DNA of 64,000 nucleotides from Patulibacter minatonensis DSM 18081. Its GTDB lineage: Bacteria > Actinomycetota > Thermoleophilia > Solirubrobacterales > Solirubrobacteraceae. The position numbers and the translations under genes are program-made. The notes beneath the pieces were generated by a model. That model was not told the origin of the DNA and made no database searches. It saw only the letters and a program-made list of their open reading frames with translations. This document shows positions 1 through 64,000 of the stretch, one piece after another. The number at the start of each line of letters is the position of its first letter. The first letter of the stretch is position 1. The stretch lies in the NCBI RefSeq assembly GCF_000519325.1, contig NZ_KI912613.1, positions 4,720,469 through 4,784,468 on the forward strand. Reading direction: 5' to 3'.

Positions 1-970
1 CGGTCGCGTACGCCTCGAGGCCGGCGACGTCCTCCGGGGCCAGGGCCGGGCGGAAGCGCGCGACGGCGGCGATCATCGCCGCGTTGTCGGTGCAGAGGCT
101 GCGGTCCGGGATGGCGACGGCGGCCGGCAGCGCGCCCAGGCGCTCGCGGAGCGGGCCGTTCGCGGCCACCCCGCCGCCGACCGCCAGGCGGTCCAGGCCG
201 GTCTGCTCGAGCGCGCGCTCGACCCGGACGGCGAGGGTCTCGACGACCGCGCGCTGGTACGACGCGGCGAGGTCGGCGCGCCGGGCCGTCGCCTCCGCCT
301 CCCCCAAGTCGCGGATCCGGTAGAGCAGCGAGGTCTTCAGGCCCGAGAACGAGCAGTCGAGACCGCGAACCTTGGCGCCGGTCGGGAACGCGAAGGCCTC
401 GGGGTCGCCCTCCGCCGCCAGCGCCTCGAGCGCGGGCCCGCCCGGGTACGGCAGGCCCAGCAGGCGCGCGCCCTTGTCGATCGCCTCGCCGGCGGCGTCG
501 TCGAGCGTGCCGCCGAGCTCCTCGATGCGGTCGGGATCGTCGACGCGGGAGAGGAACGTGTGCCCGCCGGACGCGACCAGCGCGACGAACGGCGGCTCGA
601 ACGCGACCGGCCGGAGCGTGCAGGCGAGGAGGTGCCCGTCGAGGTGGTCGACCGGGACCAGCGGCAGGCCGCGGGCGACCGCGATCGCCTTGGCCGTCTG
701 CAGCCCGACGAGCAGGGCGCCGACGAGGCCCGGCCCACGGGTGACCGCGACGCGGGTGACGTCGTCGAGGGTGATCCCGGCCGTCCGCAGCGCGTCGGCG
801 ACGACGAGGTCACAGCGCTCGGCGTGGGCGCGGGCGGCGAGCTCGGGGACGACGCCCCCGTACGCGTCGTGGATGCCCTGGCTGGAGATGACGTTCGCGT
901 GGATCCGGCCGTCGTCGTCGACGACGGCGGCGCAGGTGTCGTCGCAGCTCGTCTCGACCGCGAGGATCAC
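1..970 (-). CDS. tsaD: tRNA t6A37 threonylcarbamoyltransferase TsaD (partial, C-terminus outside window)
   Basis: Transfers the threonylcarbamoyl group from TC-AMP to A37 of ANN-decoding tRNAs, working with TsaB and TsaE in the cytoplasm. The reading frame begins VILAVETSCDDTCAAVV, the ASKHA phosphate-1 signature of the Kae1/TsaD family, and about 100 residues on has the metal-site region PVDHLDGHLLA. Further on are VASGGHTFL, DDAAGEAIDKGARLLGLPYPGG and the late AVGGGVAANGPLR motif. The start is a GTG whose bases overlap the rimI stop (GTGA), as in the two upstream junctions. The window edge removes only the end of the protein, after roughly 323 codons. Last gene seen of tsaE-tsaB-rimI-tsaD. 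Identification is certain. Confidence 0.95.
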   Translation of the reverse strand, partial: MILAVETSCDDTCAAVVDDDGRIHANVISSQGIHDAYGGVVPELAARAHAERCDLVVADALRTAGITLDDVTRVAVTRGPGLVGALLVGLQTAKAIAVARGLPLVPVDHLDGHLLACTLRPVAFEPPFVALVASGGHTFLSRVDDPDRIEELGGTLDDAAGEAIDKGARLLGLPYPGGPALEALAAEGDPEAFAFPTGAKVRGLDCSFSGLKTSLLYRIRDLGEAEATARRADLAASYQRAVVETLAVRVERALEQTGLDRLAVGGGVAANGPLRERLGALPAAVAIPDRSLCTDNAAMIAAVARFRPALAPEDVAGLEAYAT

Positions 971-1641
971 GCGCGGTCCCGCCGCGGCGGGGGGCCGCTG
1001 AGGTCCGGCATGTCGGGCGGCACCGGGCCCTTCGACCCGGGGCGGCCGCCGCCCATGCCCTCGTCCTCGGCGCCGGGGATGTCGTACGTGCGACCCTCGA
1101 GCGTCGCCGGGGTCCGCCACATGATGAGGGCGTCCTCGCCGTCGTCGCGGTAGTAGCGCCGCCGGACGCCGACGGAGAGGAAGCCGAGGTCGTCGTAGAG
1201 CCCGCGCGCGCTCGCGTTCGACGGCCGGACCTCGAGGGTGAGCCGCGCCTCGTTGCCGCCGGCGCGGGCGATCACGTGCTCCAGGAGCCCGCGGGCGATG
1301 CCCTCGCGCCGGCGGTTGGGGTCGACGCACACGTTCATCACGTGGAACGCGTCGTCGTACTTCGAGACGATCGCGTAGCCGACGAGGGCCACGCCGGACG
1401 CCGACCCGCGCGCGCCCGCGCCGAACGCCCGCGCGACGACGCAGAGGCCGCCGGACTTCGCGGTCTCCAGCACGAACATCGCCAGCGACCACGGGGCGTT
1501 GTAGCTCCGGCGCTCGATCGCCAGCACCTGTGGCATGTCGGAGAACGTCAGGCGCTGGATGGCGATCCCGCGCGACGGCAGGGTCTCCCGCCGGTCTCCG
1601 GACGGGGGTTCGGGCGAGGTGTGGGGAACGGGAGGGGTCAC
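967..1641 (-). CDS. rimI: Ribosomal-protein-alanine N-acetyltransferase RimI
   Basis: GNAT-fold N-acetyltransferase, of the type that acetylates the N-terminal alanine of ribosomal protein S18. The acetyl-CoA loop is visible as CVDPNRRREGIARGLLEH (about residues 106-123), followed by LEVRPSNASARGLYDDLGF, typical of RimI. The protein is 224 residues, longer than the usual ~150: there are ~25 extra residues before the domain and a ~45-residue Gly/Pro-rich tail after it. Its ATG overlaps the tsaB stop (ATGA) and its TGA overlaps the tsaD GTG, so it is translationally coupled inside the t6A operon, a common actinobacterial arrangement. The substrate is inferred from family and context. Confidence 0.9.
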   Translation of the reverse strand: MTPPVPHTSPEPPSGDRRETLPSRGIAIQRLTFSDMPQVLAIERRSYNAPWSLAMFVLETAKSGGLCVVARAFGAGARGSASGVALVGYAIVSKYDDAFHVMNVCVDPNRRREGIARGLLEHVIARAGGNEARLTLEVRPSNASARGLYDDLGFLSVGVRRRYYRDDGEDALIMWRTPATLEGRTYDIPGAEDEGMGGGRPGSKGPVPPDMPDLSGPPPRRDRA

Positions 1642-2354
1642 CGGCGCTCTGCGGTCGGCACGGCGTCCGCATCCCGAACGTACAGGGGCCGTACGTCCCC
1701 CGGTGCCCCGACGGGCGACGCGGCCGCCGCCCGGATCAGCGCCGCACCGTCCACCGCGTGGGACGCCGGATCCTCGGGCACCTCGACGCCGGCGCCGGTC
1801 AGGACGTCCCGGAAGGCGAGCGCGCCGTCCCCGACCGCGACGGCGGGCGGCGTCCCGAGGTCGGCGAGCGCCGCGGCGAGGCCGTCATGCGGGACCGTCC
1901 ACGGGACGACGGCGGCGCCCCCGGCGACGCCGTCGGGGAACCAGGTGAGGAACAGCTCCCGCCGGCGGGCGTCCTGGACGACGAGGACCGGCCGACCCTC
2001 GAACGGGGCCCCCGGTCCACCGGCGGCCTCGGCGAGCGCGGCCGGTGTGGCGATGCCGACGAGCCCGGCGCCGTGGGCCAGCGCGAGCGCCCGCGCCGTG
2101 GCCACCCCGACCCGGATCCCGGTGAAGGTCCCGGGGCCGAGCCCGACGACGATCCGTCCGACGTCGCCCCACCCCGCGCCGACCGCGGTCAGGGCGTCCT
2201 CGGCGAGGCCGAGGAGCAGGCGCGTGTGCCCCGGGCGCTCGCCGGCGGCGGGGACCTCGATCCGGGTGGCGGACCGCGCGCCCGGTGCGACCGCGGCGGC
2301 GACGGTGGCGGGCGTGGCGGTGTCGAGCCCGAGGACGACGGGGCGGTCGGTCAT
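1638..2354 (-). CDS. tsaB: tRNA t6A37 biosynthesis dimerization protein TsaB
   Basis: Inactive ASKHA paralogue of TsaD that scaffolds the TsaB-TsaD-TsaE complex in t6A37 formation. The 238-residue protein begins MTDRPVVLGLDTATPATVAA and carries the diagnostic IVVGLGPGTFTGIRVGVATA segment (about residues 68-87). It ends with VRPLYVRDADA, the usual TsaB tail before the C-terminus. The ATG at 2354 overlaps the tsaE TGA, and the stop overlaps the rimI ATG, so translation is probably coupled in both directions. The frame stays open further upstream into tsaE, but that part has no homology character, and the overlap start fits the family length. Confidence 0.94.
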   Translation of the reverse strand: MTDRPVVLGLDTATPATVAAAVAPGARSATRIEVPAAGERPGHTRLLLGLAEDALTAVGAGWGDVGRIVVGLGPGTFTGIRVGVATARALALAHGAGLVGIATPAALAEAAGGPGAPFEGRPVLVVQDARRRELFLTWFPDGVAGGAAVVPWTVPHDGLAAALADLGTPPAVAVGDGALAFRDVLTGAGVEVPEDPASHAVDGAALIRAAAASPVGAPGDVRPLYVRDADAVPTAERR

Positions 2355-2845
2355 CGCGCGGCCCGCCAGGTCAACCGGGCCTCGCGCCGGTCGTCGCCGG
2401 CGTGCGCGAGCTCGACCTCGAGCGCGACGCGGTCGGCGATCAGCGCCTCCGCCGGGCCGGGCCATTCGACGAACGCGACGACGTCCCCGGCGAGCTCCTC
2501 GTCGATCAGGTCCTCGTCGTCCTCCCCCAGTCCGGCGAGCCGGTAGAGGTCGAGGTGCGCGATCCGTACCGCCGCGCCGTCGTACCGGTGGGCGAGGGCG
2601 AAGGTCGGGGAGGTGATCCTGCCGGTGGCGCCGAGCGCGGCCGCCGCGCCGCGCACGAGCGTCGTCTTGCCGGCCCCGAGATCGCCCCGGAGGAGGACGA
2701 CGTCGCCGGCCCGTAGGCGGCGCGCCACCTCGGCGCCGAGGGCCTCGGTCGCGGCCGCGGAGGTCGTCGTGCGCACGTCGTCGGGACCGCCGCCCGTGGC
2801 GCCCACCGGCGGATCGCTGTCCGGTGCTCGGCCGTCGGGACGCAT
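2351..2845 (-). CDS. tsaE: tRNA t6A37 biosynthesis ATPase TsaE
   Basis: Small P-loop ATPase that drives turnover of the TsaB-TsaD complex. The Walker A motif RGDLGAGKTTLVRG, the ITSPTFAL switch region, HLDLYRL (Walker B-like) and FVEWP are all present in family order. I prefer the ATG at 2845 (164 residues) to one eight codons upstream, because a TAGACT -10 hexamer lies 8 nt before it and would make the mRNA leaderless. The N-terminal ~35 residues are low-complexity and not part of the fold. First gene of tsaE-tsaB-rimI-tsaD, divergent from the flippase gene with overlapping promoter regions. Confidence 0.92.
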   Translation of the reverse strand: MRPDGRAPDSDPPVGATGGGPDDVRTTTSAAATEALGAEVARRLRAGDVVLLRGDLGAGKTTLVRGAAAALGATGRITSPTFALAHRYDGAAVRIAHLDLYRLAGLGEDDEDLIDEELAGDVVAFVEWPGPAEALIADRVALEVELAHAGDDRREARLTWRAAR

Positions 2846-2853
2846 CCACGGCG

Positions 2854-2859
2854 AGTCTA
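2854..2859 (-). promoter_or_regulatory. -10 hexamer of tsaE operon (leaderless)
   Basis: TAGACT on the minus strand, 8 nt before the tsaE ATG at 2845. This position places transcription start at or next to the start codon. Confidence 0.55.
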
Positions 2860-2877
2860 CGTCCTCCACCCGTCCTC

Positions 2878-2883
2878 TACCCT
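2878..2883 (+). promoter_or_regulatory. -10 hexamer of flippase gene (leaderless)
   Basis: TACCCT lies 9 nt before the GTG at 2893. It sits back-to-back with the tsaE promoter, so one ~40-bp region serves both strands. Confidence 0.5.
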
Positions 2884-2892
2884 TCGTCGTTC

Positions 2893-4326
2893 GTGCCGTC
2901 CGACGCTCCCACGCCGGTGGACCCAGGACGCCCTGGGGCCCCCGAGCCGTCCCCCGCGCCCGTCGGACTGATCGCCCGGTTGAAGGCGGCCCGCGAGACC
3001 GAGACCGGCCGCACCGCCGAGCTCGCCGCGGCGTCGATGCTGAACAACGCGATCCAGCTGCTCTTCACGGTGCTGCTGACCCGCCTGCTCGGCAAGACGG
3101 GCTACGCGTCGCTCGCGGCCCTCGTCGCGGCGTTCCTGATCCTCCAGGTCTCCGGCCAGGCGATGCAGGCCGCCGCCGCGCGGGCGATCGTCCGGTGGAC
3201 GCAGCGCGGCCACCACGAGCCGTACCGCGAGGTCTGGGGCTGGACGCGCCAGGCGCTCCTGCTCTCGATCCTGGCGCTCGTGCTCGGCTGCGTCTTCCGC
3301 CAGCCCCTGGCGGACCTGATCGGCGTCGGCCAGCACCCGTGGGCGGCGGCCGTGCTGCCGGTCTCGGGCACGCTCTTCCTGCTCGTGTGCCTCCAGCGCG
3401 GGGCGCTCCAGGGGCTCGGCGACTTCGACGCCGTCGGCGGGTCGATCGTGATGGAGGCCGTGCTGCGCCTGGGTGCCGCGATCGTCCTGGTCGCGATCGG
3501 CATGGAGGTCACGGGCGCCTTCGCGGCGGCCCCGATCGCGTTCGCCGTGCTCGCGCTCGGGATGGACCGCCGGTTGCGGGCCAAGCACGTCAACGACGAG
3601 GTCGTGAGCGACGGGGAGCAGCCGATCCCGCTCTGGCAGCTCGCCCGCTGGGAGCGCACGGTGATCGTCTCGCTGCTGCTCGTGGCGATCATGCAGAACG
3701 TCGACACGATCCTCGCCAAGCGCGAGCTCGACGAGTCGGTGGCGGGGTCCTACGCGGCGGCCGCGGTGGCCGCGAAGGCCGTCGTCTGGGTCGCCGTCGG
3801 TGTGGCACTGCAGCTGCTGCCGGAGGCCACCCGTCGCGCCGTCGCCGGCGAGGACCCGCACCCGGTGCTCAAACGGGCGATCGCCTTCCTCTTCCTGATC
3901 GGGGTCCCCGCGATCCTGATCTTCGTCGCGATCCCGAAGTTCCTGCTCGAGACCGCGTTCGGCCCGGAGTTCGGCTCGGCGTCCGGCGCGCTGCCGCTGC
4001 TCGGCATCGCGATGCTGCTCCTGTCGATCACGCTGATGTCCGTGCAGTACCTGTCGGCGATCGGCCGGCACCGGCACCTCGTCCCGCTCCTGGTGCTCGC
4101 GGTCCTGGAGGTCGGGTTCCTCGCCCGGCACGGCTGGTCGGCCACGGAGTTCGCGACGATCGTCCTGGTCTCCCAGGCCGTGGCCGCCGCGGTCACCCTG
4201 GCGCTGGCGTGGTGGACCTCCCCCGCCGACGGCGTGCGCGCCGCGACGGAGGCGGAGCTCGAGGAGCTCCTGCCGCCGACGACGCCCGCGCGCGGCGCGA
4301 CGGCCGACACCCCGGCCGTCGGCTGA
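2893..4326 (+). CDS. MOP-superfamily polysaccharide/lipid flippase-like membrane protein
   Basis: Predicted 477-residue polytopic membrane protein resembling Wzx/MurJ-type exporters that flip lipid-linked glycans across the membrane. After a Pro-rich cytoplasmic start comes LKAARETETGRTAELAAASMLNN, then the first helix pair (IQLLFTVLLTRLLG and YASLAALVAAFLIL). About twelve hydrophobic segments alternate with short polar loops, including the conserved charged region around WERTVIVSLLLVAIMQNVDTI, typical of the polysaccharide biosynthesis branch. The GTG start at 2893 is supported by a TACCCT -10 hexamer 9 nt upstream; longer in-frame starts would overlap tsaE. No glycosyltransferases flank it, so the cargo cannot be inferred. 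It converges with the gene ending at 4335. Confidence 0.8.
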   Translation: MPSDAPTPVDPGRPGAPEPSPAPVGLIARLKAARETETGRTAELAAASMLNNAIQLLFTVLLTRLLGKTGYASLAALVAAFLILQVSGQAMQAAAARAIVRWTQRGHHEPYREVWGWTRQALLLSILALVLGCVFRQPLADLIGVGQHPWAAAVLPVSGTLFLLVCLQRGALQGLGDFDAVGGSIVMEAVLRLGAAIVLVAIGMEVTGAFAAAPIAFAVLALGMDRRLRAKHVNDEVVSDGEQPIPLWQLARWERTVIVSLLLVAIMQNVDTILAKRELDESVAGSYAAAAVAAKAVVWVAVGVALQLLPEATRRAVAGEDPHPVLKRAIAFLFLIGVPAILIFVAIPKFLLETAFGPEFGSASGALPLLGIAMLLLSITLMSVQYLSAIGRHRHLVPLLVLAVLEVGFLARHGWSATEFATIVLVSQAVAAAVTLALAWWTSPADGVRAATEAELEELLPPTTPARGATADTPAVG

Positions 4327-4334
4327 CCGGCTCG

Positions 4335-5066
4335 TCAGGCGGCGCAGGTCGGGATCTTCGCCTTCGGCGACACCTCGACGTAGGGCGCGAAGACCCAGCG
4401 GTCCGTGCCGATGCGGATCCACGTGCTGGAGGTCCCGCTCGGCGTCGTCACCGTCTGCCCCGTGGTGCGGCACTGGACGGTGACCTTCGTGCCGGCGTCG
4501 AGCGCGGCGACGCGCGGGGCGGCCGTGCCCGGCGTGCTGCGGACGGCGACCGTGCAGGTCCCGTTCTTCGGGCACTCCCCGACGATCGTGCCCGCGACGC
4601 CCCCGGCGGGGAGGACCGCGCTGCCGGTGCCCTCGCCCGTCCCGGTGCTCGTCCCGTCGCCGGTCTCCGTCGTGGTCCCGACCGCCTTGCCCGGAGACCG
4701 CCAGGTCCGAACGGTCGACGTGGCGCGGATGCGGCCGGTCGCGTCGCGCGCCTGGACGGTCAGGGAGACCTGGGTCGCGCGCGGGACCCGTGACGCGTCC
4801 CACCCGATCGCGAACCCGTTGGACGCGACCTCGTCGACGCCGAGCCTCCGCGTCCGCACGACGCCGTCGGCCCCCTTCCAGCGTCCCCGGAAGACGACGG
4901 AGCGCGTGGCCGCCGACGCCTTCGCGGTGAGCTGCAGACGGGGCACGGAGGTGGTCGGCTGCGTGACCGACAGCGAGACCGGCGCGGGAGCGGCGTCCGC
5001 GGACCCGGCTGCGACGAGCAGCACGGCGGTGGCGGCGGTGGAGACGGCGAGACGGGACCGAGACAT
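4335..5066 (-). CDS. Secreted protein with C-terminal SH3-like domain
   Basis: 243-residue exported protein of unknown function. A classical signal peptide (RSRLAVSTAATAVLLVAAG, ending SADA-AP) is followed by an Ig-like beta-rich region of about 110 residues and a Thr/Gly linker at about 140-155. The end is a bacterial SH3-like module: GTIVGECPKNGTCTVAVRST, then a Gly- and Thr-rich strand pattern to WIRIGTDRWVFAPYVEV. Three to four cysteines in that module could form disulfides outside the cell. SH3b modules often bind peptidoglycan, so cell-wall association is a reasonable inference. It lies 104 bp downstream of the presenilin-like gene on the same strand. Confidence 0.75.
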   Translation of the reverse strand: MSRSRLAVSTAATAVLLVAAGSADAAPAPVSLSVTQPTTSVPRLQLTAKASAATRSVVFRGRWKGADGVVRTRRLGVDEVASNGFAIGWDASRVPRATQVSLTVQARDATGRIRATSTVRTWRSPGKAVGTTTETGDGTSTGTGEGTGSAVLPAGGVAGTIVGECPKNGTCTVAVRSTPGTAAPRVAALDAGTKVTVQCRTTGQTVTTPSGTSSTWIRIGTDRWVFAPYVEVSPKAKIPTCAA

Positions 5067-5170
5067 GAGCTCCGGCGTTCGCCACCGGCCGTCGTCGTCC
5101 TTCCGCCGCACGGCACCGTGCAGGCGCGCCCGGTCGGCGCGCGCCGCCGGCCCGCCGCGAGCGGTGCCGA

Positions 5171-6109
5171 TCAGCCGGGTGCCGCGGCGCCCGACGGCCC
5201 GGCCGCGGACGCCGCCGCACCCCGGTCCCGTGGCCCGCGGAGCCCCCCGAAGAGCAGGAGGGCGACCGCGATCGGCACCGTCGCGGGCAGCGTGTCCACG
5301 ACCTCGAACAGCAGGTCGAAGAGCAGCGAGAGGACGAGCGTGGCCCCCGCGGCCGCGAACTGCCGCCGCCGGCTCGCACCCTCCGCGGCGAGCACCGCCC
5401 CCAGGACGCCTGCCACGAAGACGTCGCCGTAGCCCATCGAGGCGGTGCCGAACTGGACGAACTGCAGCCGCGGCAGGTCGGCGGCGGGGACGGCGGCGTT
5501 CAGCGCGTCGTTCGGCTTCTCCAGGCCGCCCGAGAACACGAGCACCGCGTCGATGACGGCCATCGCGACCAGGGCGATCCGGATCCAGGCGAGCGGCGGC
5601 ACGGCCTCGAGGACCCGGCCGGTCGCGACCCGCACCCGCCCGGCGACCTGCGCCGCGCCGTGGTCGGGCAGCGGTGCCGACGCGTCCGGCACCGGGACCC
5701 CGCCCACGACGCCGACGAGGAGCCGTCCGAGCGTCACGCAGCTCAGCGCGGTGATCGCCAGCGCGGCGGCCTGGCCCGCGCGCTCGCCCTCCGCGGTGAT
5801 CGCCACCACCAGCGCGGGCACGGCGAGCACCGCCAGCCACGGACGGGCCCCGCGGGCGCCCCACCCGACCGCGGCGGCGGCCAGGGGCGGCGTGGCGATC
5901 AACGCGAGCCACGTCAGGCCCACCGCCGCGCCCGGGAGCACGGCGAGGACGCCCACCACGACGGCGATCGAGAGCGGGAGGACGAGCGACCACGCACGAC
6001 CGGCGAAGCGGTGCGCGAAGGCGGGCAGCCCGGCGGCGGGCAACGCGACGAGCAGCGCCTGCACGGCCACCAGGACGGCGTTCCAGCCGGAGTACGGGAG
6101 CGGGCCCAT
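5171..6109 (-). CDS. Presenilin/signal-peptide-peptidase-like intramembrane aspartyl protease (A22-like), nine TM segments
   Basis: 312-residue membrane protein that I interpret as a GxGD-type intramembrane aspartyl protease. About nine hydrophobic helices can be drawn (near residues 11-31, 40-64, 65-83, 90-104, 114-135, 173-193, 216-241, 250-272 and 275-290). Helix 6 carries Asp187 in AVIDAVLVFSG, where presenilins have the YD motif. Helix 7 carries MGYGDVFVAGVLGAVLA with Asp229 in a GxGD motif, and helix 9 opens with PATVP near where the family has PAL. Spacing and order match family A22 rather than prepilin peptidases (A24). Its ATG directly follows the udg stop codon with no gap, so the two are co-transcribed. 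Protease activity is inferred; the fold assignment is moderately sure. Confidence 0.62.
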   Translation of the reverse strand: MGPLPYSGWNAVLVAVQALLVALPAAGLPAFAHRFAGRAWSLVLPLSIAVVVGVLAVLPGAAVGLTWLALIATPPLAAAAVGWGARGARPWLAVLAVPALVVAITAEGERAGQAAALAITALSCVTLGRLLVGVVGGVPVPDASAPLPDHGAAQVAGRVRVATGRVLEAVPPLAWIRIALVAMAVIDAVLVFSGGLEKPNDALNAAVPAADLPRLQFVQFGTASMGYGDVFVAGVLGAVLAAEGASRRRQFAAAGATLVLSLLFDLLFEVVDTLPATVPIAVALLLFGGLRGPRDRGAAASAAGPSGAAAPG

Positions 6110-6841
6110 CTAGGCCGGGCCGTCGATCTCGAAGAGCCCGAGCTGCCCGCGCGGGTCCTCGTCGACGGGGGGCGTGACGCCGCGGTCGGTCCCGCGGGGA
6201 GGGTCCGGGACGGGCTGCGGCGGCTCGGGGAGCTCCACGAGCCCCGGGACGAGGGCCAGGTCCGCACGGAGCACGTCGACGAGGCGCGGCTCGTAGAGGG
6301 CGGCGTCCGGGTGGTGGACCGGGAGCAGCCGCACGGTCCGGGTGCCGAGTCGCCGGACCTCGGCGCGGCCGTGGAGCGTCTTGATGCTCCCGGGATCCTC
6401 GCGCAGGAGCTTCGTGGCGAAGTTCCCGAGGGTGCAGACGACCTTCGGGCGGACGAGGGCGATCTGGGCGTGGAGGTGCTCGCGGCAGTGCGAGAGCTCC
6501 TCCGCCAACGGGTCGCGGCCCGACGGGGGCCGGCACTTCAGCGCGGTCGTGACGTACACGTCCTCGCGCCGCAGCCCGATCTCGCCCAGCAGGTCGGTCA
6601 GCAGCCGCCCGGGGGCACCGACGAGCGGGAGGCCCTGCTGGTCCTCGCTGCGCCCCGGGGACTCGCCGACGAACAGCACCTCGGCGTCGGGGTCGCCCGC
6701 GCCGAAGACCACCGTCGTCCGTGCGGCCACGAGCTGGGGGCAGCGGACGCACGACCGGGCCCGTCCCCGGGCCGCCGCCAGGTGCAGGCGACGCTCCGCC
6801 GCGGTGGGCGGCGGTGCGGGAGCGGACGGCGGGGATCCCAC
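6110..6841 (-). CDS. udg: Type-4 (Fe-S) uracil-DNA glycosylase
   Basis: Removes uracil from DNA as the first step of base-excision repair. Four cysteines for the [4Fe-4S] cluster are present at about residues 31, 34, 103 and 119 (CVRC, then LKC and SHC with the family-4 spacing of 16). Motif I reads GESPGRSED and motif II HHPDAAL, both as in family 4 and unlike family 5. The GTG at 6841 (243 residues) is favoured because a TAGCCT -10 hexamer sits 8 nt upstream. A longer in-frame start at 6922 would add a basic, low-complexity N-terminus. The C-terminal ~35 residues are Pro-rich and end QLGLFEID. The next gene starts immediately after its stop codon. Confidence 0.93.
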   Translation of the reverse strand: MGSPPSAPAPPPTAAERRLHLAAARGRARSCVRCPQLVAARTTVVFGAGDPDAEVLFVGESPGRSEDQQGLPLVGAPGRLLTDLLGEIGLRREDVYVTTALKCRPPSGRDPLAEELSHCREHLHAQIALVRPKVVCTLGNFATKLLREDPGSIKTLHGRAEVRRLGTRTVRLLPVHHPDAALYEPRLVDVLRADLALVPGLVELPEPPQPVPDPPRGTDRGVTPPVDEDPRGQLGLFEIDGPA

Positions 6842-6849
6842 GACGGACG

Positions 6850-6855
6850 AGGCTA
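6850..6855 (-). promoter_or_regulatory. -10 hexamer of udg (leaderless)
   Basis: TAGCCT, 8 nt before the GTG at 6841. The same hexamer precedes mutY at a similar distance. Confidence 0.5.
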
Positions 6856-6972
6856 GCGGGCGGGGTCCGCGGCGGCGGAGCACCCGCGGCCGGCGGGGTC
6901 GCCGGACGGACCGCACGCACATGATCCCGAAGCCGAGGTAAAACCTGGGAACCCTGACCTGGTTTCACTCCG

Positions 6973-7001
6973 TTGCGTTCTCCGCGCGGAGTGCTACAAC
7001 T
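6973..7001 (+). promoter_or_regulatory. Sigma-70-type promoter of the pantothenate operon
   Basis: A -35 TTGCGT (6973-6978), 16-bp spacer and -10 TACAACT (6995-7001) precede an mRNA leader of about 100 nt. A GGAG at 7099 or so is near the ATG at 7109. Upstream, 6943-6967 has two ACCTGG copies and AAACC/GGTTT inverted ends that could bind a regulator; this is only suggestive. Confidence 0.5.
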
Positions 7002-7108
7002 CAGGAAGGCCGTCACCACGTTCGTGGGACGGACCTGCCGCAGCACCTGCACCACACCCTCGTACCACGCGACCGGCATCCCCTACGGGGAGCTGGACCG
7101 GAGACCTG

Positions 7109-7909
7109 ATGGACCTGCGTCCACGCGCATCGCACGATGCGCCCACCCCCCGATGTTCCGTCGTTGGACGGGGCCGACTCGGCACGACGCTCGCGCGTCA
7201 CCTGGCCGACGCCGGGATCGACGTCACGGGGCCGCACGGCCGCGCGCACGACGGTGACGACGCGACCGTCGTCGTCCTCTGCGTGCCGGACGCCGCGATC
7301 GCCGACGCCGCGGGCGCGATCACCGTCCGTCCCGACCGCCTGGTCGGACACTGCTCCGGTGCGACGACCCTCGCCCCGCTGGCACCGCACACCGCCTTCT
7401 CGCTCCACCCGCTGATGACCGTGCCCGACGGCCGCACCTCCCTCGCCGGCGCTCCGTGCGCGATCGCCGGCTCCTCGTCCGCCGCCCTCGCGCTCGCCGA
7501 GCGGCTCGGCACCGCCTGCGGGATGCGGCCGATCCGCGTCGACGACGAGGACCGGGCCGCCTACCACGCCGCCGCCTCGATCGCCGCGAACTACCTCCTC
7601 GCGGTCGAGGACCTCGCGGCCCGCGTCGCCGAGGACGCCGGGCTCGACCGGGCGGCGCTCGCCCCGCTCGTCCGCGCCGCGGTCGACGCCTGGCAGGACC
7701 GCGGTGCCGCCGACGCGCTGACCGGCCCGGTCGCCCGCGGCGACGACGCCACGGTCGCCCGCCAGCGCACCGCGATCGCGGGCCGCCTGCCCGCCGCGGA
7801 CCTCGAGCTGTTCGACGCGCTGACGGCCGCGACCGTGCGCCTCGCCGGCCGCGCCGCCGCGCCGGCCGACGACCGGACGCGGGTGGCCGCCGGGAGCGTC
7901 CCGTGCTGA
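7109..7909 (+). CDS. Rossmann-like DUF2520 dehydrogenase-family protein, first gene of pan operon
   Basis: 266-residue protein with an N-terminal Rossmann NAD(P)-binding fold (VVGRGRLGTTLARHLADAG, about residues 18-36; VVVLCVPDAAIADAA) and a C-terminal all-helical DUF2520 domain. A middle segment GHCSGATTLAPL and SLHPLMTV match the family pattern related to ketopantoate and pyrroline-5-carboxylate reductases. It heads panC-panD-panB and its stop overlaps the panC start by 7 bp, so a role in pantothenate synthesis is likely. No panE is present in the window, so it may be the ketopantoate reductase. That function is inferred from fold and context, not shown. Confidence 0.85.
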   Translation: MDLRPRASHDAPTPRCSVVGRGRLGTTLARHLADAGIDVTGPHGRAHDGDDATVVVLCVPDAAIADAAGAITVRPDRLVGHCSGATTLAPLAPHTAFSLHPLMTVPDGRTSLAGAPCAIAGSSSAALALAERLGTACGMRPIRVDDEDRAAYHAAASIAANYLLAVEDLAARVAEDAGLDRAALAPLVRAAVDAWQDRGAADALTGPVARGDDATVARQRTAIAGRLPAADLELFDALTAATVRLAGRAAAPADDRTRVAAGSVPC

Positions 7910-8832
7910 CGGTCCGCACCGTCGCCGAGCTGCGCGACCTCGTCCGCGACCGGCGCCGCAAGGGCGGCATCATCGGCCTCGTGCCGACGATGGGCGCGCT
8001 GCACGAGGGGCACGAGTCCCTGATCCTGGCGTCCTCCAAGCGCGCGACCTGCACCGTCGTCTCGATCTTCGTGAACCCGCGGCAGTTCGACGACGCGTCG
8101 GACCTCGCGGCGTACCCGCGCACCGAGGAGCGCGACGCCGCCCGGGCGTCCGCCGCCGGCGCGGACGTCCTGTTCGTGCCCGACGTCTCCGAGGTCTACC
8201 CCGACGGGTTCGGCACCGAGGTGCGCGTCACGAGCCCGCTGACCGGCCGCCTCGAGGGGGCCCACCGCGGGACCGAGCACTTCGACGGCGTGACGACCGT
8301 GGTGCTGAAGCTCCTCAACATGGTCGCCCCGGACGTCGCGTTCTTCGGCGCGAAGGACTACCAGCAGGCCCTCGTCGTCCGCCGGATGGTCGCCGACCTG
8401 AACCTCCCGGTCGAGATCGCCACCCGGCCGACGGTCCGCGAGCAGGACGGCCTCGCGCTCTCCAGCCGCAACGTCCGCCTGTCCGCGCAGGAGCGCCGGC
8501 AGGCCGTCGCGATCCCGCGCGCGATCGCCCGGGTCGTGGAGGCCTTCGACGCCGGCGAGCGCGACGCCGAGGTCCTCACCGGGCGCGCCGTCTCCGAGCT
8601 CGCGGACGCCGGCCTCACGCCGGAGTACGTCGCGATCGCCGATCCGGCGGACCTCTCCCCGGTCGCGACCGTCGTGGCGCCGGTCGTCCTCGCACTGGCC
8701 GTCCCCGTCGGTCCGGTCCGCCTGATCGACAACACCACCTTGACCCCCGTCCTCAGCGACTCCCCCGTCCCGACCCTCACGGGTTCCGGGCGCGCGGGGG
8801 GCTTCGTCCCCCATCCCTCCGAGAAGGGTTGA
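7903..8832 (+). CDS. panC: Pantoate--beta-alanine ligase PanC
   Basis: ATP-dependent condensation of pantoate with beta-alanine to pantothenate. The HxGH-type nucleotide motif is [15 protein letters not shown] (near residue 27-41), followed by [21 protein letters not shown], the FFGAKDYQQ motif and [13 protein letters not shown], all family hallmarks in order. The GTG start at 7903 overlaps the end of the preceding gene and begins [14 protein letters not shown], giving 309 residues. The last ~30 residues (Pro-rich, after NTTLTPVLS) exceed the core family length. It is the second gene of the pan operon, with panD 4 bp downstream. Confidence 0.95.
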
Positions 8833-8836
8833 CCCC

Positions 8837-9247
8837 ATGCAGCGCACGATGCTCAAGTCCAAGATCCACCGGGCGACGGTGACGGACTCCGACCTGCACT
8901 ACGTCGGGTCGATCACGATCGACCCCGACCTGCTCGAGGCCGCCGACATCATGGTCCACGAGCAGGTGGCCGTCGTCGACGTCGACAACGGCCAGCGCTT
9001 CGAGACCTACACGATCGTCGGCGAGCGCGGCTCGGGCGAGGTCAAGGTCAACGGCGCCGCCGCCCGGCTCGTCCACAAGGGCGACACCATCATCGTCATC
9101 AGCTACGCGCAGTACTCGCGCGAGGACCTGGAGCACTACGAGCCGGTCGTCGTCCACGTCGAGCGCGGCACCAACCGCATCATCGACGTCGACGACGCCG
9201 TCGCGACGCTCCTCACCGAGACCGACCGGGTGAGCACGGTCGCCTAG
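8837..9247 (+). CDS. panD: Aspartate 1-decarboxylase PanD
   Basis: Makes beta-alanine from aspartate with a self-generated pyruvoyl cofactor. The 136-residue proenzyme has the autocleavage pair Gly24-Ser25 in HYVGSITID, preceded by [16 protein letters not shown], and conserved Tyr/Thr residues in FETYTI and the GDTIIVISY strand. The ATG is 4 bp after panC, with GAGAAGGG a few bases upstream as ribosome site. The product is the substrate of PanC, so the operon supplies both steps. Confidence 0.96.
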
Positions 9248-9294
9248 GCGCCGCGCTCCCCACACCCTCACCCCTCCACTCCGGAGACCACCTC

Positions 9295-10224
9295 ATGTCC
9301 GCCAGCCCCCGCACCGTCGAGAACACCACCATCGACCGTGCTCCCGTCACCGTGACCTCGCTGCTCCAGCAGAAGCGGCAGGGTCGCAAGATGGTCATGG
9401 TGACCGCCTACGACTACCCCTCGGCCGTCGTGGCCGAGCAGTCCGGCGTCGAGATGGTGCTCGTCGGCGACAGCGCCGCGACCACCGTCCTCGGCCTGGA
9501 CTCGACGGTCCCGGCGACGATGGACGAGCTCCTGATGCTCGGCAAGGCCGTCCGCCGCGGGCTGAAGGCCACGTTCATGGTCTCCGACCTGCCGTTCGGC
9601 TCGTACGAGGCGTCGGACTACGAGGCCGTCAAGAGCGCCCAGCGGTTCGTGAAGGAGGCCGGCGCCCAGGCGGTGAAGCTCGAGGGCGGCGGCGTGATGA
9701 TCGACCGCGCCCGCGCGATCGTGAACGCCGGCATCCCGGTCGTCGGCCACCTGGGTCTGACCCCGCAGACCGCCAACGCGCTCGGCGGGCTCCGGGCCCA
9801 GGGCAAGAAGGCCGAGCAGGCCGCCCAGATGGTGCTCGACGCCCTGGCCCTCCAGGACGCCGGGTGCTGCGCGATCGTGCTGGAGGCGATCCCGGCCGCC
9901 GTCGCCGAGGAGCTCATGCCGCTGATCGAGATCCCGGTCATCGGCATCGGCGCGGGCGCGTCGACCGACGGCCAGGTGCTCGTCTGGCACGACCTCCTCG
10001 GGCTGCTCGAGGGCCACACCGCCAAGTTCGTCAAGCAGTACGCGAACCTCCACCACGAGATGGTCGCCGCCGTCGCGTCGTACGCCGACGAGGTCCGCGA
10101 CGGCGTCTTCCCCGGTCGTGAGCACACCTACGCGATCCCGCCGGAGGAGCTCCAGCGGTTCCAGGGCTCGCTGGCCCAGATCCACGGCGCCGAGCCGTCC
10201 GAGGTCGAGGGCCACCCGGCCTGA
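9295..10224 (+). CDS. panB: 3-methyl-2-oxobutanoate hydroxymethyltransferase PanB
   Basis: Forms ketopantoate from alpha-ketoisovalerate and 5,10-methylene-THF, the first committed step to pantothenate. Family motifs are MVTAYDYPSAVVAEQSGVEM, LVGDSAATTVLGLDSTVPAT, DLPFGSYE, AGAQAVKLEGGG, the HLGLTPQ loop and PVIGIGAGASTDGQVLVWHD. At 309 residues it is slightly longer than E. coli PanB (264) because of ~25 extra N-terminal and a short C-terminal addition. A GGAGA lies ~7 nt before the ATG. Last gene of the pan operon, followed by a GC hairpin. Confidence 0.96.
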   Translation: MSASPRTVENTTIDRAPVTVTSLLQQKRQGRKMVMVTAYDYPSAVVAEQSGVEMVLVGDSAATTVLGLDSTVPATMDELLMLGKAVRRGLKATFMVSDLPFGSYEASDYEAVKSAQRFVKEAGAQAVKLEGGGVMIDRARAIVNAGIPVVGHLGLTPQTANALGGLRAQGKKAEQAAQMVLDALALQDAGCCAIVLEAIPAAVAEELMPLIEIPVIGIGAGASTDGQVLVWHDLLGLLEGHTAKFVKQYANLHHEMVAAVASYADEVRDGVFPGREHTYAIPPEELQRFQGSLAQIHGAEPSEVEGHPA

Positions 10225-10236
10225 GCGACCCCGTCG

Positions 10237-10264
10237 CCCGCGCCGCCGCTCAGGCGGGCGCGGG
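10237..10264. terminator. GC-rich hairpin between convergent panB and AI-2E-family exporter genes
   Basis: Arms CCCGCGCC-GCC and GGC-G-GGCGCGGG form an 11-bp stem with one bulge around a 5-nt loop. It overlaps the last codons of the exporter gene and lies 13 bases after panB. There is no U-tract, so it is a terminator candidate only. Confidence 0.4.
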
Positions 10265-11407
10265 GGACGCGTCTCCCGGGGACGTCCCCGGGTCCGGCGG
10301 TCCACCCGCCGCGCCGTCGTCGTCGCCCGGACCCTCGGGGTCACCGTCGGGCCCCGCGGCCTCGGCCTTCAGCTCCTGCCGGTATGCCCACCAGGCCTGC
10401 ACGCCGATCTGGAGCGACGCCGCCATCGGCACCGCGAGCAGCGCGCCGATCACGCCCAGGAGGCTGCCGCCGAACAGGACGGCGACCATCACGCCGAGCG
10501 GGTGCACGCCGACGGCGCGCCTCTGGATCCGTGGCTGGATGATCGTGTTCTCGACCTGCTGGTAGACGACCGCCCAGACGACCCAGATGATCGTGGCGGT
10601 CGGGAAGTCGTGGAAGAGCGTGACGATGCCGACGATGACGGCGGCGATCGTCGCGCCGATCATCGGGATCAGGCCGAACAGCGCGACGGTGACGGCCAGC
10701 GGCGCCGCGAACGGCACGCCGAGGATCAGCATCACGACGTACGCCAGCGTGCCGGCGATCAGTGCCTGCAGGACGGCGCCGCCGATGTAGGCACCGACGG
10801 CCGCCGCCATCCGGTCGAGGACCCCGCGGATCCGGTCGGCGTGGTCGGGCGTGCCGATGTCGAGCAGCGCGTCGATCCACCGACGGCCGCTGCCGAGCAG
10901 GAAGATGCTGAGGATCAGGATCGTCACCGCCGCGAAGACGGAGTTGACGATCCCGAGGCCGAGGTCCCCCAGCCACGACGCGGCGTCGCCGACCCGGGCG
11001 GGCAGCTTGTCGGCCTGGTTCTGGAGCTGGTCGACGAGGTCGAAGTCGTCGTCGAGCTTGCGCAGCGTGTCGTTGCCCTGGACGTAGTGCTGGACCTCGT
11101 CCGCGTAGTGCGGGGCCTGGTCGATCAGGTCGCTGGCGGCCCGGACGAGCGGCGGGATCACGATCAGGCCGACGAGCGCCGGGATCAGCAGGACGCCGAC
11201 GTAGACCGCGGTGACGGCGAGCCCCCGCGGCATGTGCTTCTCGAGCCGGCCGACGGGACCGGAGACGGCGACGGCGATGAACCCGGCGATCGCGAGCCAC
11301 GAGAGCGGCCCGCGCAGCAGGTAGATCAGCGCCAGCGCGGCGAGCACCGCGAGGATCGTCAGGGTGGCCGCGAGGACCGTTCGGGGGATGCTGCGACCTG
11401 GTTCCAC
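10250..11407 (-). CDS. AI-2E family (TqsA/YdiK-type) membrane exporter
   Basis: 385-residue permease of the AI-2E transporter family. The N-terminal helix pair (LTILAVLAALALIYLL and WLAIAGFIAVAVS) is followed by PVGRLEKHMPRGLAVTAVY, a characteristic stretch. Then come a helix hairpin, a soluble region of ~80 residues (residues ~95-175), and five to six C-terminal helices including PMIGATIAAVIVGIV and QQVENTIIQPRIQ, a conserved signature. The last ~40 residues are Gly/Pro/Asp-rich. Substrate cannot be assigned from sequence; members export small metabolites or ions. GGAGG lies 5 nt before the GTG start. A TAGCGT at 11435-11440 is a -10 candidate. Confidence 0.85.
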   Translation of the reverse strand: MEPGRSIPRTVLAATLTILAVLAALALIYLLRGPLSWLAIAGFIAVAVSGPVGRLEKHMPRGLAVTAVYVGVLLIPALVGLIVIPPLVRAASDLIDQAPHYADEVQHYVQGNDTLRKLDDDFDLVDQLQNQADKLPARVGDAASWLGDLGLGIVNSVFAAVTILILSIFLLGSGRRWIDALLDIGTPDHADRIRGVLDRMAAAVGAYIGGAVLQALIAGTLAYVVMLILGVPFAAPLAVTVALFGLIPMIGATIAAVIVGIVTLFHDFPTATIIWVVWAVVYQQVENTIIQPRIQRRAVGVHPLGVMVAVLFGGSLLGVIGALLAVPMAASLQIGVQAWWAYRQELKAEAAGPDGDPEGPGDDDGAAGGPPDPGTSPGDASPAPA

Positions 11408-11614
11408 GGGGACCTCCGTCGGTGTGGCGCCCTGACGCTACCGCGGGGCGCCGACGGCGCGATCGGCGGGGTGCCGGCGGCACGGCCGGCGAGGACCGTG
11501 GTGCCGGGGCAGGGCCCGCAACATCAGGTGCAGCGGGGGCCCCCGGGTTGCGGGCCCGGGCGCCGTGCGGGAGAACCGACGGGCCCCGTCATCCCCCACC
11601 CGAAGGAGGCGCGC

Positions 11615-12653
11615 GTGTCCCCCAACGCGTTCCCACGCCGGGCGGTCGTGCTGTGCTGCGCGTGCGCCCTGGCCGCCGTCGCCGCACCCGCCGCCCACGC
11701 CCAGCCGCTGCACCAGGTCGTCGCAGGCGAGAGCCTGTCGCAGATCGCCGCGGTCAACGGCCTCTCCCCCGCCGCGCTCGCGGCCGCCAACGGCGTGCCC
11801 GTCGACGCCCCGATCCGCGTCGGACAGGTCGTCAGCATCCCCGCCCGCGCCGGGGCGTCGGCGCCGCCGGTGACCGACGTCGTCGCGACGCCGGCGTCCG
11901 CGGGGTCCTCCTCCGGCGCCGGGACGGGGACGTCGACCGCCACCACGTCGTCGACCGGCACGGCCGCAGCCGGGTCGTCGACCGGCACGGGCGCAGGCCC
12001 GGCAGGAGCGTCGTCCGCCGGTGGGGTGGTCGTCCGGCCCGGGGGACACGCTGAGCGCCATCGCCGCGCGGGCCGGGGTCTCCGTCTCGGCCCTGGCCGC
12101 GCACAACGGGCTGACCGCGTCCGCGCTGCTGCCCGCCGGTCGACGTCTGTCGCTGCCCGCGGCGGGCGCCGCGACCTCGTCCTCCGAGGCGAGGGGGACC
12201 GCCTCCGCCACGCAGGAGCAGGCTCCCGGTGCCACCGGGGTCGCCCCGAGCTCCGGGGTGCGCGTCAGCGGCTCGCAGGTCGGCTCCGCCGCGGCCGCCA
12301 ACGGCGTCCCGACGGCGCTGGCCCGCGCGATCGCGTGGCAGGAGAGCGGCAACGACAACGGCGCGGTCTCGTCCGTCGGTGCGCGGGGCGTGATGCAGGT
12401 GATGCCCGACACGTGGACGTGGATCGACCGCAACCTCTCGTCGCGGACGCTCGACCCGTCGTCGGCCACCGACAACGTGCAGGCCGGCACGCTCTACCTC
12501 CAACACCTGCTGCAGGAGACCGGCGGCGACCAGGACCAGGCCGCAGCCGCCTACTACCAGGGGCTCTCGTCGGTGCGCCGACGCGGCATGTACGACGACA
12601 CGAAGCGGTACGTGGAGAGCGTCCGGGCGCTGCGGGCGCGGTTCGGCGGCTGA
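11615..12653 (+). CDS. Secreted LysM / SLT lytic transglycosylase, frameshifted by one base at 12041-12045
   Basis: Peptidoglycan-binding and -cleaving secreted enzyme split by a reading-frame change. From a GTG with an excellent AAGGAGG site 5 nt upstream, frame 1 encodes a signal peptide (CCACALAAVAAPAAHAQ), a first LysM domain (HQVVAGESLSQIAAVNGLSP) and a Thr/Ser/Gly linker. It then reaches VVVRPG and a run of five G. Dropping one G continues in frame as PGDTLSAIAARAGVSVSALA, a second LysM, then an SLT domain with ARAIAWQESGNDNGA (catalytic Glu), GARGVMQVMP and AAAYYQGL, ending at 12653. Repaired length is about 345 residues. It could be a sequencing error, a true pseudogene or slippage-prone tract; the 3' half might also be expressed alone from a GTG near 12021. 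Confidence 0.8.
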
Positions 12654-12684
12654 GCCGGCCGGTGCCGGCGGGCGCGCCGGTCGG

Positions 12685-13302
12685 TCAGACCGCCGGACGC
12701 TCCGCCCCGGCGTAGGTGATGCTCCGGATCACCTTCGCCGGGGAGCCCGCCGCGATCGAGAACGGCGGGACGTCGGCGGTCACCACCGAGTTGGCGCCGA
12801 TCACGCTCCGGCGCCCGATGGTGACGCCGCTCGTGACGACGACGTTCGCGCCGAGCCACACGTTGTCGCCGATCCGGGTCGGACCCTTCGTCGTGAAGCC
12901 CTGCCAGGGCACCGGGGTCTCCGGGTCCTCGAACCGGTGGCTGCCGTCGGTGATCAGGCAGCCGTTGGCGGCCATGCAGTGCTCGCCGATCTCGACGAGC
13001 CCCTCGCTGGCGATCATCACGCCCTGGTTCAGGAACGTGCCGCCCCCGATGCGGACGCGGCCGTGGTCGCCGGCGGTGATCCACACCCCCGGCTCGAGGA
13101 AGACCTGCGGCCCGAGCTCCAGTCGACCGTCGAGGAGCATCCCGAGGACGTCGCCGTTGAGCCGCCCGCGGGCGAACGACTCCCGGCGCGCGAGCTCGAC
13201 CGCGAGCCGCGCGCGGTTCCAGGGCCGCTGCGGCCGCGTGTACCACCGCCACTTCGTGACCCACTGCGCCGCGAGGCGCCGGTCGAGCGGCGGGACGGCC
13301 AT
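12685..13302 (-). CDS. Left-handed beta-helix acyltransferase (hexapeptide family)
   Basis: 205-residue acyl- or acetyltransferase of the hexapeptide-repeat superfamily, trimeric in known members. Repeats run from about residue 50 to 195, for example IGGGTFLNQGVMIASEGLVE, IGDNVWLGANVVVTSGVTI and IGRRSVIGANSVVTADVP, with the usual closing AAGSPAKVI. It begins with a ~45-residue helical, basic region. A candidate catalytic His lies in DGSHRF. It is the last of three genes, corA, SRPBCC and this one, separated by only one base from the previous stop. The substrate is unknown. Confidence 0.85.
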   Translation of the reverse strand: MAVPPLDRRLAAQWVTKWRWYTRPQRPWNRARLAVELARRESFARGRLNGDVLGMLLDGRLELGPQVFLEPGVWITAGDHGRVRIGGGTFLNQGVMIASEGLVEIGEHCMAANGCLITDGSHRFEDPETPVPWQGFTTKGPTRIGDNVWLGANVVVTSGVTIGRRSVIGANSVVTADVPPFSIAAGSPAKVIRSITYAGAERPAV

Positions 13303-13303
13303 C

Positions 13304-13783
13304 TCAGCGCAACAGCTTCTTGATGCCGCTGATCGCGAGCGTGTTGCCGGGCCGCAGCACCGGGGCGAGGAGCCCGAGCGGCAGGCGCGCGCCCTTCAGC
13401 GGCGCGAACGCCATCGTCCAGGTCAGCTCGGTGCCGCCCTCGGACGGCACGAGCAGGAAGTCCTCGATCAGGGCGTCGACGACCCTGCGGCTCTGCCCGA
13501 CGACCCGGAACGTGGCCCGTCGGTCGGTGTCCCAGCGGTAGAACTCCTCGTCGAGCGTCAGGAACTTCCCGATCCGGAGGCGCCGGACGGACCCCGCGAC
13601 GTGCGGGCGCGGCGTCTGCCACTCGAGCCGGTCGATGACCGGCAGCCACGACCACATCTCGTCGCTGCCGAGGACCTCCCACACCTCGGACGGCTGGGCC
13701 CGGAGCTGGACGGAGCTGCGGACGACCAGCGGCGCGTCCTTGAGGAACGCGTCGTCGACGTGGCGGAGGGGGTGGGCCGGCAT
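13304..13783 (-). CDS. SRPBCC (START/Bet v1-like) family protein
   Basis: 159-residue single-domain protein with the helix-grip SRPBCC fold, typical of hydrophobic-ligand binding. Signs are SSVQLRAQPSEVWEVLGSDEMWSWLPVIDRLEW at the start and the late strand TELTWTMAFAPLKG with a C-terminal amphipathic helix (TLAISGIKKLLR). The ATG at 13783 is chosen over one four codons upstream because TATGCT lies 7 nt before it, suiting a leaderless start. Its ligand and partner are unknown; it sits between corA and the acyltransferase on the same strand. Confidence 0.78.
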   Translation of the reverse strand: MPAHPLRHVDDAFLKDAPLVVRSSVQLRAQPSEVWEVLGSDEMWSWLPVIDRLEWQTPRPHVAGSVRRLRIGKFLTLDEEFYRWDTDRRATFRVVGQSRRVVDALIEDFLLVPSEGGTELTWTMAFAPLKGARLPLGLLAPVLRPGNTLAISGIKKLLR

Positions 13784-13790
13784 GCGGCGG

Positions 13791-13796
13791 AGCATA
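13791..13796 (-). promoter_or_regulatory. -10 hexamer of SRPBCC gene (leaderless)
   Basis: TATGCT, 7 nt before the ATG at 13783. It indicates a promoter internal to the corA operon. Confidence 0.45.
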
Positions 13797-13805
13797 GCCG
13801 CCGGG

Positions 13806-14888
13806 TCAGAGCCACCCGGCGCGCCGCAGCCGGGCGTAGAGGAACCCACAGATCGCGATCGTGATGACGAGCACGAGCGGGTACCCGAGGTCCCATTTCA
13901 GCTCGGGCATGTGCTCGAAGTTCATGCCGTAGAGCCCGAAGATCATCGTCGGCACGACCGCGATCGCGGCCCACGCCGAGATCTTCCGGGCGTCCTCGCT
14001 CTGGCGCAGGGAGATCTGCGCGAGGTTGGCGTCCAGGACGCCCGAGAGGACGTCGTCGATGGCGTTGACGGCCTCCGCGTCGCGCTCGAGGTGGTCGAGG
14101 ACGTCCCGCAGGTACGGGCGTGCGCGGTCGGGCACCGGGAGGTCCTCGTCCTCGACCAGGCGGGTCAGCGGCGTGACGAGCGGGCCGACCGCCTTCTTGA
14201 ACGCGATGACCTCGCGCTTGAGGCGGTAGATGCGCTCGGTCGGGTTGTTCCGCTCGTCCGAGAAGACCATCGCCTCGACCTCGTCGACGTCGTTGTAGAG
14301 CCCGTCGAGGACGTCGGAGTACTCGTCGACGACCCGGTCGACGATCGCGTGGAAGACCGCCCCGGGACCGCGCTCCATGCGGGTCCGGTCGTTCTCGAGG
14401 TCCTCGCGCAGCGCGTGGAGCGGGACGGGCGCGCCGTGGCGGATCGAGACGACGAACTTCGGGCCGACGACGAGCATCAGCTCGCCGACCTCGACGTGCT
14501 CGGTCTCGTCGACGTACCGCGCGGTCTTCATCACGAGCGAGATCAGGCCGTCCTTCGCCTCGAGCTTCGGCCGCTGGTGGGCGTGGATCGCGTCCTCGAT
14601 CTGCAGCGGGTGCAGGCCGAACTGCGCCCCGATCGCCTCGACCGCCGCGGGCTCCGGGTCGTGCAGGCCGATCCACACGAACCCGTCGCGCGAGCGGTGC
14701 GCGCGGTCCATCGCCTCGGTGAACGGGACCGTCCCGCCCTTGCGCTCGCCGTTGTCGTAGACGGCGCAGTCCGTGAGCGCGTCGTCGATCGACTTGGCCT
14801 CCAGCGCCGTCGGCGGGCCCTGCGGCTGGAGCCGCGAGCGGTCGGCGCGACGATGGCGGAGGGAGCGGTAGGTCGGAGGGCGGCGCAT
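13806..14888 (-). CDS. corA: CorA-type magnesium/cobalt transporter
   Basis: 360-residue divalent-cation channel of the CorA family. The long cytoplasmic N-domain (funnel) ends in two C-terminal transmembrane helices, with the signature GLYGMNFEHMPELKW (GMN selectivity loop) between helix 1 (AWAAIAVVPTMIFG) and helix 2 (YPLVLVITIAICGFLYARL). The conserved RPKLEAKDGLI and NRTRM/VVDEYSDVLDGL stalk regions are present. ATG at 14888 follows a TATGGT -10 at 14916-14921 with a short leader. First gene of corA-SRPBCC-acyltransferase. Confidence 0.93.
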   Translation of the reverse strand: MRRPPTYRSLRHRRADRSRLQPQGPPTALEAKSIDDALTDCAVYDNGERKGGTVPFTEAMDRAHRSRDGFVWIGLHDPEPAAVEAIGAQFGLHPLQIEDAIHAHQRPKLEAKDGLISLVMKTARYVDETEHVEVGELMLVVGPKFVVSIRHGAPVPLHALREDLENDRTRMERGPGAVFHAIVDRVVDEYSDVLDGLYNDVDEVEAMVFSDERNNPTERIYRLKREVIAFKKAVGPLVTPLTRLVEDEDLPVPDRARPYLRDVLDHLERDAEAVNAIDDVLSGVLDANLAQISLRQSEDARKISAWAAIAVVPTMIFGLYGMNFEHMPELKWDLGYPLVLVITIAICGFLYARLRRAGWL

Positions 14889-15009
14889 GGCGAGGGGTGT
14901 CCGGCGACGTCCGGGACCATACGCGTCCGCGGCCCGGTCGTTGCACCGTGCACGGGATCGTCGCCGCGGGCGCGCCGCGGCACGCGGCCCCGTCCTCCGC
15001 CCCCGGGCG

Positions 15010-15015
15010 TAGGAT
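15010..15015 (+). promoter_or_regulatory. -10 hexamer of secreted-protein gene (leaderless)
   Basis: TAGGAT, 6 nt before the ATG at 15022. Confidence 0.5.
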
Positions 15016-15021
15016 CGGCCG

Positions 15022-15537
15022 ATGCGAGTCCCCGCGCTGCCCATCGCCGTCGTCACCACCGCCGCCGTCGGCGCGTTCGCCGCGGCCGCCGTCGCGCAGA
15101 CGACCGAGCCACCCCCGTTCGAGCCCGAGCCGACGACGACCACGACGCCGACGACCACCGAGCCCGCGCCGCCGGCCGACTCGAGCGCGCCGGTCGTCGC
15201 CGTGGCCCTGCCGAAGACCCGGACGGGCTCGAAGATCAAGAGCCTGCGGGTGACGTTCAAGGACCCCGACACGAAGGTCGAGTTCACCCAGGTCGACGTG
15301 AAGCGCCGGATCCGCCTGAAGCAGGGCGTCCGCGACCAGGCCTACAGCGGCACCAAGTGGTTCACGACGATGAGCACGTCGAAGTACTCGATCAACCCGC
15401 CGGTCGGCAAGCACTCGATCTCGTACACGCTGAAGTTCAAGAAGGGCCTGCCGGCCGCCCGCTACTGGATCAAGCTCCAGGCCCAGAACGAGCCGGGGAA
15501 GCAGCGGACGAAGACGATCAGCTTCCGGACCCGCTGA
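15022..15537 (+). CDS. Secreted protein of unknown function
   Basis: 171-residue exported protein. A signal peptide (VPALPIAVVTTAAVGAFAAA, ending AVAQ) precedes a Pro/Glu/Thr linker of about 25 residues. The remainder is a basic beta-strand-rich domain with several aromatic/Lys strands (KWFTTMSTSKYSINPPVGKH) that looks like one Ig-like module. No catalytic motif is visible. I do not recognise a named family; similar small surface proteins are common in this group. Confidence 0.7.
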   Translation: MRVPALPIAVVTTAAVGAFAAAAVAQTTEPPPFEPEPTTTTTPTTTEPAPPADSSAPVVAVALPKTRTGSKIKSLRVTFKDPDTKVEFTQVDVKRRIRLKQGVRDQAYSGTKWFTTMSTSKYSINPPVGKHSISYTLKFKKGLPAARYWIKLQAQNEPGKQRTKTISFRTR

Positions 15538-15612
15538 GGTCCGGGGGCAGCCGCACGCTCGGGTCGGCGGGGCTCGGGTCGGCCGGGGCATCCGCCCGTC
15601 CCGGAGGCCGGG

Positions 15613-16527
15613 TCAGTGCAGTCGGCCGGCGGCCCGCAGCACCAGGAGCGCGTGGAGCGTGGCCCAGCCACGCCATCCCGCCCGGGCGGCCTGCGAGATC
15701 GGCTCGAAGTTGACGTCCCAGCCGCCGTCGGCGCGCTGACGCGCGGCCAGGGCGTCGAGCGCGGCGGCGACCGCGTCCTGCGGCAGGAACGCCCGGCCGG
15801 GGTCCCCCGGGAACGGGGCGACCTCCAGCGGACCGATGTGGTGGCCGGGCGCGCCGGGCTCCGTCAGCGCGGGGTCGAGCGCGATGTGGTCCCGGACGCC
15901 CTGCTCCAGGCACGTGCGGAGGGCGGCCGGGTCGGGCGCGGCGGGCACCGCCGGATCGAGCAGCCAGAGCGCCGCCCGCACGCTGTAGAGGTCGAGGTCC
16001 TCCCCCGCCCCCGCCGCCGTCCCGTCGGCACCGGTCGCACGCCAGCAGAACGCCGTCGCGCGGTCCAGCCACGGGTGCTCGACGCCGTGGCGGTGCAGGA
16101 TCCCGACGAGCGCCGCGGTCGGGTTCAGCGACGAGGTCTCGCCGTCGGCGTGGTGCCAGTGGGGGGCCGCCGGGTGAGCGCGCGCGGAGGGGTGCGTGAA
16201 CGGCACGCCGCCGTCGTCGCCGGAGACCGTGACGAGCCAGTCGCACAGACCCGATGCGACGTCGGCCGGGACCGTGCCGACCTCGTCGAGGATGCGCAGG
16301 GCGAGCTCGGCGGACTGCGGCTGGCTGATCGTCGTCCGCAGGTCGGGCTCGAGGATCCCGGCGTACCCGCCGTCAGCGTTCCGGTAGGCCGAGAGGGCCG
16401 CCAGCACCGACGCGTCGGTGCCCTCGCCGAAGGCGCGCTCGAAGCGCCGCAGGTCGAGGATCCGGGCCTCCTGGCGGAGGAACGTCTCGGCGGCGGCGAT
16501 GTCCAAGGATGCGGCGCTCGTGCTCAT
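15613..16527 (-). CDS. Terpenoid-cyclase/prenyltransferase-fold (alpha/alpha-toroid) protein
   Basis: 304-residue soluble protein with repeated helix pairs of the squalene-cyclase alpha/alpha toroid, visible as AYRNADGGYAGILEPDL, QPQSAELALRILDEVGTV and ALAARQRADGGWDVNFEPIS. It has no DXDD cyclase motif that I can see, and is about half the usual cyclase length, so an enzymatic role is doubtful. The start at 16527 overlaps the AraC stop (ATGA) and begins MSTSAASLDIAAAETFL. A longer frame upstream lies inside the AraC gene. Co-transcription with the regulator implies joint function, not a known pathway. Confidence 0.82.
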   Translation of the reverse strand: MSTSAASLDIAAAETFLRQEARILDLRRFERAFGEGTDASVLAALSAYRNADGGYAGILEPDLRTTISQPQSAELALRILDEVGTVPADVASGLCDWLVTVSGDDGGVPFTHPSARAHPAAPHWHHADGETSSLNPTAALVGILHRHGVEHPWLDRATAFCWRATGADGTAAGAGEDLDLYSVRAALWLLDPAVPAAPDPAALRTCLEQGVRDHIALDPALTEPGAPGHHIGPLEVAPFPGDPGRAFLPQDAVAAALDALAARQRADGGWDVNFEPISQAARAGWRGWATLHALLVLRAAGRLH

Positions 16528-17570
16528 GCCGCCATCCTGCCGCGCCGCGGCGCCGGCGTCTCGGACGTTTCGGACACGTCGGCGCGGGACCGACACGGCA
16601 GGACGGCGTCGCCCACCGGACGGCTCGCCGCGCCCCGAACGCCCCGGGCCGCCTGGCCCGGCCGGCGCGCGGCGACGAGCTCGGCCGGGGTCGCCAGGGC
16701 CAGAGCCCGCGTCTCGCGGCCCAGGTGGCCCTGGTCCGCGTAGCCGGCCAGGGCGGCGAGACCCGCGAGGTCCTCGTCCGTGGCGATCGCCAGGCCGAGG
16801 AAGCGCTGCAGCCGGAGAACGCGCTCGAGCGTCTTGGGGCCGTAGCCCACGTGGTGGTGGAAGCGACGTCGGAGCTGCCGCTCGCTGAGCGCGGTCTCGC
16901 GGGCCAGCTCGGCGACGCCCATGCGGCCGGCGCTCAGGGCCTCGGCCGCCGCGTCGACCTGCGGGTCCGTCGGCCCCGCGTCAGCGGCGCGCGCGGCCAC
17001 GGCGGCGGTCAGCACCCGCAGCCGGCCGCGCACGTCGCCCTGCTCCGCGACCCGCTCGGTCAGGCGCCGACCGTCCGTGCCCCACAGCTCCTCGGCGTCG
17101 GGGTGCTCGTCGCGCAGCGCCGACGCGGAGGTGCCGAACGTCGTCGCCGCCCCCGGGCGCAGACGGACACCGACCGTCGTGTCGTCTCCGGGCTCCGCGG
17201 GCCGCGCGGCGGTGTCCGGTCCCGCGACGGTCAGCCGGCCGGCGTGCCAGACGAGGTCGACGCAGCCGTCGGGCAGGATCATCGGGGCCGGGACGCGCAC
17301 GTCGGCCGCGACGCGCTCCCGGGGCGCGGGCGGAGCGTCGGTGCGGGGCCCGGATCCGCCGGCCGCGCCCTGCACCCACCAGAGGCAGGTCACCCGGTCG
17401 GCGAGCGCCGGCGGAGGCGTGACCTCGCCGTAGGCGGCGGGCGCTCCCCCGTCGCCGTCGGCGACCCACGCCACGTCGGCCGACGCGCCGACGTGTGCGT
17501 CGCCCGCCGCCGCCCGCCCCGCTCCGCCGGTCGCACCGACGTCGTGGCGGGATCGGCGGCGGGCGGGCAT
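16524..17570 (-). CDS. AraC-family transcriptional regulator
   Basis: 348-residue regulator with a ~165-residue N-terminal sensing domain (contains ADRVTCLWWVQ and PAPMILPDGCVDLVWHAG, the DUF6597-like pattern) and a C-terminal double helix-turn-helix. The HTH region is MGVAELARETALSERQLRRRFHHHVGYGPKTLERVLRLQRFL, with a second HTH to ADQGHLGRET. The ligand is unknown. It is 16 bp downstream of the uvrA stop and overlaps the next gene, so it may be read from uvrA readthrough or its own promoter. Confidence 0.88.
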   Translation of the reverse strand: MPARRRSRHDVGATGGAGRAAAGDAHVGASADVAWVADGDGGAPAAYGEVTPPPALADRVTCLWWVQGAAGGSGPRTDAPPAPRERVAADVRVPAPMILPDGCVDLVWHAGRLTVAGPDTAARPAEPGDDTTVGVRLRPGAATTFGTSASALRDEHPDAEELWGTDGRRLTERVAEQGDVRGRLRVLTAAVAARAADAGPTDPQVDAAAEALSAGRMGVAELARETALSERQLRRRFHHHVGYGPKTLERVLRLQRFLGLAIATDEDLAGLAALAGYADQGHLGRETRALALATPAELVAARRPGQAARGVRGAASRPVGDAVLPCRSRADVSETSETPAPRRGRMAA

Positions 17571-17586
17571 CGGCGGGTCCCCGGGC

Positions 17587-20616
<3,030 letters not shown>

Positions 20617-20624
20617 TGGGACCG

Positions 20625-20630
20625 AGTCTA
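20625..20630 (-). promoter_or_regulatory. -10 hexamer of uvrA (leaderless)
   Basis: TAGACT, 8 nt before the ATG at 20616. Confidence 0.5.
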
Positions 20631-20635
20631 CGCAG

Positions 20636-20651
20636 GCGAACGGACGTTCGC
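20636..20651 (-). promoter_or_regulatory. LexA/SOS box upstream of uvrA
   Basis: GCGAAC-GGAC-GTTCGC is a perfect inverted repeat matching the Gram-positive LexA site CGAAC-N4-GTTCG. It sits 6 bp upstream of the -10 hexamer, so LexA binding would block RNA polymerase. A similar box precedes uvrB. Confidence 0.8.
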
Positions 20652-20715
20652 TTTGGCACGGCCGTCCGCGCGCCCAGGTGCAGGGAGAACGCCCCCGGAC
20701 CGCGCTGCGCGCGGA

Positions 20716-21198
20716 CTACCAGCCGTTGCCGGTGCACCCGCCGCCGGACCGGCCCAGCGGGGTCTTCACCGCACAGGAGCGGATCACGCTCGAGCCCTGC
20801 CGCGTGAGCGCGAACCGGGTGCCCGACAGCGACACCATGAGGATCCGGTACCCCGTCCGGGTCGCGCGGGTGATCGTGGCCTCCCCGGCCCGGGGGCGCG
20901 CGGGGGTCAGCGACGCGGTCGTCGCACCGAGCTGCCGGTTCGTCGTGCACAGGGCGTAGTCGCCGGAGCCCTTGAAGCACGTCTCCACCGACTCCGCGAG
21001 CTCGCGCACCGCGTCCTTGACGGTGGTGTCTGCACCCCGGGCGTCCGCCGGCGTGAGCGACGTCGCGGTCCCGCCGGCGGGACCGTCGTCCCCGCCGCAG
21101 CCCGCGAGCCCGAGCGCGACGACGGCGGCGGCCGCCACCAGCAGGGGTGAGCGGCGGCGCGCGGTGCCCGTCGTCTGCTGCGTCCGCGCCTCGTCCAT
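20716..21198 (-). CDS. Putative lipoprotein with pilin-like C-terminal domain
   Basis: 160-residue predicted lipoprotein. The N-terminus has a basic stretch and hydrophobic core ending in the lipobox LGLAGC. The C-terminal region shows [14 protein letters not shown], then [18 protein letters not shown] and a final SCAVKTPL...GGCTGNGW, the spacing of paired cysteines and GC..W ending seen in type IV pilin and pseudopilin globular domains. It lacks a pilin cleavage motif, so membrane anchoring by lipid is likelier. TACGAT 8 nt upstream of the ATG at 21198 supports this start. Function is unknown. Confidence 0.65.
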
Positions 21199-21206
21199 GC
21201 CTGCAG

Positions 21207-21212
21207 ATCGTA
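21207..21212 (-). promoter_or_regulatory. -10 hexamer of pilin-like lipoprotein gene (leaderless)
   Basis: TACGAT, 8 nt before the ATG at 21198. Confidence 0.45.
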
Positions 21213-21260
21213 CGCCGGACACCGCCCGCTGGATGCCGCACACGTGGGGGCGCGCGCGGT

Positions 21261-21872
21261 TCAGCCGCGCGGCCGCAGCCCCAGCACCAGGCGCTCGGCG
21301 GTGTCGGCGACGATCCCGGGGAGCGCCTCGGCGTCGAGCAGCCCGGCGTTCGCCATCGACGCGAGCCCGTGGATCGCGGCCCACGCGGACGTCGCCACCC
21401 GCTCGACGTCACCCGGCACGACGTCGCCGGACGCCTGCCCCGCCACGACCAGCGCGAGCGGCGCCTGGAACGCCCGGGCGCCCGCGGCGAGCAGCGATGC
21501 GTCGACCCCGGGGCGGTGCTTGCCGGTGAACATCACGTCGAGCAGGGCGGCGTGCCCGACGGCGAACCCGACGTAGGCCTCCGCCATCGCCGCCAGGCGC
21601 TCCACGAACGGTCGGCCGTCGTCCCCCACCGAGGCGTCGAGCGCGACCGCCAGGCGCCCGAACCCGTCCTCGGCCAGGGCGTCGAGCAGCGCCTGCTTGT
21701 CGGCGAAGTGCCGGCGGGGCGCCGCGTGGCTCACCCCGACGTCGCGGGCGATCCCCCGGAGCGAGAGCTCGCCGGCGCCGGACTCCGCGAGGACCTCCTC
21801 GGCGCGCCGCAGCAGGGCCTCCCGCAGGTTGCCGTGGTGGTAGCGCCGCGGCGCGTCGGTCTGGGTGCCCAC
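21261..21872 (-). CDS. TetR/AcrR-family transcriptional regulator
   Basis: 203-residue repressor. The HTH is RIARDVGVSHAAPRRHFADKQALLDAL after an N-terminal YHHGNLREALLRRAEEVLAESG helix, the pattern of TetR members with a WHG-type ligand domain. It is divergent from the short-chain dehydrogenase gene; a TGACAAC/GTTGTCA operator lies between them and covers the SDR promoter, so it probably represses that gene. GTG start at 21872 is 6 nt after TAGCCT. The inducer is unknown. Confidence 0.9.
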   Translation of the reverse strand: MGTQTDAPRRYHHGNLREALLRRAEEVLAESGAGELSLRGIARDVGVSHAAPRRHFADKQALLDALAEDGFGRLAVALDASVGDDGRPFVERLAAMAEAYVGFAVGHAALLDVMFTGKHRPGVDASLLAAGARAFQAPLALVVAGQASGDVVPGDVERVATSAWAAIHGLASMANAGLLDAEALPGIVADTAERLVLGLRPRG

Positions 21873-21878
21873 CGCCCG

Positions 21879-21884
21879 AGGCTA
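21879..21884 (-). promoter_or_regulatory. -10 hexamer of tetR gene (leaderless)
   Basis: TAGCCT, 6 nt before the GTG at 21872. Confidence 0.45.
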
Positions 21885-21909
21885 CCGCGAACGCCGGATG
21901 ATGTTGGCG

Positions 21910-21938
21910 TTGACAACTCTGTTGTCACCGCCTACATT
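21910..21938 (+). promoter_or_regulatory. Consensus promoter and TetR operator of SDR gene
   Basis: -35 TTGACA (21910-21915), a 17-bp spacer and -10 TACATT (21933-21938) lie 7 nt before the ATG at 21946. Inside it is the palindrome TGACAAC-TCT-GTTGTCA (21911-21927), which overlaps the -35 and spacer. It is the likely operator of the divergent TetR protein. Confidence 0.8.
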
Positions 21939-21945
21939 CCGGTCC

Positions 21946-22836
21946 ATGCCCAAGTGGAACGCCTCGAACCTCCCCTCCTTCTCCGGCCGCACCGTCGTCG
22001 TGACCGGCGCCAACAGCGGCATCGGCCTCGTCGCCGCCCGCGAGCTCGCCCGCGCCGGGGCCCGCACCGTGATCGCGGTCCGCGACCCCGCCAAGGGCGA
22101 GCGTGCCGCCGCCGGGATCACCGGCGACGTCGAGGTCCGCCGGCTCGACCTGGCCGACCTGTCGTCCGTCCGCGCGTTCGCCGCCGAGTGGGAGGGCGAC
22201 CTCGACGTCCTCGTCAACAACGCCGGCGTGATGATCCCGCCGCGGGGCACGACGAAGGACGGCTTCGAGCTGCAGATCGGCACGAACCACCTCGGCCACT
22301 TCGCCCTGACGAACCTGCTGCTGCCGAAGATCACCGAGCGCGTCGTGACCGTCGCCTCCGGCGCGCACCGCGGCGCGAAGGTCGACCTCGACGACCTCAA
22401 CTGGGAGCGCCGGGAGTTCAAGAACTGGGCGGCGTACGGGCAGTCGAAGCTCGCGAACCTGCTCTTCACGCTCGAGCTCGAGCGCCGGCTGCGCGCCGCG
22501 GGCTCCCCCGTGCGCGCGCTCGCCGCGCACCCGGGCTACGCCGCGACGAACTTGCAGTCCGCCACGACGAACCCGTTCCAGCGGATCGGCATGAAGGTCG
22601 CCAACCGCGTCGTCGCGCAGGACGACGCCGCCGGCGCGCTGCCGACGCTGTTCGCCGCCTCGCAGGACCTGCCCGGCGCGTCGTACGTCGGCCCGGACGG
22701 CCTCGCCGAGATGCGCGGCGGCCCGGTCCTCGTCGGGCGCACGGCGGAGGCCAGCGACGCGGAGAGCGCCAAGCGCCTCTGGTCGCTCTCCGAGGAGCTG
22801 ACGGGCGTGCGCGCCCCGGAGCTGCTCGCGGTCTGA
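21946..22836 (+). CDS. Short-chain dehydrogenase/reductase (SDR)
   Basis: 296-residue NAD(P)-dependent oxidoreductase of unknown substrate. TGANSGIGLVAARELARAG is the nucleotide-binding glycine motif, then NNAGVM and the catalytic YGQSKLANLLF (Tyr/Lys), with Ser in TVASGAHRG. The set resembles the WW-domain oxidoreductase/retinol-dehydrogenase-like SDR branch. The start at MPKWNASNLPSFSG matches the promoter position; a longer in-frame start would overlap the operator. Likely controlled by the divergent TetR. Confidence 0.9.
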   Translation: MPKWNASNLPSFSGRTVVVTGANSGIGLVAARELARAGARTVIAVRDPAKGERAAAGITGDVEVRRLDLADLSSVRAFAAEWEGDLDVLVNNAGVMIPPRGTTKDGFELQIGTNHLGHFALTNLLLPKITERVVTVASGAHRGAKVDLDDLNWERREFKNWAAYGQSKLANLLFTLELERRLRAAGSPVRALAAHPGYAATNLQSATTNPFQRIGMKVANRVVAQDDAAGALPTLFAASQDLPGASYVGPDGLAEMRGGPVLVGRTAEASDAESAKRLWSLSEELTGVRAPELLAV

Positions 22837-22951
22837 GGGCGCCCGGGCGGCAGGGCGGACCGCGCCATGCGGTGCCGGGGCCGTTCGCGGGGGCCCGGGG
22901 CCGTGGGGCGCGGGAGCGCGGCAGAGACGACGGTGATGATGATACGTTCGT

Positions 22952-22977
22952 ACAAGTAGTGCGATTGCACCACTTGT
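22952..22977. promoter_or_regulatory. Near-perfect 11-bp inverted repeat, candidate TetR operator
   Basis: ACAAGTAGTGC-GATT-GCACCACTTGT has arms matching at 10 of 11 positions around a 4-bp centre. It lies 17-47 bp before the two possible SMR starts. It is a plausible site for the TetR protein encoded at 23347, which would make the pair autoregulated. Confidence 0.65.
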
Positions 22978-22993
22978 TCCGCCGCGCCTCCCG

Positions 22994-23350
22994 GTGCGGC
23001 CCATCCCGTTCCGGAGCTTCCTCATGGGCTACGTCTTCCTCGCCGGCGCCATCGTCTCGGAGGTCATCGCGACCACGAGCCTGCGTGCGTCGGACGGCTT
23101 CTCGAAGCCCGGCTGGATCGTCCTCGTCGTCGCCGGGTACGTCGTCGCGTTCACGCTGCTCGGCCTCTGCCTCGGCCGGGGCGTCCCGCTCGGCGTGGCC
23201 TACGGGATCTGGTGCGCGGTCGGGATCGCCCTCGTCGCCGCGCTCTCGATCCCGCTGTTCGGCGAGACCCTGACGACCGTCCAGGTCGTCGGGCTCGGTC
23301 TCGTGATCGCCGGGGCCGTCGCGCTCGAGGCCGGGGCGGCCCACGAGTGA
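22994..23350 (+). CDS. Small multidrug resistance (SMR/EmrE-type) transporter
   Basis: 118-residue exporter of four transmembrane helices; after the start GYVFLAGAIVSEVIATTSL has the membrane-embedded Glu (EVIAT) essential for H+-coupled antiport. WIVLVVAGYVVAFTLLGL, GVAYGIWCAVGIALVA and the final VQVVGLGLVIAGAVAL follow. The GTG at 22994 is possible, but the ATG at 23024 (108 residues) fits family length better. Its stop overlaps the tetR start (GTGA), and an inverted repeat lies upstream. Which drugs it exports cannot be told. Confidence 0.9.
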   Translation: MRPIPFRSFLMGYVFLAGAIVSEVIATTSLRASDGFSKPGWIVLVVAGYVVAFTLLGLCLGRGVPLGVAYGIWCAVGIALVAALSIPLFGETLTTVQVVGLGLVIAGAVALEAGAAHE

Positions 23351-23904
23351 GCGCGCGCGAGACCACGTCCGACGGGCGCGTCGCCCGCGGGGACGAGAGC
23401 CGCCGCCGACTGCTCGCGGCGACGCTGACCGTCATGGAACAAGGGGGCGTCGCGGCGGTCTCGCACCGCGCGGTCGCGGCCGAGGCGGGGGTCGCGGCGG
23501 CCTCGGTCCGGTACCACTTCGGCAGCATCGACGACCTGCTCGTCGCGGCGATGACGACCGCCACCGAGGAGTGGGCCGCGACCCTCGCCGGGCACGCGCC
23601 GGACACCCACCTGGGGCGGCTCGCCGCGTTCCTGGCCGACGAGTCGCTGCACCACCGCGAGCGGGCCGTGGCCGAGTTCGAGCTCTACCTGCTCGCGGCC
23701 CGGCGGCCAGCGCTCCGGCCCGCGGCGCTCGCCTGGCTGGGGGTCGCGATCGGGCCGCTCGCGGACGGCCTCGACGACGTCGGGCGCCGGACCTTCGCCG
23801 CGGTGCTGGACGGGATCTGCCTGCACGGGCTGCTGGCGGACGACCCGCCGGACGCCGCCACAATCGAAGCGGTCCTGCGTCGCGTCTGCGAGACCGGGGG
23901 TTGA
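23347..23904 (+). CDS. TetR-family regulator co-transcribed with SMR transporter
   Basis: 185-residue repressor with the HTH SHRAVAAEAGVAAASVRYHFGSIDDLLVAA and a helical ligand domain. GTG start overlaps the upstream stop (GTGA), so regulator and exporter form one operon. The preceding inverted repeat at 22952 is the likely binding site. The C-terminal domain includes the FELYLLAARRPALRP pattern of many drug-responsive TetR proteins. The inducer is unknown; probably an exported cation or dye. Confidence 0.88.
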   Translation: MSARETTSDGRVARGDESRRRLLAATLTVMEQGGVAAVSHRAVAAEAGVAAASVRYHFGSIDDLLVAAMTTATEEWAATLAGHAPDTHLGRLAAFLADESLHHRERAVAEFELYLLAARRPALRPAALAWLGVAIGPLADGLDDVGRRTFAAVLDGICLHGLLADDPPDAATIEAVLRRVCETGG

Positions 23905-23962
23905 GGTCCGCCGCCGCGCGGCGATCCGGCCGTTGTGCTTCCACGGCGGGGAGGCCCGGCGG

Positions 23963-23968
23963 TAGGGT
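23963..23968 (+). promoter_or_regulatory. -10 hexamer of hydrolase gene (leaderless)
   Basis: TAGGGT, 6 nt before the ATG at 23975. Confidence 0.5.
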
Positions 23969-23974
23969 CGCCCG

Positions 23975-24856
23975 ATGACCGAGCGCCTCGTCGACGTCGG
24001 GGACGGGATCGTGCTCTGCGTCGACGAGCTCGGCGACCCGGACCACCCCACGCTCCTCCTGATGCAGGGCATGGGGCTCGGGCTCGTGTGGTGGCGCGAC
24101 GACTTCTGCGCGGCGCTCGTCGACCGCGGGCTGCGCGTCGTCCGCTACGACCACCGCGACGTCGGCCGCTCGACCCCGTGCCGCGGTGCCGTCCCCGGGG
24201 TCGCCGCGATCATCACCCGGCGCTCGCGCCCGGTCTACACCCTCGAGGACCTCGCCGACGACGCCGGGCGGCTCGTCCCCCTCGTCGCCGGTGACGGCAC
24301 CGCGCACGTCGCGGGCGTGTCGCTCGGGTCGTTCGTCGCGCAGCAGACCGCGATCCGGCATCCCGACCGCGTCCGGTCGCTGACGTCGATCATGGGCCGG
24401 CCCGGCGATGGGCGGACCGGCAAGGTCGCGTGGCGGATGCGCCCCGAGTTCCTGCGCTCCGGCCCGCGCGACCCCGAGGGCGCGGCCGAGCACCTCGTCG
24501 GCACCTTCGGCCGGATCGGCTCGACGGGGCGGACCGCCGAGGACGACGAGGACGTCCGCATCGCGTTCCGCCGCTCGGCGCAGCGCGACCAGGGCGACGG
24601 GGCGGGCGGCGGCCGGCAGTTCGCGGCGGTGCTCGCCGAGACCGACCGCACCCCGGGACTCCGCGACCTGGCGATCCCCGCGCTCGTCGTCCACGGCACC
24701 CGCGACCGCGTCGTCAAGCCGAGCGGCGGCCGGGCGACCGCGGCGGCGATCCCCGGCGCGGAGCTCCTCGAGATCGAGGGGATGGGCCACGACCTGCCGC
24801 GGCGCGTCTGGGAGCCGGTGGTCGACGGGATCGCGAGGACGGTCGCGCGGGCCTGA
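23975..24856 (+). CDS. Alpha/beta-fold hydrolase
   Basis: 293-residue hydrolase of unknown substrate. Nucleophile elbow is GVSLGSFVAQ (Ser), an oxyanion/HG region MQGMGLGLVWW, the acid in VVHGTRDRVV (Asp) and the catalytic His in EIEGMGHDLP. The overall pattern resembles the TigrFam-unclassified aclacinomycin methylesterase/RdmC-like group. It is preceded by a -10 6 nt from the start and followed by tandem repeats. Confidence 0.87.
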   Translation: MTERLVDVGDGIVLCVDELGDPDHPTLLLMQGMGLGLVWWRDDFCAALVDRGLRVVRYDHRDVGRSTPCRGAVPGVAAIITRRSRPVYTLEDLADDAGRLVPLVAGDGTAHVAGVSLGSFVAQQTAIRHPDRVRSLTSIMGRPGDGRTGKVAWRMRPEFLRSGPRDPEGAAEHLVGTFGRIGSTGRTAEDDEDVRIAFRRSAQRDQGDGAGGGRQFAAVLAETDRTPGLRDLAIPALVVHGTRDRVVKPSGGRATAAAIPGAELLEIEGMGHDLPRRVWEPVVDGIARTVARA

Positions 24857-24864
24857 ACCGGGGG

Positions 24865-24978
24865 TCGGGTGCGCTTCGTCACTTCCCGCCGGACGTTCGA
24901 CCATCGACTCCCCCGGGCGGCCGGGATCGGGTGCGCTTCGTCACGCCCCGCCGGACGTTCGACCATCGACTCCCCCGG
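24865..24978 (+). repeat. Two 52-bp direct repeats, 62-bp period
   Basis: Copies at 24865-24916 and 24927-24978 begin TCGGGTGCGCTTCGTCAC and end CATCGACTCCCCCGG; they differ only at two adjacent positions (TT/GC). They lie between a hydrolase stop and the secreted-protein gene at 25014. A related pair at 25470 is also spaced by 62 bp. Confidence 0.85.
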
Positions 24979-25013
24979 CGGCGGGCGGCCCGGCGCCCTG
25001 CCGGGCGCCCGGA

Positions 25014-25421
25014 CTACCGCCGGACGGCCCTGGTGATCGACGTCGCCGTCCACTCCCGGGTGCTCGGGACGGAGAGGCGGACGCGGCGCGTGCCCGTCGG
25101 CGCCGTGAGTCGCAGGATCCCGGAGGCCTTCGCCCGGCGCACGACCGTGGACCGCCCCCCGGTCCGCGTGAACCGCACCGTCGCGGTCCGGACCGCCCGC
25201 CGGCGCAGCGAGCCGAAGTGCACCGTGACCCGCCGCCCGCTGACGGCGACGGTGATGGCCTGGGGCAGCTGCCGGGTCATCGTCCCGCCGGGGGTCTGGG
25301 CGCGCGAGGGCGCGGACGGAGACGCGACGGCCGCCGCGGCCGCACCCCCGCACGCCACCGTGGCCAGGACCGCGATCCCGGCCGTCCGACGACCGGGGCG
25401 GGGCATGCGTGTCGCGCTCAT
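25014..25421 (-). CDS. Secreted protein of unknown function
   Basis: 135-residue predicted exported protein: MSATRMPRPGRRTAGIAVLA begins a signal peptide, followed by ACGGAAAAAV and a Pro/Ser linker. The rest is a basic, beta-rich module (about VAVSGRRVTVHFGSLRR and ATVRFTRTGGRSTVVRR). Basic tails of this kind occur in other secreted proteins of the window. No function is recognised. It is framed on both sides by 62-bp-period repeats. Two in-frame starts are possible (25421 or 25406). Confidence 0.55.
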   Translation of the reverse strand: MSATRMPRPGRRTAGIAVLATVACGGAAAAAVASPSAPSRAQTPGGTMTRQLPQAITVAVSGRRVTVHFGSLRRRAVRTATVRFTRTGGRSTVVRRAKASGILRLTAPTGTRRVRLSVPSTREWTATSITRAVRR

Positions 25422-25765
25422 ACGAGGTCTACGTCGCCGAGCGGGCCGTGGACGCGGGCGTGCGTCAGGGTGTCGGGTGCGCTTTCGTCTCGCCCGGCGC
25501 GACGTCGGACCACCGGCCTCGCGGGGGCACGGTGTCGGGTGCGCTTTCGTCTCGCCCGGCGCGACGTCGGACCATGGACGCCGAGGGCCACGGGAGCCCC
25601 TGCCGCCGTGCAACGAGCACCCGGATCCGGGCTCCGCCCGCAATCCGGACGTCGTCCCGCCCGATCAGCCGTGCGCCGGCCGCCCGCGCGGCCGCCCGCC
25701 CCGCAGCCACCGGCGCCCGCGGCTCGCCGCCCACGACGGCCCGGCACGCCGCGACCCGCACCCCC
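25422..25765. other. Gene-poor interval with repeats, no confident gene
   Basis: 344 bases between a secreted-protein gene and the inositol-phosphatase-like gene. It contains the repeat pair at 25470-25574 and about 190 bases of GC-rich sequence. A minus-strand frame (25465-25761, 98 codons) stays open but runs into the repeats and has no recognisable domain, so I do not call it. Confidence 0.5.
25470..25574 (+). repeat. Two identical 43-bp direct repeats, 62-bp period
   Basis: Copies at 25470-25512 and 25532-25574 are identical over 43 bp (GTGTCGGGTGCGCTTTCGTC to GACGTCGGACCA). They are recognisably related to the 24865 pair and have the same 62-bp spacing and orientation. Confidence 0.85.
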
Positions 25766-26542
25766 TCACCCCAGCGCCGCGACCTCGACCAGGCGGACGA
25801 GCGCGTCGCAGACCCGGGGCGTGCCCGCGACGCCCCAGACCGGGCCGTCGGGCAGGGGGCGGATCTCGACCGCGCGACCGCCCGCCTCGCGGACGAGGTG
25901 CGCGCCGGGCGCCCAGTCCCATGCTGCGAGGTCGGGCTGGACCCAGCCGTCGAGGCGGCCGTCGGCGATCCACGCGAGCTCGAGCGAGCCGGATCCCGCG
26001 CCCGCGCGCAGGGCGCCGACGCCTATGAGCAGCGCCCGGTTGACCGCGTCGACGCCCGGCATGCCGCGCTTGGACGGGTGCAGGTAGGTGGAGACGAGCG
26101 CGGCGTCGAGGGCGACGTCCTCGCGCACCCGCATCCGCTCGCCGTCCCGGAACGCGCCCCGCCCGCGCTCGGCGGAGAACGTCTGCGACGCGGTGACGTC
26201 GTGGACGACCGCGACCTTCGAGCCCCCGTCCTCCTCGAGCCCCACGACGCACGCCCAGCCAGGGAGCCCGCGCACGAGGTTGAGCGTGCCGTCGACCGGA
26301 TCGATCAGCCAGACGCGCCGCCCGGTCCGGCGGTGCCCCTCCTCGCCCTGGACGCCGTCGGAAGGGCGGGTCTCGCCGAGCAGCCGGAACGCGGCCTCCT
26401 CCCCCGCGCGGTCGGCGCTCGTGACGAGGTCCGTCGGCGACGACTTCTCGTCGACCTCGACCGCGTGCGTGAGCTCGTGGACGACGGCGTCGGCCGCGGC
26501 GGCGGCCGCCGCGCGGGCGACCTCGAGGTCGGTCGGTTCCAT
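25766..26542 (-). CDS. Inositol monophosphatase-family phosphatase
   Basis: 258-residue Mg2+-dependent phosphatase. Family motifs are present in order: VQGEEGHRR (metal Glu), WLIDPVDGTLNLVRGLPGWA (the DPxDGT metal motif) and, near the end, AAWDWAPGAHLVREAGG (WDxAxG). Start MEPTDLEVARAAAAAA is 6 nt after TAGGCT. Substrate may be inositol-1-phosphate, fructose-1,6-bisphosphate or a PAP-like nucleotide; the sequence cannot decide between them. Single-gene unit upstream of the repeat region. Confidence 0.9.
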   Translation of the reverse strand: MEPTDLEVARAAAAAAADAVVHELTHAVEVDEKSSPTDLVTSADRAGEEAAFRLLGETRPSDGVQGEEGHRRTGRRVWLIDPVDGTLNLVRGLPGWACVVGLEEDGGSKVAVVHDVTASQTFSAERGRGAFRDGERMRVREDVALDAALVSTYLHPSKRGMPGVDAVNRALLIGVGALRAGAGSGSLELAWIADGRLDGWVQPDLAAWDWAPGAHLVREAGGRAVEIRPLPDGPVWGVAGTPRVCDALVRLVEVAALG

Positions 26543-26548
26543 CCGGGG

Positions 26549-26554
26549 AGCCTA
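26549..26554 (-). promoter_or_regulatory. -10 hexamer of inositol-phosphatase gene (leaderless)
   Basis: TAGGCT, 6 nt before the ATG at 26542. Confidence 0.5.
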
Positions 26555-26649
26555 CGGGGCGGGGCCCGGTCCCTCCGGGTGCCCCGAGCCCCGTCGTCGA
26601 CCACCGCGCCTTCGCGCCGCGACGCTCGGGGCGGGGCCCGGTCCCCTCC

Positions 26650-27990
26650 CTACAGCTGCCGGAAGGCCGCGCCCCACAGCTCGCTGAACGTCGGGAACTG
26701 CGGGACGAAGTCCCGGAGGACCCCCAGCGGGATCTCGGCCTTGATCGCCAGGGCGGGCGTGTGGATCCACTCGCCCGCCTCCGGCCCGACGGCCCAGGCG
26801 CCGACCACGACGTCGCGGTCGGCGTCGAGCACCACGCCGACGCCGCCCTTCAGCCCGCGGCCGTACGTCTCGGTGCGGTCGGTGCCGGAGAGGTCGAGCG
26901 TCGCCGTACGGACGGTGAGCCCTCGTTCGCGCGCGGCGTCGGCGGTGAGCCCGACGGCGGCGATCTCGGGCTCGAGGAAGACGACGCGCGGGATCGCCCG
27001 GTAGTCGGCGACGGCGTCGCCGCCCGTGAGCGCGTCGACCACGACCCGGCCCTGGTACCCGGCGACGTGCGTGAACGGCGCCTCGCCGGTGATGTCGCCG
27101 ACCGCCCAGATCCCGTCGGCCGCCCGGCAGCGCTCGTCGACCCGGATCAGCCCCTTCTCCACGACGACGCCGTCGGGGGCCAGGCCGTCGATCCGCGGCG
27201 TGCGACCCGCGGCCACGACGAGCCGCTCGACGTCGAGGACGTCCCCGGCGTCGGTCGTGACCTCCGTCCGGCCGGCGTGGTGGCGGACGGCCTCGATGCT
27301 CGTCCCGAGCCGCACGTCGACCCCGTGGTCGCGGAGCGCCTGGGCGGCGTGCGCGGCGAGCTCCGGGTCCTCGCGCGTCAGCACGCGGTCGGAGCGCTGC
27401 AGCAGCACGACCTCGCAGCCGAACGAGCGCAGGTACTGGGCGACCTCGAGCCCGACCGCCCCGCCGCCGAGGACCACGGCGCTCTCGGGCACCTCGGCCA
27501 GCGACGTGACCTCGCGGTTCGTCCAGACGTGCTCGCGCTCCAGGCCCGGCAGGTCGGGGATCGCCGGGTGGGTGCCCGACGCGATCACGACGTCGGCGCA
27601 GCGCAGCTCGCGGTCGCCGACGAGGACCCGGCCGCGCTCGGGGACGGTCGCGCGGCCGCGGACGAGCGTGATCCCGTCGATGCCGCCGATCCAGTCCGCC
27701 TTGGCCCCGTCGTCGAGGCCGGAGTTCATGTAGTCGCGGTACTCGCGGACCTGCTCCCACGAGAGGGCCGGCACCTCGACGCCGGCGACGCTGCGCGCCT
27801 GCGCCTGCAGCTGCCCGGGGCGCAGGAGCGTCTTCGACGGGATGCAGGCCCAGAAGGGGCACTCGCCGCCGACGAGCTCGTCCTCGACGACCGCCACGCG
27901 CTTCCCGGCCTCCGCGAGCGCCGGGGCGACGCCGCGGCCACCCGGACCCGTACCGATGACGACGACGTCGAACTCGTGCTCGGTGCTCAT
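26650..27990 (-). CDS. FAD pyridine-nucleotide disulfide oxidoreductase (dihydrolipoamide dehydrogenase-like)
   Basis: 446-residue flavoprotein. FAD binding is seen in VVVIGTGPGGRGVAPALAEAG; the redox disulfide ECPFWACIPSKTLL keeps the C-x4-C spacing. NAD(P)-binding GGGAVGLEVAQYLRSFG and IWAVGDITGEAPFTHVAGYQG (FAD site) follow. Unlike standard members, the C-terminal dimer-interface motif that supplies the catalytic His to the disulfide (usually HPT..E) reads FPTFSE. The electron partner is therefore uncertain. Start at 27990 is supported by TACCGT 6 nt upstream. An NMO-type flavoprotein gene is divergent to it. Confidence 0.88.
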   Translation of the reverse strand: MSTEHEFDVVVIGTGPGGRGVAPALAEAGKRVAVVEDELVGGECPFWACIPSKTLLRPGQLQAQARSVAGVEVPALSWEQVREYRDYMNSGLDDGAKADWIGGIDGITLVRGRATVPERGRVLVGDRELRCADVVIASGTHPAIPDLPGLEREHVWTNREVTSLAEVPESAVVLGGGAVGLEVAQYLRSFGCEVVLLQRSDRVLTREDPELAAHAAQALRDHGVDVRLGTSIEAVRHHAGRTEVTTDAGDVLDVERLVVAAGRTPRIDGLAPDGVVVEKGLIRVDERCRAADGIWAVGDITGEAPFTHVAGYQGRVVVDALTGGDAVADYRAIPRVVFLEPEIAAVGLTADAARERGLTVRTATLDLSGTDRTETYGRGLKGGVGVVLDADRDVVVGAWAVGPEAGEWIHTPALAIKAEIPLGVLRDFVPQFPTFSELWGAAFRQL

Positions 27991-27996
27991 GCGGGC

Positions 27997-28002
27997 ACGG
28001 TA
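27997..28002 (-). promoter_or_regulatory. -10 hexamer of flavoprotein reductase gene (leaderless)
   Basis: TACCGT, 6 nt before the ATG at 27990. Confidence 0.45.
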
Positions 28003-28042
28003 CCCGGCGGGTCCGGGCGGTCCACGGGGACGGGGCTCCGCC

Positions 28043-28075
28043 GCGCGTGCGCTCTCGTCCCGCTCGACGGATCGG
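28043..28075 (+). repeat. Degenerate single copy of the 62-bp repeat family
   Basis: GCGCGTGCGCTCTCGTCCCG at 28043 resembles the core of the repeats at 24865 and 25470. Divergent, hence low confidence. Confidence 0.35.
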
Positions 28076-28220
28076 GGCGGCCGCGGCGCAGCGACGGAGC
28101 GCCGCAGACGCACGGCCTCGGATCGGGGCGCCGCAGATCCCGCTCGGCACCTTCTCCCCGTCCTGCGACGCGAACGTGCTTCCGGCCGGACCCGTGGTGC
28201 GGATGCGCTTGGCTGTGGTG

Positions 28221-29276
28221 ATGCCCCGCCCGCTCCCCTTCGCCCCCGGTCGTGCCCCGCGCCTACCGATCTGGGCCGCCCCGATGGCCGGCGGTCCCTC
28301 GAGCACCGCGCTGATCGCCGCGGTCGGGGCCGCGGGCGGTCTGGGCCTGGTCCCGGCCGGCTACCTGACGGCTGAGGCGTTCGCCGACCGGATCGACCAG
28401 GTGGAGGCCGCGACCGACGCGCCGTGGGGCGCGAACCTCTTCCTGCCCGGACCGCCCGCCGCCGACGATGCGGCGGTGGCTGCGCACGCCGACGCGCTGC
28501 GCCCGCTCGCCGAGGCCCGCGGCGTCGCGCTCGGCGATCCGCGATGGGAGGACGACGCGGTCGACGCGAAGGTCGACGTCCTCCTGGAGCGTCGCCCCGC
28601 GGCGATCACGTTCACGTTCGGCTGCCCGCCCGCCGAGCTCGTCGGGCGCCTGCGCGAGGCGACCGGCGCGGTGCTCGTCGCGACGGTGACGACGCCCGCG
28701 GAGGCCGTCGAGGCGACCACGGCGGGGGTCGACGCGCTCGCGCTGCAGGGTGCCGAGGCCGGAGGCCACCGCGGCGTCTTCGTCGACGACCGCGCGTTCC
28801 CGGGCGGCGGCGAGCTCGTCCCGCTCGACGAGCTCTTGGCCCGCACGCGGACGGAGACGCCGCTCCCGCTGCTCGCCGCCGGCGGCCTGATGACCGGCGC
28901 GGACGTCCGGCGGGTCCTCGACGCCGGCGCGTCGGGCGTGCAGCTCGGCACCGCGCTGCTCTGCACCCCCGAGGCGGGGACGTCGGCGACCCACCGGCGC
29001 GCGCTCCTCGACCGCCGGTACGACGGGACGACCGTGACCCGCGGCTTCACGGGACGTCCGGCCCGCGGTCTCGCGAACCCCCTCGCGCTGGCGTTCCCGG
29101 ACGCTCCGTCGGCGTACCCGGAGGTCCACCACCTGACCCGGCCGCTCCGGGCCGCGGCGGCCGAGCAGGGCGATCCCGACGCCGTCCACCTCTGGGCCGG
29201 CGACGGCTGGCGGGGCGTCACCGAGGAGCCCGTCGGGACGCTGCTCGCGCGGATCGCGCGGGACGCGGGGCTCTGA
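28221..29276 (+). CDS. Nitronate monooxygenase / enoyl-reductase-type FMN protein
   Basis: 351-residue FMN enzyme of the NMO/2-nitropropane dioxygenase fold. PIWAAPMAGGPSSTALIAAV is the usual N-terminal stretch; GAEAGGHRG contains the family His; LAAGGLMTGADVRRVLDAG and GVQLGTALL are the phosphate-binding loops. ATG at 28221 is preferred, with an alternative 18 bases upstream. Substrate may be alkyl nitronates or another reduced carbon; sequence alone cannot tell. It is divergent to the disulfide reductase. Confidence 0.87.
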   Translation: MPRPLPFAPGRAPRLPIWAAPMAGGPSSTALIAAVGAAGGLGLVPAGYLTAEAFADRIDQVEAATDAPWGANLFLPGPPAADDAAVAAHADALRPLAEARGVALGDPRWEDDAVDAKVDVLLERRPAAITFTFGCPPAELVGRLREATGAVLVATVTTPAEAVEATTAGVDALALQGAEAGGHRGVFVDDRAFPGGGELVPLDELLARTRTETPLPLLAAGGLMTGADVRRVLDAGASGVQLGTALLCTPEAGTSATHRRALLDRRYDGTTVTRGFTGRPARGLANPLALAFPDAPSAYPEVHHLTRPLRAAAAEQGDPDAVHLWAGDGWRGVTEEPVGTLLARIARDAGL

Positions 29277-29334
29277 GCGCTCGACCGGGGGCAGGCGGCC
29301 GGCGCCACGGGTCTCTGCGTCCCCCGGAGGGCCG

Positions 29335-29907
29335 CTACTCCGGCAGCGGCCGCACCACCCGCGCGGGGTTGCCGACCGCGATCACGTCCGCGGGGAGATC
29401 CTTCGTCACGACCGATCCGGCGCCGACGACGGTGTTCTCGCCGATCGTGACCCCGGGGCAGACGATCACGCCGCCGCCGAGCCAGACGTTGTCGCCGATC
29501 GTGATCGGCGCGGCGGACTCCCACTTGTCACGCCGCGGACCGGCCTCCAGCGGGTGCGTGGCGGTCAGCAGCTGCACGTTGGGGGCGATCTGGACGTCGT
29601 CGCCGATCGTGACGCGGGCGACGTCGAGGCAGACCAGACCGAAGTTGGCGAACGTCCGCGCGCCGACGGTCGTCCGGTACCCGTAGTCGCAGTGGAACGG
29701 CGAGCGGATCTCGCTGCCCTCGCCGAACGCGCCGAGCAGCCGGCGGAGGATCGCCGTGCGGGCCTCGCGGTCGGTCGGGTCCGTCTCGTTCAGCTCGCGC
29801 GCGAGGCGCAGCGCCACGTGCGACTCCTCGCGGATCTCCGGATCGTCGGCGAGGTAGAGGTCGCCGGCGTGCATCCGCTCGCGCATCGACCGGGCGTCGT
29901 CCGTCAT
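29335..29907 (-). CDS. Sugar O-acetyltransferase (maltose/galactoside acetyltransferase type)
   Basis: 190-residue left-handed beta-helix acetyltransferase of the Maa/LacA group. SMRERMHAGDLYLADDPEI is the characteristic N-terminus, then PFHCDYGYRTTVGARTFANF and the catalytic His region LLTATHPLEAG. Hexapeptide repeats end IGENTVVGAGSVVTKDLPAD. Transfers acetyl from acetyl-CoA to a sugar. Start is 6 nt after TACGCT. Stand-alone gene. Confidence 0.92.
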   Translation of the reverse strand: MTDDARSMRERMHAGDLYLADDPEIREESHVALRLARELNETDPTDREARTAILRRLLGAFGEGSEIRSPFHCDYGYRTTVGARTFANFGLVCLDVARVTIGDDVQIAPNVQLLTATHPLEAGPRRDKWESAAPITIGDNVWLGGGVIVCPGVTIGENTVVGAGSVVTKDLPADVIAVGNPARVVRPLPE

Positions 29908-29913
29908 CGGACC

Positions 29914-29919
29914 AGCGTA
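29914..29919 (-). promoter_or_regulatory. -10 hexamer of sugar acetyltransferase gene (leaderless)
   Basis: TACGCT, 6 nt before the ATG at 29907. Confidence 0.45.
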
Positions 29920-29925
29920 CGAGCC

Positions 29926-31698
29926 TCAGGCCGCCTCGCGCTCCGGCGCCCGCAGGCGGTGCAGCTTGATCGCCAGCTCGAGCGACACGAGGTCCTCCTC
30001 CGCGATCGTCAGGTCCGTGAGGTGCTCGATCCGCTCGAGGCGCTGGCGGAGCGTGTTCGCGTGGATGTAGAGCGCGCGGGCGGTCGGGACGACGCTGCGG
30101 TCGGCGAGGTAGCGCTCCAGGGTGCGGACGAGCTCGCTGCCGCGGCGGGCGTCGTACCGCCACAGCGCGTCGACCGCCGCGGCGTGCCGGGCGTCCGGCT
30201 GCACCTCGCCCCCGACCCCGACGAGGTACCGGTAGGCGCCCAGGGCGTCCCAGGCGCGGAGGCCGCCCTCGGGCGCCAGCGCGCGGGCGATGCGGGCCGC
30301 CGCCGCGGCCTCGACGAGGCTCGCGCGGTCGGCCGCCAGCTGCGCCTGCACGCTCGACCGCCCGCCCACCGCCTGCTCCTCGCGGGCGATCGCGTCGAGC
30401 AGCTCGTCGAGGTCCCGGAGCGCCGAGGCCCGGCCGTCCCCCGACGCGACGGGCACGAGGACGCGCAGGCGCTCCGGGCTCGGGTCGCAGAGGGCGCCGG
30501 GGACCGCGTGCCGCAGCCGGGTCTCGACCCGTTCCGCCGACGCCCACGACCGCCCGGGCCGCAGCGGCTCGAAGATCGCGACGACGTGCGGGCCGTCCGG
30601 GTCGATCCGCGCGCCGCGGGCCCGTGCGGCGACCTGTCCACCACGGCCGGCGGCGATCGCGTCGAACAGGTCGCGGACGAGGTTCTCCTCGGTCAGCCGC
30701 TCGATCAGCTCGACGGTGCGCAGGGCGACGGCCGCCTGCGCCGCGACGGTCTCCAGCATCCCGCGCTCGTGCGGCTGGAACGGGGCCTCGCGCTCGACGG
30801 AGAGGACGCCCTCCCCCGCGTCGCCGGCGGCCACGCGGACCGCCAGGGCGCCGCGCTCGGGCGCGTCGACGGGCGGGTCCTGCGGCCGGACCACGCTGCC
30901 GGTCGCGCTCGCCGACGCGACCACGCGTGACGCCCCGTCGCCCAGGTCGACGAGGTGCAGCCGGCAGCGGTCGGCGGCGAGCAGCTCGAGCGTGCCGTCG
31001 CACGTGGCGGTCAGGAGGTCCCCGCGACGGGACACGGTGGCCAGCCGCTGCACGAGGAGCGCGAGGCGGTCGAGCGCCCGGACGCGCTCCTGCTCGCGCT
31101 CGAACAGCCGGGCGTTCTCGATCGTGCCGGCGACGAGCGACGCGACGTGCGAGAGGAAGTCGAGGACCTCCTGCCCGAACTCGCGCGGCGCCTCGGTGTG
31201 CAGGACGATCACGCCGATGACGACGCCGTCCCGGCCCCGGAGCGGGACGGCGACCATCGACTGGAAGCGCTCCTCCTGGAGCTCCGGCACGAGCTTCATC
31301 CGCGGATCCGACAACGCGTCCTCGCGGATGAACGCCGGGCGGTCGTGGCGGACGACCCAGCCGCAGAGGCCCTCGTCGACGCCGAACGACACGCGGCCGA
31401 CCGCGTCGGCGAAGACCTTCGACGCCGCGCGCATCGTCAGGCGGTCGTGGTCGCGGAGGTAGACGAAGCACGCGTGGCAGGCGGTGGCGTCGCTCAGGAG
31501 CTCCACGACCGCCGGCAGGACGCCGTCGACGTCGGGGCCCTGGGCGACGGCACCGATGACGCGGTAGAGCCAGTCGCGGCCCAGGGTGCCGTCGACCAGC
31601 GCGGCGTCGTCCCCCGACGCGGGGAGGACCTGTGGGCCGCCCCGGCCGCGTGGTCCGGGGTCGGTGCCTGCTCGGCTCGCGTGGACGTGTCCCGACAC
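29926..31698 (-). CDS. GAF-domain PucR-type transcriptional regulator
   Basis: About 590 residues. A first GAF domain (residues ~45-190, with DGVLPAVVELLSDATACHAC and FVYLRDHDRLTMRAASKV), a second GAF-like domain (~210-340), a central low-similarity segment and a C-terminal PucR-type helix-turn-helix (TARALYIHANTLRQRLERI...TDLTIAEEDLVSLELAIKL) typical of CdaR/PucR. It probably senses a small aromatic or purine-like ligand; target is unknown. The GTG at 31698 is favoured since TAGGGT at 31705-31710 is 6 nt upstream; another GTG is one codon before it. Confidence 0.86.
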   Translation of the reverse strand: MSGHVHASRAGTDPGPRGRGGPQVLPASGDDAALVDGTLGRDWLYRVIGAVAQGPDVDGVLPAVVELLSDATACHACFVYLRDHDRLTMRAASKVFADAVGRVSFGVDEGLCGWVVRHDRPAFIREDALSDPRMKLVPELQEERFQSMVAVPLRGRDGVVIGVIVLHTEAPREFGQEVLDFLSHVASLVAGTIENARLFEREQERVRALDRLALLVQRLATVSRRGDLLTATCDGTLELLAADRCRLHLVDLGDGASRVVASASATGSVVRPQDPPVDAPERGALAVRVAAGDAGEGVLSVEREAPFQPHERGMLETVAAQAAVALRTVELIERLTEENLVRDLFDAIAAGRGGQVAARARGARIDPDGPHVVAIFEPLRPGRSWASAERVETRLRHAVPGALCDPSPERLRVLVPVASGDGRASALRDLDELLDAIAREEQAVGGRSSVQAQLAADRASLVEAAAAARIARALAPEGGLRAWDALGAYRYLVGVGGEVQPDARHAAAVDALWRYDARRGSELVRTLERYLADRSVVPTARALYIHANTLRQRLERIEHLTDLTIAEEDLVSLELAIKLHRLRAPEREAA

Positions 31699-31704
31699 CA
31701 CTCG

Positions 31705-31710
31705 ACCCTA
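31705..31710 (-). promoter_or_regulatory. -10 hexamer of PucR gene (leaderless)
   Basis: TAGGGT, 6 nt before the GTG at 31698. Confidence 0.4.
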
Positions 31711-31807
31711 GGCCCGGGTGGATGGACCGCACATGCGCCAACGGGACAAGGTGCGGGCTCCGCACGTGGTCGCGCGGGCGAACGGGGGGCCGGGGTGTGG
31801 GGTTCCG

Positions 31808-32521
31808 TCAGAACCAGCGGTCGGTGCGCCACGTCCTCTCGGCGAGCCGCTGCCTGACCTTCGCGACGTACTCCTCGTCGCCGAGGTGCCAGCGGCCGGA
31901 CGCCCAGACCCCGACGGAGCCCCAGAGGTCGCCGGCGCGGTAGGGCCGCCCGCGCTCGACCTGGTTCAGCCACGGCTGCTTGCCGCCGTAGTACGCGCGG
32001 AGGATCGCCCCGTAGTAGTCGACGTTGAACGCGGTGTCCTGCGACGTCAGCGGCTCGCAGCAGTGGTACGGACGCCGGATCTGCATCAGCCCGAACGAGT
32101 CGCCGGAGTCGCCGACCGTCGACATGTGCCACCACGACTCGACGGTCGCCACGGCGCGCAGGAGGTCCGGCGACACGCGCCACTTGTAGGCGCCCCACTG
32201 GAGGATCTCGTCGGTCGTCCCGGTGAAGTGCCCCGTCACCCAGCGCTTGTTGGGCATGTCGGAGCGGCTGCGGAAGTCGCGGAGCTGCGCCGCCGTGGGC
32301 ATCGTGTGGTTCGCGGCGTGGTTGTCGGCGCGCGGCTCGAACGACGAGCGCTGCACCATGCGGGCCGCGGCGCGGTCGGTGCGCGGCTCCGCGTGCGGGC
32401 CGCCGGAGATCAGCGCGGCGCCGGCGGGCGACGGCAGCGCGAGGACGACGGCGGCCGCGAGGGCGGGGAGGAGACGGCGCACGGGACGTGCATCGGCGGG
32501 CACGGAGGAGCACTTGAGCAC
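31808..32521 (-). CDS. Secreted SLT-type lytic transglycosylase
   Basis: About 237-residue exported murein lyase. The signal peptide (RRLLPALAAAVVLALPSPAG) precedes a ~60-residue linker. The SLT domain follows, with catalytic Glu in VATVESWWHMSTVGDSG, then SFGLMQIRRPYHCCEPL (two adjacent Cys) and YYGAILRAYYGGKQPW. The GTG at 32521 has GGGAG 5 nt upstream and is chosen over GTGs at 32503 and 32482, all in frame. It would trim peptidoglycan. A short membrane-protein gene is upstream on the same strand. Confidence 0.82.
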   Translation of the reverse strand: MLKCSSVPADARPVRRLLPALAAAVVLALPSPAGAALISGGPHAEPRTDRAAARMVQRSSFEPRADNHAANHTMPTAAQLRDFRSRSDMPNKRWVTGHFTGTTDEILQWGAYKWRVSPDLLRAVATVESWWHMSTVGDSGDSFGLMQIRRPYHCCEPLTSQDTAFNVDYYGAILRAYYGGKQPWLNQVERGRPYRAGDLWGSVGVWASGRWHLGDEEYVAKVRQRLAERTWRTDRWF

Positions 32522-32610
32522 CGACGCTCCCGCGCGACGGACGTCCGGGCCGGCCGGCGCTCGGGGCGGCCGAGGGACCGGCGGCCACCGGCCGCCCGGC
32601 GACCGGGCGT

Positions 32611-32859
32611 TCAGGCGCCCGGGTCCTCGTCGGTCGCCCTCCGCGGCCGCGGGCGGACGGCCCGGCGGCGGTTCGCCCGGCGGGCCTCGAAGAACGCCGG
32701 GAGCGACGCGTGCCCCGTCGAGTACAGCCCCAGCATGACCATCCCCGCGGCGATCGCGACGATGGCGAGGACCCCGGGGGCGCCCACGAACAGGGCGATG
32801 ATCCCGAGCACGACGAAGGCCGCGCCCCCGGCCAGCAGGTTCCGCATCTGGGGGTCCAT
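32611..32859 (-). CDS. Small two-TM membrane protein
   Basis: 82 residues: two hydrophobic helices (LLAGGAAFVVLGIIALFVG and VLAIVAIAAGMVMLGLY) joined by a short PG turn, followed by a basic C-terminal tail (RRANRRRAVRPRPRRAT). No known family recognised. The hydrophobic pattern and a TAGGTT -10 hexamer 6 nt upstream support it as real. The basic tail would lie in the cytoplasm. Confidence 0.6.
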   Translation of the reverse strand: MDPQMRNLLAGGAAFVVLGIIALFVGAPGVLAIVAIAAGMVMLGLYSTGHASLPAFFEARRANRRRAVRPRPRRATDEDPGA

Positions 32860-32865
32860 GGGAGC

Positions 32866-32871
32866 AACCTA
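32866..32871 (-). promoter_or_regulatory. -10 hexamer of small membrane-protein gene (leaderless)
   Basis: TAGGTT, 6 nt before the ATG at 32859. Confidence 0.4.
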
Positions 32872-33110
32872 CCCCGCCGGCCGGGGCCCTGCTCGATCGT
32901 CCGTCCGCCCTGCGGGTTTCCACATTCGCGGGGCGGGAGCCAGCCCCTACACTCGGCCGGTCGACGAGTTCCCCGGCGGCGACGCACCAGGCCATCGACC
33001 GATGGATCCCGCAGTGTCCCGCTCGTCCCCGTCCCGTCCCAGCACGTCCCGCACGCGACCCCGCCGGCCCTCGGCCGCGGTACCGCGGAGCGCGTGACGC
33101 CCGGCCCAGG

Positions 33111-33842
33111 ATGCACGACCAGTCCTCCTCCTCCGCACGCGACCAGATCACCGCCGCCGCGCTCCGCCTGATCGGGGACGCCGACGCCGGCGACCTCCTC
33201 CGCGCGTTGACGCCGGAGCGCATAGCGACCGCGAGCGACCGCTCGGCGTCCACCGTCCGCTACCACTTCGGCGGCGACGACACCGGCAGCGGCACGTACG
33301 CGTTCCAGCGTCGCGACCTGGCCCTCGCGATCCTCGCCGCCTCGCTGGAGACCCGACTCGCGGCCGCGGAGCGGTCCTCCGGCGCCCTCGTGCGCGCGGC
33401 GGAGGACGTCCCGTCCCGCGGCGACCTCGACGGGGTCCATGCGGCGATCGGCGAGGCGCTGCTGCCGTTCCTCCCCGGCCCCTCGGGAGCGGAGGCCGCC
33501 GCCGGCGAGCGCGTCCTCCACCTCGGGCTCTCGATCTGCGACACCGACGCGACGGCAGCCCGGATGTTGCGTGATGCCCGGGTCACGCAGTCGGGGTTCG
33601 CGGAGGCGTTCTTCGCCGCGCTCGTCGTCGCCACGGGCCGGGAGATGTCGCCGGGCCGGACGCTCGGCGAGCTCGCGGACAGCGTCGTCGCGCTGATCGA
33701 CGGGCACCTCCAGCGGCTGCGGTTCGACCCTGGTGCGTCCCCCACCGGCATCCAGGCCGCGATGACCGCGATCGTGGCGAGCTTCACGCGCCCGGTCGGC
33801 GGCGACGGGTTCGACCCGGACGCCGCGATCGTCGGCCGCTGA
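33111..33842 (+). CDS. TetR-like transcriptional regulator
   Basis: 243-residue regulator. The HTH region RIATASDRSASTVRYHFGGDD and the N-terminal RDQITAAALRLIGDADAGDLL match the TetR fold. An insertion of ~15 residues follows the HTH (TGSGTYAFQRRD) and the C-terminal helical domain is unusual, so the ligand cannot be guessed. Divergent to the small membrane-protein gene. ATG start; no clear target. Confidence 0.72.
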   Translation: MHDQSSSSARDQITAAALRLIGDADAGDLLRALTPERIATASDRSASTVRYHFGGDDTGSGTYAFQRRDLALAILAASLETRLAAAERSSGALVRAAEDVPSRGDLDGVHAAIGEALLPFLPGPSGAEAAAGERVLHLGLSICDTDATAARMLRDARVTQSGFAEAFFAALVVATGREMSPGRTLGELADSVVALIDGHLQRLRFDPGASPTGIQAAMTAIVASFTRPVGGDGFDPDAAIVGR

Positions 33843-33885
33843 CCACCGGCGGCCGCGCTCCGGACGGGTGCCGACGGCCCCGGGA

Positions 33886-33891
33886 TAGGCT
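33886..33891 (+). promoter_or_regulatory. -10 hexamer of sseA (leaderless)
   Basis: TAGGCT, 6 nt before the ATG at 33898. Confidence 0.5.
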
Positions 33892-33897
33892 CCGGCC

Positions 33898-34716
33898 ATG
33901 ATCCCCCCGTTCGTCGGTCCGGAGTGGCTCCGGGAGCACCAGGACGCCGTCGTCGCCGACGTCCGCTTCTACCTCGACGGGCGGAGCGGCCGCGACGCCC
34001 ACGCCGCCGGGCACGTCCCGGGCGCCGTGTTCGTCGACCTCCCGACGGTGCTGGCGGGGCCGGGGTCCGACGCCGGCGGCCGTCATCCGCTCCCGGAGCC
34101 CGCGGACTTCGCGGCGGGCCTGAGCGCCGTGGGGATCGCCGACGGCGTCCCGGTCGTGGCGTACGACGACGCCGGCGGCGTGATGGCCGCGCGGCTGGTC
34201 TGGATGCTGCGGGCCGTCGGGCACGACGCGACGCTGCTCGACGGCGGCCTCGCCGCCTGGGACGGGCCGCTCGAGACCGGCACGGTCGACGCGTCGCCGG
34301 CGGTCCTGACCGTCCGCGAGTGGCCCACCGAGCTGCTGGCGTCGATCGACGACGCGACCGACCGCGGCAACGTGGTCGTCGACGCCCGGCCGCCGGACCG
34401 CTACGCCGGTGGTGCCGACGCGCTCGACCCCCGCGCCGGGCACATCCCCGGCGCCCGCAACCTGCCCGCGAGGGGCAACCTCGGCGAAGGAGACCGCCTG
34501 CTGCCGGTCGACGAGCTGCGCGCCCGGTTCGCCGCCGTCGGCATCGACGAGGGCACCCCGCTGGTCTCCTCGTGCGGCTCGGGCGTGACCGCGTGCCACA
34601 ACCTGTTGGCGATCGAGCACGCCGGACTCGGCCGCGGCCGGCTCTTCCCGGGTTCGTGGTCGGCCTACAGCCGCGACGCGTCGCGGCCGGTGGCGACGGG
34701 CCCCGAGCCGGGCTGA
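33898..34716 (+). CDS. sseA: Sulfurtransferase (rhodanese / 3-mercaptopyruvate type)
   Basis: 272-residue two-domain rhodanese. The N-domain ends with GGLAAW; the C-domain has the active-site loop SSCGSGVTACH (the catalytic Cys in CGSGVT, the pattern of 3-mercaptopyruvate sulfurtransferase rather than the CRxGxx of thiosulfate rhodanese). AGHIPGARNLPARGNL and the end LFPGSWSAYSRD are conserved. Transfers sulfane sulfur to thiols. Start lies 6 nt after TAGGCT. Confidence 0.92.
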   Translation: MIPPFVGPEWLREHQDAVVADVRFYLDGRSGRDAHAAGHVPGAVFVDLPTVLAGPGSDAGGRHPLPEPADFAAGLSAVGIADGVPVVAYDDAGGVMAARLVWMLRAVGHDATLLDGGLAAWDGPLETGTVDASPAVLTVREWPTELLASIDDATDRGNVVVDARPPDRYAGGADALDPRAGHIPGARNLPARGNLGEGDRLLPVDELRARFAAVGIDEGTPLVSSCGSGVTACHNLLAIEHAGLGRGRLFPGSWSAYSRDASRPVATGPEPG

Positions 34717-34868
34717 GAAGCGCGACGGGGTCGCGCGTCCGTCCGCTGCAGCGGACGGGCGCCGCGGGTCGTCGTCGGAGCGTCGGCCGTGTCGAGCCGA
34801 CGGTGCCCGACCTGTGCCCGGACGGCCGGGAGCCGGTCGAGGAGCGATCCCGGCAAGATGGACGGCCG

Positions 34869-36710
34869 ATGGCTCCCGCCCCACGCAACCTCGTCAACCT
34901 CAAGGCGGTCGACAAGGGCTTCGTCAGCCGCACCGTCCTGCAGGACGTCACCCTCGGCATCAACGCCGGCGACCGGATCGGCATCGTCGGCAAGAACGGC
35001 GACGGCAAGTCGACCCTGATGCGCCTGATCGCCGGGCTCGAGGAGCCCGATTCGGGCAACGTCACGCGCCTCGGCGACCTCGACCTCGCGCTCGTCGGCC
35101 AGGGCGACTCGCTGGACCCCGGGAAGACGATCCGCCAGGAGCTGATCGGCGACCGCGCCGACCACGAGTGGGCGGCCGACAAGACGTTCCGCTCCGTCCT
35201 CGAGGGCCTGCTGGGCGGCGTCGAGCTGCGGCGGTTCCCGAAGGGCCTCGACACCGTGATCGGCCCGCTGTCGGGCGGCGAGCGGCGGCGCATCGCGCTC
35301 GCGAAGCTCCTGCTCGACTCCCCCGACCTGCTGCTGCTGGACGAGCCGACGAACCACCTCGACGTCGAGGGCGTCGCCTGGCTCGCCGGGTTCCTCGCCA
35401 AGCGCCGCGGCACGATGGTCGTCATCACCCACGACCGGTGGTTCCTCGACGAGGTCTGCACCGACACGTGGGAGGTCGTCGACGGCACGGTCCACCAGTA
35501 CGAGGGCGGCTACGCGTCCTACGTCCTGGCCCGCGCCGAGCGCGACCGCCAGGAGGCCGCCCAGGACGCCCGCCGACGGCAGCTCCTGCGCAAGGAGCTC
35601 GCCTGGCTCCGCCGTGGCCCGCCGGCCCGGACGTCGAAGCCGAAGTTCCGCATCGACGCCGCCAACGAGCTGATCGCCGACGAGCCCGCGCCCCGCGACG
35701 GCGTCGAGCTGCTGCGCTTCGCGACCCGGCGCCTCGGCGGCAAGGTCGTCGACGTCGAGGACGTCTCGGTCGCCTTCGGCGAGAAGGTGCTGCTCGACCA
35801 CGCCACCTGGCGCCTGGGTCCCGGCGACCGGGTCGCACTCGTCGGTGTCAACGGCGCCGGCAAGACGACGCTGATCAACGTCATCAGCGGCGCGCTGCAG
35901 CCCGACCGGGGCGAGGTCCAGCGCGGCACGACCGTCCGCCTGGCACAGCTCTCCCAGGACACCGTCGAGATCCCGCCGAACCTCCGCGTCCTCGAGTCGC
36001 TCGAGGAGGTCCGGGGCCGGACGACCACCAGCGACGGCCTGGAGCTCACCGCCGGCCAGCTCTGCGACCGCTTCGGCTTCCGCGGCGCCCGCTCGCGCAC
36101 CCTCGTCAAGGACCTCTCCGGCGGCGAGCGCCGCCGGCTGCAGCTGATGCGGCTCCTCATGGAGGAGCCCAACGTCCTGATCCTCGACGAGCCGACCAAC
36201 GACCTCGACATCGACACCCTGACCGCGCTCGAGGACCTCCTCGACGCGTGGCCCGGCACCCTCGTCGTCGTCTCGCACGACCGGTACTTCGTCGAACGGG
36301 TCTGCGACGACGTCTTCGGCCTGATGGGCGACGGCGGCGTCCGGCACCTGCCGGGCGGGATCGACGAGTACCTGCGGCTGCGCCACGCCGCCGAGGAGGC
36401 CGACGCCGCCGGTCGCACCGGCGGGGGGGACCCGGCGGGTGCCGGCGCGAAGGACGCCGCCGCTCCCGCCGCCGCGAAGCCTGCCCTCACCGGCGGCGCC
36501 CTCCGCGCGGCCCGCAAGGAGGTCCAGCGTCTCGAGCGCGCGATCGAGAAGATCGACGAGCGCGAGACCGCGCTGCACCAGGCGATGGCGGACGCCGCGA
36601 CCGACATGCGCCGGCTGAGCGAGCTCGGCGACGAGCAGACCGCGCTGGCCACGGAGCGCGACGAGCTGGAGGCCGCCTGGATGGAGGCCTCCGAAGCGAT
36701 CGAAGGCTAG
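34869..36710 (+). CDS. ABC-F ATPase, Uup-like
   Basis: 613-residue soluble protein with two ATP-binding cassettes. Walker A GKNGDGKSTLMRLIAGL and VNGAGKTTLINVISG; signatures LSGGERRRIALAKLLL and LSGGERRRLQLMRLLM; Walker B LLLLDEPTNHLD and VLILDEPTNDLD. The linker has the ELAWLRRGPPARTSKPK motif typical of Uup, and the C-terminus is a coiled-coil domain (residues ~540-613; EVQRLERAIEKIDERETAL). Uup-type ABC-F proteins act on the ribosome or DNA maintenance; no antibiotic-resistance role is implied. Its stop overlaps the convergent SDR stop within CTAG. Confidence 0.92.
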   Translation: MAPAPRNLVNLKAVDKGFVSRTVLQDVTLGINAGDRIGIVGKNGDGKSTLMRLIAGLEEPDSGNVTRLGDLDLALVGQGDSLDPGKTIRQELIGDRADHEWAADKTFRSVLEGLLGGVELRRFPKGLDTVIGPLSGGERRRIALAKLLLDSPDLLLLDEPTNHLDVEGVAWLAGFLAKRRGTMVVITHDRWFLDEVCTDTWEVVDGTVHQYEGGYASYVLARAERDRQEAAQDARRRQLLRKELAWLRRGPPARTSKPKFRIDAANELIADEPAPRDGVELLRFATRRLGGKVVDVEDVSVAFGEKVLLDHATWRLGPGDRVALVGVNGAGKTTLINVISGALQPDRGEVQRGTTVRLAQLSQDTVEIPPNLRVLESLEEVRGRTTTSDGLELTAGQLCDRFGFRGARSRTLVKDLSGGERRRLQLMRLLMEEPNVLILDEPTNDLDIDTLTALEDLLDAWPGTLVVVSHDRYFVERVCDDVFGLMGDGGVRHLPGGIDEYLRLRHAAEEADAAGRTGGGDPAGAGAKDAAAPAAAKPALTGGALRAARKEVQRLERAIEKIDERETALHQAMADAATDMRRLSELGDEQTALATERDELEAAWMEASEAIEG

Positions 36711-37726
36711 AAAGGGTTGACCCCGGTCAGCTCGGCCGAGAGCGTCCAGAGGCGTGCGGCCTGGTCGCGGTCGATCGCGTGCGCGTCGACGCCCGAGACC
36801 CCCTCGGTCTCGCCGCCGACGTCCGTCGGCTCGGCGATCTCGCAGTCCTCGCAGTAGACGCCGCCCAGGCCGTCGAGCTCGGGCGACGTCGCCGCCCACG
36901 TGGCGGTCGACGCGCCCTGCTCCACGGTCTTGAAGCGATCGATCGGCTGGCCGTTCTCGTCGAACCACCCGCGGTCGTCCATCTCCTGCTGCGTGAGGTG
37001 GCGCTGCAGCGGCGTCAGGATCCCGCCCGGGTGCGCCGCGAAGGCGCGCACGCCGTGCTCGCGGCCGGCGGCGTCGAGATGGACCGCGAACAGGCTGTTG
37101 GCGGACTTCGCCTGCCCGTAGGCGTCCCACTTGTCGTAGCCACCCTGCTCGAACATGACGTCGTCCCAGCGGATCCCCGAGCGCTTGTGGCCGGTCGACG
37201 AGAGCGCCACCACCCGGGCGCCGTCACCGGCGACGAGCGCCGGCCAGAGGCGCGCGGTCAGCGCGTAGTGGCCGAGGTGGTTCGTCGCGAACTGCGACTC
37301 CCAGCCGGGACCGACACGCGTCTCCGGGTTGGCCATCACCGCGGCGTCGTTGATCAGGAGGTCGATCGAGCGGCCCGAGGCGAGGAACCGCTCGGCGAAC
37401 GCCCGGACGCTCTCCAGGTCGGCGAGGTCGAGCTCGTCGACCTCGATCGGCGCGCTGCCGGGCGCGACGCCGCCGGTGGCCCCGAGGGTCGCGACCGTCC
37501 CGACGTCCGCGAGCTGCTCGACCGCGTGGGCGACCCGCCGGGCCGGGACCACGACGTGCGCGCCGGCGTTCACGAGGGCCCGGACCGTCTCGAGGCCGAT
37601 GCCGGAGTAGCCGCCCGTCACGACCGCGAGGCGGCCGGAGAGGTCGATGCCCTCGAGCACCTCCTCCGCCGTGCTGCGGGCGCCGAAGCCCGACCCGATG
37701 GCGTGCTGGGGAGTGATCGTCGTCAT
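36707..37726 (-). CDS. Short-chain dehydrogenase/reductase, MerR-type promoter
   Basis: 339-residue SDR. Nucleotide motif VVTGGYSGIGLETVRAL, LLINDAAVM (NNAG replaced by NDAA), Ser in VALSSTGHKR and catalytic YGQAKSANSLF. The C-terminal ~40 residues (VYCEDCEIA, AARLWTLSAELTGVNPF) resemble plant/light-dependent-like oxidoreductases. Start at MTTITPQHAIGSGFG fits the -10 at 37734-37739. Its stop overlaps the ABC-F gene stop. The promoter has a MerR-style 19-bp spacer and an 8-bp palindrome, so induction by a MerR activator is likely. Substrate is unknown. Confidence 0.9.
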   Translation of the reverse strand: MTTITPQHAIGSGFGARSTAEEVLEGIDLSGRLAVVTGGYSGIGLETVRALVNAGAHVVVPARRVAHAVEQLADVGTVATLGATGGVAPGSAPIEVDELDLADLESVRAFAERFLASGRSIDLLINDAAVMANPETRVGPGWESQFATNHLGHYALTARLWPALVAGDGARVVALSSTGHKRSGIRWDDVMFEQGGYDKWDAYGQAKSANSLFAVHLDAAGREHGVRAFAAHPGGILTPLQRHLTQQEMDDRGWFDENGQPIDRFKTVEQGASTATWAATSPELDGLGGVYCEDCEIAEPTDVGGETEGVSGVDAHAIDRDQAARLWTLSAELTGVNPF

Positions 37727-37733
37727 GCCTCTG

Positions 37734-37764
37734 ACGGTAGGACCTGGAGTGCGGTCCAGGTCAA
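37734..37764 (-). promoter_or_regulatory. MerR-type promoter with 19-bp spacer and palindrome, SDR gene
   Basis: On the minus strand, -35 TTGACC (37759-37764), 19-bp spacer and -10 TACCGT (37734-37739) bracket the palindrome GACCTGGA-N6-TCCAGGTC (37741-37762). The long spacer and operator between -35 and -10 are the hallmarks of MerR activators, which realign such promoters. Confidence 0.75.
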
Positions 37765-38190
37765 GGACCGGTGTCCGGGGCGGCGGTCGACGACGCAGCG
37801 GGTCGGCCGGCCTCACGTCGACCCGCGGCCCGCATCGCCGTCGCGCCCTCGGACGTGGTCCTCCTCGTGCGGGCCGGCGGCCGGCCGCGCGCACCGGGCC
37901 GCGCGCCGCAGGTTCGAACGCCGGCCCCGCGCGTCGAGATGGGTGGCGTGCGTTCCTGCGTCAGGAGCGCAGCGTTGAACGCCGGCCGGCCGGCGACCCC
38001 GAAGTGGCGCACATTCCTGCGGCGTGGGCGCAGGTTCGAACGCCGGCCCCTGCGGAGATCGAGGGGTGGCGTTCATTCCTGCGGACACGACGGTCGCGTG
38101 CCTCTCCGCTCCGAGCGCCAGAGAGGATCGGCCTCGACACCTCATCGATCCAGCGCGCGCCGAGGCGGGCGAACGCGCCTGGCTCGCGCT
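37765..38190. other. Gene-free intergenic region with 61-bp repeats
   Basis: 426 bases between the SDR promoter and the enoyl-reductase-like stop. Contains the three-unit tandem array at 37907-38084; the rest shows no reading frame with recognisable protein character. Confidence 0.55.
37907..38084. repeat. Three tandem units of about 55 bp with 61-bp period
   Basis: Units begin at 37907, 37968 and 38029. They start CGCAGGTTCGAACGCCGGCC (unit 2: CGCAGCGTTGAACGCC) and end in TTCCTGCG. The end of one and start of the next form CCTGCG/CGCAGG stems with 7-nt loops. Resembles a REP/BIME-type array. Confidence 0.8.
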
Positions 38191-39438
38191 CTACAGCTCC
38201 GTCACGTCGTAGCTGTGGCCGACGGCCCGCAGGCGGTCGGTCAGGACGTTGCCCATCGCCGTGGCCGGCGTGAGGACACCGGCGACCTTCGGCAGCTTCT
38301 CCTCGTCCTGCAGGAGGCACAGCCCCGCCTGGCCGAGCATCACGGCCGTCGCCTTGTAGCCGGGGTCGCCCGAGGCCGCGATGCGGCAGCGGAACCGGCG
38401 GCCCGACGCGGTCGTCGTCGTGATGTCGATGCGGAAGAAGCCCTTCTCGCGCGCGGCCTCGCTCGGACCCTCGCCGGGGTCGGGCAGCATCCGGTCGAGC
38501 ACCTTGCGGGTCGGCTTCACCGACAGGCCGCCGACGACGCCGGCCAGCGCGGCGACGATCGCACCGGCCTTGACGGCGCCGAGCGGGCCCTTGCCGCCGC
38601 TCATGAGCTCCTGGTACCGGAAGCCGCGCCCGTAGGCGTAGCCCTGGAGCGCGTTGCTGCGGCGGACGACCCGCGTGTTCACCGTGCCCATGACGAACGG
38701 CGCCAGGAACGCGCCGGTGTGCGGGTCGCGGCTGACGCCGGTGGGATCGCGCTCGCCCCGCGGGTCGGGATCGGCCGAGCGGTCGGGCGAGAGGGCGTAC
38801 GGGTCGGCAGCCAGGCGGCGTGCGTCCTTGTCGGCCCTGCCCTCGTCCAGCTGGTTGCGCAGCGAGTCGATGGTCCCGCCGCTCAGCCCGCCGCTCATCG
38901 CCACGACGACGAACGTGGTCTCCGCCAGCTCGCCCGCGCCGGCCGCCTGCGCCGCGTCGTGGAGCGCCAGCACGCCGAGGTCCGACGGGATCGAGTCGAA
39001 GCCCGCGGTGTGGACGATCCGCGCGCCGCTCTCCTTCGCGACCGCGTCCGCGGAGTCGATGGACTTCCGCATGAAGAGCGTCTCGCCCGTCAGGTCCGCG
39101 TAGTGGGTGCCCGCCTCGGCGCAGGCCGCGACGAGCGGCAGCCCGTACCGCGCGTAGGGGCCGACCGTGGTGATGACGACCCGGGTCGAGCGGGCGAGCT
39201 CTCCGAGCGCGACGGGGTCGTGGCTGTCGGCGACGACGACCGGCCACTCGCGCGCGGCGCCGGGCAGCGTCTCGCGGATGCTCTCGAGCTTCGCACGCGA
39301 CCGCCCGGCCAGTGCGACCTTCACCGTCGACGGCGCGTGCTCGGCCAGGTAGAGGGCGGTCAGCCGGCCGACGAAGCCGGTGGCCCCGAAGACGACGAGG
39401 TCGTGCTCACGTTCCGGGGCGGGGGTCTCGGCGCTCAT
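38191..39438 (-). CDS. Saccharopine-dehydrogenase-fold protein, trans-acting enoyl-reductase-like
   Basis: 415-residue NAD(P)-binding protein. N-terminal GATGFVGRLTALYLAEHA is the Rossmann motif, followed by ALAGRSRAKLESI, TTVGPYARYGLPLVAACAEAGTHYADLTGE (diagnostic of the family) and VHTAGFDSIPSDLGV. Such proteins in mycobacteria act as trans enoyl reductases in lipid synthesis; here no polyketide synthase is nearby, so the role is open. Start 6 nt after TAGCGT. The C-terminal half has LKAGAIVAALAGVVGG-type hydrophobic stretches, possibly membrane-associated. Confidence 0.88.
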   Translation of the reverse strand: MSAETPAPEREHDLVVFGATGFVGRLTALYLAEHAPSTVKVALAGRSRAKLESIRETLPGAAREWPVVVADSHDPVALGELARSTRVVITTVGPYARYGLPLVAACAEAGTHYADLTGETLFMRKSIDSADAVAKESGARIVHTAGFDSIPSDLGVLALHDAAQAAGAGELAETTFVVVAMSGGLSGGTIDSLRNQLDEGRADKDARRLAADPYALSPDRSADPDPRGERDPTGVSRDPHTGAFLAPFVMGTVNTRVVRRSNALQGYAYGRGFRYQELMSGGKGPLGAVKAGAIVAALAGVVGGLSVKPTRKVLDRMLPDPGEGPSEAAREKGFFRIDITTTTASGRRFRCRIAASGDPGYKATAVMLGQAGLCLLQDEEKLPKVAGVLTPATAMGNVLTDRLRAVGHSYDVTEL

Positions 39439-39444
39439 GCCCGC

Positions 39445-39450
39445 ACGCTA
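39445..39450 (-). promoter_or_regulatory. -10 hexamer of enoyl-reductase-like gene (leaderless)
   Basis: TAGCGT, 6 nt before the ATG at 39438. Confidence 0.45.
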
Positions 39451-39484
39451 CCGCGGGTCGGACGGCTCGGCGACGCGACTCGCG

Positions 39485-39498
39485 TTAGGGTCTCCTAC
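39485..39498 (+). promoter_or_regulatory. Candidate IdeR/DtxR iron box
   Basis: TTAGG-GTCT-CCTAC is a near inverted repeat 23 bp before the ATG of the siderophore-binding protein gene; the -10-like TAGGGT overlaps it. It resembles the core of IdeR boxes (TTAGGTTAGGCTAACCTAA) but is shorter. Confidence 0.35.
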
Positions 39499-39520
39499 TT
39501 CCCCCGAGCACGGAGCACGC

Positions 39521-40591
39521 ATGTCCCCCGACGCGCCCAGCACGACCCCCCGGCACCGCACCGGTCGCCGATCCCGCCGCCGCACCGCTGCCACCGCCCT
39601 GGCGGTCTGCGCCACCCTGACGCTGGCGGCCTGCGGGTCCGACGACGAGCCCACGTCCGACTCCGGCGCGCCGGCCGCGAGCGGCGCGTTCCCGGTCTCG
39701 ATCGCCACGAAGTTCGGGACCGTCGAGGTCCGGTCGCAGCCGAAGCGCGTCGTCGCCGTCGGCTACAACGACCAGGACTTCGCGCTCGCGCTCGGCGTCA
39801 CGCCGCTCGGGTTCCGGCAGTTCCAGGGCGCCGACATCGCGAACCGCCCGTGGGCGCGTGAGGCGCTCGGCGGCGCGAAGCCGGAGGTCGTCGGCGAGAC
39901 GGACCTCGGCTTCGAGAAGATCGCCGCCCTGCAGCCGGACCTGCTGCTGGCGATCTACTCGGGCATCACCGACAAGGAGCACGCGACGCTGTCGAAGCTC
40001 GCCCCCACCGTCGGCCAGGCGCCGGGGACCGTCGACTACGGCGAGCCGTGGCAGCAGCAGCTGAAGACCACCGGGCAGGCGCTCGGGCGCACGACCCGGG
40101 CGGCCGAGGTCCAGAAGGCGGTGGAGGCGAAGGTCGCCGAGGCGAAGACGGACGGCGACCTGGCCGGGAGGTCCGTCGTGCTGGCGGCCAACACGGGGGC
40201 CACGTTCTCCGTCTTCTCGTCGTCGGACCTGCGGAGCCGCTTCTTCACGGACCTCGGCATGGAGGTCCCGCCGGCGATCGACGAGCTCGCGGGTCGGGCG
40301 TTCTACGCCGACGTCAGCCAGGAGCGGCTCGAGCTCCTCGACGCCGACCTGCTCGTGATCTACGGCGATGAGCGGGATCTCCTGAAGAACCAGGCCTTCG
40401 CCCGTCTGAAGGCCGTTCGCGAGGGCCGGGTCATCTACCTCGACCAGCAGGGCGCGATCTCCCAGGCCGTCGGATTCAGCAGCCCGCTGAGCATTCCCTA
40501 CGCCCTGGAGAAGCTGCGCCCGCGCATCAAGGCGGCGCTCGACGGCGACCCGACGACGAAGGTCGAGGGGACGGGCAAGGCGTTCGACTGA
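39521..40591 (+). CDS. Iron-siderophore ABC transporter substrate-binding lipoprotein (FecB/FepB-like)
   Basis: 356-residue lipoprotein. After basic RRRTAATALAVCATLTLAAC the lipobox LTLAACGS gives the lipidated Cys. The Fe-siderophore binding fold follows: EVRSQPKRVVAVGYNDQDFALALGV, EKIAALQPDLLLAIYSGITD and the mid helix; the C-terminal lobe carries LLVIYGDERD and YLDQQGAISQAVGFSSPLS. Binds a ferric siderophore and delivers it to a permease that is not in this window. A candidate iron box upstream agrees with iron regulation. It starts the only iron gene here. Confidence 0.9.
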   Translation: MSPDAPSTTPRHRTGRRSRRRTAATALAVCATLTLAACGSDDEPTSDSGAPAASGAFPVSIATKFGTVEVRSQPKRVVAVGYNDQDFALALGVTPLGFRQFQGADIANRPWAREALGGAKPEVVGETDLGFEKIAALQPDLLLAIYSGITDKEHATLSKLAPTVGQAPGTVDYGEPWQQQLKTTGQALGRTTRAAEVQKAVEAKVAEAKTDGDLAGRSVVLAANTGATFSVFSSSDLRSRFFTDLGMEVPPAIDELAGRAFYADVSQERLELLDADLLVIYGDERDLLKNQAFARLKAVREGRVIYLDQQGAISQAVGFSSPLSIPYALEKLRPRIKAALDGDPTTKVEGTGKAFD

Positions 40592-40642
40592 GCGGGTCGG
40601 TGCCGCCGGCCGCACGGAGGCGGTCGGCGGGCAGCTCCTTCC

Positions 40643-41485
40643 CTACTTCGCGAGGAACGCGAGCAGCGCCTCGTTGAACTCCTTCGGGTGCGTCGCGTTG
40701 AGGCCGTGCGGACCGCCCTCGATCAGGGCGAGCTCGGCGCCCTCGATCGCGGCGTGGGAACGCTTGCCGGAGACCTCGAACGGGACGATCGCGTCGGCGT
40801 CGCCGTGGATGACGAGCGTCGGGACGGTGATCTTCTCGAGGTCGCCGCGGAAGTCGGTGCGGCCGAACGCGGCGATGCAGTCCAGGGTGCCCTTCGGCGA
40901 GGCGAACGCGGCGATCTGCTTCGCGTAGGCCCGCTGGTCCTCCGAGATGAGGTCCGTCTTGTCCCCGGCCGCGAAGAACCCGGTCGTGAACTCCTCGAGG
41001 AACGCGAGGCGGTCGGTCTTCACACCCTGCTCGAAGCCGGCGATCGTCTCGTCGTCGAGGCCGCCGTCGGGGTTGTCGTCGCTCTTGTAGAGGTAGGGCG
41101 GGACGGCCGCGGCCAGGACGGCCTTCGTGACCCGGGTCGCGCCGTAGGCCGACAGGTAGCGCACGACCTCGCCGCCGCCCATCGAGAAGCCGACGAGGGT
41201 CACGCCCTCCAGGTCGAGGTGCTGCAGCAGCGCGTCGAGGTCCGCGGCGAAGCGGTCGTAGCCGTACCCGTCCCACGGCTGGGACGACGCGCCGAAGCCG
41301 CGCCGGTCGTACGTCACGACGCGGTGGCCGGCGTCGATCAGCGCCGGGACCTGGGCCTCCCACGACCGACCGGACAGCGGCCACCCGTGGATCAGGACGA
41401 CGGGCGGCGCCTCGCGGGGACCGTGGTCCTCGTAGTGCAGCTGGACGGGGGCGCCGTTCTCGGTGTCGACGGTCAGCCTGGGCAT
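40643..41485 (-). CDS. Alpha/beta hydrolase, non-heme chloroperoxidase-like
   Basis: 280-residue hydrolase. Motifs: VLIHGWPLSGRSWE (oxyanion), the nucleophile GFSMGGGEVVRYLS (Ser), the acid VIHGDADAIVPFE (Asp) and His in IEGGPHGLN. This pattern is that of cofactor-free chloroperoxidases/esterases. Ribosome site GAAGGAG about 6 nt before the ATG at 41485 marks the start; a longer frame is untenable. Convergent with the siderophore-binding gene. Physiological substrate is unknown. Confidence 0.92.
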   Translation of the reverse strand: MPRLTVDTENGAPVQLHYEDHGPREAPPVVLIHGWPLSGRSWEAQVPALIDAGHRVVTYDRRGFGASSQPWDGYGYDRFAADLDALLQHLDLEGVTLVGFSMGGGEVVRYLSAYGATRVTKAVLAAAVPPYLYKSDDNPDGGLDDETIAGFEQGVKTDRLAFLEEFTTGFFAAGDKTDLISEDQRAYAKQIAAFASPKGTLDCIAAFGRTDFRGDLEKITVPTLVIHGDADAIVPFEVSGKRSHAAIEGAELALIEGGPHGLNATHPKEFNEALLAFLAK

Positions 41486-41692
41486 GCGCGCTCCTTCGGG
41501 GTCGGGTCGCGGCCACCGTCGGGTGACCGCACTCGGCCGGTGGATACCTGATGCGCGCGTGATCGAAACATCGGCGACGGGACGGACCATCCCCGGCGCC
41601 GCCGCGGCGAGACCCACCCGGCGACGCGGTCTCCGGTGGGGCGCCCGCCGACCGGCGGCGCGGTCGCGCGTCCGGAGCCCGCCGGCCGGCCG

Positions 41693-44600
41693 TCAGTCCG
41701 CCCCCACCCGGTGGACGCGGACCGCGAGCACCGGCCCGGTCGGATCGATCGGCGTGGCCTCGAGCGCCGCGACCGCCGCCGCGGCCCGCTCCCGGAAGTC
41801 CGCCACGCCGCGGAGCTTCACGTCCTCGTAGCCGCGGACGACGTCGGGCAGCTCGGCGATCGCGACGGCCTGGGCGACCGTCTCGGGACGGAGCGCCCGC
41901 AGCGCGCGGTCGACGAGCGCGCGGTACTCGCCCGGCAGCGCCCGCTCGACCCGCCGCACCCGGGTGTGCCCGAACGGGTCGAGCGGCGTCCCGCGGAGCC
42001 GGCGCATGCGGCGCAGGACGCCGAACACGGGCCGGATCCAGGGTCCGCAGGCGATCTTCCGGTCGACACCGAGCGCCCGCAGGAGCGGCGGCTGGAGCAT
42101 CACGCGGACCTTCGCGCCCGGCCCGAACTCCGCAGCCACGCGGGCCCGCTCGGTCCCATCGAGGTGCAGCCGGGCGATCTCGTACTCGTCCTTGTAGGCG
42201 ACGAGCTTGTGCAGCCCGACGGCGTAGGCGCGGGCGACGCGGTCGCCGCCGGTCGCCTCGTGCTCCCGCCGGGCGACCGAGGCGACGTCGGCGACGTACC
42301 GCCGCGCGCAGCGGAGGTCCTGGAACAGCACGAGCTCACCGGCCCGGTGGGCGACGAGGTCCGCGAGCCGCCCGTCGAGGTGGTGCTCGGCGACGAGCGC
42401 GGCGATCCGGGGGTCGGGCGACGAGCCGGGCCGTCCGCCGCCGAGCGTGCCCGCGTCGGACACCACGGCGGTGCCCCGGCCGACCTCACCCGGCGCCCCC
42501 TCGTCGGCCCGCCCGCCGCGGGTCCGTCCCGCCGTCCGCGGGTCGTCCGCGAGCCCTGCGGCCCGCTCGACCGCCCGCAGGTCGACGGCGGCCGCGCGGC
42601 CCCAGCGGAACGCCGCGAGCGACTGGTCGACGGCGGCACCGTTCAGCGCGATCGCGCGCTCGATCGCGTCGGCGGAGACCGGGACGCAGCCGTGCTGGAA
42701 CGCCGCGCCGAGGAGCAGCAGGTTCGCGGGCATGTGGTCGCGGAACAGCGCCTCGGAGAGCGCCTGGGCGTCGATCCGTAGGCCGTCCTCCGCACGGGTG
42801 GCCGCGTCGATCCGCCCGAGCGGTCCGCGCGGCGACGGCGGCCGGACGGTGCGGTCGGTGACCATCCCGGCGGTCGGGACGCGGGAGACGCTGGTGACGG
42901 CGACGGTGCGCGCCGGGTCGCAGGTCCGGAGCGTCGCGTCGGCCGCGGCGCCGAGCAGGTCGAGGCCGAGGAGCAGGTCGGCCGAGCCCGTGCTCGCGCG
43001 CAGCTGCCCGTCGATCGGCGCCGGGCCGAGGCGGACGTCGGAGAGCACCGGGCCGCCCTTCTGCGCCAGGCCGATCTGCTCGAGCCCGGCGGCGTGCAGG
43101 CCGTCGAGGTGGGCCGCCATCTGGAGCACCTGCGAGACCGTGACGACCCCGGTGCCGCCGACGCCGGGCATGCGGATCAGGACGTCGTCGGGGACGCGGC
43201 GGACGGGCTCCGGCAGGGCGACGGGCAGGGACCCGGCGGTGCCGGGGTGCGGCAGCGCCGCGACGGCGCCCTTCGCGGGGACCACGGTCAGGAACGACGG
43301 GCAGTCGCCCTTCAGGCACGACCGGTCCTGGGTGCAGGAGCTCTGGTGGATCTGGGTCTTGCGGCCGAAGGTCGTCTCGACGGGCTGCACCGACAGGCAC
43401 GTCGAGGCCTCGCCGCAGTCGCCGCAGCCCTCGCAGACCCGCTCGTTGATCGTGATCCGCCCGGGCGGCGTCGGCAGCTTCCCGCGCTTGCGCAGGCGGC
43501 GCTCCTCGGTCGCGCAGCGGTCGTCGTGGATCAGCACCGTGACGCCCGGGACCGCCGCGAGCTCGGCCTGCACGTCCTGCAGGTCGTCGCGGTGGCGCAC
43601 GCTCGCCGTCGGGTCCAGGGCGACCCGCCGGTAGTCGTGCGGCTCGGGGGTCGTCACCACGACGCGAGCGACGCCCTCGAGGGTGAGCCAGCGCGTCAGG
43701 TCGGGGATCGACAGCTGGCCCTCGGGGTGCTGGCCGCCGGTCATCGCGACCGCGTCGTTGTAGAGCAGCTTGTAGGTGACGTTCACGCCCGCCGCGACGG
43801 CGGCGCGGATCGCGAGCGAGCCGGAGTGGTGGAACGTGCCGTCGCCCATGTTCTGCACGAGGTGCTCGTCGTCGGTGAACGGCGAGAGGCCGATCCACTG
43901 GGCGCCCTCGCCGCCCATCTGCGGCATGCCGAGCAGGGTGCCGCGGCGGTCGTCGTCGAGGGCGACCATCGTGTGGCAGCCGATCCCGACGCCGACGAGC
44001 GTGTCGACGGGCGCCTTCGTGGAGACGTTGTGCGGGCAGCCGGAGCAGAAGTACGGGGTGCGCGGCGGGAGGGCGGCGCCGGTCGCCGGGGTCGCGGCGG
44101 CGAGGTCGCGGCCGCTCAGGACCGCGAGCCGCGCCCTGCCACGGTCGTCGAGCCGGTCGGCCGGCAGCAGCCGGCCGAGGGCGCGGGCGACGTCGTCGGC
44201 GTCGACGGCGGCCCGGGCGGGCAGGAGTGGGCGGCCCTCGTGGTCCTCGCGGCCGAGAACCGCGGGCGGGCGGGGCACGCCGTAGAGCGCGTCCCGGACC
44301 AGCCCCTCGAGGAACGGCGTCTTGTCCTCGACCACCAGGACGGCCTCGACGTCCGCGAGCTGCTCCCGGACGAGCGCGCGGTCCAGCGGCCACGGCAGGT
44401 CGAGGCGGACGAGCCGGAGTCGGAGCGCGTCGACGCCGTCCCGGTCGACGCCGAGGTCCTGGAGCGCGCGCTGGACGGCCGCGAACGCGGGGCCGGCGGC
44501 GACGATCGCCAGGCGTGGCGCCCGGGCGGAGGCGACGACGTGGTTGAGGCCCGCCGCCCGCGCGTACTCGTGGACGCGGTCGAGCCGGCCCGTGAGGAGG

Positions 44601-45352
44601 TCGAGCTCGGCGTCGAGGTTCGTCGGCGGCAGCAGGACGGGCGCGTGGTGCGCCTCGCGCGGCCGGAACGCGGGAATGCCGTCGCGGACACCGGTGACGT
44701 CGACGACGGCGGTCGCGTCGGCGACGTCCGCGGTGATCTTGAGGCCGGTCCACAGCCCGGCGTGGCGCGACATCGCGGCGGCGTGGAGCCCGAGCCGGAC
44801 GACGTCGCCGACGGAGCCCGGGGCGAGCAGCGGGACGACGAGGCTGCGGCAGAGCGGCTCGGACGAGCTCGGGACCGTCGAGCTCTTGGCGGTCGGGTCG
44901 TCGCCGATCCACGCGACCGCCCCGCCGAGCGGCGCCGTACCCGACAGGTTGCCGTGCCGGATCGCGTCGGCGGCGCGGTCCAGCCCGGGGGCCTTGCCGT
45001 ACCACCAACCGGTGACGCCCTCGGTCGTGCGGCGGTCGAGCTGCCCGAGCAGCTGGGTGCCGGCGACCGCGGTGGCGGCCAGCTCCTCGTTGAGACCGGG
45101 CCGGAAGACGACGCCCGCGCGGTCGAGGTGCTCGCGGGCACCCTGCATCGCGCGGTCGACCCCGCCGAGCGGCGACCCCTGGTACCCGGACACGAACGCC
45201 CGGGTGTCGAGGCCCCGCCGCGCGTCGCCGCGCCGCTGCTCGAGGACGAGGCGGACGAGCGCCCGGATCCCGCTGAGGAGGACGGGACCGTCCTCGGCGG
45301 TGAGCGCGTCGTCGAGCCGCACCTCGCGGCCGGGGGCCTGGGCGGAGCTCAT
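41693..45352 (-). CDS. Indolepyruvate ferredoxin oxidoreductase family protein (fused alpha/gamma)
   Basis: 1219-residue 2-oxoacid:ferredoxin oxidoreductase that decarboxylates aryl-pyruvates to aryl-acetyl-CoA. It holds the TPP/PYR domain (VSGYQGSPLGGVDRAM near the N-terminus), a central TPP-binding domain (FCSGCPHN, GIGCHTMV, NMGDGTFHHSGSLAI) and Cys-rich Fe-S segments (VCEGCGDCGEASTC; SCTQDRSCLKGDCPSF). The gamma domain follows (MPGVGGTGVVTVSQVL, then a long helical tail). The ATG overlaps the amino-acid dehydrogenase stop (ATGA). It probably acts on the 2-oxoacid made by that dehydrogenase. This fused ~1200-residue form is typical of bacteria. Confidence 0.92.
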   Translation of the reverse strand: MSSAQAPGREVRLDDALTAEDGPVLLSGIRALVRLVLEQRRGDARRGLDTRAFVSGYQGSPLGGVDRAMQGAREHLDRAGVVFRPGLNEELAATAVAGTQLLGQLDRRTTEGVTGWWYGKAPGLDRAADAIRHGNLSGTAPLGGAVAWIGDDPTAKSSTVPSSSEPLCRSLVVPLLAPGSVGDVVRLGLHAAAMSRHAGLWTGLKITADVADATAVVDVTGVRDGIPAFRPREAHHAPVLLPPTNLDAELDLLTGRLDRVHEYARAAGLNHVVASARAPRLAIVAAGPAFAAVQRALQDLGVDRDGVDALRLRLVRLDLPWPLDRALVREQLADVEAVLVVEDKTPFLEGLVRDALYGVPRPPAVLGREDHEGRPLLPARAAVDADDVARALGRLLPADRLDDRGRARLAVLSGRDLAAATPATGAALPPRTPYFCSGCPHNVSTKAPVDTLVGVGIGCHTMVALDDDRRGTLLGMPQMGGEGAQWIGLSPFTDDEHLVQNMGDGTFHHSGSLAIRAAVAAGVNVTYKLLYNDAVAMTGGQHPEGQLSIPDLTRWLTLEGVARVVVTTPEPHDYRRVALDPTASVRHRDDLQDVQAELAAVPGVTVLIHDDRCATEERRLRKRGKLPTPPGRITINERVCEGCGDCGEASTCLSVQPVETTFGRKTQIHQSSCTQDRSCLKGDCPSFLTVVPAKGAVAALPHPGTAGSLPVALPEPVRRVPDDVLIRMPGVGGTGVVTVSQVLQMAAHLDGLHAAGLEQIGLAQKGGPVLSDVRLGPAPIDGQLRASTGSADLLLGLDLLGAAADATLRTCDPARTVAVTSVSRVPTAGMVTDRTVRPPSPRGPLGRIDAATRAEDGLRIDAQALSEALFRDHMPANLLLLGAAFQHGCVPVSADAIERAIALNGAAVDQSLAAFRWGRAAAVDLRAVERAAGLADDPRTAGRTRGGRADEGAPGEVGRGTAVVSDAGTLGGGRPGSSPDPRIAALVAEHHLDGRLADLVAHRAGELVLFQDLRCARRYVADVASVARREHEATGGDRVARAYAVGLHKLVAYKDEYEIARLHLDGTERARVAAEFGPGAKVRVMLQPPLLRALGVDRKIACGPWIRPVFGVLRRMRRLRGTPLDPFGHTRVRRVERALPGEYRALVDRALRALRPETVAQAVAIAELPDVVRGYEDVKLRGVADFRERAAAAVAALEATPIDPTGPVLAVRVHRVGAD

Positions 45353-46581
45353 GCGAGGGTCCCAGCGAGCTCCCCGGCGCGGCGTGCCCGCGCGATCCGT
45401 TCGTGCGCGAGCGCCTCCGCCGCGGCCAGCGGGGTGCCTCCCGCGGCGGACGCGTCGTCGAGGACCGCGCTGACGCGATCGCCGATCGCCAGGATCTCGG
45501 CGCGCAGGCGGGCGGTGTCCCAGCCCGCCCGGAGCGCGTGGATGTGGACGACGCCACCGGCGTTGGCCAGGAAGTCCGGTACGTAGAGGACCCCGCGGTC
45601 GGCGAGCCGGGCGGCGTCCTCGTGCTCGGCGAGGGTGTCGTTGGCGGCACCGGCGACGATCCGACAGCGCAGGCCGGCGATCGTCCGCTCGTCGAGGACC
45701 CGCGCGACGGCGCACGGGGCGAACACGTCGCACGCGGTGGTGAGCACCTCGTCCGCGGGGACGGTCGTCCCGCCGGTCTCCTGCGCCACCGCGGCGGCAC
45801 GGACGGGGTCGACGTCCGCGATCAGCACGGTGCCTCCGGAGTCCCGGACCAGCCGCGCGAGCGTGGCCCCGACGTGCCCGGCGCCCTGGATCAGGACGCG
45901 GACGCCGGCGAGGGGACCGTGCCCGGCCGGACCGCGGTCGCTGCCGGAGTCGGGCCGGCGGTCGTGCCGGACGGCGACCGCTCCGTCGGCGCGCGCGGAC
46001 GCGTCCCCCACGCCGGCCGGACGGCTGACCACCGACGGTCCGTCGAGGTGCCGGACGGCCGCGACGATCGCGGCGTGGACCCCGAGCGCGGTCCACGGGG
46101 ACGGGTCCTCGTCGGCGCACGAGACCTCCGCCCCCGCGTGCCCCATCACCGCGAGGTCGCCCGTCGTGGTGCCCATGTCGACGCCCGGCAGGTACGTCCC
46201 GCCCATCGCGGCCACGACCCGGCCGAAGGCGGCCATCAGCGCCTCGCGGTCGGTCGCGAGCCCGTCGTCGAGGATCACGGCCTTCCCGCCGCCGTAGGGC
46301 AGGCCGGCCGCGGCGTTCTTCAGCGTCATGGCGGCGGCGAGGCGCCGGGCCTCCCGCACCCCGGCCGCCGGGTCGGGGTAGCGCTTGAACCGCACGCCGC
46401 CGAGGGCGGGCCCGAGCGTCGTGTCGTCGACCGCGATCGCGGCGCGCAGGCCGGTCGCCGCGTCGTGGGCGAGGACCAGGCGCTCTCCGCCGAAGAGCTC
46501 GTCGCCGGGCGCGACCGTCGGTCCCGCGAGCTGCGGGGCGACGATCGGGTCGGCGTCCGGTCGCGTCTGCGTGATGCTCAT
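45349..46581 (-). CDS. Glu/Leu/Phe/Val dehydrogenase
   Basis: 410-residue NAD-dependent amino-acid dehydrogenase. LGPALGGVRFKRYPD and AMTLKNAAAGLPYGGGKAVI carry the catalytic Lys residues of this family; GVDMGTTTGDLAVMG and the NAD fold VRVLIQGAGHVGATLARLV follow. Between these domains is an extra ~30-residue Gly/Ala/Asp-rich segment absent in standard leucine or phenylalanine dehydrogenases. It makes a 2-oxoacid for the oxidoreductase encoded next. A divergent Lrp regulator lies 139 bp away. The exact amino acid cannot be told; phenylalanine, leucine or valine are candidates. Confidence 0.9.
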   Translation of the reverse strand: MSITQTRPDADPIVAPQLAGPTVAPGDELFGGERLVLAHDAATGLRAAIAVDDTTLGPALGGVRFKRYPDPAAGVREARRLAAAMTLKNAAAGLPYGGGKAVILDDGLATDREALMAAFGRVVAAMGGTYLPGVDMGTTTGDLAVMGHAGAEVSCADEDPSPWTALGVHAAIVAAVRHLDGPSVVSRPAGVGDASARADGAVAVRHDRRPDSGSDRGPAGHGPLAGVRVLIQGAGHVGATLARLVRDSGGTVLIADVDPVRAAAVAQETGGTTVPADEVLTTACDVFAPCAVARVLDERTIAGLRCRIVAGAANDTLAEHEDAARLADRGVLYVPDFLANAGGVVHIHALRAGWDTARLRAEILAIGDRVSAVLDDASAAGGTPLAAAEALAHERIARARRAGELAGTLA

Positions 46582-46708
46582 GGCCGGAGGAGACACCCCG
46601 TCCGCGCCGGGAGCAAGTCGCACGCACGGAACGGGCGCCCCGGCGCCCGATCGGACCGCCGAACAGCCCCTCCGCGCACGTTTTCGCACGTCGCGAGCCG
46701 TCCGGGCG

Positions 46709-46714
46709 TACCGT
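46709..46714 (+). promoter_or_regulatory. -10 hexamer of lrp gene (leaderless)
   Basis: TACCGT, 6 nt before the ATG at 46721. Upstream, TCGCACGTCGCGA at 46684-46696 is an imperfect inverted repeat that may be an Lrp site shared with the divergent operon. Confidence 0.4.
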
Positions 46715-46720
46715 TCGCCC

Positions 46721-47170
46721 ATGCCCGCTCCCGTGGCCCTCGACGAGATCGACCGCCGGATCATCGATCTGCTCCGTGAGGACGCGCGGCGCACGATCGC
46801 CGACATCGCCCAGCGGGTCGCGCTCTCCCCCGCGCCCGTACGCCGGCGGATCGACCGGCTCGAGCGCACCGGGGTCATCACGGGCTACACGGTGCAGGTC
46901 GACCAGGCCGCGCTCGGACCGTCGGTCGAGGCGTACGTCGAGCTGCGGTTCACCGGCAACACCGACGTGACCGAGATCGTCGACTCGGCCCGCCGGGTCC
47001 CGGAGGTCGAGGAGGTCGCCACGACCGCCGGCGACCCCGACGCGCTGGTCCGCGTGCGGGTCCGGAGCGTCGAGCACCTCCAGCACGTCATCAACGGCCT
47101 GCGGCACACCGGTCACGTGACCGGGACGAAGACCCTGATGGTCCTCAGCCGCTGGCAGCGCGGCGGCTGA
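46721..47170 (+). CDS. Lrp/AsnC-family transcriptional regulator
   Basis: 149-residue regulator. The N-terminal HTH is DEIDRRIIDLLREDARRTIADIAQRVALSPAPVRRRIDRLE; the C-terminal RAM ligand domain has VEAYVELRFTGNTDVTEI and the end VTGTKTLMVLSRWQ. It is divergent from the amino-acid dehydrogenase/oxidoreductase operon, so it probably senses the amino acid substrate and controls that operon. Leaderless start with TACCGT. Confidence 0.92.
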   Translation: MPAPVALDEIDRRIIDLLREDARRTIADIAQRVALSPAPVRRRIDRLERTGVITGYTVQVDQAALGPSVEAYVELRFTGNTDVTEIVDSARRVPEVEEVATTAGDPDALVRVRVRSVEHLQHVINGLRHTGHVTGTKTLMVLSRWQRGG

Positions 47171-47172
47171 GG

Positions 47173-48078
47173 TCAGCCGCCCTGCTTGGAGTACAGCTCG
47201 TCGAGCAGCCCGGCGCGGTCCTTCAGCGCGTACCGCTCGTCGAGGTGCGCCTCGATCTCGTCGCGCGGGACGCCGTCGAGGACGAGGTTCAGTGCCACCA
47301 TGCGGGCACCGGCGATGTCGGTGCTGCGCTCGGCGGGCGGCAGGTCGGACAGCGGCAGCTGCGCGACGGTGTCGTCCTCGGCGACCGCGTCGACGAGCTC
47401 GGGCTCCTCGGCCTGCTCGGGCGCCTCGGGGGCGACCTCGGCGACGGGCTCCGGGTCGGCCTCGACGGCGGGTGCCGGGGCGGGCGGCTCGGGCGTGGCG
47501 ACCGGCTCCGGTGCGACGGGCGCGACGGCGCCGGTGGCGGCGACCGGGGCGGGCTCCGCGGCCGGGGCCTCGCCGGTGCGGGCGGGCGCGCCGGTCCCGA
47601 GGCCGCCGACCTCCGCGACCTGGGCGTGCAGGGTCGCCAGGCCGGCACCGATGCCGCCGGCCGTGCTGCGCAGCTGCGTCAGCAGGCCGAGGACGTCGGA
47701 CTCCAGGGCGTTGACGCGCTCGAGCATCGAGGTCGTGGCCTCCTGGACCGCGGCGACGTGCGCCTGGGCTTCGGAAGACGCGGCCTCGCGGGTGGCGCGG
47801 GCGTCGTCGGCGGCGGCACCGCGGGTGGCGGCGGCGTCCTCCTCGGCGGTGCGCTCGATCTCGGCGGCCGTCGTCTCGGCGGCCTCGACGATGCCGCGGA
47901 TGCGCTCGGACGCGCTGGACGCGAGCGACGCGGCGGCCTCCGGGGCGGGCCGGGCCGCCTTGAGCGCCGCGACCTCCTCGGCGATCGCGGCGAGGTGCTC
48001 GTCGACGGCGACGGTCTCGTAGCCGCGCCGGGAGATGGGGAAGTCGCGCTTCTCGATGCTCTGACGGTCCAGTGACAT
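47173..48078 (-). CDS. DivIVA-domain-containing coiled-coil protein
   Basis: 301-residue cytoplasmic protein. The N-terminal ~35 residues (IEKRDFPISRRGYETVAVDEHLAAIAEEVAAL) match the DivIVA crossed-coiled start that binds curved membrane. Residues ~40-155 are Ala/Glu-rich coiled coil. Then comes an Ala/Pro/Glu-rich disordered zone (~155-240) and a short C-terminal helical part (VALNLVLDGVPRDEIEAHLDERY). Likely involved in polar growth or division. A strong -10 (TATAGAT) at 48118-48124 and GAAGGGA in the leader give its transcription and translation. It converges with lrp at 3 bp. Confidence 0.85.
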   Translation of the reverse strand: MSLDRQSIEKRDFPISRRGYETVAVDEHLAAIAEEVAALKAARPAPEAAASLASSASERIRGIVEAAETTAAEIERTAEEDAAATRGAAADDARATREAASSEAQAHVAAVQEATTSMLERVNALESDVLGLLTQLRSTAGGIGAGLATLHAQVAEVGGLGTGAPARTGEAPAAEPAPVAATGAVAPVAPEPVATPEPPAPAPAVEADPEPVAEVAPEAPEQAEEPELVDAVAEDDTVAQLPLSDLPPAERSTDIAGARMVALNLVLDGVPRDEIEAHLDERYALKDRAGLLDELYSKQGG

Positions 48079-48117
48079 TGGGGTCCCTTCGGACGTGGGG
48101 AGGCCGACCGCGGCCGA

Positions 48118-48124
48118 ATCTATA
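48118..48124 (-). promoter_or_regulatory. -10 element of DivIVA-domain gene
   Basis: TATAGAT, about 39 nt before the ATG at 48078. This gene has a leader with ribosome site, unlike most neighbours. Confidence 0.5.
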
Positions 48125-48262
48125 GGACCCGGCCTGGGGCGAGCCCCGCCGGACGGGATCGTGCGGCTGCGCGGCCCGGTCCGCGCCGGACCCGGTACCT
48201 GGGCGGCTCGCGATCGGAGCACCGCCGGGGGCGGGGCCGCGGGCCGCAGGCCGGCAGCCCTT

Positions 48263-48305
48263 CCGTGTCGGGTTGGGTACCCCGGCGGTACAGGATCCGA
48301 CACGG
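48263..48305. repeat. Compound hairpin between mutY and DivIVA-domain genes
   Basis: Arms CCGTGTCGG/CCGACACGG (9 bp), then a symmetric 5x5 internal loop, then GTACC/GGTAC (5 bp) with a 5-nt loop. It begins 56 nt after the mutY stop. No U-tract follows on either strand; function is unknown. Confidence 0.6.
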
Positions 48306-48360
48306 TCGCCCGCCCGCCGGCCCCACCCCCACCCCCGAACTCGCGCCCGGGCCGGCCCGG

Positions 48361-49203
48361 TCAGCCCGCGTGGTCCTCGCGCAGCTCGACCCCCGCCGCC
48401 GTCCGGACGACCAGGCCGTCGCGGACGAGGCCGTCGATGGCGCGCTCCAGGCGGACGGGCTCGAGGTGGTCGGGCCAGTCGCCGCCGGACGCCAGGGCCG
48501 CGACGATGCGGCCCCGGACGAAGCGGTCGGTGTCCTCGAAGCGGGGCCGCGTGCCGCCGGCCGCGCGGGGCGGGACGACGACGCGTCCCGCCGACCGGCA
48601 CCAGCGCGCCGCGGGACAGCGCGGGCAGTCCGCCGCACGGGCCCGGCAGACGGTGGCGCCGAGCTCCATCGCCGCCTGGTTCCAGGTGGGCGCGCGGTCG
48701 TCGTCGGGGAGCAGGTCGTCAGGCTCTCCCAGTCCGAGCCGCTCGCTGATCCGCACGACGTTCGTGTCGACGGCCGCGACCCGCTCCCCGAACGCGAACG
48801 ATGCCACCGCCGCGGCGGTGTACGGCCCGATGCCGGGCAGCGCGCGGAGGCCCTTCGCATCGCCGGGCCAGCCCTCCCGGGCGACCACGACGCACGCGGC
48901 CTGCAGCCGCACGGCGCGCGAGTTGTAGCCGAGGCCCACCCACGCGGCGAGCACGTCGCGACGGTCGGCCGCGGCGAGGGCCTCCGCCGTCGGCCATCGG
49001 TCGAGCCAGTCCTCGAAGCGCGGCACGACCCGGGCGACCTGGGTCTGCTGCAGCATCACCTCCGACACGAGGATCGCGTACGGATCGTCGGTCCTCCGCC
49101 ACGGGAGGTCGCGGGCGACCTCGTCGTACCACCCGAGGACCGCTTCGCGCGCGGCGTCGCGGTCGGCCCGGACGACGTCCGGGTGCTCCTCGGGGTCGGG
49201 CAC
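48361..49203 (-). CDS. mutY: A/G-specific adenine glycosylase MutY
   Basis: 280-residue glycosylase removing A opposite 8-oxoG. LPWRRTDDPYAILVSEVMLQQTQVARV holds the catalytic Glu motif (SEVMLQQTQ); the HhH motif LPGIGPYTAAAVASFAFG and catalytic Asp in AAVDTNVVRISERLG follow. The Fe-S loop is CRARAADCPRCPAARWC (C-x6-C-x2-C-x5-C). Unlike E. coli MutY there is no NUDIX domain; a short winged-helix-like end (RFVRGRIVAAL...IDGLVRDGLVV) replaces it. The GTG at 49203 is 7 nt after TAGCCT. Confidence 0.95.
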   Translation of the reverse strand: MPDPEEHPDVVRADRDAAREAVLGWYDEVARDLPWRRTDDPYAILVSEVMLQQTQVARVVPRFEDWLDRWPTAEALAAADRRDVLAAWVGLGYNSRAVRLQAACVVVAREGWPGDAKGLRALPGIGPYTAAAVASFAFGERVAAVDTNVVRISERLGLGEPDDLLPDDDRAPTWNQAAMELGATVCRARAADCPRCPAARWCRSAGRVVVPPRAAGGTRPRFEDTDRFVRGRIVAALASGGDWPDHLEPVRLERAIDGLVRDGLVVRTAAGVELREDHAG

Positions 49204-49210
49204 GCCGGGC

Positions 49211-49216
49211 AGGCTA
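49211..49216 (-). promoter_or_regulatory. -10 hexamer of mutY (leaderless)
   Basis: TAGCCT, 7 nt before the GTG at 49203; same hexamer as udg. Confidence 0.5.
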
Positions 49217-49325
49217 GACCGGCGGCCGGTCGTGGTGCCCGGCGGACGGGTCCGCCGTCGGCGGGTCGCGCCGCCCGGGGCGTCGGGGCAGGGCCGGGGC
49301 GCACGGGCCCCGGCCCCGCCACCGG

Positions 49326-50693
49326 CTACTTCTTCGTCGACTTCTTCGCCTTCGGCTTGTTGCCCGGGAGGTAGAAGGTCTTGCCCTTCTTCGTCACGCG
49401 CAGCGCCAGGGTGCGGCGGTTGGAGACCGGGCCCGGACGGACGATCCGGTACGTCATCTGGATCTTCCGCGTGTCGATGCGGCTGGAGACGATGTACGTG
49501 AAGCGGCCGTTGGTGCGGGTCTTCAGGCCGGTCTTGGCCAGCGTCCGCTTGCCGTTGGCGAGCACGTGGTAGACGTCGAGCCGGACGCCGGCGATGCCCT
49601 TGCCCTTCTTGTCGACGACGTCGCCGCGGACCGTGGTGCGCGTGCCGACGTTCACCGACAGCGACCGCGGATGCTTGCTGCCCTTGACGAACCACGCGCG
49701 GAACGACGCGGTGCGGAGGCGCTCGTAGTCGGCGGCGGTGCCGTCGACGTTGGCCTTCGGGAACGGGACCGCGCTGACCGTCGTCGTGTTGCCCGCGGCG
49801 TCCTGCACGTCCGTCTGGACCGTGTGGGGACCCGGCGACAGCTTGCGGTAGTCGACGGCGACCTCGCGGCCCGCGACGCTCGGGACGCACGGCTGCGGGG
49901 TCAGGTACTGGAACGTGTCCGGCGTCGCGGGGTCCGCGTCGGCGCAGTTCGCGTCGCCGAGGCCCTCGTTGAGGAACGGCTGCCCGTCGACGAGCGTGCG
50001 GACCCGGTAGAGCCCGCCGCCGACGTCGGACGCGTCGAACTTCGTGCGCAGGACGCCGGAGACGTCGCCGGAGTCGGTCTGCTGGACGTTGCCGACCGAC
50101 GGGGCGGCGGCGTCCTTGAGCGTGACGACGGCCTGCTGGACGTTGACCGAGGCCGTCCCGTTCGGGCACGTCGCGCTGTTGGCGGTGGGCGAGCACCGCA
50201 GCCCCAGGGACAGCCCCGAGGCGTCGAGCCCGGGCTTCGTGACCGGGGCCGTCAGATCCGCCTGGTCCTGGTCCTCGCGGAACTGCGTCAGGCCCTCGAG
50301 CCCGGCGCCGGCCGCCTGTCCGTCGGCGTTCAGCTCGTAGACGAGGCGCGAGGCCTTCGCACCGCCGAAGCCCTGCGTCGCCCGGTTGAGCTGGACGCCG
50401 GCGACGCGGGTCCCGGCCGGAGCGGCGAACGACCAGGCCGCTCGGGTCGTCTCGGCGGCGTTCAGTCCGACGGTGACGGAGAACGGGCCGCCTCCGGCGC
50501 ACCCGTCGGTCGCGCCGGCACCGGACGTGGCCGACGAGGTCCACCCGGCGACGCCCACGGGCGAGCCCGTCGGGCCCTTGCAGGCGTAGACGTCGTAGGT
50601 GCCGTCGGCCGCACCGGCGGCCGGGGCCAGGGCGAGCGTCGCGCAGACGGTCGAGGCGGCGCCGAGGGCGCCGACCAGCAGTGATCGGGACAC
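49326..50693 (-). CDS. Secreted cell-surface protein of unknown function
   Basis: 455-residue exported protein. Signal peptide SRSLLVGALGAASTVCATLA then LAPAAGAADG. The mature part has an N-terminal Cys-containing beta domain (~30-190), an Ig-like middle (LSPGPHTVQTDVQDAAGNTT pattern) and a C-terminal beta module ending in a Lys-rich tail (KPKAKKSTKK). No enzymatic motif. GTG start with AAGGA 8 nt upstream; a TAGGAT -10 at 50785-50790 predicts a ~85-nt leader. Typical of large surface proteins of this group. Confidence 0.72.
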   Translation of the reverse strand: MSRSLLVGALGAASTVCATLALAPAAGAADGTYDVYACKGPTGSPVGVAGWTSSATSGAGATDGCAGGGPFSVTVGLNAAETTRAAWSFAAPAGTRVAGVQLNRATQGFGGAKASRLVYELNADGQAAGAGLEGLTQFREDQDQADLTAPVTKPGLDASGLSLGLRCSPTANSATCPNGTASVNVQQAVVTLKDAAAPSVGNVQQTDSGDVSGVLRTKFDASDVGGGLYRVRTLVDGQPFLNEGLGDANCADADPATPDTFQYLTPQPCVPSVAGREVAVDYRKLSPGPHTVQTDVQDAAGNTTTVSAVPFPKANVDGTAADYERLRTASFRAWFVKGSKHPRSLSVNVGTRTTVRGDVVDKKGKGIAGVRLDVYHVLANGKRTLAKTGLKTRTNGRFTYIVSSRIDTRKIQMTYRIVRPGPVSNRRTLALRVTKKGKTFYLPGNKPKAKKSTKK

Positions 50694-51013
50694 GGGGATG
50701 TCCTTCTTGTTCGGGGGAGCGTTGACGGGGGATCGTCGCCGGACGCTCTCGCCCGCAGGGGCGGTGCGTCACGCGACTGAGGCCATCCTATGTCGCCCGG
50801 AGGACGCCGTGCACCCCGCGCACGCCGCGTTGCCGACGACCGGGTGGTGAGGAACCGCAACCGATCGCGAGGCCTCGCGGGTGCGTCGTCGGCCGCGCGC
50901 CGACCCGCCCGGCGTCGGCCGGGTGCCGGTCGTGGGAGCGCGCGCCCGCTGTCGGCCGACGGCCGCGACGCGGGCGCCCGACGGTCGACCACCCGTACCG
51001 CGCCGGCCGGTCC
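50694..51013. other. Intergenic region with promoter of surface-protein gene
   Basis: 320 bases. Contains the TAGGAT -10 (minus strand, 50785-50790) for the surface protein and GC-rich sequence up to the aminotransferase stop at 51014. No gene or repeat recognised. Confidence 0.45.
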
Positions 51014-52216
51014 TCAGCCGCGGAGCCCCGCCAGCCGGGACGCGGCCTCGTCGATGACGTCCTCGCGCTTGCAGTACGCGAACCGCACGAGGGTGCGCCC
51101 GAGGTCCGGGTCGTCGCAGAAGACGCTCACCGGCACGCCGACGACGCCGCATCGGGCCGGCAGCGCGCGGCAGAAGGCCGCGCCGTCGTCCTCGCCGATC
51201 GACGCGACGTCGCCGATCGCGAAGTAGCCGCCCTCGGGCCTGAGCGTCGTCAGTCCCGCGGCCTCCAGCCCGTCGCAGAGGCGGTCGCGACGGGTCCGGA
51301 GCCGGTCGCGGGCGACGGAGAAGTAGGCGTCGTCGAGCGCGAGCGCCCGCGCGACGGCGTGCTGCAGCGGGCCGTGCCCGGAGAACGTGAGGAACTGCTT
51401 CGCCGTGGCGACGGCGGTCACGAGCGCGGGCGGCCCGGTGACCCAGCCCACCTTCCAGCCCGTCAGCGCGAAGGTCTTCCCGGCCGACGACACGGTCAGG
51501 GTGCGCTCGGCCATGCCGGGCAGCGTCGCCAGCGGCACGTGCTCCCCGTCGAACGCGAGGTGCTCGTAGACCTCGTCGCAGATCGCGACCAGGTCGTGCT
51601 CCCGGCAGACCTCGGCGATCGCCTCGAGCTCGGCGCGGGTGAAGACCTTGCCCGTCGGGTTGTGGGGCGAGTTCAGGACGAGGACCCGGGCCGGCCCGGC
51701 GCCGTCCCCGCGCCGCGCGGACCGCCCACCGACGGCGTCGCCCCGCACCGCCGCCCGCAGGGCCTCGACGTCGAGCCCGAAGGACGGCGGCCGCAGCGCC
51801 ACCGTCCGCCGGACGCCCCCGGACATCGCGATCCCCGCGGCGTAGGAGTCGTAGTACGGCTCGAACGTCACGACCGCGTCGCCGGGCTCGCAGACGCCGA
51901 GGAGGGCGGCGGCGATCCCCTCCGTCGCGCCGACCGTCACCTGGACCTGCGTGTCGGGGTCGAGCTCCCGGCCGTACCAGCGCGCGGCGTGGGCGACGAC
52001 GGCGGCGCGGAGCTCCGGCGTCCCGCGGCCCGGCGTGTACTGGTTCGGGCCCGCAAGCAGGGCCTCGGACGCGGCCTCGAGGATCTCGCGGGGCCCGTCC
52101 TCGTCCGGGAAGCCCTGCCCCAGGTTGATCGCGCCGGCCTCGGTGGCCAGCGCGGTCATCTCGGCGAAGATCGTGGTCCCGAACCCGCGGAGGCGGGCGG
52201 CGGTCTCGTGCGGCAT
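51014..52216 (-). CDS. Pyridoxal-phosphate aminotransferase class I/II (DapC/KAT-like)
   Basis: 400-residue PLP aminotransferase. INLGQGFPDEDGP and NQYTPGRGTPELRAAVV form the N-terminal segment, SPHNPTGKVF the substrate motif, VAICDEVYEHLAFD and the Schiff-base Lys in VSSAGKTFALTGWKVGW. The pattern is that of DapC/methionine- or kynurenine-aminotransferases. Probably succinyl-DAP or a related amino group transfer; substrate is not decided. Start is 7 nt after TACGCT. Stand-alone. Confidence 0.9.
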   Translation of the reverse strand: MPHETAARLRGFGTTIFAEMTALATEAGAINLGQGFPDEDGPREILEAASEALLAGPNQYTPGRGTPELRAAVVAHAARWYGRELDPDTQVQVTVGATEGIAAALLGVCEPGDAVVTFEPYYDSYAAGIAMSGGVRRTVALRPPSFGLDVEALRAAVRGDAVGGRSARRGDGAGPARVLVLNSPHNPTGKVFTRAELEAIAEVCREHDLVAICDEVYEHLAFDGEHVPLATLPGMAERTLTVSSAGKTFALTGWKVGWVTGPPALVTAVATAKQFLTFSGHGPLQHAVARALALDDAYFSVARDRLRTRRDRLCDGLEAAGLTTLRPEGGYFAIGDVASIGEDDGAAFCRALPARCGVVGVPVSVFCDDPDLGRTLVRFAYCKREDVIDEAASRLAGLRG

Positions 52217-52223
52217 GCGGCCG

Positions 52224-52229
52224 AGCGTA
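52224..52229 (-). promoter_or_regulatory. -10 hexamer of aminotransferase gene (leaderless)
   Basis: TACGCT, 7 nt before the ATG at 52216. Confidence 0.45.
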
Positions 52230-52378
52230 GCCCGCGACGGCGGCGCGACGACGCCCCGGCCGCCGTACCTCGCGGCCGCCGGAGACCTGCACCCCGACCC
52301 GGGAGGGGCCGGCCGGGCCCCGGCCGCACCCGCTGCGCGACGCGCCCGCCTCGCGCGGCCGGTGCGCCGCGGACGTCC

Positions 52379-52576
52379 TCAGACGGCGTGCAGCGAGCCC
52401 GACTGTGAGGCGTCGTCGCGGACGATCGCTGCGGCCGCCGCCGGGTCCTCGATGACGTGGTCGCCCACGGTGGTGCGCACCAGGGGCAGCGCGATGAGCT
52501 CGGCGCGGACCGTGTCGTCGGAGGCCCTGATGACCTCGAGCTGCGGGAGAGCGGTGTGGCGGCTGCGGTACGTCAT
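52379..52576 (-). CDS. Small protein of 65 residues, function unknown
   Basis: Begins MTYRSRHTALPQLEVIRASD and ends SQSGSLHAV; charged, without TM helix or known motif. A good ribosome site (GGAAGG) lies 9 nt before the ATG, which is rarer here than leaderless starts and supports it as real. It stands alone between the aminotransferase and a secreted PASTA-domain protein. No family recognised. Confidence 0.5.
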   Translation of the reverse strand: MTYRSRHTALPQLEVIRASDDTVRAELIALPLVRTTVGDHVIEDPAAAAAIVRDDASQSGSLHAV

Positions 52577-52744
52577 GGTGTTCGACCTTCCAGCGGTTGG
52601 GGGGCTGCTGTGGATCCCATCCTGCACCACCCCCGTACGCCCTGCCTGTGGTGTTCCTAAGAGTCAGCCAAGGACGCCGCGCCGGGGCCGCGGCGCGGCG
52701 CCGGGGCCGGTCACGGCGCCGGCCGGAGGAGGTGCGGCGCGCGG

Positions 52745-53458
52745 TCACCTCGGCGCGGTGAGCACGGCGACGCGGGGCGCGCCCTTCCACGCCGTACCGG
52801 TGCAGGTCGCGGGCTTGGAGCGGCGCTCGAGGACCGCGGCCGAGGGACGCGGGACGCGCGTGCCGGCACGCGGATCCGTCGCACGGACCGGGGCGCCCGC
52901 GGGAGACCGACCGGCGGACCGGGACGCGAAGCCGGCGGCGCACAGCGCCCGCCGCGCGTCGAGGGCCCGCAGCCCTCGGACGTCGGGAACCACGAGGCGG
53001 GCCGGCTTCTCGGCGCCGGTCGGGAACGGCGCCGTGGAGAACGGTGCCGCGGGCAGGCGCTTCGCTCCCGTCAGTCGTCGTCCGTCGACCTTCTTCGCGA
53101 GCCGCACGGTCAGGTTCCCCGGGGTCTGGGCGATGGCGGTGCACGCGACCTCGCTCCCAGGAGCGGGGACGGTCGTGGCGACCGCGACCTCGATGGCGGT
53201 GCCGCGCTCGACGGCGCTCGCGGTCGGCGCGGTCTCGCACCCGCCGTAGCCGCTGTGGCGGACGACCAGCGAGCGCCCGGCGTCGGCGGTGCCGACGAGC
53301 GACCACGACATCGGCCGCGACACGAACGTCACCGGCGGCGGGTCCGCCGGGGGCACCGCCGGACCGACGGATCCGCCCCGGGCGAGGGCGGCGGCCGGGG
53401 CGAGCGCGGCCGCGGGGACGGCGAGGACGAGCAGCAGGCGGCGGGACGACCGGGGCAT
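52745..53458 (-). CDS. Secreted protein with PASTA-like domain
   Basis: 237-residue exported protein. The N-terminus RRLLLVLAVPAAALAPAAA is a signal peptide. Residues ~40-150 form an unrecognised beta-rich region with a pair of Cys. From about residue 155, LVVPDVRGLRALDARRALCAAGF and later AGTRVPRPSAAVL match the PASTA pattern (VPDV-G, helix, strands), which binds peptidoglycan or beta-lactams. A role in cell-wall sensing is plausible. Start ATG with no clear -10; function not further defined. Confidence 0.7.
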   Translation of the reverse strand: MPRSSRRLLLVLAVPAAALAPAAALARGGSVGPAVPPADPPPVTFVSRPMSWSLVGTADAGRSLVVRHSGYGGCETAPTASAVERGTAIEVAVATTVPAPGSEVACTAIAQTPGNLTVRLAKKVDGRRLTGAKRLPAAPFSTAPFPTGAEKPARLVVPDVRGLRALDARRALCAAGFASRSAGRSPAGAPVRATDPRAGTRVPRPSAAVLERRSKPATCTGTAWKGAPRVAVLTAPR

Positions 53459-53572
53459 CGCGTCAGACTCTCACGCCGACCGCGCACCGGGACCGGTCGG
53501 CGTCCCGGCGCCCGCGCCTTCGTGCGACCGGCGACCCGAACCGGGGCCCGGCCGCAGACGACGACCGTCGCG

Positions 53573-55618
53573 TCAGTCCGCCGACGCGGCGTCGGCGGGC
53601 GCCGCGCTCGACCCGATGTCGCCCCGGCGATCGAGCTCCTGCCGGAGCTCGCGGAGCTCGTCGCGGAGCGCGGCGGCGTGCTCGAACCGGAGCTCCTCCG
53701 CGGCGCGGAGCATCTCCTCCTCCAGCGCGACGAACCGCTCGTTCAGCTGCTCGGCGGAGAGCTTGTCGGTCTCCTCCTGCTTCTTGCGGCGGCGCTTGCC
53801 CTTCGGCAGCTTCGACTCGCCCTGCAGGAACTCGCCGATGTCGGAGACGCCCTTGCTGATCGTCGTCGGCGTGACGCCGTGCTCCTCGTTGTAGGCGAGC
53901 TGGATCGCGCGGCGACGCTCGGTCTCGGAGATCGCGTACTCCATCGCCTCGGACCGCTTGTCGGCGTACATGATCACCCGGCCCTCGACGTTGCGGGCGG
54001 CGCGGCCGATCGTCTGGATCAGGGCGGTGCCGCCGCGGAGGAAGCCCTCCTTGTCGGCGTCGAGGATCGCCACGAGCGTGACCTCGGGCAGGTCGAGGCC
54101 CTCGCGCAGCAGGTTGACGCCGACGAGGGCGTCGAACTCGCCGAGGCGGAGCTCGCGGATGATCTGGATCCGCTCGAGGGTGTCGACGTCGGAGTGCAGG
54201 TACCGGACCTTGAAGCCGTTCTCGAGGAGGTAGGTCGTCAGGTCCTCCGCCATCTTCTTCGTCAGCGTCGTGATGAGGGTCCGCTCGTCGCGGTCGCGCC
54301 GCTTGCGGATCTCGTTCATCAGGTCGTCGGCCTGTCCCATCGACGGGCGGACGTCGATCTCCGGGTCGACGATGCCCGTCGGCCGGACGATCTGCTCGAC
54401 GACGGTCTCCGACCGCGCGGTCTCGAACTTGCCCGGCGTCGCGGACACGAGGACCATCTGCGGCGTGATCGACAGGAACTCGTCGAACGTCTGCGGGCGG
54501 TTACCCAGGGCGCTGGGCAACCGGAAGCCGTAGTCGACGAGGGTCTGCTTCCGCGAACGGTCGCCCTCGTACATGCCGCCGATCTGCGGGACCGTCTGGT
54601 GCGACTCGTCGAGGAAGCAGACGAAGTCCTCGGGGAAGTAGTCCAGGAGGCAGTACGGGCGCTCGCCGGGCTTGCGGCCGTCGGTGATCTGCGAGTAGTT
54701 CTCGATGCCGTTGCAGAAGCCCATCTCCCGCAACATCTCCATGTCGTAGCGGGTCCGCTGCTGCAGGCGGTGGCTCTCGAGCTCCTTGCCCTCGGCCTCG
54801 AGCTCCTTGATCCGCTGCTCGAGCTCGGTGCCGATCTCGTCGACGACGCGCTCCATCTGGCCCTCGGGCGTCGTGTAGTGCGACGCCGGCCAGACCGCGA
54901 GGTGCTCGAGGTCGTCCTCGAGGAGCTCGCCGGTCAGCGTGTCGAGGTGCTGCAGGCGCTCGACCTCGTCGCCGAACAGCGTGATGCGGAACGCGGTCTC
55001 GGCGTAGGCGGGGAAGATCTCGATCGTCTCGCCGCGGGCGCGGAACGTGCCGCGGGCCAGCGCGGTGTCGTTGCGCTGGTACTGGATGTGGACGAGCTTG
55101 GCGAGCAGCTCGTCGCGGTCGATCGTGTCGCCGCGCTTGAGCACGATCAGGTTGCGGTCGTACGTGTCCGGGGACCCGAGGCCGTAGATCGCGGAGACCG
55201 ACGCGATGATCACGACGTCCTTGCGGGCGAAGAGCGCGGCCGTCGCGGCGTGGCGGAGGCGGTCGATCTCCTCGTTGATCGCCGAGTCCTTCTCGATGTA
55301 GAGGTCCTTCGACGGGACGTACGCCTCGGGCTGGTAGTAGTCGTAGTACGAGACGAAGTACTCGACCGCGTTCTGCGGGAAGAACGTGCGGAACTCGTTG
55401 CAGAGCTGCGCCGCCAGCGTCTTGTTGTGCGCCATCACGAGCGCAGGGCGCTGCAGGCGCTCGATCGTCGAGGCCATCGTCATCGTCTTGCCGGTGCCCG
55501 TGGCACCGAGGAGCGTCGTGAACGGCGACCCGCTCTCGACGCTCTCGACGATCGCGTCGATCGCCTTGGGCTGGTCGGCCTTGGGCGTCCATCCTGGGGC
55601 GAGCTTGAACGGCGGCAT
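53573..55618 (-). CDS. uvrB: Excinuclease ABC subunit B (UvrB)
   Basis: 681-residue damage-verifying helicase of excision repair. LLGATGTGKTMTMASTIER is Walker A, FFPQNAVEYFVSYYDYYQPEAY is the beta-hairpin region, CFLDESHQTVPQIGGMYEGD contains the DEAD-like Walker B (DESH). Helicase motif TAAIQTIGRAARN-like (ALIQTIGRAARNVEG) and the C-terminal UVR helix (LEEEMLRAAEELRFEHAAALRDELRELRQEL) follow. Start at MPPFKLAPGWTPKADQ is 8 nt after TACGCT, and a LexA box lies just upstream. Confidence 0.97.
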   Translation of the reverse strand: MPPFKLAPGWTPKADQPKAIDAIVESVESGSPFTTLLGATGTGKTMTMASTIERLQRPALVMAHNKTLAAQLCNEFRTFFPQNAVEYFVSYYDYYQPEAYVPSKDLYIEKDSAINEEIDRLRHAATAALFARKDVVIIASVSAIYGLGSPDTYDRNLIVLKRGDTIDRDELLAKLVHIQYQRNDTALARGTFRARGETIEIFPAYAETAFRITLFGDEVERLQHLDTLTGELLEDDLEHLAVWPASHYTTPEGQMERVVDEIGTELEQRIKELEAEGKELESHRLQQRTRYDMEMLREMGFCNGIENYSQITDGRKPGERPYCLLDYFPEDFVCFLDESHQTVPQIGGMYEGDRSRKQTLVDYGFRLPSALGNRPQTFDEFLSITPQMVLVSATPGKFETARSETVVEQIVRPTGIVDPEIDVRPSMGQADDLMNEIRKRRDRDERTLITTLTKKMAEDLTTYLLENGFKVRYLHSDVDTLERIQIIRELRLGEFDALVGVNLLREGLDLPEVTLVAILDADKEGFLRGGTALIQTIGRAARNVEGRVIMYADKRSEAMEYAISETERRRAIQLAYNEEHGVTPTTISKGVSDIGEFLQGESKLPKGKRRRKKQEETDKLSAEQLNERFVALEEEMLRAAEELRFEHAAALRDELRELRQELDRRGDIGSSAAPADAASAD

Positions 55619-55626
55619 CGCGTCCC

Positions 55627-55632
55627 AGCGTA
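55627..55632 (-). promoter_or_regulatory. -10 hexamer of uvrB (leaderless)
   Basis: TACGCT, 8 nt before the ATG at 55618. Confidence 0.5.
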
Positions 55633-55654
55633 GCGAGGGCGGATCCCGTCCTGG

Positions 55655-55670
55655 TCGAACGCCCGTTCGC
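55655..55670 (-). promoter_or_regulatory. LexA/SOS box upstream of uvrB
   Basis: TCGAAC-GCCC-GTTCGC is an inverted repeat (one end mismatch) with the CGAAC-N4-GTTCG core. It lies 22 bp upstream of the -10, where the -35 would be. Same motif precedes uvrA. Confidence 0.8.
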
Positions 55671-55742
55671 ATGCGGACAGCCACGGTCCGCGGTCGCGCT
55701 CCGCGGCCGGGAGCGACGGGGCGGGTCGCCGTCGCACCTATC

Positions 55743-55748
55743 TATCCT
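55743..55748 (+). promoter_or_regulatory. -10 hexamer of methyltransferase gene (leaderless)
   Basis: TATCCT, 9 nt before the ATG at 55758. Confidence 0.45.
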
Positions 55749-55757
55749 TGGCGCCGC

Positions 55758-56507
55758 ATGGCTGCCGAGGTCGACCCACACTTCCCGTACGGCCTCGACC
55801 GGCCCAAGCAGGCCCGGGGGACCGCCGGCATCGGGATGCTCGCCGGGGTCCTGACGCTCGTCTCCGCGCTGCTGCCGAACGCGTTCGAGTCCGGCCTCGT
55901 CGTCCTCGTGCTGTTCCTGCTGCTCGTCTGCATCGGCAGCTTCGTGATCAGCGCCGGCCTGTTCCGCACGGCCTCGTCGTCGAAGGTGAAGGCCGTCGAC
56001 CGGCTCCTCAACGGGCTCGACCTGCGGGGCGACGAGGACGCCCTGGACCTCGGGTGCGGCACGGGCCTCCTCTGCGCCGGACTCGCCGTCCGGCTCCCCG
56101 ACGGCGACGTCACCGGCGTCGACGCGTGGGTGGAGAGCCAGCTGACCCCGAACGGCAAGGCCGTCGCGAAGCGCACGCTGTCGCTCGCCGGCGTCAAGGG
56201 CGTGACCCTGCGCACCGGGTCGATCCGCGAGCTGCCGGTGCAGGACGCCGGGTTCGACGTGATCGTCTCGCGCGACGCTCTCGCGATGCTGCCCTCCGGA
56301 GCGGCGCGCCGCGAGGCCGCCGCCGAGATCGCGCGGGCACTGCGGCCCGGCGGCCGCGTGGCCCTGCTGGAGCCGTTCGGGACGCGCGCCGTCGTCGAGG
56401 AGCTGCGGGCCCGTGGCCTGACCGACGCGACGCGCTCGCGGCGGCGCTGGTCGACCATGCCCCCGCTGCGGACGATCACCGCGACGAAGCCCGCCGCCGG
56501 CGCCTGA
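55758..56507 (+). CDS. Class I SAM-dependent methyltransferase with two N-terminal TM helices
   Basis: 249-residue methyltransferase. After MAAEVDPHFPYGLDRPKQARG two hydrophobic helices appear (IGMLAGVLTLVSALLPNAF and GLVVLVLFLLLVCIGSFVI), which tether it to the membrane. The catalytic domain shows LDLGCGTGLLCAGLAVRL (motif I), VTGVDAW (II) and the FDVIVSRDALAMLPSG (IV) stretch. Its substrate may be a membrane lipid or quinone, by location only. It is divergent from uvrB. Confidence 0.85.
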   Translation: MAAEVDPHFPYGLDRPKQARGTAGIGMLAGVLTLVSALLPNAFESGLVVLVLFLLLVCIGSFVISAGLFRTASSSKVKAVDRLLNGLDLRGDEDALDLGCGTGLLCAGLAVRLPDGDVTGVDAWVESQLTPNGKAVAKRTLSLAGVKGVTLRTGSIRELPVQDAGFDVIVSRDALAMLPSGAARREAAAEIARALRPGGRVALLEPFGTRAVVEELRARGLTDATRSRRRWSTMPPLRTITATKPAAGA

Positions 56508-56520
56508 GCTAGGACGGGCG

Positions 56521-57135
56521 CTAGGAGCGGCGGTGGGTGCCGCGCTCCCCGAGCCGGCACACGAGGACGACCTGGTCGCGGTCGTCGCCCGGCGCCACGC
56601 GGATCGCGCCCGGGATGCGGGCGACCTCGTGGTACCCCGCGCGGGCGTAGAACGACTCCAGGCCCTCTCCCCCGCGCACCGTCAGGTGCAGCATCTCCAG
56701 GCCCGCGTCCTCGGCCATGTCGCCGAGCCCGTCGAGCAGGACGGCGCCGAGTCCCGAGCCCTGGTGCTCCGGGTGGACCTGGACGCGCAGGACCCACCTC
56801 CAGTGCTCGGAGAGCAGGCGGTCGTTGGCCGCCACGATCGCGAAGCCCGCGACGTCGCGCCATCCGCCCGGGGCGCCGTCCGACCCGAGGGCGACGTCGG
56901 GGTCCGGGGAGACCCGGACGACCACGAGCCAGTCGCGGCCGTCGTGGACGCGCCGCAGCGCCGCGTCGAGGGCCGGCTCGACGTCCGCGGGGACGACCGG
57001 CGGGATGAACCCGACCCAGCCGCCGGCGTTCGAGACGTCCGTCCAGATGCGGAGCAGGCGCGCGTACAGGTGGGGGTCGACGGCCGAGACGCGCTCGACG
57101 CGTGCGCCGTGGAACAGCGGGCGCTCGGCCGTCAA
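56521..57135 (-). CDS. GNAT-family N-acetyltransferase
   Basis: 204-residue acetyltransferase. The acetyl-CoA loop is RVQVHPEHQGSGLGAVLLDGL; LHLTVRGGEGLESFYARAGYHEVARI is the C-terminal half of the fold. The TTG start at 57135 overlaps the transglycosylase stop (TTGA) as last gene of coaE-slt-gnat; a later GTG might be used instead. Substrate is unknown. Confidence 0.82.
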   Translation of the reverse strand: MTAERPLFHGARVERVSAVDPHLYARLLRIWTDVSNAGGWVGFIPPVVPADVEPALDAALRRVHDGRDWLVVVRVSPDPDVALGSDGAPGGWRDVAGFAIVAANDRLLSEHWRWVLRVQVHPEHQGSGLGAVLLDGLGDMAEDAGLEMLHLTVRGGEGLESFYARAGYHEVARIPGAIRVAPGDDRDQVVLVCRLGERGTHRRS

Positions 57136-58028
57136 CGGCCGAGTTCCTTGCTGTACGTGCGCCGGTAGTCGCGCTCCGCGTTGAGCACCTTCTCGACGTA
57201 GTGCCGGGTCTCGGGGAAGCCGATCCTCGCGATCGTCATCTCCTGCCCCTGCGCGGCGGCCTCGTCCTGCCAGCGCTTGGCGTTCCCCGGGCCGGCGTTG
57301 TACCCGGCGATCGCGAGGACCTGGTTGCCGTCGAAGCGGCGCATCATGTCGCGCAGCCGCCACGTGCCGTACCGGATGTTGACGTCGGCGGTGTGCAGGT
57401 CGCCGATCGCGAAGGTGTTGGCCCCGGACTCCCGTGCGATGTCGCGCGCGGTGTCCGGCGTGACCTGCATGAGGCCGAGCGCGCCGGCGGAGGACTCCTG
57501 GTTGTCCCGGAAGCGGGACTCCGCGTAGATCACCCCGGCGACGAGCGCCGGATCGAGGTCCTTCTCCTTGGCCTGCTGGCGGATGACGTCCTCGTGCTTG
57601 AGCGGCAGCCGGATCTCGTCGACCGCGCCCTCGATCTTGGGCCGCAGCCCCGACCAGGCCAGGGCGCCGGCGCCGACCACGAGCAGCAGGACGACGAGGA
57701 GCCGGCCGAGGCCGCGGACGCGCGAGGCCGGGCGCCGGCCGCCGGAGGCCCCCCGGGCCGCGGGGCGGGGCGCCGGGCGTCGCGGTGCGGCGGACCCGCG
57801 CGAGCCCGACCCACGGGGTGTCGCGGGACGGGGCCCCTGAGCACGCGGTGCGGACGTCCGGGACGCCGACGTCCGGGCGGCGTCCTGCCGGGACCGCGCC
57901 GCCGACGCGCGGGCGGTCGACGACGACCGCGATCCCGACGGACGCGGCACCGCCCGCAGCGGCGCACCCCGCGGTGCGTCCGCGGGTTCGGGGGCCCGGG
58001 GCCTCCGGGCCGGTCCGCTCGCGCTCAC
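57132..58028 (-). CDS. Membrane-anchored lytic transglycosylase (SLT)
   Basis: 298-residue murein lyase. Residues 1-105 are a very basic, Ala/Arg/Pro/Ser-rich disordered cytoplasmic region; residues ~107-127 (GLGRLLVVLLLVVGAGALAW) form the anchor. The SLT domain follows: GVIYAESRFRDNQESSAGALG (catalytic Glu), GLMQVTPDTARDIA and LAIAGYNAGPGNAKRW. GTG start overlaps the coaE stop (GTGA). The long basic tail could interact with DNA or acidic lipids; this is conjecture. Confidence 0.88.
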   Translation of the reverse strand: MSASGPARRPRAPEPADAPRGAPLRAVPRPSGSRSSSTARASAARSRQDAARTSASRTSAPRAQGPRPATPRGSGSRGSAAPRRPAPRPAARGASGGRRPASRVRGLGRLLVVLLLVVGAGALAWSGLRPKIEGAVDEIRLPLKHEDVIRQQAKEKDLDPALVAGVIYAESRFRDNQESSAGALGLMQVTPDTARDIARESGANTFAIGDLHTADVNIRYGTWRLRDMMRRFDGNQVLAIAGYNAGPGNAKRWQDEAAAQGQEMTIARIGFPETRHYVEKVLNAERDYRRTYSKELGR

Positions 58029-58624
58029 GGCCGCGGGCGCGCCAGGTCGTCGAGGATGTCCCGCAGGCGTGCTTCGAGCTGCTCGATCGTGCCGTCGTTC
58101 ACCACTGCATAGGTTGCCCGCGCGGCCTTGTCCTCCTGCGTGAGCTGGCGCGCGTTGCGCTCGTCCACGCCGTGGTGGCCGCGCGCACCCGTCCGCTCGG
58201 CCCGGAGGTCGTCGGGGGCGGTGATCGCGATCGTGGCGTCGTACCCGGCCTCCATGCCGGCCTCGAACAGCAGCGGGGTCTCGACGACCGCGGCGGGCGG
58301 TGCGGGATCCGCGCTCGCGGACCGCTGCCGGAAGGTGATCACCGCGTTCCCGACGCGTGGCCACAGCTGCGACTCGATCCAGCGCCGCTCCTCCGGATCC
58401 CCGAAGACGTGCTTGGCGACCTCGGCGCGGTCGACGACGCCGCCGGGCGCGACCCCGGGACCCCAGCGCTCGACGACGAGGTCGCGGATCTCGTCGCCCG
58501 CGTAGAGCTCGTGCACCACGGCGTCCGTCGAGAGCGTATGGGCCCCGAGGCGGGCGAGCGCTGCGAGCGCGGTGGACTTGCCGGAGCCCATGCCTCCGGT
58601 CAGTCCTACGAAGGGGACGGCCAT
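58025..58624 (-). CDS. coaE: Dephospho-CoA kinase CoaE
   Basis: 199-residue kinase for the last step of CoA synthesis. P-loop GLTGGMGSGKSTALAALARLG at the N-terminus, then LSTDAVVHELYA (the conserved Asp), LWPRVGNAV and VVETPLLFEAGMEAGYD. ATG at 58624 is chosen: TACGGT lies 8 nt upstream, and the alternative TTG three codons earlier overlaps the -10. First gene of coaE-slt-gnat. Confidence 0.94.
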   Translation of the reverse strand: MAVPFVGLTGGMGSGKSTALAALARLGAHTLSTDAVVHELYAGDEIRDLVVERWGPGVAPGGVVDRAEVAKHVFGDPEERRWIESQLWPRVGNAVITFRQRSASADPAPPAAVVETPLLFEAGMEAGYDATIAITAPDDLRAERTGARGHHGVDERNARQLTQEDKAARATYAVVNDGTIEQLEARLRDILDDLARPRP

Positions 58625-58632
58625 CGACGTCA

Positions 58633-58638
58633 ACCGTA
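58633..58638 (-). promoter_or_regulatory. -10 hexamer of coaE (leaderless)
   Basis: TACGGT, 8 nt before the ATG at 58624. Confidence 0.45.
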
Positions 58639-58702
58639 CCGGGCGGTGCAGCGGCGCGGACCACCGACGGGGCCGTGCGGCTCATGGTGTTCCCCGGAAC
58701 GA

Positions 58703-58730
58703 CCGCGGCCCGCCGGAAGGCGGGCCGCGG
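58703..58730 (-). terminator. 12-bp GC hairpin downstream of rpsA
   Basis: CCGCGGCCCGCC and GGCGGGCCGCGG form a perfect 12-bp stem with a 4-nt loop, about 48 bases after the rpsA stop. A second hairpin (58745-58764, 8-bp stem) lies closer to the stop. No U-tract, yet strong candidates for rpsA transcript end. Confidence 0.6.
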
Positions 58731-58777
58731 AGGGACCTCTGGGCGGGCGCGCAGGAGCGCGCCCCGGGGGGATCAGG

Positions 58778-60175
58778 CTAGGCCTGCTCCTCCTCGGCGG
58801 CCGGCGCGGCGGCCTCGTCCGGAGCGGCGGTCTCCTCGACCGCTGCCTCGGCGGCGGGCGCCTCGGTCTCGGCCTCGGCGGCCGGGGCCTCGGCGACCGG
58901 CGCGTCGTCCTGCTCGGCGGCCGGAGCCTCGTCGTCCTCGACCGGCGCCGGGGGCTGGCTGAAGCCCTCGTCGCTGGAGGTGTACGCGGTCTCGTCGCCA
59001 CCGGAGGTGTGCGCGAGCTCGTCACCCGAGTCCGCCGACGCCTCGCGACGCGGCAGGACCTGGCCCTCGACCCGCTTGACCGAGAGCGACAGCCGGCGGC
59101 GGTCGTCGTCGATCTCGAGGATCTTCACCTTGACGTCGTCACCGGGGTGCACGACCTCACGGGGCGACTCGACGTGATGCGAGGCGAGCTCCGAGATGTG
59201 CACGAGGCCCTCGACGCCCTCCATGATCTCGACGAACGCACCGAACGTGACGACCTTCGTGACCGTGCCCTCGAGCTCGTCGCCCACGTTGTACGTGTCG
59301 ACGACGCGCTGCCACGGGTCCTCCTGCGTCTGCTTGAGACCCAGGGAGATGCGCTGGCGGTCGCGGTCGATGTCGAGCACCTTGACCTGGACGACGTCCC
59401 CGATGGAGACGACCTCGGTCGGGTGGTTGACGTGCGTCCACGACAGCTCGCTGATGTGGATGAGGCCGTCGATGCCGTTGAGGTCGACGAACGCGCCGAA
59501 GTCGACGATGTTCGAGATCTGACCCTCGACCACGACGCCGGGCTGCAGGACGTCCAGGATGGCCTGCCGCTGCTCCTTGCGCTCCTCCTCCAGCACCGCG
59601 CGGCGCGACAGCACCACGTTGTTGCGCTGGCGGTTGAGCTCGATGACCTTGCACTCGATGATCGTGTGCAGGTACTCGTCGAGGTTCGGGACGCGACGGA
59701 TGTCGACGAGCGACGCCGGCAGGAAGCCGCGGACGCCCAGGTCGATGATGAGGCCGCCCTTGACGACCTCGATGACCGTGCCCTCGACGGGCTCGCCGGT
59801 CTCCTGCGCCGCCTCGATGCGCTTCCACGCGCGCTCGTAGCGGGCCTGCTTGCGGCTGACCTTGAGGCGACCCTCGTCGTCCTCCTTGATCATGACGAGG
59901 ACTTCGACCTCCTCGCCCAGCTCGACCTCGTCGTACGGGTCGGCGTTCCTGCGGATCGACAGCTCCTGCTGCGGGATCACGCCTTCGGACTTGTAGCCGA
60001 CGTCGACCCAGACCTCGTCCGGGTCGATGCGGACGACGCGTCCGGTGATCACGTCACCTTCGGCAAAGCCGGGGAAGGTGGCGTCGTAGTTGGGGACAAT
60101 GTGCCCGTCGACTTCGAGGAGGAGGCCGTCAGAGCCTTCAACCACGGTCGCCGCGGGGATCTCGGTGGTGGACAT
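58778..60175 (-). CDS. rpsA: 30S ribosomal protein S1
   Basis: 465-residue ribosomal S1 with four S1/OB domains (approximately residues 38-105, 125-190, 211-279 and 296-365). Typical strands appear as GVIPQQELSI, GFLPASLVDIRRV, VDFGAFVDLNGIDGLIHISE and VVTFGAFVEIMEGVEGLVHI. The last ~85 residues are an acidic Ala/Glu-rich disordered tail. TAGGAT 9 nt upstream of the ATG predicts a leaderless or nearly leaderless start. Confidence 0.96.
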   Translation of the reverse strand: MSTTEIPAATVVEGSDGLLLEVDGHIVPNYDATFPGFAEGDVITGRVVRIDPDEVWVDVGYKSEGVIPQQELSIRRNADPYDEVELGEEVEVLVMIKEDDEGRLKVSRKQARYERAWKRIEAAQETGEPVEGTVIEVVKGGLIIDLGVRGFLPASLVDIRRVPNLDEYLHTIIECKVIELNRQRNNVVLSRRAVLEEERKEQRQAILDVLQPGVVVEGQISNIVDFGAFVDLNGIDGLIHISELSWTHVNHPTEVVSIGDVVQVKVLDIDRDRQRISLGLKQTQEDPWQRVVDTYNVGDELEGTVTKVVTFGAFVEIMEGVEGLVHISELASHHVESPREVVHPGDDVKVKILEIDDDRRRLSLSVKRVEGQVLPRREASADSGDELAHTSGGDETAYTSSDEGFSQPPAPVEDDEAPAAEQDDAPVAEAPAAEAETEAPAAEAAVEETAAPDEAAAPAAEEEQA

Positions 60176-60184
60176 GAACCGCGC

Positions 60185-60190
60185 ATCCTA
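60185..60190 (-). promoter_or_regulatory. -10 hexamer of rpsA
   Basis: TAGGAT, 9 nt before the ATG at 60175. Confidence 0.45.
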
Positions 60191-60354
60191 GCGCCACGAG
60201 GGGGATCGACGCCTCGCGGCCCCGCCGCGCCGGACGGGGCCGCCGCGGGGGCCGCGGGACCGGTCACGTGCGGGGGTCCCCCATGGCCCCCCAGGCGAAA
60301 TCCAGGGGTGTGCCTGCCGACGCGCCACGTCCGGCCCGCGCCCATCCTGTGGTG

Positions 60355-60558
60355 GTGTCCCAGGAACGCCCGATCTCGGTGGAGCTCCAGATCGACGAGG
60401 CCCGCCCCCTCAGCGGTCGCCTGCGGTCGGACGACGGCGCGTGGCGCGGCTTCGCCGGCTGGATCGGCCTGGCGGGGGCGATCGACGGGGTGCTCGACGA
60501 GCACGCGCTCCCGGGCGACGGGAGCGCCCCGGGATCGGGACCGGCACGGGACCTCTAG
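60355..60558 (+). CDS. Small protein of 67 residues upstream of LuxR regulator
   Basis: Begins VSQERPISVELQIDEARPL and continues SGRLRSDDGAWRGFAGWIG, then LAGAIDGVLDEH. The beta-strand/helix alternation and ending suggest a compact folded unit rather than a random frame. GTG start among three consecutive GTG codons is uncertain. It lies 33 bp before the LuxR regulator gene, and may be expressed with it. I do not recognise a named domain. Confidence 0.55.
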   Translation: MSQERPISVELQIDEARPLSGRLRSDDGAWRGFAGWIGLAGAIDGVLDEHALPGDGSAPGSGPARDL

Positions 60559-60574
60559 GCCGTACACCAGGACC

Positions 60575-60580
60575 TATGAT
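60575..60580 (+). promoter_or_regulatory. -10 hexamer of LuxR gene
   Basis: TATGAT, 11 nt before the ATG at 60592. Confidence 0.4.
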
Positions 60581-60591
60581 CCCGGGTCCTG

Positions 60592-63435
60592 ATGACCCGA
60601 GACGCCCAACAGGGTCTGCTGGAGCGGCGACCGGAGCTCCGCGCGATCGAGAGCGCCGTCGAGCGGGTCGCGTCCGGGTCGGGTGCGGTCGTCCTCGTCG
60701 AGGCCGCCGCGGGCCTCGGAAAGACCCGGCTGGTGGGCGCCGCGTCGGAGCTCGCGGAGGCCGCCGGGCTGCGCGTCCTCGCCGCCCGGGGGGCCGAGGT
60801 CGAGCGGGACTTCGCCTTCGGGGTCGTCCGCCAGCTGCTGGAGCGGGAGGTGCGGTCCCGGCAGGCCGAGCTCGCCGCGACCGCCGACGGCGACGCTGCG
60901 CGCCTCGGCCTCGCCGCGCTGGACCTGCCGACCGGACCGCAGCCCGCCTCCCCCGACCCGGCGGAACCGTCGCACGGCGTCCTCCACGGCCTCTACTGGC
61001 TCGTCGTCGCCCTCGCCGAGCACGGACCGCTCGCGCTCGTCGTCGACGACGCGCACTGGGCGGATCCCCCGTCCCTGCGGCTGCTCGGGCACCTCGCGCG
61101 CCGCCTCGACGGGCTGCCCGTCCTGCTCGTCGTCGCCACCCGCGACGGGGCGGAGGCACCCGAGGCCCTGACGGCCCTCCGGGGCGAGGACTCCGTCGTC
61201 GCGTTGTCGCCCCGGCCCCTCAGCCCCGCCGGCACGGGGCGCCTGCTCGCCGACGTCGCCGGCACCGTCCCGCGGGAGCGGACGGTCGAGGTCTGCCACC
61301 GGATCAGCGGCGGCAACCCGTTCCTGATCGGGGAGGTCGTGCTCGCCCTGCACCAGAGCGGCCAGGAGATCGACGACACGACCGTCGGCGGGCTGACCGA
61401 CACGGCGCCGGAGTCCCTCCGCCACGCGGTGATGCTGCGGGTCGGGTTCCTCGGGCAGCACGAGGTCTCGGTCGCACGGGCCGTCTCCGTCCTGGGACCC
61501 GACAGCGACCTGACCACCGTCTGCCGGCTCGCCGGGCTCGACCGCGCGGCGGGCGCCGCGGCGATCGTCCGGATGGTCTCGGCCCGCGTCCTCGCCGACA
61601 CGAACCCCCAGGAGTTCGTGCACCCGCTGGTGCGCAGCGCCGTCTACGCCGACCTCACGGTCGTCGAGCGGAGCCTGCTGCACGAGGGCGCCGCACGGAT
61701 CCTCACGGACGCCGGGGCCGACCCGGCGCGCGTCGCCGCGCACCTCCTCCTCACGGAGCCCACCGGGGACCCCGAGGTCGCCGAGCGGTTGCTCGCCTCC
61801 GGCCTCGACGCCTCCGAGAAGGGCGCGGCCGCGATCGCCGCGACGCACCTGCGGCGGGCGCTCGCCGAGCCACCGGCGCCGGGCCGCGCGCCCGCCGTGC
61901 TGGCCGCGCTCGGGCGGGTCGAGCTGGTCACGGGCGACGTCGCAGCCGCCCGGGAGCACCTCGACGCTGCGCGCAGGCGGCTGCCGGACGTGGCGGACCG
62001 GATCGACGTCGCGATCGACCTCTCGACCGCCATGACCGCCGTCGGCGACTACCCCGGGGCCGTCGCGATGCTCGACGAGACCGCCGCCGGCGCGACGGGC
62101 GACGCGGCCCTGCGGCTCGACGCGGTCCGCACGACGCTCGCGCTCTACGTCCCGCCGCTCGCCCCCGAGGCGCAGCGGCGCATGCTCGGGTACGCGACGC
62201 TCGCGGGCGACACCCCCGCCGAGCGGATCGCCCTCGCGAACGCCGCGCTCGCCACCGCCTTCTCGACGGCGTCGCGGGCCGACGACGCCCATCCGCTGGC
62301 CTTGCGGGCGCTGGCCGACGGCACGCTGCTCCAGGAGTCGGGCCTGGGCGCCCCGTGGGGCCAGTCCTCGTACGTGCTGCTGTTCGCCGAGGACTACGAC
62401 CGCGTCGCCCGCGAGTGCGGCCACGCCGCGACCCTCGCCCGCGCCCAGGGGTCCCCCCTCGCCGCGACGTCGGTGGCCCTCGGTGGCCTCCAGCTCGAGC
62501 TGATGCGCGGCGACCTCGCCGCCGCGATCGCGCACGGGGAGGGTGCCGTGGCGTACTGGGACGGACCGATGGCCGACACCGTCGTCGAGCGCTGGGCGAC
62601 CGCGGCGGTCGGGTTCCTCGTCGACGCGGTCGCGCAGACCGGCGATCTCGCCCGGGCCCGCGAGCTCGTCGACGCGTGGAGCGCCCGCGGCGACCTCGAC
62701 ACCCCCGAGCGGATCTTCGTCCGGTACGGGGCGAGCGTCCTCGCCGAGGCCGCGGGCGACCCGGTGGCCGCGCACGAGGAGGCCGCCGCGTTCGGCCGGA
62801 TCTCGGCGCTCGTCGGCTACGAGGACCGCACGGCGCCGTGGCGTCTCGTCGCGGCGCGGGCGCTGCTCGCCCAGGGCCGGCGGGACGAGGCCGTCGCCCT
62901 GGCCGACGAGGCGGTCGCGATCGCCCGTCGCTGGGGCACGCCCGGGGGGCTCGGGAACGCGCTGCACGCGCGGGCGCTGGCCGAGGAGCCCGCCGCCGGC
63001 GCCGAGGCGCTCGAGGAGGCCGTCGGCGTCCTCCGGACGTCGCAGCGGCGCGCCGTCCTCGCCGGCGCCCTGGTCGACCTCGGCGTGCTGCACCGCCGGG
63101 CCGGTCGCCGCCGGGACGCGCGGACCGTGCTCGAGGAGGGGATGGACCTCGCCGCCCGCAGCGGTGCCCGGCCGCTGGCCGAGCGCGCCCGGAGCGAGCT
63201 GCACGTCCTCGGCGCCCGACCACGCCGGTACCTCGCCAGCGGGGCCGAGAGCCTGACCGCCACGCAGCGGCGGATCGCGGAGCTCGTCGCCGAGGGGCTG
63301 ACGAACCGCGAGATCGCCCAGGCGGCCTTCATCACGCAGAAGACCGCCGAGACGCACGTCAGCGCGGTGCTGCGGAAGCTCGACGTCCGGCGCCGGACCG
63401 AGGTCGCCGCCGCGCTGGCGGAGCCCGGCGCCTGA
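60592..63435 (+). CDS. LAL-type LuxR-family regulator (AAA ATPase plus HTH)
   Basis: 947-residue large ATP-binding regulator. Walker A EAAAGLGKTRLVGAASEL is near residue 37; Walker B LALVVDDAHWADPPSLRLLG near residue 145. Tetratricopeptide-like helices fill the middle (~400-850). The C-terminal LuxR helix-turn-helix is SLTATQRRIAELVAEGL then NREIAQAAFITQKTAETHVSAVLRKLDV. Such proteins respond to nutrients or sugars; its targets are unknown. A ~67-codon gene precedes it. Confidence 0.93.
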   Translation: MTRDAQQGLLERRPELRAIESAVERVASGSGAVVLVEAAAGLGKTRLVGAASELAEAAGLRVLAARGAEVERDFAFGVVRQLLEREVRSRQAELAATADGDAARLGLAALDLPTGPQPASPDPAEPSHGVLHGLYWLVVALAEHGPLALVVDDAHWADPPSLRLLGHLARRLDGLPVLLVVATRDGAEAPEALTALRGEDSVVALSPRPLSPAGTGRLLADVAGTVPRERTVEVCHRISGGNPFLIGEVVLALHQSGQEIDDTTVGGLTDTAPESLRHAVMLRVGFLGQHEVSVARAVSVLGPDSDLTTVCRLAGLDRAAGAAAIVRMVSARVLADTNPQEFVHPLVRSAVYADLTVVERSLLHEGAARILTDAGADPARVAAHLLLTEPTGDPEVAERLLASGLDASEKGAAAIAATHLRRALAEPPAPGRAPAVLAALGRVELVTGDVAAAREHLDAARRRLPDVADRIDVAIDLSTAMTAVGDYPGAVAMLDETAAGATGDAALRLDAVRTTLALYVPPLAPEAQRRMLGYATLAGDTPAERIALANAALATAFSTASRADDAHPLALRALADGTLLQESGLGAPWGQSSYVLLFAEDYDRVARECGHAATLARAQGSPLAATSVALGGLQLELMRGDLAAAIAHGEGAVAYWDGPMADTVVERWATAAVGFLVDAVAQTGDLARARELVDAWSARGDLDTPERIFVRYGASVLAEAAGDPVAAHEEAAAFGRISALVGYEDRTAPWRLVAARALLAQGRRDEAVALADEAVAIARRWGTPGGLGNALHARALAEEPAAGAEALEEAVGVLRTSQRRAVLAGALVDLGVLHRRAGRRRDARTVLEEGMDLAARSGARPLAERARSELHVLGARPRRYLASGAESLTATQRRIAELVAEGLTNREIAQAAFITQKTAETHVSAVLRKLDVRRRTEVAAALAEPGA

Positions 63436-63441
63436 CCGCCC

Positions 63442-64000
63442 TCAGGAGCCGCGCAGGTGCGGCTTCAGCAGCGTCTGCCAGGCGTTGTCGATCTTCGTCC
63501 ACTCCGACGGGCAGCGCTCCAGTCGCGAGCGGCCGAGGATCCCGAGCGACCGGACCCCGTCGAAGTTCTCCTCGCTGGAGCCCGCGACGAGGCACGCGAT
63601 GTCGTAGGCCCGCTGAATGCTGAGGGAGTGCTCGTCCCAGTAGTCGGACTGCTTCAGCGCCTTCCGGTCGTCGAACAGGAGCCGGAAGAAGCGGGCGGCC
63701 TGGATCGCGTACGTCGCGCCGTTGTTCACGCCGCCGACGAGGAACACCGTCGCGAGCTGGTCGACCGAGTCCTCCTCGCGGCCGGTGAGCGGCAGCTCGA
63801 AGACGTCGGCGAACGCGTGCCCGAGCTCGTGGACGAGGATGAACCCGTCGATCGCCGCGATCTCGCCGCCGAGGTCGTCGTCGGTGATCTTCGGGTCGTT
63901 GCGGCGGATCACCGACGCGATGTAGTCGACGAACCCGTAGGAGAGCGTCACCGTCTTCGTGCTCGGGTCGTAGTTCGGCCCGACGAAGCCGCGCACCGCC
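63442..64000 (-). CDS. DUF4344-type metallopeptidase (partial, N-terminus outside window)
   Basis: C-terminal part of a putative zinc peptidase: SYGFVDYIASVIRR, GFILVHELGHAFADVFELPL with the zinc motif HELGH, then EEDSVDQLATVFLVGG, which supplies a further acidic metal ligand. The remaining C-terminal segment is ARFFRLLFDDRKALKQSDYW, then AYDIACLVAGSSEENF. The gene runs off the end of the window on the 5' side; a GTG at 63996 is only an internal codon. It converges with the LuxR gene at 6 bp. Confidence 0.85.
   Translation of the reverse strand, partial: AVRGFVGPNYDPSTKTVTLSYGFVDYIASVIRRNDPKITDDDLGGEIAAIDGFILVHELGHAFADVFELPLTGREEDSVDQLATVFLVGGVNNGATYAIQAARFFRLLFDDRKALKQSDYWDEHSLSIQRAYDIACLVAGSSEENFDGVRSLGILGRSRLERCPSEWTKIDNAWQTLLKPHLRGS

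Follow-up and report, generated by a model that had tools for sequence, protein, structure and literature searches.

A divergent protein family of Thermoleophilia with the predicted fold of presenilin and signal peptide peptidase

A putative protease gene directly downstream of udg

The window analysed here, a stretch of 64,000 nucleotides from Patulibacter minatonensis DSM 18081 (contig NZ_KI912613.1, positions 4,720,469 to 4,784,468), contains at 5171..6109 a gene encoding a protein of 312 amino acids with an ATG start. We annotate it as a putative nine-TM intramembrane aspartyl protease with the presenilin/SPP fold, on the combined grounds of the open reading frame, a family of homologues, AlphaFold modelling and structure comparison. 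The gene lies on the minus strand, a detail absent from an earlier, sequence-only reading of this DNA. Its GC content at the three codon positions is 81/56/96%, as expected for a genuine gene in DNA of this kind. Directly upstream, at 6110..6922 and also on the minus strand, lies a gene for a family-4 uracil-DNA glycosylase (udg; TIGR00758, E 1.8e-48, over cut-off). As that reading had claimed, the two genes abut: the ATG of the protease gene (6109-6107) comes immediately after the udg stop codon TAG (6112-6110), and the two are likely co-transcribed. Downstream of the protease gene, the minus strand at 4335-5066 encodes a product with an apparent signal peptide (MSRSRLAVSTAATAVLLVAAGSADA...).

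The residues on which the sequence-only reading was built can all be read in the protein as described, namely Asp187 within AVIDAVLVFSG, GYGD with Asp229, and PATVP at residues 275-279. Along the minus strand, helix 6 (residues 172-192, from DSSP of the model discussed below) corresponds to 5534..5596 and carries Asp187, the first presumed catalytic aspartate, whose codon is at 5549..5551. A strongly conserved LPxLQ motif (residues 212-216, 5462-5476), to our knowledge without an equivalent in presenilin or SPP, precedes a β-hairpin (strands 217-220 and 223-226, seen in both models), the whole segment spanning 5432..5476. GYGD (residues 226-229), with Asp229 opening helix 7, follows at 5423..5434, and PATVP, which stands just before helix 9 at the place of the PAL motif, is encoded at 5273..5287.

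Family spread and conserved positions

Known presenilins and SPPs come from eukaryotes and archaea. We found homologues of the window protein in 32/81 related genomes, representing 19/45 genera, and, across the class Thermoleophilia, in 21/149 genomes including lineages outside the order Solirubrobacterales; in these lineages most matches are distant, with E values around 1e-25 to 1e-40. The homologue of P. americanus (L031; Solirubrobacterales, Thermoleophilia) is 71% identical. When phylum samples were searched with the family profiles, credible matches were confined to Thermoleophilia, and plasmids gave no match. Six further profile matches outside the class (E 0.007-0.05) are short pieces, which we take as chance. 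Some genomes hold a second, diverged copy (L062/L094 in G028, L093 in G045, L095 in G064 and L096 in G038), so the family has paralogues. The sequence-only reading had called such a protein unusual in actinobacteria, and this holds for canonical SPP: PF06550 was above cut-off in 0/396 Actinomycetota genomes, with a single weak match of 48 columns, while Haloferax and Methanosarcina, the archaeal controls, were positive in the same search.

The family also escapes the common sequence models. For the window protein (P0002) there is no Pfam match and NCBIfam matches are at chance level only, and no convincing match to either library was obtained for its homologues. A22 families are absent among the Pfam matches of P0002 and 34 members at E values up to 10, profile searches of the Patulibacter genome with PF01080 and PF06550 gave no match, and neither did a profile search of PDB sequences with the protease family. 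The check that had been proposed beforehand, a match to the Pfam models of SPP or presenilin, thus failed, since no A22 model recognises the family.

Conservation was assessed over 45 diverged homologues, down to ~30% identity. Seven positions are invariant in 45/45 (Q17, P74, D187, P213, D229, T277 and P279), both presumed catalytic aspartates among them, as the proposed reading would have it. Q216 of LPxLQ is kept in 44/45, G226 in 42/45 and G228 in 40/45; P275 and A276 are found in 43/45 and 42/45 respectively, and the Leu of PAL is replaced by the invariant Thr. GxGD is complete in 37/45 homologues; three have DYGD or DFGD (DxGD), and five distant members (L055, L056, L058, L059 and L060) have GWLD or GWMD in its place while retaining both aspartates. 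The second Gly of GxGD is reportedly required in presenilin-1, according to work of Steiner and colleagues from 2000. An aromatic residue before D187, as in (Y/F)D, occurs in 0/45 homologues, the residue there being I, V, A, L, S, G or T. Given homologues in so many of the related genomes and the invariance of D187, D229, P213, T277 and P279, the pattern is more than chance.

Predicted fold and comparison with A22 and A24 proteases

AlphaFold, supplied with 34 aligned sequences, modelled the window protein with a pLDDT of 88.4 and a pTM of 0.85, as nine membrane helices, with a hairpin of two strands immediately preceding GYGD and with PATVP directly ahead of helix 9. As a guard against a fluke we separately modelled a distant GWLD member, L060, which shares 29% identity with the window protein (pLDDT 91.9, pTM 0.89). 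This model runs through helix 6, a short helix 6a, the hairpin, helix 7, helix 8, the motif and helix 9, which is the order of A22 proteases. Two confident models bear out the nine helices that the sequence-only reading had counted; they place D187 in helix 6, D229 in helix 7 and PATVP directly ahead of helix 9.

In the structure comparison with the window model, rows 1-17 are all presenilin or SPP structures (Z 10.3-17.7) and the first unrelated fold scores 5.2. Human SPPL2a was the best match (Z 17.7, rmsd 3.8 over 241 residues), presenilin-1 structures scored mostly ~16-17 and archaeal PSH 12.3. Foldseek was weak with this model, its best hit (E 0.23) still being to gamma-secretase. With the L060 model, Foldseek hit SPPL2a with an E of 5.2e-4 and a probability of 1.00, and rows 1-22 of the structure comparison are all A22 (Z 9.8-17.0, SPPL2a at 17.0), the next unrelated structure scoring 4.8; the best viral match of this model is a Megaviridae signal peptide peptidase. 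Helical bundles sometimes score high Z by chance, but the all-A22 lists, the gap below them and the full-length coverage argue against this for both models. In addition, the position equivalent to strand β2 of PSH is a strand in both of them; this strand, which precedes GxGD, is needed for activity in PSH (PMC9282858). The description of the protein as presenilin/SPP-like thus stands as far as the predicted fold and the conserved catalytic residues go, but the missing Pfam match means that it is no clear A22 member.

A common fold proves no function, and a protein with the A22 fold might serve the membrane in another way, for example as a channel or chaperone, with no cutting of peptides. The departures from the known motifs (no Tyr/Phe before D187, PAT for PAL, and GWxD in five members) could be read in this sense. 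However, catalytic positions are normally freed from conservation once catalysis is lost, and here both aspartates are kept in every one of the 45 diverged sequences; the motif region ahead of helix 9 is likewise conserved. We consider a non-proteolytic role unlikely.

The A24 prepilin and preflagellin peptidases are also GxGD aspartyl proteases, and the family might be related to these enzymes and cleave pilin leader peptides on the cytoplasmic side. Profile comparisons bear on this point in both directions. The A22 side of our comparison consisted of three sequences, PSH and PS1 (both identical to PDB) and human SPP, since a scan of viral contigs by pattern found no A22 sequences that could be added; the resulting three-sequence alignment misplaces helix 6 of PS1 and was excluded from our claims. 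HMM-HMM alignment of the family with PSH places D187 on D162 and D229 on D220. PSH and human SPP outscore each of 39 unrelated polytopic controls from the same loci, PS1 does not, and the match of the family to PSH is by itself not significant (probability 3%, P 0.013). On the other hand, the GxGD stretch is 52% identical to that of A24 over 23 columns (P 0.0026), a resemblance to the same degree as to A22 or more, and individual A24 sequences reach scores against the family similar to that of PSH. PF01478, the A24 model, is not above cut-off for P0002 and matches 2/34 members weakly (best E 0.036). The sequence therefore supports a GxGD protease without choosing A22 over A24.

The choice of A22 rests on the fold, on the aspartates in adjacent helices and on the motif before helix 9. 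The profile comparison with A24 aligns the GxGD stretch only, and the Lys that follows GxGD in A24 sequences is missing in the family (V-F). The aspartates are placed otherwise in A24 enzymes; in the family they are 42 residues apart in adjacent helices, with PATVP as an extra motif before the ninth helix, and both models match A22 structures over nearly their whole length. Besides, a separate, genuine A24 gene is present in 31/31 genomes tested, the Patulibacter genome included. A24 structures are not among the rows of either structure comparison, an absence that carries no weight against an A24 fold. Overall, we regard a relationship to the A24 peptidases as quite improbable.

Gene context, orientation and proposed function

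The sequence-only reading had linked the protease to the adjacent glycosylase and proposed, as speculation, that it releases signals after DNA damage. A survey of the neighbours of homologues, judged from their sequences, showed that six genomes of the window's genus have udg next to the protease gene and in the same direction, so the linkage stands within this genus. It does not extend further: in other genera udg was not found beside the homologue, the neighbours vary and are housekeeping or otherwise unrelated genes, and no conserved neighbour other than udg was found in the homologue neighbourhoods. The protease gene is a stand-alone gene. Adjacency of housekeeping genes within a single genus is common; here it probably means little, and udg and the protease are probably functionally unrelated. 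A damage-linked protease working with the glycosylase, which the abutting TAG and ATG and the pair in six genomes might suggest, is hardly credible given a linkage restricted to one genus and the lack of any other conserved neighbour.

We also looked at other membrane proteases in these genomes. Five genomes of the window's genus carry S49 (SppA-like) peptidases (e.g. G000:C1:3554612-3555034), which are rare in the rest of the order and occur in 11/81 genomes in all, and M50 proteases are universal in the genomes compared. A replacement of SppA by the protease was not supported: outside the genus, S49 occurs in six genomes, all of them without the protease gene; as 25 of the 73 genomes carry that gene, this is not significant (~0.07, an estimate that ignores relatedness).

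To predict the orientation in the membrane, we mapped the helix ends of the model onto 45 members and counted Lys and Arg on each side. The side with loops 1, 3, 5, 7 and the C-terminus carries a mean of 8.4 such residues and the other side 2.3, with the same sign in 45/45. By the positive-inside rule, this places the N-terminus outside, the C-terminus inside and the helix 6-7 loop outside, a predicted orientation, from sequence and model, that is the same as in SPP and opposite to presenilin. The catalytic centre of SPP/SPPL enzymes is oriented opposite to that of presenilin and accepts type II segments (PMC7366577). With an SPP-like orientation, leftover signal peptides or type II segments would be the likely substrates of the bacterial family.

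Among known systems, the family shares with SPP/SPPL (MEROPS A22B; human SPP, SPPL2a) the nine helices, the location of the aspartates in helices 6 and 7, GxGD, a proline-containing motif before helix 9 and the predicted N-out/C-in topology. The aspartates are also similarly spaced, 42 residues apart in the window protein and 46 in human SPP. The family differs from SPP/SPPL in its ~15% identity, in the absence of (Y/F)D, in PAT for PAL, in the lack of a Pfam match and in being bacterial. Archaeal PSH/MCMJR1 (4HYC, 4HYG, 4Y6K; PF06550) is likewise a stand-alone prokaryotic nine-TM enzyme of similar size with its aspartates in register, but the identity is 16%, PF06550 fails to match the family, and PSH has YD and PAL. 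With presenilin (MEROPS A22A; PF01080) the family has in common the fold, the two aspartates and the strand before GxGD, whereas its predicted orientation is opposite, it lacks the long helix 6-7 loop and PF01080 does not match; nor did we see any sign of partner subunits such as those of presenilin.

Taken together, the models and the conserved residues make it quite probable that the gene product is a bacterial intramembrane aspartyl protease of a divergent kind, with the A22 fold, SPP orientation (N-out, C-in) and putative activity. We infer catalysis, the type of substrate and a housekeeping role. In the mechanism we propose, a water molecule would be activated by the two aspartates, Asp187 (helix 6) and Asp229 (helix 7). 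The substrate, once unwound, would pair with the strand in front of GYGD and with the PATVP loop ahead of helix 9, and cleavage of N-in membrane segments (leftover signal peptides, type II anchors) would take place inside the bilayer. Since the family lacks the aromatic residue before Asp187, has PAT for PAL, has GWxD in five members and has no Pfam match, we class it as a divergent A22-fold family, putatively SPP-like in action, and assign it neither to A22A nor to A22B.

Demonstration of presenilin/SPP outside eukaryotes had to await archaeal PSH (PMC2947513). Among the papers searched, none described a bacterial presenilin/SPP branch. We are evenly divided over a broader proposal, in which the family would form, in Thermoleophilia, a third branch of the presenilin/SPP fold, a bacterial one with the signature D ... 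LPxLQ ... GYGD ... PATVP, acting as a partner-free protease of signal peptides or type II segments, and with a GWxD sub-branch that would be active in breach of the rule demanding the second Gly. If true, a bacterial branch missed by sequence models would extend the age and the spread of this type of protease, and small enzymes that stand alone would become available to structural and inhibitor research. PAT in place of PAL and GWxD in place of GxGD would then be natural tests of which active-site residues are needed, and a whole family of proteases in Thermoleophilia would be one that the common annotation libraries leave unnamed.

What the first reader, a model, noticed from the sequence alone, without database searches (positions are those of the whole stretch)
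12041..12045. Single-base frameshift in a poly-G run splits a LysM/transglycosylase gene
The upstream frame reads VVVRPG and then loses its LysM character; deleting one of the five G bases restores the PGDTLSAIAARAG LysM sequence and a full SLT domain. Such a tract could be a sequencing slip, a fresh pseudogene, or a contingency (phase-variable) switch for a cell-wall lyase.
Basis: seen in the sequence. Interest (0 to 1): 0.55.

Follow-up and report, generated by a model that had tools for sequence, protein, structure and literature searches.

The report
Frameshifted cell-wall lyase gene, recent
One extra base splits a cell-wall-cutting enzyme gene that relatives carry whole or lack, so this is most likely an ordinary recent gene breakage (or a sequencing slip), not a genetic switch.

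Summary
At 12041-12045 stand five G, and two halves of one gene (signal-peptide-like start, LysM, linker, LysM, SLT lytic transglycosylase) lie in different frames that meet there. Of 60 relatives searched, 22 gave a strong match; all 20 complete ones, three of them congeners, carry the gene in one open frame. None of 21 covering the site has a G run of five. So this is no conserved contingency tract, no conserved recoding site and no gene pair. Runs of five G are commonplace (52 in the window).

Best reading: a recent one-base insertion in a dispensable gene. In three of seven congeners the gene is missing between neighbours that elsewhere flank it, and the tree needs three changes within the genus. 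Eight other SLT-domain matches remain in the genome. Against it: no decay is visible, there are no reads, and the 'single contig' holds 100-N runs that look like scaffold gaps. An assembly error is therefore the serious rival. At least two clear mid-gene shifts were found in 1.264 Mb. Interest is low.

The parts
11603..11609 (+). Shine-Dalgarno-like AAGGAGG, five bases before the GTG start
   Evidence: read; judged by eye
11615..12037 (+). 5' half of the gene: GTG start, signal-peptide-like N-terminus, first LysM (residues 33-76), Ser/Thr/Gly/Ala linker, ...GGVVVR
   Evidence: signal peptide judged by eye
12038..12045 (+). C3G5 stretch with the +1 frameshift
12041..12045 (+). the five-G run named in the finding
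12046..12653 (+). 3' half in the other frame: second LysM, linker, SLT transglycosylase domain with a Glu that aligns to Slt70 residue 478, stop 12651-12653
   Evidence: catalytic role of Slt70 E478 recalled
12046..12715 (+). out-of-frame tail that the upstream frame would add before its stop
   Evidence: 366-aa frame 11615-12715
12021..12023 (+). first possible start (GTG) of the downstream frame; AGGAG at 12004-12008, 12 bases away; its product would lack a signal peptide
10250..11407 (-). left neighbour, AI-2E family transporter, used for the locus comparison
12685..13302 (-). right neighbour, hexapeptide-repeat transferase, used for the locus comparison

Best explanation
The gene is a secreted two-LysM lytic transglycosylase that has recently taken a one-base insertion in the C3G5 stretch, probably by slippage in replication. 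Translation from GTG 11615 would give a secreted one-LysM protein with an unrelated tail and no catalytic domain. The SLT half could only start inside the gene, without a signal peptide, so no working enzyme would reach the wall (inferred). The gene is dispensable: it is missing from the same locus in three congeners and eight other SLT-domain matches remain in the genome. Shown: the frame break in the assembly, intact relatives, the absences, the paralogues. Inferred: that the insertion is in the cell's DNA, that the absences are losses, and the effect on the product.
For: 20 of 20 complete relatives have two or more LysM plus SLT in one frame. No gene between the neighbours in G003, G004 and G007; the tree needs three changes within the genus. 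The gene is patchy more widely too: a strong match in 3 of 7 congeners, 16 of 29 other family members and 3 of 24 other members of the order. 9 SLT matches in the own genome, this one included. The other clear mid-gene shift is also in a multi-copy family, WS/DGAT, with eight other matches over most of the profile elsewhere.
Against: No further disabling change was seen, and dN/dS of the 3' half is not raised (0.37-0.46 for pairs with the window, 0.46-0.53 among congeners), which fits an error just as well. One genome only, no reads. Twelve 100-N runs in the 1.2 Mb sampled outside the window suggest a gapped scaffold. Authors of a survey of frame transitions expected BLASTp-validated singletons like this to be sequencing errors rather than genuine indels (PMC3711429, passages).
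Confidence: 0.6

Rival explanations
1. Sequencing or assembly error: the cell's gene is intact and works as a secreted LysM-SLT lytic transglycosylase.
For: The shift lies in a G/C run in a 75% G+C window; no sign of decay; 100-N runs in the scaffold; a survey expects such singletons to be errors.
Against: Only two clear mid-gene shifts in 1.264 Mb although 2,557 runs of five or more G or C lie there; the detector found 122 of 140 planted shifts. Both clear shifts fall in families with other copies in the genome. Two events are too few to weigh much, and five flagged junctions and nine segment ends stay unresolved.
Confidence: 0.34
2. Phase-variable contingency gene: slipped-strand mispairing in the G run switches the lyase on and off.
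For: A run of identical bases at the site of the frame break, in a cell-wall gene. Homopolymer indels are reported as phase variation in the actinobacterium M. tuberculosis (PMC11898584, passages), and one C5/C6 tract varies between Neisseria strains (PMC5084427, passages).
Against: 0 of 21 relatives have five G there and one has four. 52 runs of exactly five G in the window. In Neisseria tracts of eight or more were the ones predominantly found variable. Absence of the gene in congeners fits dispensability, not a maintained switch.
Confidence: 0.03
3. Programmed or tolerated +1 ribosomal frameshifting: a P-site glycine tRNA can re-pair on GGG after a one-base slip and make the full protein.
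For: The G5 run allows re-pairing after a +1 slip (read from the sequence; mechanism recalled).
Against: No relative shows the frame break (0 of 21); a conserved site in a cluster of five or more genes is required of programmed shifts in PMC3711429 Table 1 (passages).
Confidence: 0.02
4. Two separate genes with independent starts.
For: GTG 12021 with AGGAG 12 bases upstream.
Against: The second piece starts inside the linker without a signal peptide; 20 of 20 complete relatives are one gene.
Confidence: 0.01

Closest known systems
Secreted LysM-containing lytic transglycosylase, Pfam SLT (PF01464) with LysM (PF01476); the nearest SLT-domain match by sequence in the PDB is Slt70 (1sly)
   Same: Domains and order as in the relatives; the Glu at Slt70 position 478 is kept (its catalytic role recalled)
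   Different: Split by a frameshift; the match to Slt70 covers the catalytic domain only
Frameshift pseudogene / singleton fs-gene (GeneTack classes, PMC3711429, passages)
   Same: One genome affected, homologues intact, Pfam domains on both sides of the break
   Different: No decay yet, so it cannot be told from a sequencing error
Homopolymer contingency genes (for example in Neisseria)
   Same: Frame break at a G run in a gene for a cell-wall protein
   Different: Run of five, not conserved, common in this genome, no evidence of length variation

Membership tests
LysM-SLT lytic transglycosylase | LysM and SLT domains over Pfam cut-offs | tested here: met
   in two frames; in one frame in 20 of 20 complete relatives
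LysM-SLT lytic transglycosylase | single open reading frame | tested here: not met
LysM-SLT lytic transglycosylase | enzyme activity on peptidoglycan | not testable with these tools
   none
Frameshift pseudogene | intact homologues spanning the break | tested here: met
Frameshift pseudogene | relaxed selection or further lesions | tested here: not met
   also expected if the break is very recent
Frameshift pseudogene | dispensability of the gene | tested here: met
   absent between its neighbours in 3 of 7 congeners, G006 undetermined
Frameshift pseudogene | lesion present in the cell's DNA | not testable with these tools
   no reads
Phase-variable contingency gene | long or conserved repeat at the break | tested here: not met
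Phase-variable contingency gene | tract length varies within a population | not testable with these tools
   no reads or second strain
Programmed frameshift gene | frame break conserved in homologues | tested here: not met
   0 of 21

The most novel reading that the evidence does not exclude
The break is genuine and not silent: slippage on the G5 run, in replication or on the ribosome, gives a mix of a secreted one-LysM decoy and a little full-length lyase, in a genus that keeps discarding this lyase.
Probability: 0.04. Interest if true: 0.45.

Novelty: new member of a known kind. Interest (0 to 1): 0.14.

Why it matters
Mostly as an ordinary case. If the insertion is real and the absences are losses, the genome was caught at the start of one more inactivation of the same lyase in one genus, at a locus where three congeners already lack it without a recognisable remnant. 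That is a small example of repeated loss of a redundant cell-wall hydrolase.

Tried and rejected
Conserved recoding, contingency tract and two-gene structure were tested on relatives and rejected. Relaxed selection was tested and not seen. Remnants of the gene in the gaps of G003, G004 and G007 were sought with a lax search: many short matches, the lowest E 0.026 (in G004), none taken as a remnant. One search used the upstream frame read on through the break; its tail matched congeners at 52-54% in the shadow frame, against 70-72% for the true frame, and is no evidence for a second coding frame.

The codon-usage HMM was changed once, because its first setting did not flag this site (then); it was trained on the window and the first 20 stretches. 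Its 20 flagged junctions in 1.264 Mb were sorted by hand: 2 clear (this one and WS/DGAT), 5 at 100-N runs, 6 ordinary gene boundaries, 2 in one Ser-rich stretch whose first frame stays open, 5 unresolved (L125, L191, L198, two in L203). A later check listed 20 more segment ends without a stop at the HMM boundary: 11 have an in-frame stop within 30 bases, 9 do not and were not followed up. So two is a lower bound.

A first grouping of the tree counted the outgroups G008 and G011 as carrying the gene although one search shows no strong match in them. Recounted: three changes within the genus, three with G010 added, five with G008 and G011 set as lacking it. Three changes may be three losses, or two losses and a gain.

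From recall the relatives look like Thermoleophilia (perhaps Patulibacter), which was not tested. The paper search for Patulibacter with transglycosylase gave one listing, not read.

Full report
What is there. Five G stand at 12041-12045. From GTG 11615 the upstream frame encodes a signal-peptide-like start (by eye), a LysM domain and a Ser/Thr/Gly/Ala linker ending GGVVVRPG. The other frame continues PGDTLSAIAARAG with a second LysM and an SLT domain to the stop at 12651-12653. Three congeners read ...VVQPGD(T/S)L in one frame, so the break lies within 12038-12045. Whether the extra base is a C or a G of that stretch cannot be told. As it stands, the upstream frame runs to 12715 with an unrelated tail.

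Relatives. The search of 60 relatives plus the own genome gave 22 relative loci with a strong match (L007-L028, E 3.1e-48 or lower): 3 of 7 congeners, 16 of 29 other family members, 3 of 24 others of the order. Two are cut by contig ends (L010, L027). All 20 complete ones have at least two LysM domains and an SLT domain in a single frame (start codons chosen by script, three of them by hand). Of 21 that cover the site (L027 does not; L010 has only about a dozen residues before it), none shows a break or five G; one has four G, the others two or three; 12 of 21 read CCC or CCG, GGC, GAC. Thus neither the frame break nor the tract is conserved. In the window 52 runs of exactly five G occur, and 2,557 runs of five or more G or C lie in 1.264 Mb of this genome.

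Locus history. The neighbours are an AI-2E transporter (10250-11407, minus) and a hexapeptide transferase (12685-13302, minus). Seven congeners were held. The gene is present in G001, G002 and G005. In G003, G004 and G007 the two neighbours are found side by side, with about 50 to 260 bases between the matches and no recognisable remnant; in G003 and G004 further shared genes lie on both sides, in G007 the AI-2E gene is at the contig end. G006 is undetermined: 82% complete, the hexapeptide gene not found, its AI-2E gene not beside the other block genes. G005 has the lyase and hexapeptide genes at the locus, but its best AI-2E match is a 44% one elsewhere. On a tree of nine concatenated proteins (11 taxa, several only partly covered) presence and absence need three changes within the genus; with outgroups G010 (gene present) and G008 and G011 (no strong match) they need five. 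In G010, of another genus, the gene lies beside the homologue of window 17590-20610 (UvrA by its look; not scanned against a family library), which is a block gene here too, so I read the absences as losses; two losses and one regain are not excluded. The own genome keeps eight other SLT-domain matches, and six congeners searched have 4 to 10 each.

Selection. Pairwise dN/dS of the 3' half is 0.37-0.46 for pairs with the window gene and 0.46-0.53 among the three congeners; for the 5' half 0.44-0.56 against 0.51-0.74. No relaxation is visible, so the break is very recent or not real.

Assembly quality. A codon-usage HMM that allows frame changes was run on the window and 60 further stretches of 20 kb (1.264 Mb, 1,094 coding segments of 300 bases or more). 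Of 140 planted single-base shifts in coding segments of 600 bases or more, 122 were found within 250 bases. Twenty junctions were flagged. Two are clear mid-gene shifts without a gap: this gene, and a wax ester synthase/DGAT gene near G000:C1:1835415, whose Pfam match runs on from profile position 116 to 118 across the frames; that family has eight other matches in the genome. Five junctions lie at N runs; the rest, and nine unexplained segment ends, are listed in Tried and rejected. All twelve N runs in the 1.2 Mb outside the window are exactly 100 long and some have similar letters on both sides. I read them as scaffold gaps, though the region tool says that withheld stretches also read N. 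The window has no N. Clear frameshifts are thus rare, but two events cannot separate mutation from error.

Literature. Passages of PMC3711429 give class features for frame transitions. Programmed shifts and switches form clusters of affected genes, programmed ones with a conserved site; singletons are put down to sequencing error or recent indels, and for BLASTp-validated ones errors are expected. Passages of PMC5084427 report that tracts of eight or more were predominantly the variable ones in Neisseria, and mention one C5/C6 tract that varies between strains. Passages of PMC11898584 describe phase variation by homopolymer indels in M. tuberculosis, so the mechanism exists in a high-G+C actinobacterium. 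The abstract of PMC2916853 reports that the youngest pseudogenes of Salmonella are rapidly deleted, which would fit the clean gaps in three congeners.

Verdict. A genuine, recent inactivation of a dispensable lyase gene is most likely (0.6), a sequencing or assembly error is the main rival (0.34), and a switch or recoding is unlikely. Reads would settle it.

Noticed in passing
L201:15390-15420 (G000:C1 near 1835415): A second clear mid-gene frameshift, in a wax ester synthase/DGAT acyltransferase gene: the Pfam profile is matched 37-116 in one frame and 118-263 in the next.
   Followed up: partly
L126, L130, L197, L198, L203, L204 (two), L208 (two), L209, L213, L215: Twelve runs of exactly 100 N, some with similar letters on both sides: probably scaffold gaps in the one-contig genome.
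   Followed up: partly
window 10250-13302 and the same locus in G003, G004, G007: The LysM-SLT gene is missing between its neighbours in three congeners; three changes within the genus on the tree.
   Followed up: yes
L125:15132-15355: A short stretch that by eye looks like the end of a short-chain dehydrogenase, with a frame change: perhaps a gene remnant.
   Followed up: no
window about 57243-57587, minus, and 32075-32191, minus: Two other SLT-domain matches within the window, one strong (88 bits) and one weak (22 bits).
   Followed up: no
L189:4780-5682, L191:5447-6010, L202:4034-4447: Coding segments of the HMM that end more than 400 bases before their in-frame stop: possible further broken genes.
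   Followed up: no
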